This document shows, piece after piece, positions 1 to 33,299 of a stretch of DNA of 33,299 bases. The stretch is from Myxococcota bacterium (GTDB taxonomy: Bacteria; Myxococcota; XYA12-FULL-58-9; JASMKV01). Position 1 is the first letter of the stretch. Each line of letters opens with the position of its first letter. Location: positions 1 to 33,299 of the forward strand of contig JASMKV010000417.1 in the NCBI GenBank assembly GCA_030749035.1, read 5' to 3'. Below the pieces are notes generated by a model. That model worked only from the letters and a program-made list of their open reading frames with translations. It was not told the DNA's origin and did no database searches. The position numbers were made by a program, and so were the translations under genes.

Positions 1-3000
1 GCCATTGCAGGCCGGGCTTTCGCCTGAGCTGCCACAGCTATCGTGGGGATCTGTTCCTTCTGCGGCATCTGTACAGGTTCCATTAGCTGTAGCTCCCAAT
101 ATGGCTGAGCACACTTCGCAAACGCCAGTACATGTGTCAGCACAACAGTAAGAGTCTTTACAAATTTCGTTGCTCTCACAATCTCCATCGGCATTACAAG
201 CGATTCCATCACGCTGGCAAGTCCCTGCAGGACAAGTAAATCCAAGATTATCATCGCAATCCACATCCCCAATACAAGAGCCAGGACAATTTGCTGTGCC
301 GTCACATAAATAGCCACCAGAACAATTGTTGTTCTCTCCATCGTTTAGTATTTTGCAAACGCCCTCAGCGTCTGCTCCAAGGCTCGTGGAGCAAACATTA
401 CATCCACCGATGCACGCCGTATCGCAACAACGACCATCTACACAGTTGCCACTGATGCAGCCAGCAGCGCCGACACTGGTGCAGTTCTCCCCATCCTCTA
501 AAAGACAGCTGCCGCCATAGCAGGCATTGCCGGAAGTGGTACAGCTTGTTTCCGTGCCTTGGTCATCCTGATTCCCGTCGGTCACACTGCTGCATGTGCC
601 GTCGCTACCGCCGGTGTAATCGCCTTTACAGGATTTACAGGTGTCGGTACAGGCCGTGTCACAGCAAACACCATCGACACAAAAGTTGCTTTCACAATCA
701 GTGGGATCGATGCAGCCAACGCCATCATCTTTATGACAAGCGCCACTGCCATTACAGGTTAGATCGTCCGTACATTCTAAATTTGGATCTTCGCCATCGG
801 CAATATCATCACAGGTTCCATCACTGCCACCGGGCTCTTGATGGGTGGCGAGGCAGCTTCGGCACGGCCCACAGGTGCTGCTGTCCTGATTGCAGCAGAC
901 CCCATCGACGCAATTGTTGCTGGTGCAATCGGTGCCGGCGGTGCAGGTCTCGCCATTGTCCAGATGACAGGCACCCAGACCATTACAGGTATTGCTGCCA
1001 CAGTCATCGGGTGGATTGGGATTATCCCCATCGCTGACCGATAAACAGTTACCGTTGCCTCCCGCAGTGTCATCGTTTTTGCAGCTTTCGCAGACACCGG
1101 TGCAGTCTTTATCGCAACAGTAGCCATCGCGACAAAAGTTGGAATCACATTGGGAATCGAGGGTACAGGTCGTGTTTTGCGCAAGATGACAATTGCCGTT
1201 ACCATCGCAGGTTGTAGTGCATTCGTTGTCTGGATCCTGGGCATCGGGCACTACGGTACAGGTTCCTATGGAGCCAGTGATATCGCAGGCCTCACAGAAT
1301 TCGGCATCACAAGCACTATCGCAACACACATCATCGACACAGTTGTTCGTACGACATTGATTGGCGCTGCTGCAGCTTTGGCCATTGCTGAGCTGGCAGG
1401 CACCCTGGCCGTTACATTCGAGTTCGCCAGCGCATTCCCCATCAGGTTCCCCATCAGGATCTGTATCGTCGGGTATATCGCGGCAAGTACCATCATCCTC
1501 CACACTTAAGCCGGCGTGTGTCCCCAAGCAGGACTGACATTGCCCTTCGCACTCGTCGTCACAACAGACCCCGTCCGTACAAAAGCCGCTGACGCATTCA
1601 TAATTATTGGTGCAGGCTTCACCATTGGCCACCTGGTAGCATTCCCCTGCCCCGTCGCAAGATGTTTCGCAATCGTTGTAGGGATCTTCGCCAGCACTAA
1701 TCGAGGTATAGACAACGGTGGTGTCGGTGCAGCTGGTGGGTTTTTTACATTCGGGTCGAGCCGAAGCTTCGCCCTTGTCGGCATCGGGACAAAGGTCGGC
1801 ATCGGTTTGGCAGGCCGGCGCGCTGCTGCTGCCGTTACATCCTGGATCGACATTGGCTTTGATATAGCAGATGGGTTTGCTGCCAGCTTGCGCCTCATCA
1901 TCGGTGCCGAAACCGTGGTAATAGATGTCATCCCCGTCAGAACCATCGCAGGCAATTTCTGGGCAGTCGTTATAGGTATCCGCATCTTTGGCAATGGCCA
2001 CCCAGGCAGGGTCGATGGTTTCAGAGCAGGTGCCACTGACCGCATCGGTGCACACGGGACGCTCAAGGCTAACGCCAGCAAGAGATTCACTTTGGCTTGT
2101 GTTGTAGGCGACACAGTCGCTGCAATCTTGTTCCCGGGTTCGGCAGGAACCCGCGTCGACATCACAAAAGTTCCCATAGTTGCCGGCACACACATAACAT
2201 TGAGGATCTTGGGCATTGTTGATGAAGCCGTCGTAGTAGTAGGTGTCTTCTCCGTTTTCTGGACCGCAGGAGCCTAAAGCATTGCTTCCCGAACGCGGTG
2301 TACGCGTGCAATCGAGATAGGTGTTGGTTTCGGCTTCGCTGTTTTCGCAGAGATCTTCCCCTGCCCCATCTTGCGAGGCTTCGCCCAAATTTGTACCATG
2401 GTCACAGCGGCAGTCTTCATCAATTTGATTCCCGCAAAGCTCCGTTGCGGCGGGATTGATGGCAGCGTCTGTATCATCGCAATCGACATAGTCGTTGCTG
2501 GTTCCCGCAAGCAAGCTTGGGCCGTCTGCGCTTTCGTCACCAATGTTTGTGCCGCAGAAAGTATAGCCATCCCCATCCAGGTCGTATGTTGGATCTTCAT
2601 CGACCTCGCCATCGCAGTCGTTGTCCTTACCATCGCATTCGTGGTCTTCCCCTTCAATATAAGGGAGTTCTACCCAGCCGACAAAATCCGAAGTGGCGAC
2701 TTTGGTGGGTAAGACTTGCCCTTCGCATTCACCCCATTTACCGCCCTGGCAACTTTGGGTACCCAATTGACAAGCGCCTTGCAGGAGGATCTGACTTCTT
2801 GCGGCGTCACCGATAAAGCCCAGGAAGCAATCGCGCGTATCACCTAAGGCACACGTAGAACCTTCATCGACGTGCCCATCACAATCATCATCGATGTTGT
2901 TGTTGGCGACTTCACCGCTTAAGTTAAAGAGGCCTTGCATGATGCCATCGTTGCAGCTTTGTTCCCATTCGCCCTCGATGCATTTTTGCTCTCCCATGGC

Positions 3001-3621
3001 GCAAGCGCCGATACCTGCGAGGTTAAGGAGATTCCCGGGTAAGTTGGTGCAGTAAATGGTATCGCCCTCTTCACAGGGGCATCCTTCATCGACAGGAAAA
3101 CCGCTGCAGTTGTTGTCTATTTTATCACCACAGACTTCGAGGGTATAAGGGTTGATGGTGGCTTGGTTGTCATCGCAATCACATTCGCCTAATTCTCCAT
3201 CACATTTTTCATAACCGTCTCCATCTTCGTCTTCAAAACCTTCGAGCATTTTAATGCTGTATTCAACCCGGGCATTGCTGGCGAAAGTAAGTGTTTTTGC
3301 CGCGGCGACAACAACCTGGTCGTTCTTGAGTCCTTGGGCATGAAAGAAAAAACTATTTTTGATGGTGTCCGAAGGTTTGAGCAATAAATCAAAAGGCTCG
3401 CTGCTGATGTCGATATCAAGTTCATGCGCAGAGACCGCTTCGTCTTCGCCTTCAAGAGTTCTTACTGCGAGATTAATTTTATCGACTTGAATAATACTCG
3501 AAATACGAATGAGCATTTGTGTTTCGGTCACTTCTGGCGCGTCATCTGTGCACTGAATTTGCGTGAGGGAAAGCGACAAGGCAAAGAGTGCTAAATAGGG
3601 ATTGCGTATTAGGGTTTTCAC
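1..3621 (-). CDS. Giant Cys-rich surface protein with MopE-type repeats (3' end outside window)
   Basis: The minus frame stays open from a GTG at 3621 to the left edge, giving 1207 codons with no stop, so the C-terminus is missing. The N-terminus has a basic start and a hydrophobic stretch ending ALSLSLTQIQC (Cys about residue 25), which looks like a signal peptide with an atypical lipobox. Residues 26-125 form an unrecognised domain. Acidic metal-binding-like segments follow (DEDGDGY near 130, DDDCDG near 244, DNDCDGEVDED near 330, DLDGDGYTFCG near 350, DCDDTDAAINP near 380), matching the family of MopE-like putative metal-binding repeats. From about residue 675 onward, seven copies of a Cys-rich module with the core CVDGVCCDxxCxxxCxxC recur every 68-94 residues. 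Export is inferred; the ligand is unknown. GTG is the only start near the signal sequence. Confidence 0.85.
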   Translation of the reverse strand, partial: MKTLIRNPYLALFALSLSLTQIQCTDDAPEVTETQMLIRISSIIQVDKINLAVRTLEGEDEAVSAHELDIDISSEPFDLLLKPSDTIKNSFFFHAQGLKNDQVVVAAAKTLTFASNARVEYSIKMLEGFEDEDGDGYEKCDGELGECDCDDNQATINPYTLEVCGDKIDNNCSGFPVDEGCPCEEGDTIYCTNLPGNLLNLAGIGACAMGEQKCIEGEWEQSCNDGIMQGLFNLSGEVANNNIDDDCDGHVDEGSTCALGDTRDCFLGFIGDAARSQILLQGACQLGTQSCQGGKWGECEGQVLPTKVATSDFVGWVELPYIEGEDHECDGKDNDCDGEVDEDPTYDLDGDGYTFCGTNIGDESADGPSLLAGTSNDYVDCDDTDAAINPAATELCGNQIDEDCRCDHGTNLGEASQDGAGEDLCENSEAETNTYLDCTRTPRSGSNALGSCGPENGEDTYYYDGFINNAQDPQCYVCAGNYGNFCDVDAGSCRTREQDCSDCVAYNTSQSESLAGVSLERPVCTDAVSGTCSETIDPAWVAIAKDADTYNDCPEIACDGSDGDDIYYHGFGTDDEAQAGSKPICYIKANVDPGCNGSSSAPACQTDADLCPDADKGEASARPECKKPTSCTDTTVVYTSISAGEDPYNDCETSCDGAGECYQVANGEACTNNYECVSGFCTDGVCCDDECEGQCQSCLGTHAGLSVEDDGTCRDIPDDTDPDGEPDGECAGELECNGQGACQLSNGQSCSSANQCRTNNCVDDVCCDSACDAEFCEACDITGSIGTCTVVPDAQDPDNECTTTCDGNGNCHLAQNTTCTLDSQCDSNFCRDGYCCDKDCTGVCESCKNDDTAGGNGNCLSVSDGDNPNPPDDCGSNTCNGLGACHLDNGETCTAGTDCTSNNCVDGVCCNQDSSTCGPCRSCLATHQEPGGSDGTCDDIADGEDPNLECTDDLTCNGSGACHKDDGVGCIDPTDCESNFCVDGVCCDTACTDTCKSCKGDYTGGSDGTCSSVTDGNQDDQGTETSCTTSGNACYGGSCLLEDGENCTSVGAAGCISGNCVDGRCCDTACIGGCNVCSTSLGADAEGVCKILNDGENNNCSGGYLCDGTANCPGSCIGDVDCDDNLGFTCPAGTCQRDGIACNADGDCESNEICKDSYCCADTCTGVCEVCSAILGATANGTCTDAAEGTDPHDSCGSSGESPACNG

Positions 3622-3641
3622 TAAACCTACTTTATCGAATA

Positions 3642-3678
3642 CACCGGCGAAGGGCTAAAATCCGGTGATTTTTTTTTT
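3642..3678 (+). terminator. Rho-independent terminator-like hairpin facing right
   Basis: CACCGG (3642-3647) pairs with CCGGTG (3662-3667) across a 14-nt loop, and the + strand continues with an A and ten T residues (3669-3678). The geometry is that of an intrinsic terminator for rightward transcription, although no + strand gene lies upstream of it. In the opposite direction the same hairpin would sit in the leader of the Cys-rich gene, about 20 nt before its GTG. Confidence 0.55.
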
Positions 3679-3737
3679 GAGTTGTTGCTTCTTCACAGCA
3701 ATTCATACTAGCTAAGTCACACTGTTGCTTCTATGGG

Positions 3738-3765
3738 ATTATACCCGGGCGTGAGTGGCATGCAA
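3738..3765 (-). promoter_or_regulatory. Candidate sigma70-type promoter for the Cys-rich protein gene
   Basis: On the minus strand a perfect TATAAT (3743-3738) lies 16 nt downstream of TTGCAT (3765-3760), a partial match to TTGACA. It would give a leader of roughly 110 nt before the GTG at 3621. This is a pattern match only. Confidence 0.4.
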
Positions 3766-3784
3766 TGTGGTAGTAGGAGGCGTG

Positions 3785-4210
3785 ATGGATATTGAATACT
3801 TAGGTGTCGATCATTTGGGCTTGGCGGTGAAGGATTTGGCCGCTGCAGAGGCAACCTACCGAAATATATTGGGTTTTAAGCTAAGTGGCAGTGAAAGTCT
3901 GCCCGATCGAGGGCTTGAAGTGCGTTTTGTCGAGACAGGTAATGCCCGGATTGAACTTATTGCGCCAACTCGGGATGATTCTGAGGTCAGCCGATTCTTA
4001 GATAAGCGCGGTGAAGGGCTACATCATATTTGCTTGCAGGTTGCAAGTATAGACAGGGCGATCGCTCAATTACGCGCTCAGGGCGCTCAATTGCTTAGTG
4101 ATGAGGCGCAAAGTGGTGCGGAGGGTTCGCGGGTTGTGTTCATTCATCCTAAAGGCACGCATGGTGTGTTGATGGAATTGGTCGAAAAACAAGCAGAAGA
4201 GGAGTCGTGA
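3785..4210 (+). CDS. mce: Methylmalonyl-CoA epimerase
   Basis: This 141-aa protein is a single vicinal-oxygen-chelate (glyoxalase-fold) unit, close to the usual epimerase size. Candidate metal ligands are visible: His10 in VDHLGLAV, Glu57 in ARIELIAP, His80/81 in GLHHICLQV and Glu131 in LMELVE. The enzyme interconverts the (R) and (S) forms of methylmalonyl-CoA in the cytoplasm, feeding the B12-dependent mutase in propionate metabolism. I chose the ATG at 3785 because AGGAGG (3775-3780) lies just upstream; an in-frame ATG at 3755 would add ten residues unlike the family. The stop is within a few bases of the next gene, so the two are probably co-transcribed. A generic glyoxalase-like role is the alternative. 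Confidence 0.88.
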   Translation: MDIEYLGVDHLGLAVKDLAAAEATYRNILGFKLSGSESLPDRGLEVRFVETGNARIELIAPTRDDSEVSRFLDKRGEGLHHICLQVASIDRAIAQLRAQGAQLLSDEAQSGAEGSRVVFIHPKGTHGVLMELVEKQAEEES

Positions 4211-4212
4211 CG

Positions 4213-4509
4213 ATGTCTGAGATGAAGAAAAAACCGGTGCAGCTTAAAATCAATTTGAGCGAGGACATTGCGCAAGGGATGTATGTGAATCTCTCGATGG
4301 TGAACCACACGGAGACAGAATTTACGATTGATGCACTTTATGTTCAGCCTCAGCAGCCCAAGGCGAATGTGCGGTCACGATTAATTTTAAGTCCCCTACA
4401 CACCAAACGTCTCTTGATGGCGTTGCAGGATAATATTCATCGTTATGAAGATCGTTTTGGTGAGATTGAGCTCAAAGGGCCTAATCCGGCCGATCCTCTT
4501 TTGCAGTAA
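4213..4509 (+). CDS. DUF3467 family protein
   Basis: This is a 98-aa cytoplasmic protein without a signal peptide. It matches the pattern I know for DUF3467: a beta-rich core with GMYVNLSMVNHTETEF (about residues 22-37), a DALYVQPQ segment and a C-terminal helix SPLHTKRLLMALQDNI. The function of the family is unknown. The ATG at 4213 is preferred because a GAGGAG-type ribosome site lies about 8 nt upstream; a GTG at 4207 overlapping the previous stop is also possible. It directly follows the epimerase gene. Its stop ends one base from the stop of the oppositely oriented fabH, with no terminator visible between them. Confidence 0.8.
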   Translation: MSEMKKKPVQLKINLSEDIAQGMYVNLSMVNHTETEFTIDALYVQPQQPKANVRSRLILSPLHTKRLLMALQDNIHRYEDRFGEIELKGPNPADPLLQ

Positions 4510-4510
4510 C

Positions 4511-5518
4511 TTACCAGCGAATAAGTGCAGCGCCCCAGGTAAAGCCAGCACCAAAAGCGGTGAGGCAAAGCAGATCGCCTTTTTCCAGGCGTCCTTCCTG
4601 GACGGCTTCGCTTAAGGCCAGTGGAATCGATGCGGCGGTGGTGTTGCCGTACTTTTGGATGTTGTTGAAGACTTGATCGTCTCTAAGCTTGAGCCGTCGT
4701 TGCACCATTTCAGCAATGCGCAAATTGGCTTGATGCGGAATCAAGAGTTTAATGTCTTCACTTGTAAGTCCCGTTGCATTCAAGGCTTCCTTGACGGACT
4801 CGGGCATTTTACTCACCGCATGTTTAAAAACATTTTTACCATTCATCAACGGAAAGTGTCTTCCCTCTTCGATGGCTTGTGGTGTCGCGCGTGGCATTTC
4901 AGCGCTTGAAGGATAGGGGCAATGCAGTTCATCGGCATGGCGTCCATCGGCGTGCATATTGACGTGCACTACGCCACGTTCAGGATCGTCACTGGGCCCG
5001 AGAACGGCAGCGGCAGCACCATCGCCAAAAATGACTGCCACATCTCTTCCTTTGTTGGAAAAATCGAGGCCGGTCGAATGGACTTCTGAACCAATCAAAA
5101 GAATTTTTTGGTACTGTCCACTTTGAATAAAGGCATTCGCGATATTCAAGCCATAGATAAATCCTGAGCATTGATTGCGAATATCCAGCGCCGGTACACC
5201 CGCAGGAATTCCGAGTTTGCTTTGTACAAAAACCGCATCTCCGGGGAAAAAACGATCCGGGCTTAGTGTGGCATAAATGATAAGATCAATTTCATCGGTT
5301 GTGATTTGCGCATTGTCCAGCGCATTTTTAGCCGCAAGTGTGGCCAAGTCAGAAGCGCCCATAGGGTTGTTCTCAAAGTCGACGTAGTGCCGGGTTTTGA
5401 TGCCGGTACGTTGTTGGATCCATTCATCGGAGGTATCCATAAGTTGAGCCAGGTCGTCATTGCTGACAACTTTTTCTGGAAGATAGTGACCAATTCCTAA
5501 GAAAGCAGCATTAGGCAT
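4511..5518 (-). CDS. fabH: Beta-ketoacyl-ACP synthase III
   Basis: The 335-aa protein has the complete thiolase-fold catalytic triad of FabH: Cys117 in RNQCSGF, His262 in IPHQANLRI and Asn292 in YGNTTAAS. It condenses acetyl-CoA (or another primer) with malonyl-ACP to start fatty-acid synthesis. The substrate range cannot be read from the sequence, and FabH-like synthases acting in other pathways look alike. I chose the ATG at 5518, preceded by AAAGG; a TTG at 5539 would add seven residues and has no ribosome site. It lies 24 bp after gyrB on the same strand and is the last gene of the long leftward block. Confidence 0.93.
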   Translation of the reverse strand: MPNAAFLGIGHYLPEKVVSNDDLAQLMDTSDEWIQQRTGIKTRHYVDFENNPMGASDLATLAAKNALDNAQITTDEIDLIIYATLSPDRFFPGDAVFVQSKLGIPAGVPALDIRNQCSGFIYGLNIANAFIQSGQYQKILLIGSEVHSTGLDFSNKGRDVAVIFGDGAAAAVLGPSDDPERGVVHVNMHADGRHADELHCPYPSSAEMPRATPQAIEEGRHFPLMNGKNVFKHAVSKMPESVKEALNATGLTSEDIKLLIPHQANLRIAEMVQRRLKLRDDQVFNNIQKYGNTTAASIPLALSEAVQEGRLEKGDLLCLTAFGAGFTWGAALIRW

Positions 5519-5542
5519 AAGTTGGGCCTTTGTGAGCAAGGG

Positions 5543-7996
<2,454 letters not shown>

Positions 7997-8027
7997 TTAA
8001 ATGCGCTTTGGATGTACCATAAAGGGC

Positions 8028-8046
8028 CCTTGAGCGCTACTCAAAG
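8028..8046 (-). other. Small hairpin in the gyrB leader
   Basis: CCTTGAG (8028-8034) and CTCAAAG (8040-8046) form a 7-bp stem with one G-U pair around a 5-nt loop, in the 106-bp gap between the glycosyltransferase stop and the gyrB GTG. No T tract follows on the minus strand, so it is not a standard terminator. It may be part of the gyrB leader or chance. Confidence 0.25.
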
Positions 8047-8087
8047 CAACATAAAACGCTTACAATTTGGCCTTTATTTTCAGAAGT

Positions 8088-9191
8088 TTAGATGGATTTT
8101 AAGGCTTGAAGATAGACCTCATAAACGGCCTTGGCGAGGTTTTTATAGCTGCGTGTGGATATCCATTTGAGTCCCTTTTCTGCGAGTTGATGACGCCTTT
8201 GTGGGGCACGCAAAAGACGCATGATTTCCTTGGCGAGGGCTGCCGGATTATCCATTTCGACGAGCACACCTGAATCGCTGGAGGTCAAAATTTCGTGTGC
8301 ACCACTGTTGTCCGTGGCGACGATGGGCAGTCCTGAAGCAATGGCTTCGAGTAAAGCTATCGGCTCTCCTTCCCATTTGGACGATAATACAAATAAATCC
8401 AGATGGGGCAGCAGTGTTTCGACCTGACTCTGCTCACCTAAAAATGTGACCGGTGCATTAAGCTTCTTGGCCAATGTCTCAAGCTGCGTACGCAAAGGCC
8501 CATCACCAATAATCAGCAAATGGGTGTCTGTGAGCAGGGCGCTTGCTTCGATGGCGATGTGCAGGGCTTTTTGCGGCACAAGCCGCGCCACGGTACCTAT
8601 CATAAATTGACTTTGGGGCCATTGTGGTGGGCGCTTGCTTGCATCTTCGCTTCTTGGCGAGAATCGTTCGAGCTCCAGGGCGTTGTGGATATGGTGCCCT
8701 TTTTCGCGTTTAAGATAGCCGCGCGCATCGAGCAAGCGCAGGTCGTCCTGGGCCACAGATATCACCTGGGTGGCGCCTTTGCATGCCAGGTATTCGGCGG
8801 CTTTAAGCAGCCCCATCTTGAGGGGATGCGTCTTTTGCCGCAGGGCGAGGCCATGGATGGTATAAATAAGGGCGCATTGATTTTGCCAACGTTTCGCGAA
8901 GAAACTTGCGTAAAAAGCTGCGCGCGTGCCGTGCAGGTGCACGATGTCGGGGCTTGTCTGCGCAACGGTATTTGCAAGCTGCAAGAGATTGAACGGGTTC
9001 CATCGATTTCCCATGATATTTAGGGGTATCGTTTGAATATGTACGTTGTGGAGGTCTTGGGCCAGGCGACTTGGTGATTGGGTGGCCACAAGAGGTTCTA
9101 ATCCAGAGGCGATCTGAGCTTTGGCGAGTCCCAGGACATGCTCTGCGCCACCGGCGGCGCTGCCGTCAGCCATGAGGTGCAAAATCTTCAT
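8088..9191 (-). CDS. Glycosyltransferase, GT4-type (GT-B fold)
   Basis: The 367-aa protein has an N-terminal Rossmann half opening with MKILHLMADGSAAGGAEHVL, a glycine-rich acceptor-side loop typical of GT4 enzymes. The C-terminal half has the donor-binding region LFVLSSKWEGEPIALLEAIASG followed by VATDNSGAHEIL and GVLVEMDNPAAL. Such enzymes use a nucleotide-sugar to build cell-surface glycans; the sugar and acceptor cannot be read here. No signal peptide or membrane segment is evident, so it probably acts at the cytoplasmic face. Its start directly abuts the stop of the upstream GT2 gene, implying co-transcription and a shared glycan pathway. Confidence 0.88.
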   Translation of the reverse strand: MKILHLMADGSAAGGAEHVLGLAKAQIASGLEPLVATQSPSRLAQDLHNVHIQTIPLNIMGNRWNPFNLLQLANTVAQTSPDIVHLHGTRAAFYASFFAKRWQNQCALIYTIHGLALRQKTHPLKMGLLKAAEYLACKGATQVISVAQDDLRLLDARGYLKREKGHHIHNALELERFSPRSEDASKRPPQWPQSQFMIGTVARLVPQKALHIAIEASALLTDTHLLIIGDGPLRTQLETLAKKLNAPVTFLGEQSQVETLLPHLDLFVLSSKWEGEPIALLEAIASGLPIVATDNSGAHEILTSSDSGVLVEMDNPAALAKEIMRLLRAPQRRHQLAEKGLKWISTRSYKNLAKAVYEVYLQALKSI

Positions 9192-10010
9192 TTAATCGTG
9201 TATGCCTCGCATCCTTTGGTAAAAACCAACCATGCTGCTGGCCAATACGCCATGATGTCTCTGCCAGAAATATCGTTGAGAGCGACGGTATGCCTGTTCT
9301 GCCTCTTGCGCATTGGTTTTACTCGATTCACCCCGATGATGTATCAAGGTCAGAGAGGGATCGTAAAGGATACCGATACCTGATTGGGCAAGGCGCAGGC
9401 AAAAATCAATATCTTCAAAAAAGAGGAAGAAATTTTCGTCGAAACCATCAATTTTTTCAAAAGCATCCCGGCCGACAAGTAAGGATGAGCCGGCGACCCA
9501 GGAAACACTGGTTTTTCTTGAAAAAACTCTATCTATAATGACACCCAAGAGGTGTCCTTTGCGGTCAAGTCGGCGTTGTACGGCACGTCTTAAAAGCTCA
9601 TTGGTCACATTGGGTCGAAAACCAAAGGAAAGTTGAAAGCGTCCATGTTTATCAACCTGCCTAAAACCGATAGCTTTGGCGTGTAAGCTTGTACAGTATT
9701 TTAAGATGCGTTGACGGCTATGGGGGGTTAACTCTGTATCTGGATTGAGGAGCAAAAGTGCTTCCCCCTTTGATTTTTTAACCGCAAGATTAATTGCTTT
9801 TGAGAAGCCAAGATTTTCTTTGGATTCAATCAGATTGACCCAGGGAAAATCTTTTTTTACTTTTGCCACGCTTTCATCTTTTGAGGCATTGTCGACGACC
9901 CATACATCCATACTTGGATCGAGACTTTTAAGGCAGCGCTCCAGGTAGTGCGCAACATTATAGTTTACAATGACAATTGAAAGAGGAGTGGGGTTGTTGT
10001 GGTTGTCCAT
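9192..10010 (-). CDS. Glycosyltransferase family 2, rhamnosyltransferase-like
   Basis: The 272-aa protein is a GT-A glycosyltransferase: SIVIVNYNVAHYLERCLKSL at residues 11-30, VWVVDNASKDES at about 36, ENLGFSKAINLAVKKS at about 63, and the metal-binding LLLNPDTEL motif at about 86. WVAGSSLLVGRDAFEKIDGFDE and FLFFEDIDFCLRLAQSG follow, as in WbbL-type rhamnosyltransferases. It probably adds a sugar to an O-antigen-like or other envelope glycan; the sugar is not determinable. The ribosome site before the ATG at 10010 is weak. It starts 12 bp after the surA-like gene and abuts the GT4 gene. Confidence 0.88.
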   Translation of the reverse strand: MDNHNNPTPLSIVIVNYNVAHYLERCLKSLDPSMDVWVVDNASKDESVAKVKKDFPWVNLIESKENLGFSKAINLAVKKSKGEALLLLNPDTELTPHSRQRILKYCTSLHAKAIGFRQVDKHGRFQLSFGFRPNVTNELLRRAVQRRLDRKGHLLGVIIDRVFSRKTSVSWVAGSSLLVGRDAFEKIDGFDENFFLFFEDIDFCLRLAQSGIGILYDPSLTLIHHRGESSKTNAQEAEQAYRRSQRYFWQRHHGVLASSMVGFYQRMRGIHD

Positions 10011-10022
10011 AATCGCTTTAAT

Positions 10023-10982
10023 TTAGAGAAAAACTTCAACGTGTGATTTTTCTCGCAGCTCGTTAAGCCAAAGAAGAGTTTGGCTTTGCATGGCATTTTG
10101 AAAGTATTCTTGCTGGTAGCGTTGATACTCTTGCGGCTTTTTACAATCGATGGCGCCTTGTTCAATGCGTTTAAATACTTTGATCAGGTGAAAACCAAAT
10201 TGTGTCTGCACTAAGGGAGAGATTTCCCCGGGTTTGAGTTTTGCGGCAGCATGTTCAAATTCCTGAACCATTTCACCACTGGAAAAACATCCCAGGGCTC
10301 CGCCTTGAGAGGCTTTGTCGGCAGAATATTTATCAGCATAGGTTGCAAAGTCTGCACCTTTGAGCAGTTCTTGGCGAATGCTTTCAGCTTGTTTTTGTAT
10401 GGCCTGTTGTTCTGTAGATGATTGTGGTGCGAATAATATATGTGCAGCGCAAGTTTGGTATTGTTTTTCAGCAGCCGTTTTATCGCGGCATAATTGTTCT
10501 AATTCCTCTTCGTTGAATTGGATTTTACTCTGAACTTTCATTTGCATGAGTCTGGAGCGCTCCATCTGCGTCTTTATTTGTTCGCGATACTCGCTCCAGG
10601 TAATGCCTTGTGAATAAAGTGCCGATTGCAGCTGTTCCCTTGAGAGGTTGTTCAAACGTTGCACTTCGTTAATGGCTTGATCAATTTCAGCATCAGAAAT
10701 GTTAAGCTGCTGCCTGTTCTCTACAATGGCCTCATCGATAAGCTTCTCCGAGATGGCTTCTTCAAGAACTCTTTTGAGGACAGCGTTATAGCGTTCATGA
10801 AACTCTTTTTCGGGGAGCCCCTTTAGAGTATCGAGTAGAGGGTTGGCTTTCTCTTCGAGCTCGCTCAACGTAATGATGTCCGATTCTATAATGGCGACAA
10901 TTTTATCAGCAACTTTTCTTTGCGCAAGGGCGGTCGCGCTAAGAAGGGAGAAAGCAACAATCAGTTTAAAAGAGCAACGCAA
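10023..10982 (-). CDS. SurA-like periplasmic parvulin peptidyl-prolyl isomerase
   Basis: I place the start at a TTG (10982), giving 319 aa with a good signal peptide (MRCSFKLIVAFSLLSATALA, cleavage before Gln). It has GGAG 7 nt upstream. This start lies inside the end of the upstream gene, a 17-bp overlap. The longer in-frame reading from 11156 lies wholly within that gene and has no export signal. After the signal come a SurA_N-like helical chaperone region (about residues 22-165) and one parvulin domain (about 177-270) with AAHILFAP, SQGGALGCFSSGEM and TQFGFHLIKV. SurA-type proteins help outer-membrane proteins fold. Only one parvulin domain is present, against two in E. coli SurA. Confidence 0.88.
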   Translation of the reverse strand: MRCSFKLIVAFSLLSATALAQRKVADKIVAIIESDIITLSELEEKANPLLDTLKGLPEKEFHERYNAVLKRVLEEAISEKLIDEAIVENRQQLNISDAEIDQAINEVQRLNNLSREQLQSALYSQGITWSEYREQIKTQMERSRLMQMKVQSKIQFNEEELEQLCRDKTAAEKQYQTCAAHILFAPQSSTEQQAIQKQAESIRQELLKGADFATYADKYSADKASQGGALGCFSSGEMVQEFEHAAAKLKPGEISPLVQTQFGFHLIKVFKRIEQGAIDCKKPQEYQRYQQEYFQNAMQSQTLLWLNELREKSHVEVFL

Positions 10983-11913
10983 TATTTGACTCCATAATGT
11001 TGATTTCGGACTGCTTTCGCAAATCTTCAATAAGTTTCTCTTGGGTTTCTTGTTCTTTTTGTTGGCGCAAGATTGCTTCAGCATTGTGCCGGGCAGCGGC
11101 TTCTGAGAGGGGCAGCGCGCTTTTCTTATCCATGACTTCAAACACAAAAAACCCATAATCGCTTGGTATAATGGCGCTAAGGTTGTTTTGTTCTAAATTG
11201 AAAACAGCCTCATCAAAAAAACGTGGCATTGTACCGCGCTCAATATAACCTAGATCTCCGCCATTTTTTGCATCAGGGGAGAGGGAATATTTTAGAGCAG
11301 CGTCTTCAAAGGCCAGCCCTCTTTCAATTTCATGAATCGCATGGGCCGCTTCTTTTTCGGTCTTGGTGACAATTTGTCTGACGTGTACGGATTCGGGTTT
11401 GTGTAAGAGATCCGCATTCTTTTCCAGGTACGTTGAAATCTCATCGTCCCTCACAACGACCCGTGGGTATATCAGTGTTTGAAAATATTTCTGAATAAGC
11501 AATCGTTCCCGGATATTTTGCTTGTATTCTGAAGTGGTCATGTCTCGCTTTTTAAGTTCCAGCTGGATGTCGTTGTCACTCCATTTATTTAGAGAACGCT
11601 TATATGCGGCTTCGACTTCATTGGAGGCAATAACGACATGATTATATTCAACCTCTCTGAGCAATAATTTCTTATCGATAAAGCGTTTAAGAAAGATCTC
11701 TATAATTTCTTTTTCACGGAATTCAATGTCGGAAGAGTCATCACCAATGCTTAACCATTGCAATTCTCGTTTAAAATCACTTAAACGAATTGTTTGTTGA
11801 TCAATTGTGGCAACAAGTTTTTCTTGAGTCTTTTCTTGTTTCCCCAGCTCGCAGGCAGACAAGCCCCCGGAGAGAAGAATCATTGTCACGATCGATGTTT
11901 TTATATTTCGCAT
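10966..11913 (-). CDS. Parvulin-type peptidyl-prolyl isomerase lipoprotein (PrsA/PpiC-like)
   Basis: This 315-aa protein starts with a lipoprotein signal ending LSAC (Cys21). A SurA/PrsA-like helical region follows (residues 30-170, charged and helical, with FKRELQWLS and KRDMTTSEYKQNIRERL), then a parvulin domain at about 178-270: VHVRQIVTKTEKEA, GGDLGYIERGTMPRFFDEAVF and DYGFFVFEVMDKK. It is expected to be a membrane-anchored periplasmic foldase. It lies 9 bp after mfd and overlaps the SurA-like gene, so the two isomerases are probably made together. PrsA and SurA families merge at this level, so the exact name is uncertain. Confidence 0.88.
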   Translation of the reverse strand: MRNIKTSIVTMILLSGGLSACELGKQEKTQEKLVATIDQQTIRLSDFKRELQWLSIGDDSSDIEFREKEIIEIFLKRFIDKKLLLREVEYNHVVIASNEVEAAYKRSLNKWSDNDIQLELKKRDMTTSEYKQNIRERLLIQKYFQTLIYPRVVVRDDEISTYLEKNADLLHKPESVHVRQIVTKTEKEAAHAIHEIERGLAFEDAALKYSLSPDAKNGGDLGYIERGTMPRFFDEAVFNLEQNNLSAIIPSDYGFFVFEVMDKKSALPLSEAAARHNAEAILRQQKEQETQEKLIEDLRKQSEINIMESNIALLF

Positions 11914-11922
11914 GTTTTTATT

Positions 11923-14900
11923 CTATGCCTGCTCTGCACTGTATTTATAGGATCCAATATGATCTTTTAAGATGCGCAGAAGCTCTTCCTGGCTGCAGTC
12001 TTTATCCTGTTGCAGCGTTACCGCCAAGCGCCCAGAGGGTAAAAGTTTAAATTTTTCCGGCTCGTTTTGCAGTTTTAATGCGAGATCTCCACGGTCAATA
12101 TGAGAGTTTTCTCCAAAAGTAATGCCCACTTTTATTTCATTTTCAACTTGGGCCGCACTAAAGGCAATGCAGCCAAATTGAATGAGTCGTCTGCGAATAA
12201 CCATGATTTGTGCCAGATGTCCGATTTCTTCTGGTGCAGGGCCAAAGCGCTCAGCAATTTCAGAGCACATATTGAAAATAAGTTCATCGCTCTGGCAGAG
12301 CGTAAGGCGTTGGTATAGATTTAACCGTTCAGCAGGATCAGGCACATAATCTTCAGGGATGACAGCCGGTATGGGAAGTTTGATTTCAGGTTCAACCTCT
12401 TGCTCCATATCTTGCCCTTGCGCTTGCTCAATAGCTTCATGCAGGAGTTCTGTATAAAGCTCAAAGCCCACAGCGTGAATATTGCCAGACTGGTCTGCCC
12501 CGAGTAAGTCACCGGCGCCACGTAAATCAAGATCGTGACTGGCGATATTGAATCCCGAACCAAGTTCGGAAAATCGCTTAAGAATAGCCAGGCGCTGCAT
12601 GGCATCTTTATTGATGCGCTGGTTTTCAGGCATCAGAAGATAAGCATGGGCACGGTCTGAGCCGCGCCCAATACGGCCACGCAACTGATAGAGCTGACTT
12701 AAGCCAAATTGATCTGCGCGGTTGATGATCATCGTATTGACGCTGGGGAGGTCTATGCCGCTTTCGATAATGGTTGTGCAGACCATGATATTGAATCGTC
12801 GTTTGATAAAATTGACCATTTTTTCTTCAAGTTCACCTGAACCCATTTGCCCATGGGCAACACAGATTTGTGCTTCGGGGACAAGTTGGCCGATCAACTC
12901 TGCCATACCATGTATGGATTCAACTCTGTTGTGTACAAAAAAGACTTGCCCACCACGGTGCAATTCACGACGTATGGCTTCTTGAATGACATTTTCGGAG
13001 AAGCGAGTCACTTCTGTACGTATGGCTAAGCGCTCTTCCGGGGGAGTCTGAATAATCGAGATATCGCGCAATCCCGTCATCGCCATATTCAGGGTTCGTG
13101 GTATTGGCGTAGCGCTCATTGTGAGGACGTGCACATGTGTTTTTATTTGTTTAATGCGCTCCTTGTGCTTTACGCCAAACCGTTGTTCTTCATCGATCAC
13201 AAGAAGTCCTAAATTGGAAAAATGCACATCATTGGAAAGAATTCGGTGTGTGCCAATGATGATATCCACAAGTCCAGTTTTCGTTTTGGCCAGGATTTCC
13301 TGCATTTCATTTTTACTTCTAAACCGATTCATGACTTCAATATTGACGGCTTCATTGCGAAAGCGTTCTCGAAAACGTTCGCCATGTTGCTCGGCCAAAA
13401 CAGTTGTGGGTGCGAGAATCGCAACTTGTTTTTTGGCCAAGACGGCCATGAAGGCAGCACGCATCGCAACTTCAGTTTTACCAAACCCAACATCACCGCA
13501 AATGAGTCTGTCCATGGGTGAAGGTTTAACTAAATCATCTAAAACTTCTTGAATTGCCCGTTCCTGGTCAGGGGTTTCTGTGAAAGGAAATGTGGCTTCA
13601 AAAGTTCGGTATTGGCTATCTGGTTGCGGAAAAGCGAAGCCGGGTAGGGATTTCCGCTTTGCTTGCAAAGCGAGAATCTCGTGGGCAATTTTTAAGACAG
13701 CATCTTTGACGCGAGCCTTGGTCTTGAGCCAACGTGTGCCGCCAAGTTTATCCAGTCGAATACTATCGGTTTTACTTGGGTGTCTGCTTAAGAGGTTAAC
13801 GCGGTAACTTGGCAGGTAGAGTTTGTCCTGGCTTGCATATTCAAGCTGTATATAGTCTCCATCCACACCTCCAACGATAAGTCGCTTTAATCCAAGATAA
13901 CGTCCTATGCCGTGGTCTGCGTGTATGACAAAATCACCTTCACGCAGGTCTTTTAATGTCGATAGCTGTTCGAAAGAAGTTGTACTTTTAGGTCTCTGTT
14001 GCCCTTTATTTTGTGTGCCGAAAATATCAAATTCACAAAGCAGGGCGACCTTGTGCTCTTTGTCGATAAAGCCTTTGTGGATCGGGGCGACCGCAATGGC
14101 CATCCGAGGTTGGCGCCGCGCATCTCCCCATGTTTTCGCAAAAGGCAGCATGGGGACAATGGGTAAGTCGATGCGTCTGGCCCGCAACATTTCAGCCAAT
14201 CGTTCAGCGGAGCCTTGGCTAAAGCAGACAAAAAATATTTCAAATCGATTTAATCGAAGTTTTTCAAAAGTTTTTTCCAGGGGTTCAAGCAGATTTTGCT
14301 CTGTTTTATTTTGGCGCCGCTGTCGAAGTCGCAGGCTTAAGTCGGTCCAGGAATCAATTTTACAGTCGATGACATTTTCATCCCGGTCATCCCCAAGATT
14401 TTCGATGTGCATACAAGCTTGGGCATTGATTTTATCGGTGAGTTCTTTTGTCGACAAGATATAAGTGTCCACCGAGTATGCAATTCTATTTTGCTCTGTC
14501 GCCGCTTGCTGTGCTTGCTCACATTGGTTCCAGTAGTCGTGACAAAGGTTTTCAGGAGAATCAATGCCAAGAAGAAATATACAGGTGTGGTCATCAACCA
14601 GCTCTTCAAAAACTTTTTCTTTTTGCTCGAAAAATGCGGGCCACAGGGCTTCGATACCAAAAAAATAATTACCATGCTCAATCTCTTCGATTGCGGCATG
14701 CACTTTTCTTGTAGGAATGGTCAAAGAGTCGCTCAGTGATTTAAGCTTTTGTTGAGCAAGGCTTTTGCTGTGCTCGGTGAAAATGATTTCACGTATAGGA
14801 TAAAATTCTACCGTTTTTCTCTCTTGTGTTGTTCTTTGTGTGTTGGCGTTAAATAATTTAATTGAAGCGATATCATCTCCGAAGAGGTCGATTCTTAAGG

Positions 14901-15432
14901 GCTGATTGTAACTTGGATTATAGACATCAATAATACTACCACGAATTGTAAATGTCCCAGGGTCTTCACATAGGTCGACGCGCTGATAACCATTGGTGAG
15001 CAGTTTTTCAGCAATAAGATCTCGAGATATTTCTTTATCAATTTCTATGGACCAGCATTGTTCAATGAATGCTTCACTTCCAGGCCAATAACTTTGTAAT
15101 GAAGCCATGGTGGTGATCATAATTTCAGGTTTTTGACCGGCAAGTAAGCGATGCCGTAATGATTGGCGAATAAAAGCCAAAGGCACATTATAGGACAGGT
15201 CATCGTAAGGGTTTTTTGCAACATCAGGAAGTACAGCGACATCATGATGACCGTAGGCTTTAATTTGTGATTCTAGATCGAAGGCAGTGTCATTATTTTC
15301 AACAAGAATTAAAAGGTTTTCACTTAATTTGTCACGATTCAGGAGATAGGGGAGTGCATTTTCGGGTAAATTGACAAGGGAGGTGTCTTTTTTGTGCTCC
15401 AGGGCTTCTTTTATTTGTTGAATCATTTGCAT
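11923..15432 (-). CDS. mfd: Transcription-repair coupling factor
   Basis: The 1169-aa protein is full length (E. coli Mfd is 1148). The N-terminal third is the UvrB-like region that recruits UvrA. Around residues 490-560 is the RNA-polymerase-interacting domain (FVIHADHGIGRYLGLKRL and YIQLEYASQDKLYLP). The translocase motor has Walker A GDVGFGKTE near 644, APTTVLAEQH, the DEEQ box in VIDEEQRFGVKHKE near 744, MSATPIPRTLNMAMTGLRD and RGRIGRGSDRAHAYLL. The C-terminal TRCF domain is present. Mfd displaces stalled RNA polymerase and brings in nucleotide excision repair. It heads the leftward block; an in-frame ATG two codons downstream is an equally good start. Confidence 0.96.
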   Translation of the reverse strand: MQMIQQIKEALEHKKDTSLVNLPENALPYLLNRDKLSENLLILVENNDTAFDLESQIKAYGHHDVAVLPDVAKNPYDDLSYNVPLAFIRQSLRHRLLAGQKPEIMITTMASLQSYWPGSEAFIEQCWSIEIDKEISRDLIAEKLLTNGYQRVDLCEDPGTFTIRGSIIDVYNPSYNQPLRIDLFGDDIASIKLFNANTQRTTQERKTVEFYPIREIIFTEHSKSLAQQKLKSLSDSLTIPTRKVHAAIEEIEHGNYFFGIEALWPAFFEQKEKVFEELVDDHTCIFLLGIDSPENLCHDYWNQCEQAQQAATEQNRIAYSVDTYILSTKELTDKINAQACMHIENLGDDRDENVIDCKIDSWTDLSLRLRQRRQNKTEQNLLEPLEKTFEKLRLNRFEIFFVCFSQGSAERLAEMLRARRIDLPIVPMLPFAKTWGDARRQPRMAIAVAPIHKGFIDKEHKVALLCEFDIFGTQNKGQQRPKSTTSFEQLSTLKDLREGDFVIHADHGIGRYLGLKRLIVGGVDGDYIQLEYASQDKLYLPSYRVNLLSRHPSKTDSIRLDKLGGTRWLKTKARVKDAVLKIAHEILALQAKRKSLPGFAFPQPDSQYRTFEATFPFTETPDQERAIQEVLDDLVKPSPMDRLICGDVGFGKTEVAMRAAFMAVLAKKQVAILAPTTVLAEQHGERFRERFRNEAVNIEVMNRFRSKNEMQEILAKTKTGLVDIIIGTHRILSNDVHFSNLGLLVIDEEQRFGVKHKERIKQIKTHVHVLTMSATPIPRTLNMAMTGLRDISIIQTPPEERLAIRTEVTRFSENVIQEAIRRELHRGGQVFFVHNRVESIHGMAELIGQLVPEAQICVAHGQMGSGELEEKMVNFIKRRFNIMVCTTIIESGIDLPSVNTMIINRADQFGLSQLYQLRGRIGRGSDRAHAYLLMPENQRINKDAMQRLAILKRFSELGSGFNIASHDLDLRGAGDLLGADQSGNIHAVGFELYTELLHEAIEQAQGQDMEQEVEPEIKLPIPAVIPEDYVPDPAERLNLYQRLTLCQSDELIFNMCSEIAERFGPAPEEIGHLAQIMVIRRRLIQFGCIAFSAAQVENEIKVGITFGENSHIDRGDLALKLQNEPEKFKLLPSGRLAVTLQQDKDCSQEELLRILKDHIGSYKYSAEQA

Positions 15433-15480
15433 ATTGTTTTTTGGGTGGACAAAAAGCAGAACGAAGGTTAACGGTCAAGC

Positions 15481-15954
15481 ATGTATCGTTTTCGTTTGCA
15501 TATTAGGTGTGAAATTGTTTTGTTCGTCTTGCTTGCGCTTTTAGCCCAGGTTGCTTGTTTGCCCAAAAAGATTAATGTTGGGCAGTTAAAGCATGTGGTC
15601 GAGATCTGTCATGAAGATTTAAAATGGAAGCGTTTTGTGGAGGCGACGCGATGTTATTTGCCTGAACGCCGTCGGGCTTTTCAGAAGTGGTTTCGAGGTG
15701 GCGCTGAAGATATCTATATTGACTCCATAGAAGTTCACGAACTCGAGCTTATGACACAGACATTGCCCTATAGGGCCAAAGTTGTTGTCGCCTTAAAAAG
15801 CTATCGTTTACCCAACACCACACTAAAAACAACAACAATAACAGAGAATTGGAGCCTTCTCGAAGGGCAATGGTTTTTGTCTTCGGTGACTCCGGATGTT
15901 TTTGATTTGCAGGGCGAGAGTGAGGATCTTGACCCTTCTGCAGAAGAAAAGTAA
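15481..15954 (+). CDS. Hypothetical lipoprotein
   Basis: I do not recognise this 157-aa protein. It has a hydrophobic signal (residues 10-25) ending AQVAC, so Cys26 is a likely lipid site. The mature part begins with a helical segment with two Cys (EICHEDLKWKRFVEATRCYLPERR) and continues with alternating beta-type sequence (IYIDSIEVHELEL, YRAKVVVALKSYRL, TITENWSLLEGQWFLSSV). That resembles small NTF2-like or cone-shaped folds, but this is only an impression. The C-terminus is acidic. It is divergent from mfd with 48 bp between starts and lies 10 bp before the KOW-protein gene, probably in one operon. Confidence 0.75.
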   Translation: MYRFRLHIRCEIVLFVLLALLAQVACLPKKINVGQLKHVVEICHEDLKWKRFVEATRCYLPERRRAFQKWFRGGAEDIYIDSIEVHELELMTQTLPYRAKVVVALKSYRLPNTTLKTTTITENWSLLEGQWFLSSVTPDVFDLQGESEDLDPSAEEK

Positions 15955-15964
15955 GTCCAAATAG

Positions 15965-16897
15965 ATGTTTGATGGCTTAAATGAAGAGACTTTTGCTGCC
16001 TATGCGCAGGAGAAGTGGTCGAGCAATGTCCATAATCTGGCGCGTATGCAAGTGAAGTCGCAGTTGGAGCTTTTGGCGGGACTTGTGGCAGAGGACATTG
16101 GTGGCGACCTTAGTGTGCTGGAACGCTCAGCCTCTGATGAAATTCCAAATATCACGAATCAGAAAAAAGTCGATGCACAGTGGCTTTATTGGTTCAGAAA
16201 CGCGCAAGAGAGACAAGAGCTGAAATCGCTTCTGCAGGAGAATACGCTCTCGAGCCCAAGCTTTTTTAATATCGCAGCGCAAGATAAGCATGCCATTATT
16301 GCCTTTGTTTTGCGCCATGATGGTTTGTGGATGGGGTTGCGTCTGGCTTCGGCGGCGATGGTCGATCGTAAAAACCTTAGCGCCAAGCTTGATAAAACAT
16401 GGGAGAGAGAAGGTTTTTTGACTCTCTTAAAGAATGTCAGCGATCATTTTGAGGTGGGTTTTGGCAACGAGGTTGTGGCGCTGAGTGACATGGATGCAGA
16501 GCATATTGAAGCGATGGCGGGACAGCTGCTCGCTTCAAAAGAATCCTGGCATATAGGTCAAAGACTCAGCAAGGATGATGTGATTGCCATGGGAGAATCT
16601 TTACGAAACCCATTGGCAGAAGTTTTTAAGCAGTTGATACCGTTTTATAAATATTGTTCATGGTCGAAAGAGAATGATTTTATTGGCGCACAAAAGCACA
16701 TACAGGAAGAAAAAGCTGAAAAGAGGCGCCAGGCAGGCAGTTATGCTGTGGGGGATAAGGTGCGTATCACGAGTGGTTTATTTAGCGGCAAACAAGGCTT
16801 GGTGGAGTCGATTGATACGAAATCAAATGTCCGTGTTAAGGTCGGTAACATGTCGGTTGTCGTGCCGAGTTCAGAATTGATTCCTGTCAAAGGATAA
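15965..16897 (+). CDS. Unknown protein with C-terminal KOW (NusG-type) domain
   Basis: The 310-aa protein has no signal peptide. Residues 1-250 are helical, charged and unrecognised, with FDGLNEETFAAYAQEKW at the start and a central hydrophobic patch HDGLWMGLRLASAAMV. After a Lys/Glu-rich linker (EEKAEKRRQ), residues 258-310 form a KOW module: SYAVGDKVRITSGLFSGKQGLVESID, then VRVKVGNMSVVVPSSELIPV. KOW modules occur in NusG, Mfd-like and ribosomal proteins and bind RNA, RNA polymerase or ribosomes. A transcription or RNA-linked role is therefore plausible but not shown. It is co-oriented with the upstream lipoprotein gene and its end meets a convergent gene 4 bp away. There is no NusG NGN motif in the N-terminal part. 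Confidence 0.8.
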   Translation: MFDGLNEETFAAYAQEKWSSNVHNLARMQVKSQLELLAGLVAEDIGGDLSVLERSASDEIPNITNQKKVDAQWLYWFRNAQERQELKSLLQENTLSSPSFFNIAAQDKHAIIAFVLRHDGLWMGLRLASAAMVDRKNLSAKLDKTWEREGFLTLLKNVSDHFEVGFGNEVVALSDMDAEHIEAMAGQLLASKESWHIGQRLSKDDVIAMGESLRNPLAEVFKQLIPFYKYCSWSKENDFIGAQKHIQEEKAEKRRQAGSYAVGDKVRITSGLFSGKQGLVESIDTKSNVRVKVGNMSVVVPSSELIPVKG

Positions 16898-16901
16898 AGA
16901 C

Positions 16902-17642
16902 TCAAGGCATCTTTTTGGGTGGTTTCCAGCCAGCCCAGACGCGGCATTTGGCCGCCTTGCCTTGTTTATTGACAAAAAGAGAAAATCCAAAACGTTTTTT
17001 AGGAATTTGTTGATGCACCCATAGATTTTTTTTGACCTTGGGTAAGCGCCATTTTTCAGTCAAAGGACACAAGCATTGTACGAACTGCGGTTCGTCTGTT
17101 TTCCAGCGTGCTTTTCGTGCTCGGGTAATGCATGGCTCAACGACATCCAGGTAGCGCACAAAAACCTCTTTTACGAGTTCCTGGTCCGTATGTTTTTTAA
17201 TGTTTTGCTTAATTTCTTTCTCTGATTTTTCTCCCTGAGGTACGTCAGGCGCTATTTCTTTCTTTTCTTTGGTGATGATTCCGGCGGTTTGATATTTGTA
17301 GTTTGTATGCAAAACGGTGATGAGTGCGGTATTGCCTTGCGCCTTAACCGTCAGCGAGCTTTTTTCTTGGAATTGTTTTAGTTTCTCTCGGTTCGTGGGA
17401 ATGCTTGCTTCGATAAGCATGGTGTTGGGGTGTATGAGATCAAAAGTTCGGTCATTAATATTCAGTAAATATTTTCCGGCTGAAACGATAACTTTCCCAA
17501 AACGCAAATTGCTTGCGAGTTCAATCTTGAGTTGCTCTGGGCGCTCAGAGCTTTCGCGTCTTTGGGCGTTGGCAATCGTGGGCATGCTGAGCGAAAAACA
17601 AATGGCGCAGAGTAATGAAAAACGAAAATGACGAATCAACAT
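16902..17642 (-). CDS. Hypothetical exported basic protein
   Basis: I do not recognise this 246-aa protein. It opens with a signal peptide (hydrophobic residues 8-20, ending TIANA before QRRESS). Residues 35-120 are beta-rich (LRFGKVIVSAGKYLLNIN, then DLIHPNTMLIEASIP and ALITVLHTNYKYQTAGII). A Lys/Glu-rich linker follows at about 122-150, and then a basic Cys-containing C-terminal region with VEPCITRAR, FVQCLCPLTEKWRLP and KCRVWAGWKPPKK. The four Cys residues near the end could form disulfides in the periplasm. It follows tyrS by 3 bp and is convergent with the KOW-protein gene. Confidence 0.75.
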   Translation of the reverse strand: MLIRHFRFSLLCAICFSLSMPTIANAQRRESSERPEQLKIELASNLRFGKVIVSAGKYLLNINDRTFDLIHPNTMLIEASIPTNREKLKQFQEKSSLTVKAQGNTALITVLHTNYKYQTAGIITKEKKEIAPDVPQGEKSEKEIKQNIKKHTDQELVKEVFVRYLDVVEPCITRARKARWKTDEPQFVQCLCPLTEKWRLPKVKKNLWVHQQIPKKRFGFSLFVNKQGKAAKCRVWAGWKPPKKMP

Positions 17643-17645
17643 CGA

Positions 17646-18926
17646 TTATGCTCCTATCGTGAGACGGCAAATGTGTTTTTTTCCGCTTTTCATAATGCAT
17701 TGTCCTTGCTCAAAAGAACCCATTTGAATGAGTGCAAACTCATCGCTGATTTTGTCTCCATTTAAGCGCACGGCACCCTGTTTAATCAAGCGTTTTGCGG
17801 AACTTTTAGACTGCGCAAACTCGGCCTGCACGAGAACATCAAAAAGGCGAAGGCTGTTTTCTTCGATGTCTTTTTTATTTAAGATTAAGCTTGGGATATG
17901 GGTGTCGGCGGTTTCTATTTTTCGCGGCATGTTGGAGCTTGGCAGAAGTGTTTCCGGAATATGGCGTTGCCCAAAGGCGCTTTGTGCTGCTTGCAATGCA
18001 CTTTTGGCTTCGGGCTCCCCATGGACAATTTTTGTTGCTTCAAAGGCAAGGATGGATTTTGCCGCATTGAGGGTTTCTGCGTCGTTGTGCGCGACAGCGT
18101 TAATTTCATCCATAGGCAAGAATGTGAAAAAGCCGAGCATGGCATGCACATCGTCATCGTGGGTGTTGACCCAGTATTGGTAATAATCAAAGGGACTTAG
18201 GAGCTGAGCATTGAGCCAAACCGCGCCTTTGGCGGTTTTACCCATTTTTTCTCCATGGGCGTTCATTTGCAGGGGAAATGTGAGGCCGTGGACCTGGGTT
18301 TGGCCTAAGCGTCGACATAGATCGACCCCGGCCAGAATATTGCCCCATTGGTCATCTCCGCCCATTTGCAAGATGCATCCGTGCCGTTGGTGGAGTTGCC
18401 AGAAGTCATAGGCTTGTAGGATTTGGTAATTAAACTCGAGAAAAGAGAGGCCTTTTTCAAGGCGAATCTTATAGGCTTCGGCGCTGAGCATACGGTTGAC
18501 TGAAAAGTGCTGACCAATTTCGCGCAAAAAATCAATGTAGTTTAATTCACATAACCAATCAGCATTATTGACCAAAAGGCTTTTCCCTGAATCGAAATCC
18601 AAAAGGCCAGAAATCTGAGATTTGATCGTTTCTATTTGATTGCCGATGGTATCGACTTCGAGCATTTTTCGCATCTCTGTTTTGCCCGAAGGGTCGCCGA
18701 CTTGTGCTGTGCCACCACCAATCACAACAATAGGCTGGTGCCCCAATGCCTCGATATGTTTTAATGCCATGAGGGTAAAAAGATGCCCCACATGCAGACT
18801 GGTGGCTGTTGGATCATAACCGGTATAGGCAACGACTTTTTGGTTCTCAAAAAGGTCACGCACTTGATCTTCATGCGTAACTTGTTTGACAAATCCTCTG
18901 CTTTTTAAAACGTCAAATGCATTCAT
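17646..18926 (-). CDS. tyrS: Tyrosyl-tRNA synthetase
   Basis: The 426-aa protein matches bacterial TyrRS in length (E. coli 424). Class I signatures are present: the HIGH-type motif as HVGH at residues 45-48 within YDPTATSLHVGHL, and the KMSKS-type loop as KMGKT at 227-231. QILQAYDFWQLHQRHGCILQMGGDDQWGN-type active-site segments lie at about 168-196, and a C-terminal S4 RNA-binding domain (SSAKRLIKQGAVRLNGDKI) at the end. It charges tRNA-Tyr in the cytoplasm. I chose the ATG at 18926, with AGGAAAG about 7 nt upstream; the open frame up to 19004 would add 26 residues not typical of the family. Confidence 0.95.
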   Translation of the reverse strand: MNAFDVLKSRGFVKQVTHEDQVRDLFENQKVVAYTGYDPTATSLHVGHLFTLMALKHIEALGHQPIVVIGGGTAQVGDPSGKTEMRKMLEVDTIGNQIETIKSQISGLLDFDSGKSLLVNNADWLCELNYIDFLREIGQHFSVNRMLSAEAYKIRLEKGLSFLEFNYQILQAYDFWQLHQRHGCILQMGGDDQWGNILAGVDLCRRLGQTQVHGLTFPLQMNAHGEKMGKTAKGAVWLNAQLLSPFDYYQYWVNTHDDDVHAMLGFFTFLPMDEINAVAHNDAETLNAAKSILAFEATKIVHGEPEAKSALQAAQSAFGQRHIPETLLPSSNMPRKIETADTHIPSLILNKKDIEENSLRLFDVLVQAEFAQSKSSAKRLIKQGAVRLNGDKISDEFALIQMGSFEQGQCIMKSGKKHICRLTIGA

Positions 18927-19053
18927 CGTGAACTTTCCTGCGAGATCAGGTTTAAGCCGCCATAGGTGCAGGGTCAATCCTTTAGGGGTGAAAAGTTTAA
19001 TCAATTGGTATTTTTTGTGGGGCTTTGCGGTTCTTCATGTTAAAGGGGTGAGC

Positions 19054-19935
19054 ATGTGTTATCGAATTCTTCTATTTCATTTAATGTTTTTTTTAATACT
19101 TCTGGCTCCCGCGAGTAAGGGTAAAGCGTCAGAATTTGTTGGTCTGCATTCTCAAGGTATGGGTGGTGCGCATCGCGGTTTGGGCACGAGCAACGACACG
19201 CTTTTTTTAAATCCAGCCGGTATGTCGATGAGCAAGCGTTATACCATTGAAGCTTCAATGGCTCGAGATCTCTATGACGATGCAACGACTTGGGCATTGT
19301 CGGCGGTCGATTCTAAGTCAGGCCCGCTCGCAGGTGGTCTGGGTTGGATGATGGAGCGAAAAACTGTGGATGATGAGACATTGGTGATTAACCGCTTTAT
19401 CCTTGGCTTTTCTTTAGCCCCCATGGAGTTTCTTTCTATAGGCTTCAACACAAATTATTTTAGTGGCGAGGCACAGCCATTAAAAACAAAATTTTCAGAT
19501 CTATCTCTTTTTAGTGGAGATCTTGGTATAGGTATCAAATTCTTAGAAAGTTTTCGTTTAGGTTTTGCGACAAAAAATATTTTTAGTTCTGATGAATCAG
19601 AATATTTACCCATGACGACAGGGTGTGGCTTTGGTTTTGTTTCCAATCGTATCAATGTTGCCGCCGATCTTGTGTGGAATAAAGATGTTCCTGAAGACGA
19701 ATCTTTGAGCTACCATGCTGGCCTTGAATATTTTGCAGAAGATGTTTTTCCGTTCAGACTTGGTTATCGACGCAGTCCCTTTCATAAAAAGGATGATTCC
19801 CTAAGCTATGAAAACCATCTTAGTGCGGGGCTGGGCTGGGTAAGCATGACAGGTTCTTTAGAGTTCGGCTATGAGCAGTCCATCGAGCGCCCAAGGCGCA
19901 AAGAATTCTCTTTCGCCCTTAAGTTTTTCTTATAA
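19054..19935 (+). CDS. Outer-membrane beta-barrel protein (FadL/PorV-like)
   Basis: The 293-aa protein begins with a signal peptide (MCYRILLFHLMFFLILLAP, ending near GKASE). The mature N-terminus has HSQGMGGAHRGLGTSNDTLFLNPAGM, the 'GMGGA...NPAG' signature of OMPP1/FadL and PorV-type barrels. The rest alternates short amphipathic strands (FLSIGFNTNYFSGEA, FRLGFATKNIF, FPFRLGYRRSPF, GSLEFGYEQSI) and ends in an aromatic strand FSFALKFFL, as outer-membrane proteins do. The substrate is unknown. I chose the ATG at 19054 because AGGGG lies 7 nt upstream; the frame is open further left only because it overlaps tyrS. Its stop overlaps the ABC ATPase gene tail-to-tail by 6 bp. Confidence 0.8.
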   Translation: MCYRILLFHLMFFLILLAPASKGKASEFVGLHSQGMGGAHRGLGTSNDTLFLNPAGMSMSKRYTIEASMARDLYDDATTWALSAVDSKSGPLAGGLGWMMERKTVDDETLVINRFILGFSLAPMEFLSIGFNTNYFSGEAQPLKTKFSDLSLFSGDLGIGIKFLESFRLGFATKNIFSSDESEYLPMTTGCGFGFVSNRINVAADLVWNKDVPEDESLSYHAGLEYFAEDVFPFRLGYRRSPFHKKDDSLSYENHLSAGLGWVSMTGSLEFGYEQSIERPRRKEFSFALKFFL

Positions 19936-20694
19936 GTCCAATCCAATAAATGGCTTTTGGGTGCGTGGATGGGTAAATCGATCCAAATTGATGTGATAAG
20001 CTTCTTCAAGAATATCTTTTTGTAAGACCTCTTGTGGGGTTCCATCATGAGTGATCTTTGTGTCGTGCAGGAGAATAATTCGGTCGCAAGTTTGTGAGGC
20101 AATATTAAGGTCGTGAACTGCCATAAAAATGAGCGCCCCGTTTGTCGCTCTTGCTCTTAGAGCAATAAGTAATTTACTTGTGTGTCGATAGTCTAAGGGG
20201 GCGCTTGGCTCATCCAGCAAAATTAAAGGCGTTTGTCTTAAAAGTGTTTGGGCAAGCATGACAATTTGTTGCTGACCGATTGACAATTCTGAAAAGTAAT
20301 CATGCATTGATTTTTCAAAACCCAATTCATTTAAAATAGATAAGACACGTTCGGGGACTTTGGGCGAAGCAAAAAAAGGATCTTGGCTTGCCAAGCCCAT
20401 GGCCACAATTTCTTCAACTCGAAAAGGAAATGTGTGATTAATCGCTTGGCCGGCATAGGAGCAAAGTTCTGAACGTTGCCTGCGATTTTGCTTCTCGAGA
20501 ACGATGTCATTCAGGGTTATTTGCCCGCGATAAGAAATCGTGCCCGCCATGGCTTTTAATAAGGTTGATTTGCCTGCTCCATTTGCCCCAATAACGCCGA
20601 TAACTTCAGAGCCTGAAGAGGTGATGTTAATCTTTTCGAGGACACGGTGATGACCGTAGGCGAGGTCTATATTTTGCGCATGAAATACGGACAT
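19930..20694 (-). CDS. ABC transporter ATPase, iron-chelate/cobalamin type (FecE/HmuV/BtuD-like)
   Basis: The 254-aa protein is a single nucleotide-binding domain. Walker A GANGAGKS is at 36-43, the Q-loop lies near AGQAINHTFPFRVEEIVAMG (82-100), the signature is LSIGQ at 137-141 (usual LSGGQ), Walker B LILLDEP at 157-163 and the H-loop AVHDLN with His194. The pattern around PFRVEEIVAMG is typical of ATPases that import siderophores, haem or B12. No permease or binding-protein gene is in the window, so its partners must be elsewhere. Its ATG overlaps the stop of the upstream lipoprotein gene by one base, suggesting translational coupling, and it follows hemA in the same direction. Confidence 0.9.
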   Translation of the reverse strand: MSVFHAQNIDLAYGHHRVLEKINITSSGSEVIGVIGANGAGKSTLLKAMAGTISYRGQITLNDIVLEKQNRRQRSELCSYAGQAINHTFPFRVEEIVAMGLASQDPFFASPKVPERVLSILNELGFEKSMHDYFSELSIGQQQIVMLAQTLLRQTPLILLDEPSAPLDYRHTSKLLIALRARATNGALIFMAVHDLNIASQTCDRIILLHDTKITHDGTPQEVLQKDILEEAYHINLDRFTHPRTQKPFIGLDL

Positions 20695-21179
20695 TAAGGA
20701 ATAAGCTCTTCATATTGGAACAATTCCAATAGCAAGTCGCTTTCTTTTGCGGTGGGTTCGAGCGCTTTAGCCATTTCAAACATCATACGTGCATTTTCCA
20801 AAAGGACAGGATCTCTGACGGCCGAGCCGCGTATGAGGTAGATTTTACCGAGCATTAAATTTGCAGGTGCTAAAAAAGGATAAATGGTAATGGCTTCTTT
20901 AAGTAATCCTTCGGCTTCAAAGTAGGCGCCTTTACGGTAATAGTCCTCGCTTTGGTTAAAGAGAATTTTAGCTTGGCGCATATCTTCAGGGTGGGGTTCG
21001 AAGACGACGGATTTAAGTTTCATTGTTCGTTTTTCGCGATAGGGCTTAGCTGCGCTTTGAGGGCTTGTTTTAACGGGTTTATAAAAACGTCTCTGCCTGT
21101 ACCACGCAGATTTTTGACAGGAAGTCAGCGCCATGCCAATAAGCAATAAAAATGTGAGTCGTTTTATCGGCATCTTCAT
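20694..21179 (-). CDS. TPR-like lipoprotein
   Basis: The 161-aa protein has a lipoprotein signal MKMPIKRLTFLLLIGMALTSC with lipid site Cys21. A basic linker follows (RQRRFYKPVK, KPYREKRTMK). The C-terminal half is helical with TPR-like spacing: AKILFNQSEDYYRKGAYFEAE, LLKEAITIYPFLAPANLMLG and ENARMMFEMAKALEPTAKES. It is probably a periplasmic scaffold protein attached to a membrane. The start at 21179 was chosen for the signal; an in-frame reading up to 21362 overlaps hemA. It lies 43 bp after hemA and overlaps the ABC ATPase gene by one base. No specific function is recognised. Confidence 0.75.
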   Translation of the reverse strand: MKMPIKRLTFLLLIGMALTSCQKSAWYRQRRFYKPVKTSPQSAAKPYREKRTMKLKSVVFEPHPEDMRQAKILFNQSEDYYRKGAYFEAEGLLKEAITIYPFLAPANLMLGKIYLIRGSAVRDPVLLENARMMFEMAKALEPTAKESDLLLELFQYEELIP

Positions 21180-21222
21180 GTTGCTCTTTACCACATGACA
21201 AATGTTAAGGCAGCATGCAAGT

Positions 21223-22617
21223 TCATGATTCACCTTCGAGTTCAGACTTCTCTTTTGTGTGCCCCTGCACACCGGATTGGGGGCTGGGATCATGATCCAG
21301 ATGTCTAAAGAGGTCGCGTACGATTTCCAGGCGCTCCAGGCCGTTTTCGGCTTGTTTGGCATAAGATTTTATCGAGACCATAGGGCCATGCATAATTTTG
21401 TTGACGATTGCCCGGGTTGCTTCATTAAGCGTTTCTTGACCTTCTTTGTCGAGATGCGCATTGTATTTTTCAATCTCTTCTTGCCGGATTTTTTCAATGG
21501 CATCTTTGAGCGTTAATATAAATGGCGCTGCATTTAATTGGTTTTGCCAATCTTTTAGCTTTTTAATTTCCTTTTGAATGATTTCTTCAACCAAAGGAAT
21601 TTCTTTTTTACGAAGCGCCAGATTATGATCGACCACTCGGCCTAAGGCGGAGATGTCATGCACGAAAGTATTGGGGCGTAGATTAACGTCTTTGGCAATA
21701 TTACGCGGCAAGCCTAAGTCGATTAAGGCCAAAGGCCGATTTTCGACATTTTGTCGGCAAGATTCCAGAAGCGTTTTGTTGATGATGGGGCTGTCGGTTT
21801 TTATTGTGCTTACAATAATATTGGCTTTTTTAAGCCCATCCGAAATGTTTTCTAAAGGAATGAAATCACCTTGCACCTGCATGGCTAATTGCTGGCCTCT
21901 TTCCGGGCTTCTGTTTGCAATCGTTATTTTCCCTGCGCCCTTTTGGACAAAGTGCTCAGCCACCAATCGACCAGTATCTCCAGCGCCAATAACTAAAATA
22001 TGTTGCTTGCTTAAATCGCTATAAATACGTTGGCATAGTTGAACGGCAGCAGATGCGATTGACACAGCTCCCGCACCGATGTCGGTCCGCACTCTGCACT
22101 CTTTTGCTGCTTTGAAGGCATGTCTTGTGATGGCCTCAAAAGCAGGGCTCATTTGTGTGTAAGATTGTCTGCGCGCCAGCGCACTTTTCATTTGACCCGT
22201 GATTTGGGCCTCTCCAACAATCATGGAGTCGAGCCCGCAGGCCACGCGAAAAAGGTGTTGTACGCTTTCCGTGCCAAACTTTTCATACCAATGGGATTTC
22301 TGGGGAAACCGGTGGTCACCAACAACTTTTTCAAGCGTTGTTGCGAGTGTTGCGGCACAGTTCTTTTCTTCTTGGGCCAGGCAATAAATTTCTGTTCTAT
22401 TGCAGGTTGAAACGATGAAAGAATCTTTAAATAGATGTTCTGAATGTGTGTCGTCAGAGATTGATAGAAGTTGATAAAAATTGTCTATTTCTTGATCGCT
22501 AAGCGCCACTTTTTCAAGAATATCAATCGGTGTACTTTTAATATTGACGCCGATCATTGAAAAACGATTCAATGAGGGAAAAGAGGCATGGATTTCCGAA
22601 GTTTCTTGTTGGCTCAT
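21223..22617 (-). CDS. hemA: Glutamyl-tRNA reductase
   Basis: The 464-aa protein catalyses the first committed step of the C5 tetrapyrrole pathway, reducing glutamyl-tRNA to glutamate semialdehyde. The catalytic Cys72 is in STCNRTEIYC, the substrate region reads GLDSMIVGEAQITGQMKSA, and the NADPH-binding loop is LVIGAGDTGRLVAEHF near 206. The C-terminal helical dimerisation domain is present. In the usual N-terminal motif GxNHKxAP the His is replaced (GVNIKSTP). The ATG overlaps the hemX stop in an ATGA, so translation is probably coupled. A hemA on the C5 route fits a proteobacterium outside the alpha class. Confidence 0.95.
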   Translation of the reverse strand: MSQQETSEIHASFPSLNRFSMIGVNIKSTPIDILEKVALSDQEIDNFYQLLSISDDTHSEHLFKDSFIVSTCNRTEIYCLAQEEKNCAATLATTLEKVVGDHRFPQKSHWYEKFGTESVQHLFRVACGLDSMIVGEAQITGQMKSALARRQSYTQMSPAFEAITRHAFKAAKECRVRTDIGAGAVSIASAAVQLCQRIYSDLSKQHILVIGAGDTGRLVAEHFVQKGAGKITIANRSPERGQQLAMQVQGDFIPLENISDGLKKANIIVSTIKTDSPIINKTLLESCRQNVENRPLALIDLGLPRNIAKDVNLRPNTFVHDISALGRVVDHNLALRKKEIPLVEEIIQKEIKKLKDWQNQLNAAPFILTLKDAIEKIRQEEIEKYNAHLDKEGQETLNEATRAIVNKIMHGPMVSIKSYAKQAENGLERLEIVRDLFRHLDHDPSPQSGVQGHTKEKSELEGES

Positions 22618-23459
22618 GAGTTGAACCCGTGAAACGAGGTTCTGATAAACATCGCGCCAAGTACAGCAATAATCGCAACACTAAAGCCAAATAGGGATAA
22701 ATAGATTGCGCGAATATTGCGCCAGCCTAATTTAAAATATGCGATGATGGTAAAGACGTAAATAAACCAGATCATGATTGTGGCCATAAATTGTGGATCG
22801 TAAATAAATTGCGAGCCCATTTTGAACGACATCAGCATGCCAAGTAAAATGGCTAAAGAGAATGCACACCAGCCGAGCAAGGCGGCACCAAAACTCATTT
22901 GTATAAGTGTATCGAGCGATGGAAGGCGGTCAAAAATAAGTCCAAAATTTTGCTTTTTTAACGCTCGATAGAGAAGAAATGCCATAAAACTATAGGCCGC
23001 ACCGACAAAAAAACCTGAATAGCCAAAGACAGCAAAGACCAAATGCATTCCGAAGAGAGGGGTTGCAAGAATCTCTGAGCCAGGGGTAATGGCGTGGGGT
23101 AAAAGCCCCGAGGCAATAAGCTGCAAGAGGACAATAAAGCTTAAGACAAAGCAGCCTGTTTCTTTTATGCCTTGAATTTTTTCAACATAAAGATAGATCG
23201 TGCAAATGGCCAAGGCAATCATGGATAAGACTTCCGCAAGATTGGCCATGGGGAACCGGTCATAAGCGCCAAACCGCAGCAAAAAGAAGCATAAATGTGT
23301 GCAAAAAGTGGCCACCAAAAGTTTTGTGCAGGTGCGTTTTGCAAAATCATCATGCCGCACAAAATAGATCGTGTAATTTATTGCGGTCACCCCATAGAGG
23401 AGTGGCAAGAGCGCGACGAGAACATCCATAAAGAAAGACATGGGGGTACAATTAGCCAT
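22614..23459 (-). CDS. hemX: HemX/CcsA-like cytochrome c assembly family membrane protein
   Basis: The 281-aa protein has about eight hydrophobic segments, beginning with DVLVALLPLLYGVTAINYTIYFV and ending with LSLFGFSVAIIAVLGAMFI. This layout, next to hemA, matches HemX, a CcsA-related membrane protein thought to influence glutamyl-tRNA reductase amount. The CcsA Trp-rich haem loop is not intact: the corresponding stretch reads GSQFIYDPQFMATIMIWF with Trp mostly replaced. That favours HemX over a true cytochrome c synthase. I chose the ATG at 23459 with GGCGG upstream; a TTG at 23477 is possible. Its stop overlaps the hemA start. Confidence 0.82.
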   Translation of the reverse strand: MANCTPMSFFMDVLVALLPLLYGVTAINYTIYFVRHDDFAKRTCTKLLVATFCTHLCFFLLRFGAYDRFPMANLAEVLSMIALAICTIYLYVEKIQGIKETGCFVLSFIVLLQLIASGLLPHAITPGSEILATPLFGMHLVFAVFGYSGFFVGAAYSFMAFLLYRALKKQNFGLIFDRLPSLDTLIQMSFGAALLGWCAFSLAILLGMLMSFKMGSQFIYDPQFMATIMIWFIYVFTIIAYFKLGWRNIRAIYLSLFGFSVAIIAVLGAMFIRTSFHGFNS

Positions 23460-23528
23460 CGTGAAAGCCGCCGTCAACTGTCAAATGCGAGATTCACATG
23501 CTTTAGAGTACCCCCTTTGCTTTTTAAT

Positions 23529-23819
23529 TTAGGGATTGGTGTGTTGTGCTTTGCGCTCCTGGACTCGAATATGCGGCCTAAGGCGTTTGAGCAGCTTTTT
23601 ACCTATACCTTCAACACGCAAGAGATCGACAGGCCGCCTAAAAGCACGTCTCTGTCGGTAAAGTACGATAGAGAGTGCTCGTTTTCGCCCAATGCCGGGT
23701 AGGCCTAAAAGTTGGCTGTACTTCGCGGTATTAATATTAAGAATATCATGATTTGTATTTGATGCAGATATGGGTTGCGAGGCGCCCAGCATAAGCATCA
23801 AAATGAGAGGTTGCAGCAT
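23529..23819 (-). CDS. ComEA-like helix-hairpin-helix DNA-binding protein, exported
   Basis: The 96-aa protein has a short signal sequence (MLQPLILMLMLGASQPISAS). Two helix-hairpin-helix motifs follow: LLGLPGIGRKRALSIVLYR (about residues 37-55) and LLRVEGIGKKLLKRLRPHI (about 66-84), introduced by NINTAKYSQ. This is the ComEA C-terminal DNA-binding module, which in transformable bacteria captures incoming double-stranded DNA in the periplasm. Other competence genes are not visible in the window, so a role in uptake is an inference. It overlaps the 64-aa protein gene by one base and lies 69 bp before hemX. Confidence 0.85.
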   Translation of the reverse strand: MLQPLILMLMLGASQPISASNTNHDILNINTAKYSQLLGLPGIGRKRALSIVLYRQRRAFRRPVDLLRVEGIGKKLLKRLRPHIRVQERKAQHTNP

Positions 23820-24013
23820 TACTTTTGCTCCTGAGTTTTTGGGTTTGGGGTGGCAGGACGAATATGCAGCCGTCCACTCACAGGCAATGCGTCAAGAATC
23901 ACGTTAAGTGATTCATCCCGGTTGACAAACCCTGTACCGATACGACGAAAAAGAGGTTTATCTAATTTTTCGTCTTCAATATTTGTAAATACTTCTTTTA
24001 AACTTTTATTCAT
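23819..24013 (-). CDS. Small conserved-looking protein of 64 aa
   Basis: I cannot assign a function. The sequence is soluble, with a charged N-terminal helix (NKSLKEVFTNIEDEKLDKP), then a compact beta-type segment FRRIGTGFVNRDESLNVILD and ALPVSGRLHIRPA, and a polar tail. The core resembles short hypothetical proteins I recall from deltaproteobacterial genomes, but I could not check this. A strong AAGGAGG lies 6 nt before the ATG, partly inside a leader hairpin. The TAATG overlap with the ComEA-like gene means it is almost certainly the first gene of that operon. Confidence 0.75.
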   Translation of the reverse strand: MNKSLKEVFTNIEDEKLDKPLFRRIGTGFVNRDESLNVILDALPVSGRLHIRPATPNPKTQEQK

Positions 24014-24014
24014 T

Positions 24015-24041
24015 CCTAACCTCCTTGTTATGGTGGTTAGG
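24015..24041 (-). promoter_or_regulatory. Leader hairpin around the Shine-Dalgarno of the 64-aa protein gene
   Basis: CCTAACC (24015-24021) and GGTTAGG (24035-24041) are perfect 7-bp complements flanking a 13-nt loop. On the minus-strand RNA the ribosome site AAGGAGG (24026-24020) lies mostly in this loop and runs two bases into the stem, six bases ahead of the ATG. It could regulate translation. Confidence 0.45.
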
Positions 24042-24067
24042 TTCTTTCCACTTTCCGTGCCAACTTT

Positions 24068-24081
24068 TTATGCCCGCATAA
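24068..24081. promoter_or_regulatory. 14-bp dyad, possible operator
   Basis: TTATGC-CC-GCATAA is a perfect dyad about 55 bp upstream of the 64-aa protein start, in the 144-bp gap that separates it from the phosphoesterase gene. The 2-bp centre makes an RNA hairpin unlikely and a dimeric protein site possible. No second copy was noticed. Confidence 0.25.
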
Positions 24082-24157
24082 GTGGGTGCAGAGGTCATTC
24101 AGTATCAAGATGTCTTATTCTGCGACACAAAACTTATAGGTATGTTGGTGATGAGGA

Positions 24158-25174
24158 TTAATCCAAGCGCTGGTGCTTGAATCTTTTGGTTTTATAAAAA
24201 GCTTTGTTGTTTTTAATAACCATCATCATGGCCATGCCATAGGAGGCTCTGTGATTGTGCATCACCCAGGGAAAGGCGCTCATGGCCCCAGCATTCACAT
24301 GTAGGGTTTTGCTTTTTTTACCCTCTTTGACCGGACTTTTTTGATTGATTTGGACGCCGCGTCCGCCAGCTTCGAGAATATGTCCATAAATGCCAAAGGG
24401 AATCTTTTGGTCTTTGACGAGTTTGGCCAAGCCTTTGTGTCCAACATTTTCACCATCGATAATATAATCGAGTGCATGTTTGCCTTTGCCACGTGGTGGC
24501 CCATGAGAAACAAGTGCTAAAGGGGCGTCATCTTCAGGCAGCAAAGTGTCGAGCATGACCTGCACATCATCATCTTTAAAGAGGCAACTTGAGCTGTACT
24601 GCATAAATCGCTTGTCGTGGTAGCCGGGGACGACCCAGAACTCGATGTCGTCGGCAGCAATTTGTCGAACCCACATTCCGTTGACCAGATTGGGGTACTT
24701 TTCACTGCGTTCTATATAAGCACGTGCAAAGCTTCCGGCACTGTCTATGTTACCGGGCAGCATCAGTATGGGGATTTGAATTTGTGCGAGATATTCAATG
24801 GCATCCACAAGATCAAATTCGTCACGTGAAATATCACCATTGGCAACAATCCATTCCACGCCCTCAGATTTGAACCACTTTATTGACGCATCAAGATTAT
24901 TGCGTGTAGCCTTAGACATGTCTTTAATGGCACCAAGGATACCAATTTTAATATTCTTATCTGCGTCTGGGTTTTCGACGACCATTTTGTGCCCCGTGTG
25001 CGTGTATGTTTTACCCCCGAGCTCAATTTTTCGGGCAGGAGAAAAATCTTTGAGAGGGCCCGGACAAATATGTCTCTGGGCACGCATATAGGCATCCCAG
25101 GAAGGCAATTCATCAGCGAAAGCTGGAGTTGCAAAAGCGCAGAGCATGAGTATGATGGTACAAACGGATTTCAC
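24158..25174 (-). CDS. Exported calcineurin-like metallophosphoesterase, divergent active site
   Basis: The 338-aa protein starts at a GTG (25174) behind AAAGGAAA and carries a signal peptide (VCTIILMLCAFATPAFA). Parts of the metallophosphoesterase pattern are visible: IVANGDISRDEFD (GD motif), MLPGNIDSAGSF (GN-x-D motif), LVSHGPPRGKGKH and GIYGHILEAGG. The first DxH metal motif is not evident; the matching strand reads IKIGILGAIKDMSKA. The usual GHxH reads GHIL. Activity and substrate are therefore uncertain. It would act in the periplasm or outside. It is divergent from hemD with 27 bp between start codons. A longer in-frame reading to 25270 overlaps hemD and lacks an N-terminal signal. Confidence 0.78.
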   Translation of the reverse strand: MKSVCTIILMLCAFATPAFADELPSWDAYMRAQRHICPGPLKDFSPARKIELGGKTYTHTGHKMVVENPDADKNIKIGILGAIKDMSKATRNNLDASIKWFKSEGVEWIVANGDISRDEFDLVDAIEYLAQIQIPILMLPGNIDSAGSFARAYIERSEKYPNLVNGMWVRQIAADDIEFWVVPGYHDKRFMQYSSSCLFKDDDVQVMLDTLLPEDDAPLALVSHGPPRGKGKHALDYIIDGENVGHKGLAKLVKDQKIPFGIYGHILEAGGRGVQINQKSPVKEGKKSKTLHVNAGAMSAFPWVMHNHRASYGMAMMMVIKNNKAFYKTKRFKHQRLD

Positions 25175-25201
25175 GATTTTTCCTTTCTCTGTGGAAAATA
25201 T

Positions 25202-25978
25202 ATGATGAAGCGAGATACTTCTAGCAGGATAAGCCTGGCAGGACAAAGGATCTTGATCACCAGACCGCAAGCGCAGTCTGAGGCTTTGGGCGCATTGCTC
25301 GTGGCCGCTGATGCCGAGGTGGTGGTCTTGCCTTTACTCGAGGTGCATGGCTTGCGCACCGATGAACTGCCCATTAACCTTAAGAAAATAGAGCAAAAAC
25401 AGTATGATACCCTTCTGTTCACATCTGCGAATGCGGTGCGTTTTTTTCTCACACAAGCTTCTGAGCTTGGTTATGACGCCACCTTTTTAAAAGAGCAGCA
25501 GATTTATGCTTTGGGGAGGCAAACCCAGGAGCAACTAAATCGCCTTGGTTGCGCATCTTATTGTGATGACCGCGTACGCAGCTCTGAAGATTTTTTAAGA
25601 ATGTTGATCAATGCTTTTGCAGATGCATTGCCGGGGCAGCATTTTTTTTGGCCACGTGCCTTAAGGGTTCGCGATGTTTTGGCCCAAGGTTTGCGCGAAC
25701 AAGGGGCCCAATGCAGCGAGTGTGTTGTTTATGAAACCCTGGCAATAAAAACAGAAGAGCCTCTGCCAGAGCATTTGGATTGGGTCGTTTTTTCGAGTCC
25801 TTCAGCCATAGACGCGTTTGTAAATGCCTTCAGCACACTTCCCAAAGTACACTATGCTTGTATCGGTGAGGTGAGTGCGCGTCGCCTGCAGGAAGAGGGG
25901 GTTTCTTGTCATGTGATCGCGAAGGAGCCGAGTAACGAAGGCCTGGTTGCGGCGATTATAGATTATCTTTGCCAGTAA
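25202..25978 (+). CDS. hemD: Uroporphyrinogen-III synthase
   Basis: The 258-aa protein shows the two-lobed HemD pattern. It has [20 protein letters not shown] at 11-30, [24 protein letters not shown] at about 80-94, [16 protein letters not shown], the second-lobe [50 protein letters not shown] and [17 protein letters not shown]. It closes and inverts hydroxymethylbilane to uroporphyrinogen III, the branch point to haem, sirohaem and B12. HemD sequences diverge strongly, but the motif order is convincing. Two adjacent ATGs (25202, 25205) are possible starts. Its 3' end overlaps moaC tail-to-tail by 16 bp. Confidence 0.9.
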
Positions 25979-26442
25979 CCACTTTGGCCACCATCTTTTT
26001 CCAGGAGCCTTAAATCGTTGATCTCCATGGATTTGTCGACAGCTTTGAGCATGTCATAAATCGTCAGGGCAGCAATGCTGGCGGCACATAAAGCTTCCAT
26101 TTCAGCCCCCGTTTTTCCTTCACTGCGGACAAGGCTTTGAATGCGAATGGATTCAGGCTCTACATCAAGTTGGATTTCAACGTGCTGCAATTGGATATTG
26201 TGGCATAGGGGAATTAAATCTGAGGTTTTTTTTGCCGCTTGAATGCCGGCAATACGCGCGGTGGCCAGAACATCACCTTTTTTATTTTGTCCGGCGATAA
26301 GGGCCTGATGTGCAAGGCTGCTGATGCTGATTTTCGCTTCAGCTCTTGCTGTGCGTGTGCTCACGGGCTTATCCCCAACATCAACCATATGCACTTGCCC
26401 ATTTTGATTGATATGGGTCAGAAGTTTTTTTGCGTCAGACAT
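25963..26442 (-). CDS. moaC: Cyclic pyranopterin monophosphate synthase (molybdenum cofactor)
   Basis: The 159-aa protein matches MoaC in length (E. coli 161). It has the family signatures [16 protein letters not shown] at 19-34, [15 protein letters not shown] at 71-85 and [28 protein letters not shown] at 112-139, with the catalytic Asp130 and Lys133. With MoaA it converts GTP to cyclic pyranopterin monophosphate. No other moa gene is in the window. The ATG at 26442 is preferred, with GAAGAG about 8 nt upstream; the longer reading to 26481 has no ribosome site. Its start codon touches the -35 box proposed for the divergent riboswitch transcript. Confidence 0.94.
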
Positions 26443-26443
26443 A

Positions 26444-26472
26444 TTTACACTCTTCATATCTATTGCTAATAC
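26444..26472 (+). promoter_or_regulatory. Candidate promoter of the cobalamin riboswitch transcript
   Basis: TTTACA (26444-26449, five of six matches to TTGACA), a 17-nt spacer, then TAATAC (26467-26472) preceded by TGC as an extended -10. It predicts transcription starting near 26479, right at the 5' side of riboswitch stem P1. The -10 hexamer is only a partial match. Confidence 0.45.
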
Positions 26473-26474
26473 AA

Positions 26475-26660
26475 AGCGCAACGTCTAAGGCGCGAGGAAG
26501 TCCGGTGCGTTTTGTGTGAACAAATCCGGCGCTGCCCCCGCAACTGTTATTGGTGACGAACCTGATAAAGCCACTGATCGTTGGGATTGGGAAGGAGTCA
26601 GGGGAGATGAAGCCATAAGCCAGGAGATTCGGCCTTAGGAGGAATAACAACGTTTCGGGT
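26475..26660 (+). ncRNA. Cobalamin (B12) riboswitch aptamer
   Basis: The core signatures of the cobalamin class occur in order. GGAAGTCCGGTG (26506-26517) and AATCCGG (26523-26529) form the first conserved stem, followed directly by GCGCTGCCCCCGCAACTGT (to 26546). GCCACTG begins at 26570, GGGAAGG falls near 26589, and the B12 box AGCCATAAGCCAGGAGA begins near 26610. CGCAACGT (26477-26484) pairs with ACGTTTCG (26650-26657), with one mismatch, to close P1. It should bind adenosylcobalamin or another cobalamin and repress the downstream genes. It is divergent from moaC and faces the two lipoprotein genes. Confidence 0.95.
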
Positions 26661-26667
26661 GGAAGCG

Positions 26668-26723
26668 CGAGTTCAATTGACTTTTTGATGTCATGACTCG
26701 TTTGCTCCTTCGAATAAAAGGAG
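26668..26723 (+). promoter_or_regulatory. Riboswitch expression platform with SD-sequestering hairpin
   Basis: Downstream of the aptamer are two hairpins. The first pairs CGAGTT (26668-26673) with GACTCG (26695-26700), extended by TGAC/GTCA. The second pairs CTCCTT (26705-26710) with AAGGAG (26718-26723) around a 7-nt loop. The second stem buries the ribosome site GGAG, 7 nt ahead of the ATG at 26731. No T run follows either stem, so control is probably at translation. Confidence 0.6.
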
Positions 26724-26730
26724 AACCTCA

Positions 26731-27171
26731 ATGAAATTATCAGATGTTAAAGCGGCGGGCTTTTTGTTTTTAAGTGGTCTTTTGCTCCTGAGCGCTTGTG
26801 GCGCTGATGCAGAACTTGAAATTTTAGGCAGCTGGAAGAGCAATTATGATGCTCTGGAAAAAATAGATGCAACAAGCTGGACTTCAACAAGCAGTGGGGT
26901 CACCACGACCTATAGTATGGTCAAGTTTGATAATGAGGCCAATATGGTGATCACACAAAATGCCTCCGACGCAAGTTACGATCCAGATAAATTTAATAAG
27001 ATTGTTTGGACTGACATTGTTGAAGACACGTTCTACTATTGCATGGTCGATTACTCGAAAGAGACTGCCGAACTGGCTGAAACGTCGACCGCCAGCGCTG
27101 ACGCCAGCGATCCTGAAAATTCTGGTTGCGGTGGATTTGCCTGGACTCAATTAACCACGCACGTTGAGTAG
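26731..27171 (+). CDS. Riboswitch-controlled lipoprotein, unknown function
   Basis: The 146-aa protein has a clear lipoprotein signal ending LLLLSAC (Cys23). The mature part starts GADAELEILGSWKSNYDALE. The GSW motif followed by beta-type stretches (TTTYSMVKFDNEANMVITQ, FNKIVWTDIVEDTFYYCMVDY) suggests a small lipocalin-like barrel, but that is an impression. Two mature-region Cys (in YYCMVDY and SGCGGFAW) could form a disulfide. An acidic, Ala/Ser-rich stretch lies between them. It is the first gene behind the B12 riboswitch, with GGAG 7 nt before the ATG, so a role in cobalamin capture, cobalt handling or a B12-independent substitute function is inferred. I do not recognise a named family. 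Confidence 0.85.
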   Translation: MKLSDVKAAGFLFLSGLLLLSACGADAELEILGSWKSNYDALEKIDATSWTSTSSGVTTTYSMVKFDNEANMVITQNASDASYDPDKFNKIVWTDIVEDTFYYCMVDYSKETAELAETSTASADASDPENSGCGGFAWTQLTTHVE

Positions 27172-27185
27172 ACCAAATTTTACCG

Positions 27186-27866
27186 ATGGCTTTTATGCGC
27201 TTCTTTTGTACTCTCTGGATGCTCTTATGGCTGGGCTGTGGCCCAAGCGCGGTTGACTCGCCTGCTTTATCGCAAGAACGTGTTGATTATCGTCTTTATC
27301 CTTATGCCCAGGCTGTGGTGGAATTTAATCCCGGCCCCGAATCAGGATTTGGCCAGGAACTTTTTCCTGAAATTGTTTTGGGGCCACCCCAAGGATTTGG
27401 TCCAGCGCAAGGTTCTGTTGATGTACTCAGTTTGGGGGTTGCTGGGGAAATTATATTGGATTTTTTTCCTCGGGAAATGATTGATGGCGAGGGGGCCGAT
27501 TTTGCGGTTTTTGAAAATGTTTTTTGGCCAGGAAACGACAGCAGCAACCCCTGGAAGGAATTGGCAGAGATCTCTGTGAGTGATGATGGTGAAAACTGGC
27601 ACACTTTCACTTGTGTGCAGGAAAATTCGATCATCGGTGAATGGCCCGGCTGTGCGGGATGGCGGCCAACGCATTCTTATACGCCGCAGACAGAGTCACT
27701 CGACCCCGATATGAGTGGCGGTGACCTTTTTGACCTTGCCGAGCTTGGTTTAACCCATGCGCGTTATGTTAAAATTCAAGACTTGGGACAAGGTGGAGCG
27801 GCACCAAGTGCGGGTTTTGATTTGGATGCGGTTGGCCTGATTCATTTTGAAGAGCTTACGGACTAA
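27186..27866 (+). CDS. Riboswitch-controlled cell-surface lipoprotein, unknown function
   Basis: The 226-aa protein has a short hydrophobic signal (FFCTLWMLLWLGC, Cys18), probably a lipoprotein. Its mature part contains DFAVFENVFW (about residues 100-109), AEISVSDDGENWHTFTC, PTHSYTPQ, and GGDLFDLAELGLTHARYVKIQDL near 180, then GFDLDAVGLIH. This pattern is familiar from surface proteins with a discoidin-like beta-sandwich. I recall relatives near cobalamin-uptake genes, but I could not check that. It begins 14 bp after the first lipoprotein gene without a clear ribosome site, so it is probably translated from the same B12-controlled mRNA. An ATG at 27195 is a possible alternative start. Confidence 0.85.
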   Translation: MAFMRFFCTLWMLLWLGCGPSAVDSPALSQERVDYRLYPYAQAVVEFNPGPESGFGQELFPEIVLGPPQGFGPAQGSVDVLSLGVAGEIILDFFPREMIDGEGADFAVFENVFWPGNDSSNPWKELAEISVSDDGENWHTFTCVQENSIIGEWPGCAGWRPTHSYTPQTESLDPDMSGGDLFDLAELGLTHARYVKIQDLGQGGAAPSAGFDLDAVGLIHFEELTD

Positions 27867-27897
27867 AGAACGCTTACCAGCCCAGGGATTTCCGACA

Positions 27898-29022
27898 TTA
27901 TTTTTTGGGCATCAGTTTAAGTAATTTTCCTTGGTAGTAGGCAAGAATATAGAGTTCATTATTCAAGTCTTGGGCAAAAGAAGCGATATGATATGAGCTT
28001 TGCATAAGCATGTTGATGCCAAGCTGTTTTTCAGGGTCAAAATGAAAAATACGTCCTGATACAAAATCAGCAAAAATATATTGTCCGACAAGATGTTTCA
28101 TGGCCTTTCCTCTGTAGACATATCCACCAGTGATCGATTTATCACCGCGCTTTTGTGGGTATTGCGCCACAGGCTCTGTGAGCCCCGTCTTTTTGCATCG
28201 CTTTTTTTTATAACACTCTTTCCCTTCCATAATATTCCAGCCATAATTTTTTCCCGATTGAATCACATCAATTTCCTCCCTGCGGTTTTGCCCGACATCG
28301 CCAGCCCAGAGTTTTCCGGTCAGTTGATCGAAGTGAAATCGCCACGGGTTTCTTAGCCCCCAGGCAAAAATTTCAGGACGGTAAGGAGTATGAATGAAAG
28401 GGTTATCGGCGGGAATAGCATATGGTTTTTTACGGACATCGATCCTTAAAATATTGCCCAGTAAGGATTGCCGGTTTTGGGCGTTTCCTTTTGGATCGCC
28501 CCCAGAGCCGCCATCGCCAAGGCCAATATAGAGAAACCCATCGGGACCAAAGGTGATATGACCACCATTGTGATTGCCATAGGGCTGCTCTACTTCAAGA
28601 ATGATTTCCTCAGACGCTTGATCGAGTTGACCACGTGCCGTGCAACAGCGCATGCGCGATATTCGTGAGAGAAAAGGTTTTTCACCACTGGTATAAGAAA
28701 GATAAATATAAGGCTGAGTTGGGTATTGTGGGTCAAAATCAAAACCCAACAACCCCGCTTCACCATGCCGTTGACTGTTGAGGCGTTTATCCAGGGTTAA
28801 AAAGTTGTATTGGGCAGAGTTTGGTTGCCATTTAATGAGTTCTCCACCTCTTTGCGCCACATACCAGACATTCGGTTCAGAAGGGTGTTGTCGGGCAGCG
28901 ACGGGTTGCTTGAAGGCAGCAGCAGTGATGTCCAAAAGCTCTATGTGTGCTTGCGCAGTCCGAGGCTCAAAGGAGTTCAAGCATAAAAAAAGCGACACCA
29001 AAGATAAAAAGTTTTTAGTCAT
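27898..29022 (-). CDS. PQQ-type sugar dehydrogenase / aldose sugar dehydrogenase-like protein
   Basis: The 374-aa protein has a signal peptide (FLSLVSLFLCLNSFEPRTAQA) and a six-bladed propeller pattern of the GSDH family. Visible signatures are HGEAGLLGFDFDPQY (86-100), NHNGGHITFGPDGFLYIGLGD (150-170, with His151 matching the catalytic His of soluble glucose dehydrogenase), WGLRNPWRFHFDQLTG, WAGDVGQNRREEIDVI and ITGGYVYRGKAM. Such enzymes oxidise aldose sugars in the periplasm using PQQ. No PQQ-synthesis gene is visible, so cofactor and substrate remain inferred; related HHIP-like proteins have other roles. The gene starts 2 bp after gpsA. Confidence 0.87.
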   Translation of the reverse strand: MTKNFLSLVSLFLCLNSFEPRTAQAHIELLDITAAAFKQPVAARQHPSEPNVWYVAQRGGELIKWQPNSAQYNFLTLDKRLNSQRHGEAGLLGFDFDPQYPTQPYIYLSYTSGEKPFLSRISRMRCCTARGQLDQASEEIILEVEQPYGNHNGGHITFGPDGFLYIGLGDGGSGGDPKGNAQNRQSLLGNILRIDVRKKPYAIPADNPFIHTPYRPEIFAWGLRNPWRFHFDQLTGKLWAGDVGQNRREEIDVIQSGKNYGWNIMEGKECYKKKRCKKTGLTEPVAQYPQKRGDKSITGGYVYRGKAMKHLVGQYIFADFVSGRIFHFDPEKQLGINMLMQSSYHIASFAQDLNNELYILAYYQGKLLKLMPKK

Positions 29023-29024
29023 CT

Positions 29025-30044
29025 CTAAGGGGATATAAATTCTTTACCCGGCTCGCGTTGGACAATGCGGGCAAAAGCTTGTTGTACGGGAAGACCTTCA
29101 TGAATAACTTCGTAGACACCTCGAATGATGCTCACATCGACGTTAAGATTTTGGGCGAGGGTCCAGGCTGAAAATGATGTATCAACACCTTCAACCACCT
29201 GTTTAATTTCTTCTGCGGCTTGTTTTGGTGTCAGCCCGCGGCCAAGAAGTTCACCAAAATTGCGATTTCTTGATGCACTACCGGTACAGGTCAGAATAAG
29301 ATCGCCAAGCCCGGAGAGCCCTGCCAGAGTCATGGGTTCGGCACCTTTCGCCAGGGCCATACGCGTCATTTCTCCTAGGCCACGTGTGATGAGCGCGGCC
29401 CGTGAGTTATCGCCTAAGTTGAGTCCGATAACCGCTCCTGCGGCGACGGCCATGACGTTTTTTAACGCGCCGCCCAGCTCGACGCCTATGATGTCGTGGG
29501 TGGTGTATACGCGAAAGTTTTCACAAAAGAAAATGCGTGCGAGTTGATCACAAAGTTTTTCATTGGTGCCCGCAAGGGTAACAGCGGTTGGTTGTTGTTG
29601 CATGATTTCGCGGGCAAAACTCGGTCCTGAAAGAGCGAAAATAGAATCTTCCCAGTCTTCCCCTAAGACATCGACAGCCACTTCAGCCATGGTGCATAAT
29701 GAATCTTTTTCGATGCCTTTTGAGGCTATGACAATGGGTTTCTTTTGTGCTTGGTTGCAAAGATGATCTCGTGTTTGGGTTAGGACTTGACGAAAGGTTT
29801 GGCTTGGCACGGTAAAAAGTAGCCATTCACTTTTTTGCAGGCCTTCGACGAGATCAGAACTGACCTGGATTGTCGGAAAAATTTCATGTTCAGGGAGATA
29901 TTTTTGATTGTACCGTGATTCTTGAGTTTGTATGGCTTGTGCTGCATCGCGAAAGTACAAATGTGTTTGTAAGCCGAGTCTGGCAAGGAGATCTGCCAAT
30001 GCTGTTCCAAAGCTACCCCCACCTATAATCGCGACCGAATTCAT
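29025..30044 (-). CDS. gpsA: Glycerol-3-phosphate dehydrogenase [NAD(P)+]
   Basis: The 339-aa protein matches GpsA in length (E. coli 339). The nucleotide-binding loop is IGGGSFGTALADLLA (7-21). IVIASKGIE carries Lys109, SGPSFAREI follows at 139, and GVELGGALKNVMAVAAG holds the catalytic Lys195. The C-terminal half has SRAALITRGLGEMTRMA and GLSGLGDLILTCTGSASRNR. It reduces dihydroxyacetone phosphate to sn-glycerol 3-phosphate for phospholipid synthesis. No strong ribosome site precedes the ATG. It lies 41 bp after the DUF72 gene and 2 bp before the dehydrogenase gene, all on one strand. Confidence 0.95.
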   Translation of the reverse strand: MNSVAIIGGGSFGTALADLLARLGLQTHLYFRDAAQAIQTQESRYNQKYLPEHEIFPTIQVSSDLVEGLQKSEWLLFTVPSQTFRQVLTQTRDHLCNQAQKKPIVIASKGIEKDSLCTMAEVAVDVLGEDWEDSIFALSGPSFAREIMQQQPTAVTLAGTNEKLCDQLARIFFCENFRVYTTHDIIGVELGGALKNVMAVAAGAVIGLNLGDNSRAALITRGLGEMTRMALAKGAEPMTLAGLSGLGDLILTCTGSASRNRNFGELLGRGLTPKQAAEEIKQVVEGVDTSFSAWTLAQNLNVDVSIIRGVYEVIHEGLPVQQAFARIVQREPGKEFISP

Positions 30045-30085
30045 TGTTTTTGATCATTAACTGCAGAGGCATTCGAGGTCAAACC

Positions 30086-30988
30086 TTAAAGTTTATGCTC
30101 CAGAGTTTTTCTAAGTTCTCTGATGGCGGTGGGCGCTGGGCAATGTGGGTGATTCTTTACAATAATAAAACAAGGCTCTTTTTTTCGTGTTTGTAGTAAT
30201 TCTTTTATTTGACTGTGCTCTTCTGTTTTACCTTCGTTTTGGGGTGCCCAAAGGACGAGCCACTCTTTTTGTTCGGCAAGTGCAATATGTTGTTCCAGAG
30301 GTTCTGGCATTGTAGGGCAGACATTGAAAACGTGCCAGAGATTGGGCCTTTTGAGGATCTCGAGATAGTCCTTATTAAAATAATCTTTATGGGATAGGAC
30401 GACGGCGATGTTGATTTCCTCGGGTATTTTTTCCGCAAAGTTTTCGAGTTTGGTGGTGAAGAGTTTCGGCTTCATTCCGCTTGTCGGTAAATGCTCTGGA
30501 AATTCGAAAATAAAAGCACGCAGATGCGCCTGAAAGAATTTTTTAAAGGGGGGATAAATTGTTTTTAAAAAATAATCAGGATCGAGAAAGTGAGGATTAT
30601 GGTGAGGTAAAGCTTCACGGTCTTCAGGTACGATGGGGTGCGCCGGACTTGCTCGAGGATAGGTCATGATGGGGTGTACCATGGAAAAGCATGGGAACCG
30701 CTCTGGCATTTGGTGTGCGAAGCATTGCAAATCTCGTTCAGGGGGGGAAGGGTATTTTTTAGGAGGAATACAAATTGTTTGGAAAAGTTCATGACGTGCA
30801 TATTCAATGAGTCCATGATGGTAGAGTTCAAGTTTGTCGTATTGTTTCTGCCAAACAAGCTCGCCCCATTCAGGCACAATAAACCCATTGCTCCCATAGT
30901 AGAGAGATCCATTGTTGCTTTTCTTTGCTGAAGAGACAGGGGCTTCAGGGATGGGCAGCGATAGCTGTGCTTCTGATTGTTTTCTCAC
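30086..30988 (-). CDS. DUF72 (YecE-like) family protein
   Basis: The 300-aa protein has the DUF72 N-terminal pattern SLYYGSNGFIVPEWGELVW (about 28-46), then LELYHHGLIEYARHELFQTI. A TIM-barrel-like succession of segments follows: FPCFSMVHPIMTYP, FFQAHLRAFIFEFPEHLPTSG, EINIAVVLSHKDYFN, LWHVFNVCPTMP and EWLVLWAP. The family is widespread and its function is not established. The start is a GTG at 30988 without a good ribosome site; the first 25 residues are polar and outside the family core. It lies 43 bp after the ppiD-like gene and 41 bp before gpsA. Confidence 0.82.
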   Translation of the reverse strand: MRKQSEAQLSLPIPEAPVSSAKKSNNGSLYYGSNGFIVPEWGELVWQKQYDKLELYHHGLIEYARHELFQTICIPPKKYPSPPERDLQCFAHQMPERFPCFSMVHPIMTYPRASPAHPIVPEDREALPHHNPHFLDPDYFLKTIYPPFKKFFQAHLRAFIFEFPEHLPTSGMKPKLFTTKLENFAEKIPEEINIAVVLSHKDYFNKDYLEILKRPNLWHVFNVCPTMPEPLEQHIALAEQKEWLVLWAPQNEGKTEEHSQIKELLQTRKKEPCFIIVKNHPHCPAPTAIRELRKTLEHKL

Positions 30989-31031
30989 AATCCAATTTTA
31001 GCACAAGGCGATATCAATTTCATCTTTCAGT

Positions 31032-32561
31032 TTAGGCGGATGGACCAAAAAGCGCAGGGTTGAGCACAATTTCCGTGTTGTTTCTGAGATGTTTTAACCA
31101 ATCACGGAAGACTTTACTTTGTTTTGTCCAAATGCCCTGTTGGCGCAAATTGTCTAAGTCATCAATAAATTTTTCTTCCTTGGGTATTTCGCGGTCCTTT
31201 AAAACACTAATAAAGTATGCACGCCCAACTTTATAGCTTTGCGAGGTTAGTGGGGATTCTTTTGTGAGTGCGAAGAGGGCTTTATGAAATTGTTCCGAAG
31301 TGCCAATGCGCGGCACGTTAGGTTCATCTTTTTGTAGCCAAGGTGTGGTTTTGCGTACGGGCAGGCTTGTTTCTGACTCAGCTTCATCTTGTGTGAGATC
31401 ATCCAGGACGCCACCAGCTTGCAGTTTTGCTAAGAGGGTATCGGCTTGATTTTTTGCAAGCGCATCTTTCCTGGCTTCTTGAAGTATTGATTTGGCGACT
31501 TCAGTTTTGACATCATCGAAAGGTTTACTGGCAGGGGGTTTAATTTCAACAACCTGTACGAGGTGTACGCCCAAGAGTGTTTTGATGGGCTCTTTGGAAA
31601 TCTCATCTGTTTTAAGAGTAAAAATTTCTTTTTCAAGCGGTTTGATGGTTTGACCACGTTTGATGAAGCCCATGTCTCCGCCTTTAACGGCACTTGTATC
31701 GTCTTGTGAGTGCTCTTTGGCTAAAGTTGAAAAATCAGCACCTTGGGCAATTTGTTCACGAAGTTGCTTGAGAAAAGCGGTCTCTTTGGCGATGTCTGCA
31801 TCGCTTGCATCTCTGGCCAGGCGACGTAATATTTGTCTGGCTTGTACCATTTGTGGTGTGCGGTATTTTAACTTATCTTTTTCATAGCGCTCTTTTAGCG
31901 CGTCGTTCGAGTCGCCAATATATGTTTTAAGTTCTTCATCGGATAACGCATCGACTTTTTGTTCTTCGGGGTCGAATTTAATAAAATCGACCATGACACG
32001 ATCATGCTCCCGCCAATACTGTTCACGCAATTCTTGATCTGAAATCGAAATGTTTTCAGTTAAAAAGAGTCGTAATTTATCGGACATGACCTCGCCACGT
32101 GCACGTTCCTCAAACTGCGCCACGCTAAGTTGAAATTGTCGACTGACCCAATTGGAGTATTGTTGGTAGGACACGTTTTCTACGCCGTAACGATTTTTGA
32201 GATGCTTGACGAGTTCTTCATCGGTGATTTTCAATCCTCTTTTGCGGGCGGCGATTTCTAAAAGTTTAGCGTCGATAAGAGCATCAATAATTTGTTTCCG
32301 AATGCCAAGTTTCTCAATAAAATCAGCATTTAATGTTGAGGTGTTGTTGGTGCTTTGGCGTATATAGTCGAGCTGTTGGGCCAAACGGGCACTGAACTCT
32401 TGAGGTCGAATGATTTCGCCTTCGACTTTGGCGGCATAATTGTCCTGGCCAAGGCAAGAGCTTGAGCCGGGACCAAAACTAAAGGCAAAAACGACAATGA
32501 TAACCCCAAAGATCAAGTAGATAAGGGTGGATTGTGAATGTCGGCGCATCATGTCCAGCAT
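31032..32561 (-). CDS. ppiD: PpiD-like membrane-anchored peptidyl-prolyl isomerase
   Basis: The 509-aa protein begins with a cytoplasmic tail and one membrane helix (STLIYLIFGVIIVVFAFSFG, about 11-30), the PpiD/SurA_N_3 topology. A large helical region follows (YAAKVEGEIIRPQEFSARLA onward). A parvulin domain lies at about 235-340: VQARQILRRLARDA, GGDMGFIKRGQTIKPLEKEIF and LLGVHLVQVVEIKP. A second chaperone-like helical segment makes up the C-terminus. It is expected to act at the periplasmic face on secreted proteins. I chose the ATG at 32561 because AGGGAG lies 8 nt upstream and the membrane helix then starts correctly; the longer in-frame reading to 32750 overlaps the divergent gene. Confidence 0.88.
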   Translation of the reverse strand: MLDMMRRHSQSTLIYLIFGVIIVVFAFSFGPGSSSCLGQDNYAAKVEGEIIRPQEFSARLAQQLDYIRQSTNNTSTLNADFIEKLGIRKQIIDALIDAKLLEIAARKRGLKITDEELVKHLKNRYGVENVSYQQYSNWVSRQFQLSVAQFEERARGEVMSDKLRLFLTENISISDQELREQYWREHDRVMVDFIKFDPEEQKVDALSDEELKTYIGDSNDALKERYEKDKLKYRTPQMVQARQILRRLARDASDADIAKETAFLKQLREQIAQGADFSTLAKEHSQDDTSAVKGGDMGFIKRGQTIKPLEKEIFTLKTDEISKEPIKTLLGVHLVQVVEIKPPASKPFDDVKTEVAKSILQEARKDALAKNQADTLLAKLQAGGVLDDLTQDEAESETSLPVRKTTPWLQKDEPNVPRIGTSEQFHKALFALTKESPLTSQSYKVGRAYFISVLKDREIPKEEKFIDDLDNLRQQGIWTKQSKVFRDWLKHLRNNTEIVLNPALFGPSA

Positions 32562-32700
32562 GATTAAACTCCCTGAAAAGTTAGATTTATGAGATGTTCG
32601 TTTATGCCTTTGCAGGAATAATCTCAAGCTTTTCCGGCATTCGTCGATGTAAAAGATGTAGGCAGGGTAACAAACACATTGAATTGAGTAGGGCAGATCT

Positions 32701-33198
32701 ATGTTAAGAGTGCATAGTACCAGCAAAATTCCGTCTGGCGAACGGATCACGACGTTGCTGCATAGGCTGTTTGGTAAGCCTGTAGAGTACAGCTATTCGA
32801 AGCCGGTGAAGACCCTTCCCTGGTTGCGCATAGGTGTGGCCGTATATTGCTACGAGGATGATACGATTGCGTTTTTAGGTCTTGCCGATCTCAATTTTTC
32901 AAGCCGGGCGGGCGCTGCGTTGACGTTAATACCCGCGAATGTGGCCGATCACGCGATTATCCAGCAGAAGTTATCAAGCTATATGTTTCGTAATCTTTAT
33001 GAGGTCTTCAATGGTCTTGGGCAGCTTCTCAATGATCGTGAAAAACAACCGGTTTACCTCAAGGCGCTGCATTTAGGTTCGCGTATGGATTTACCAGACT
33101 CATTGCGTGAGTTGGTAAAAACAAATCAGTCGAATGTGGATTTGGATCTCCATATCTCAGGTTATGGTGGTGGTCGCTTGACGATCATGGCCGCTTAA
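32701..33198 (+). CDS. Hypothetical protein, faintly CheC/CheX-like
   Basis: I do not recognise this 165-aa protein with certainty. There is no signal peptide. Beta-type segments (LRIGVAVYCYEDDTIAFLGLADLNF) are followed by a helix (SSRAGAALTLIPANVADHAI), a longer helix with YMFRNLYEVFNGLGQLLND, and a C-terminal strand region ending SGYGGGRLTIMA. The NLYEVFNGLGQLLN segment resembles the E-x-x-N helix of CheC/CheX phosphatases, but the match is weak. AGGG lies about 8 nt before the ATG. It is divergent from ppiD with 139 bp between starts, a gap that must hold both promoters; none was convincing. Confidence 0.75.
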   Translation: MLRVHSTSKIPSGERITTLLHRLFGKPVEYSYSKPVKTLPWLRIGVAVYCYEDDTIAFLGLADLNFSSRAGAALTLIPANVADHAIIQQKLSSYMFRNLYEVFNGLGQLLNDREKQPVYLKALHLGSRMDLPDSLRELVKTNQSNVDLDLHISGYGGGRLTIMAA

Positions 33199-33238
33199 AT
33201 CTTCTTGAAAATATAATAATAAATACAGTGACTTAGTT

Positions 33239-33299
33239 ATGTCTTGGAGTATGCTTTCCGGGCATTTTCGAGTTTGGCGCCGACTTGCGATTTTTGGAT
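33239..33299 (+). CDS. Possible start of a further gene, cut by the right edge
   Basis: An ATG at 33239 opens a frame reading MSWSMLSGHFRVWRRLAIFG to the edge, 41 bp after the preceding stop and in the same direction. A basic then hydrophobic start could begin a membrane or exported protein. No ribosome site is clear, so this is tentative. Confidence 0.35.
   Translation, partial: MSWSMLSGHFRVWRRLAIFG

Follow-up and report, generated by a model that had tools for sequence, protein, structure and literature searches.

A solitary cobalamin riboswitch upstream of two small lipoprotein genes with a probable role in B12 capture in a Myxococcota bacterium

To our knowledge, surface lipoproteins that capture vitamin B12 are understood in detail only in gut Bacteroides. 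Among these, BtuH proteins are defined by picomolar cobamide binding. BtuH (BtuH1, BtuH2 and a domain of BtuG1; PDB 7BIZ, 8BLW) is a riboswitch-linked surface lipoprotein encoded beside BtuB, and BtuG, a YncE-like propeller that forms the lid of BtuB, is a surface lipoprotein accessory to the same uptake system. The two meet in the Bacteroides BtuB1-BtuG1 complex (8BLW), where a BtuH domain forms the C-terminal part of BtuG1 (PMC10404256). A further group, DUF4465/BtuJ (IPR027828; PDB 9FCT, 9I2L, 9HMU), consists of jelly-roll B12-binding lipoproteins whose genomic neighbours, in Myxococcota as elsewhere, are of the same kind as those described below for protein B (PMC13398666).

Here we describe a 33,299-nucleotide stretch of DNA from a Myxococcota bacterium (the window), in which a cobalamin riboswitch stands before two small genes, A and B (Table 1). 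We put at about 0.78 the probability that their products are accessory capture lipoproteins of outer-membrane cobalamin uptake, made only under B12 shortage, a reading drawn from sequence comparison, structure prediction and analogy with Bacteroides. Loci of the B family resemble those of BtuH in placing a riboswitch-linked, probably surface-exposed lipoprotein beside a BtuB-like receptor, and the two proteins share the core SLG-GG-I-F ... DF ... N-x-F ... E-x-G-x-V. Unlike BtuH, however, B consists of one domain with neither Ig/PKD nor propeller parts, is only remotely similar in sequence, occurs outside Bacteroidota and is partnered by A, and the unit in the window has a riboswitch but no BtuB. 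BtuG differs in fold from both A and B, which come in addition to it; a BtuG-like propeller lies 3' of the TonB receptor both in the host genome and in B operons. The preliminary description of this locus, made from the sequence alone, had suggested an undescribed surface system for cobalamin capture or cobalamin response. Our analysis supports such a system, but not a wholly new principle, since the surface lipoproteins BtuG, BtuH and BtuJ of Bacteroides already work in this way.

The riboswitch and its two-gene unit

Both strands of the window were scanned against 4227 Rfam families, and the only match up to E 0.5 was the cobalamin aptamer RF00174, which is complete over the model, retains the conserved core and far exceeds the curated cut-off of 31.5 bits. 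The aptamer had been proposed from motif order, with a covariance scan as the check; that scan is strongly positive, and a scan of all contigs showed the match to be unique in the whole genome. The unit as first delimited stands, except that its proposed start (26475) falls 4 bases inside the aptamer model.

Genes A and B are separated by 14 bases. Because a convergent propeller gene closes the unit on one side and a divergent moaC on the other, no known B12 gene is part of the unit. As the preliminary description had noted, it has no btuB, btuFCD, cob/cbi, metE or nrd gene, and the transcript holds A and B only. Its designation of both products as lipoproteins holds well for A, which has a good lipobox (LLSAC/G), and less cleanly for B, whose lipobox is imperfect (WLGC/G), though relatives of B have ordinary lipoprotein signals. 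The window also contains hemA (glutamyl-tRNA reductase) and hemD (uroporphyrinogen-III synthase) upstream of the riboswitch; these probably belong to the heme pathway and are unrelated to the riboswitch unit.

The candidate promoter, too weak for a consensus scan, would start transcription near 26479. A terminator search between the aptamer and gene A found no transcription terminator that could act as expression platform, and the layout of this region suggests a translational OFF switch instead. The anti-Shine-Dalgarno segment is complementary to the Shine-Dalgarno sequence of gene A and could alternatively pair with the 3' strand of P1; computed duplex energies are -10.4 kcal/mol for P1/anti-Shine-Dalgarno versus -8.2 kcal/mol for anti-Shine-Dalgarno/Shine-Dalgarno. 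The region as a whole folds no better than shuffled sequences (z 0.24), and the anti-Shine-Dalgarno hairpin is not above chance folding. With adenosylcobalamin or a related cobamide in plentiful supply, the riboswitch would close, the Shine-Dalgarno sequence of gene A would be held in the hairpin, and A and B would not be made; under B12 shortage, the 3' strand of P1 would pair with the anti-Shine-Dalgarno segment and free translation.

Table 1 Features of the riboswitch unit and its neighbours (window coordinates)
Feature	Position	Strand	Basis
hemA (glutamyl-tRNA reductase)	21226-22617		
hemD (uroporphyrinogen-III synthase)	25205-25978		
moaC (cyclic pyranopterin monophosphate synthase), divergent	25963-26442	-	NF006870, 217 bits, above cut-off; ATG at 26442
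Candidate extended -10 promoter (TTTACA, 17 nt, TGcTAATAC)	26444-26472	+	Predicted by reading the sequence
Cobalamin riboswitch aptamer (RF00174)	26471-26651	+	Rfam covariance scan, 82.7 bits, E 3.9e-19, model positions 1-189 complete
Candidate expression platform	26637-26723	+	P1 3' strand, anti-Shine-Dalgarno, Shine-Dalgarno
3' strand of P1 (AGGAGG)	26637-26642	+	Part of candidate expression platform
Anti-Shine-Dalgarno (CTCCTT)	26705-26710	+	Complementary to gene A Shine-Dalgarno; alternative pairing with AGGAGG of P1
Shine-Dalgarno (AAAAGGAG)	26716-26723	+	Gene A ribosome site in candidate platform
Gene A, 146-aa lipoprotein, one domain of about 109 aa, LIC13354-like	26731-27171	+	Sub-cut-off NF047669 match, lipobox
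Gene B, 226-aa lipoprotein, LIC_13355-like, predicted BtuH-like fold	27186-27866	+	Sub-cut-off NF033170 match, predicted structure
Convergent glucose/sorbosone dehydrogenase-family beta-propeller gene (PF07995)	27898-29022	-	E 1.7e-45

Genomic linkage of the two families to B12

A phylum search found B in 96 of 195 genomes. Scanning genome contigs with the single B sequence returned nothing; a profile scan of GTDB contigs yielded at least 509 relatives, and 79 B loci were taken from it. Nine riboswitches of B loci served to build a covariance model, which found 66 matches at E < 1e-7 in the 835 kb of these loci; with one to five cobalamin riboswitches per genome among the matches listed, we estimate that chance would supply well under one. 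Sixty of the matches are found upstream of a B gene that has the same orientation, and these account for 56 of the 79 loci; of the remaining six, four stand before a second cassette further downstream. The riboswitch-linked loci belong to Myxococcota and to records named Planctomycetes, KSB1, WOR-3 and Binatia. In 23 loci no riboswitch was detected, for which a contig end accounts in several cases, not in all. Rfam's own cobalamin model confirmed 11 of 13 rechecked loci. Seventeen B genes begin within 350 bases of the riboswitch, while the others mostly leave space for one gene.

Clustering of the neighbours in the 79 loci identified TonB receptors in 25; BtuC-like permeases and BtuF-like binding proteins each occur in 7. 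For the receptors of two examined loci the top-ranked model was TonB-B12/BtuB, with all scores below cut-off, and one locus (L151) has the order riboswitch, B, TonB receptor, BtuG-like propeller. The tabulation of neighbours proposed in the preliminary description thus bore out its expectation of a B12 link, placing relatives from several phyla behind cobalamin riboswitches and beside BtuB-, BtuC- and BtuF-type genes.

Other arrangements were seen in these loci. In Myxococcaceae (L069-L118, e.g. L078:1892-3403) a lipoprotein of about 500 aa, with no match in Pfam or NCBIfam, is encoded between the riboswitch and B (21 genes in 16 loci), sometimes in duplicated cassettes. A Rieske [2Fe-2S] lipoprotein with a Tat signal lies directly 3' of B in 11 loci (e.g. 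L096:6573-7112, L050:9658-10134), and at L095:5426-5773 two cobalamin riboswitch matches diverge, one facing A and the other B.

Family A shows a linkage of its own. Its relatives were found in 17 genomes in a separate phylum search. Within the B loci 20 of 21 stand beside B on the same strand, nearly all directly upstream, and there the domain of about 109 aa occurs singly or in tandem, with up to three copies per protein. In two cases the proteins are fused: L154:5062-6732 encodes a 556-aa A-B fusion in the order riboswitch, fusion, TonB receptor, BtuG-like propeller, and L156:10489-11847 has fusion, receptor and propeller in that order at a contig end. Judging by the fusions and shared operons, A and B act jointly with the receptor, and the association of both families with B12, through riboswitches, TonB receptors and fusions, is strong. 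Genes for A also occur directly behind cobalamin riboswitches where no B adjoins (L148, L149, L150, L152, L153 and L155; L157 is an exception), and L149:8484-9465 contains two successive cobalamin riboswitches, each with its own A gene.

What A itself does is less clearly indicated. The predicted structure is a small beta-barrel (pLDDT 92) with two invariant cysteines; a structure search found avidin- and lipocalin-like barrels, with no match below E 0.1 (best E 0.13), and comparison with PDB sequences returned chance nanobody matches only. The genomic linkage suggests a role for A in B12 biology, in which the small barrel lipoprotein would act together with B. Within this reading it is conceivable, at somewhat less than even odds, that only B captures the ligand, whereas A itself lacks a cobamide site and serves as sensor, chaperone or structural partner, as the weakness of the fold matches and the want of a B12-binding relative would suggest; yet A genes without B behind riboswitches, twice over in L149, and tandem A domains elsewhere fit a binding protein better.

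The fold of B and its relation to BtuH

No Pfam family scored above cut-off for A or B. The nearest curated families come from Leptospira: A matched NF047669 (the LIC13354 exoprotein family) at 29.6 bits (E 7.8e-7; curated cut-off 130 bits), and B matched NF033170 (the LIC_13355 family) at 33.4 bits (E 2.6e-8; curated cut-off 120 bits), as did 66 of the 67 members of the B alignment at E < 0.01. The scores of B indicate superfamily kinship to NF033170, not membership as curated. To the Pfam discoidin family F5/8 type C, B scored 15.3 bits (E 0.023), below the gathering score of 28.2. The discoidin-like pattern first read in B is therefore weak by sequence, but the predicted fold does fall in the discoidin neighbourhood.

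The AlphaFold2 model of B (67 sequences) is one confident domain (pLDDT 90, pTM 0.83). Compared by Foldseek with 350,542 PDB chains, it matched 8blw_B (BtuG1) first, at E 9.1e-5, followed by F5/8 type C and CBM32 domains; the superposition on 8blw_B is poor (query TM 0.46, rmsd 12.9, over a long alignment). The structure and profile search that had been suggested for the second protein thus led to a known B12-binding domain, BtuH, as its closest structural relative. The same chain came first, at a weak E of 0.13, when a profile of the 67 B proteins was compared with 177,635 PDB sequences, and the match, of about 60 residues, fell within the BtuH domain (residues 434-498). This fragment of 8blw_B in turn retrieved BtuH2 (7biz, E 7e-7) through the stretch YDFCVQGNAFDGSSEPGIVWVMQD, which corresponds to DFxVFENPF...ExGxVxVS of B. 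Both the BtuG1 and the BtuH2 fragment outscored 10,000 shuffled versions of themselves against the B profile, and hhalign gave 91.5% for B versus BtuH, with 27% identity in 55 aligned columns. Because the superposition is poor and the two fragments do not count as independent evidence, kinship with BtuH is only probable: B is probably a remote homologue of BtuH, short of proven membership.

In BtuH2, Asn399 contacts the phosphate of B12 and Phe401 the lower ligand (PMC8941943). Assuming an offset of 100 in the chain numbering, the two residues correspond to N and F in GNAF and align with the invariant Asn111 and near-invariant Phe113 in the VFENxF motif of B; no position in B could be mapped to the other contacts Tyr510, Trp511, Trp577, His476 and Gln333. 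By analogy with BtuH2, lipid-anchored B may thus bind cobamides at the cell surface through a BtuH-like jelly-roll/discoidin-type domain, with Asn111 and Phe113 in the binding site.

The same fold comparison could be read differently, with A and B responding to B12 and not binding it: they would be surface adhesins or carbohydrate-binding proteins of discoidin/CBM32 type, and B12 starvation would alter attachment or prey contact. The F5/8 type C and CBM32 structures that rank after BtuG1 and the Pfam E of 0.023 would suit such proteins, as would the binding of laminin, plasminogen and endothelial cells reported for LIC_13355 (PMC11891782). We consider this unlikely, given that a B12-binding domain tops both the structure and the sequence searches with B and that BtuB-, BtuC-, BtuF- and BtuG-like genes are often in the same loci; the Leptospira protein, moreover, was refolded from inclusion bodies (PMC11891782).

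DUF4465/BtuJ was considered as the family of B because the C-terminal motifs are alike, and was rejected: none of the 67 members has a Pfam match to it, and it is absent from the listed structure matches. The likeness is a vague one between the HI loop TPAYFALDDI and GFDLDAV at the end of B, and the tyrosine of TPAYF, 97% conserved in DUF4465 (PMC13398666), corresponds in an alignment by eye to a glycine in GFDLDAV.

Uptake in the host and the Leptospira pair

The host genome (Myxococcota, 3.97 Mb, 98% complete, 527 contigs) has candidates for the rest of an uptake route. One contig (C117, L143:3763-6932) encodes a TonB receptor and, behind it, a propeller lipoprotein, both homologous to those of a B locus, L117 (BLAST E 1e-32 and 9e-25, from single comparisons). 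A PDB search with the host propeller alone returned nothing; its family profile reaches BtuG structures weakly (E about 0.002). No riboswitch was detected for this BtuB-like receptor and BtuG-like propeller, in contrast to their relatives in L151 and L154. BtuC and BtuF, the latter recognized by reading the sequence, lie together on contig C316, a 1224-aa MetH is encoded on contig C329, and further B12-binding domains occur in the genome. No CobB/CobQ amidotransferase scored over cut-off in the host genome, and only one tetrapyrrole methylase was found, too few for de novo B12 synthesis. Together, the uptake genes, MetH and the missing biosynthesis markers make the host look like a B12 scavenger that keeps capture lipoproteins behind the riboswitch and the receptor elsewhere. 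The ligand would be handed from A and B to the BtuB-like receptor and BtuG-like propeller encoded at that other site, then to BtuF/BtuC, for use by MetH and other B12 enzymes.

For the host receptor the siderophore receptor model MxcH scored first and TonB-B12 second, a weak ranking because all scores are far below cut-off. Taken at face value, together with the Rieske-type lipoprotein 3' of B in Myxococcaceae, it would let A and B capture another compound needed in B12 shortage (heme, iron or a cobalt compound) for a TonB receptor not specific for B12. Such a role seems very improbable to us: in two other B loci the top-ranked receptor model is TonB-B12, BtuF and BtuC are among the neighbours, and B matches BtuH.

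Beyond Myxococcota, capture by A and B bears on the L. interrogans proteins LIC13354 and LIC_13355 (NF047669, NF033170), which belong to the same two superfamilies and are neighbours by locus number. Their current descriptions are hypothetical exoprotein and adhesin, respectively, and A and B score far under the curated cut-offs of the two families. The consecutive locus numbers suggest that the A-B pairing is probably ancient. In cells implanted in rats the two increased in parallel, LIC13354 by 3.77-fold and LIC13355 by 3.72-fold (PMC3953431). In recombinant form LIC_13355 bound laminin, plasminogen and endothelial cells (PMC11891782); the available text of these papers names no B12 link. 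In the open literature we found no paper tying LIC_13355 to BtuH and no description of the B family as B12-related in Myxococcota.

More tentatively, and with the odds leaning slightly against it, we propose that B (single-domain, BtuH-related and present in several phyla) and A (a small beta-barrel with no relative known to us) represent two new classes of surface cobamide-binding lipoprotein that form a two-part capture module, fused in some species, and that the Leptospira pair is such a module. What is new here is a single-domain form that occurs in several phyla, together with its partner family A, the A-B fusions and the link to the Leptospira pair. If capture by A and B is correct, surface B12 capture would also be a trait of predators and environmental bacteria from several phyla, protein family B and the new family A would gain a function, the target of solitary cobalamin riboswitches in myxobacteria would be explained, and a spirochaete lipoprotein now called an adhesin, LIC_13355, would have a testable alternative function.
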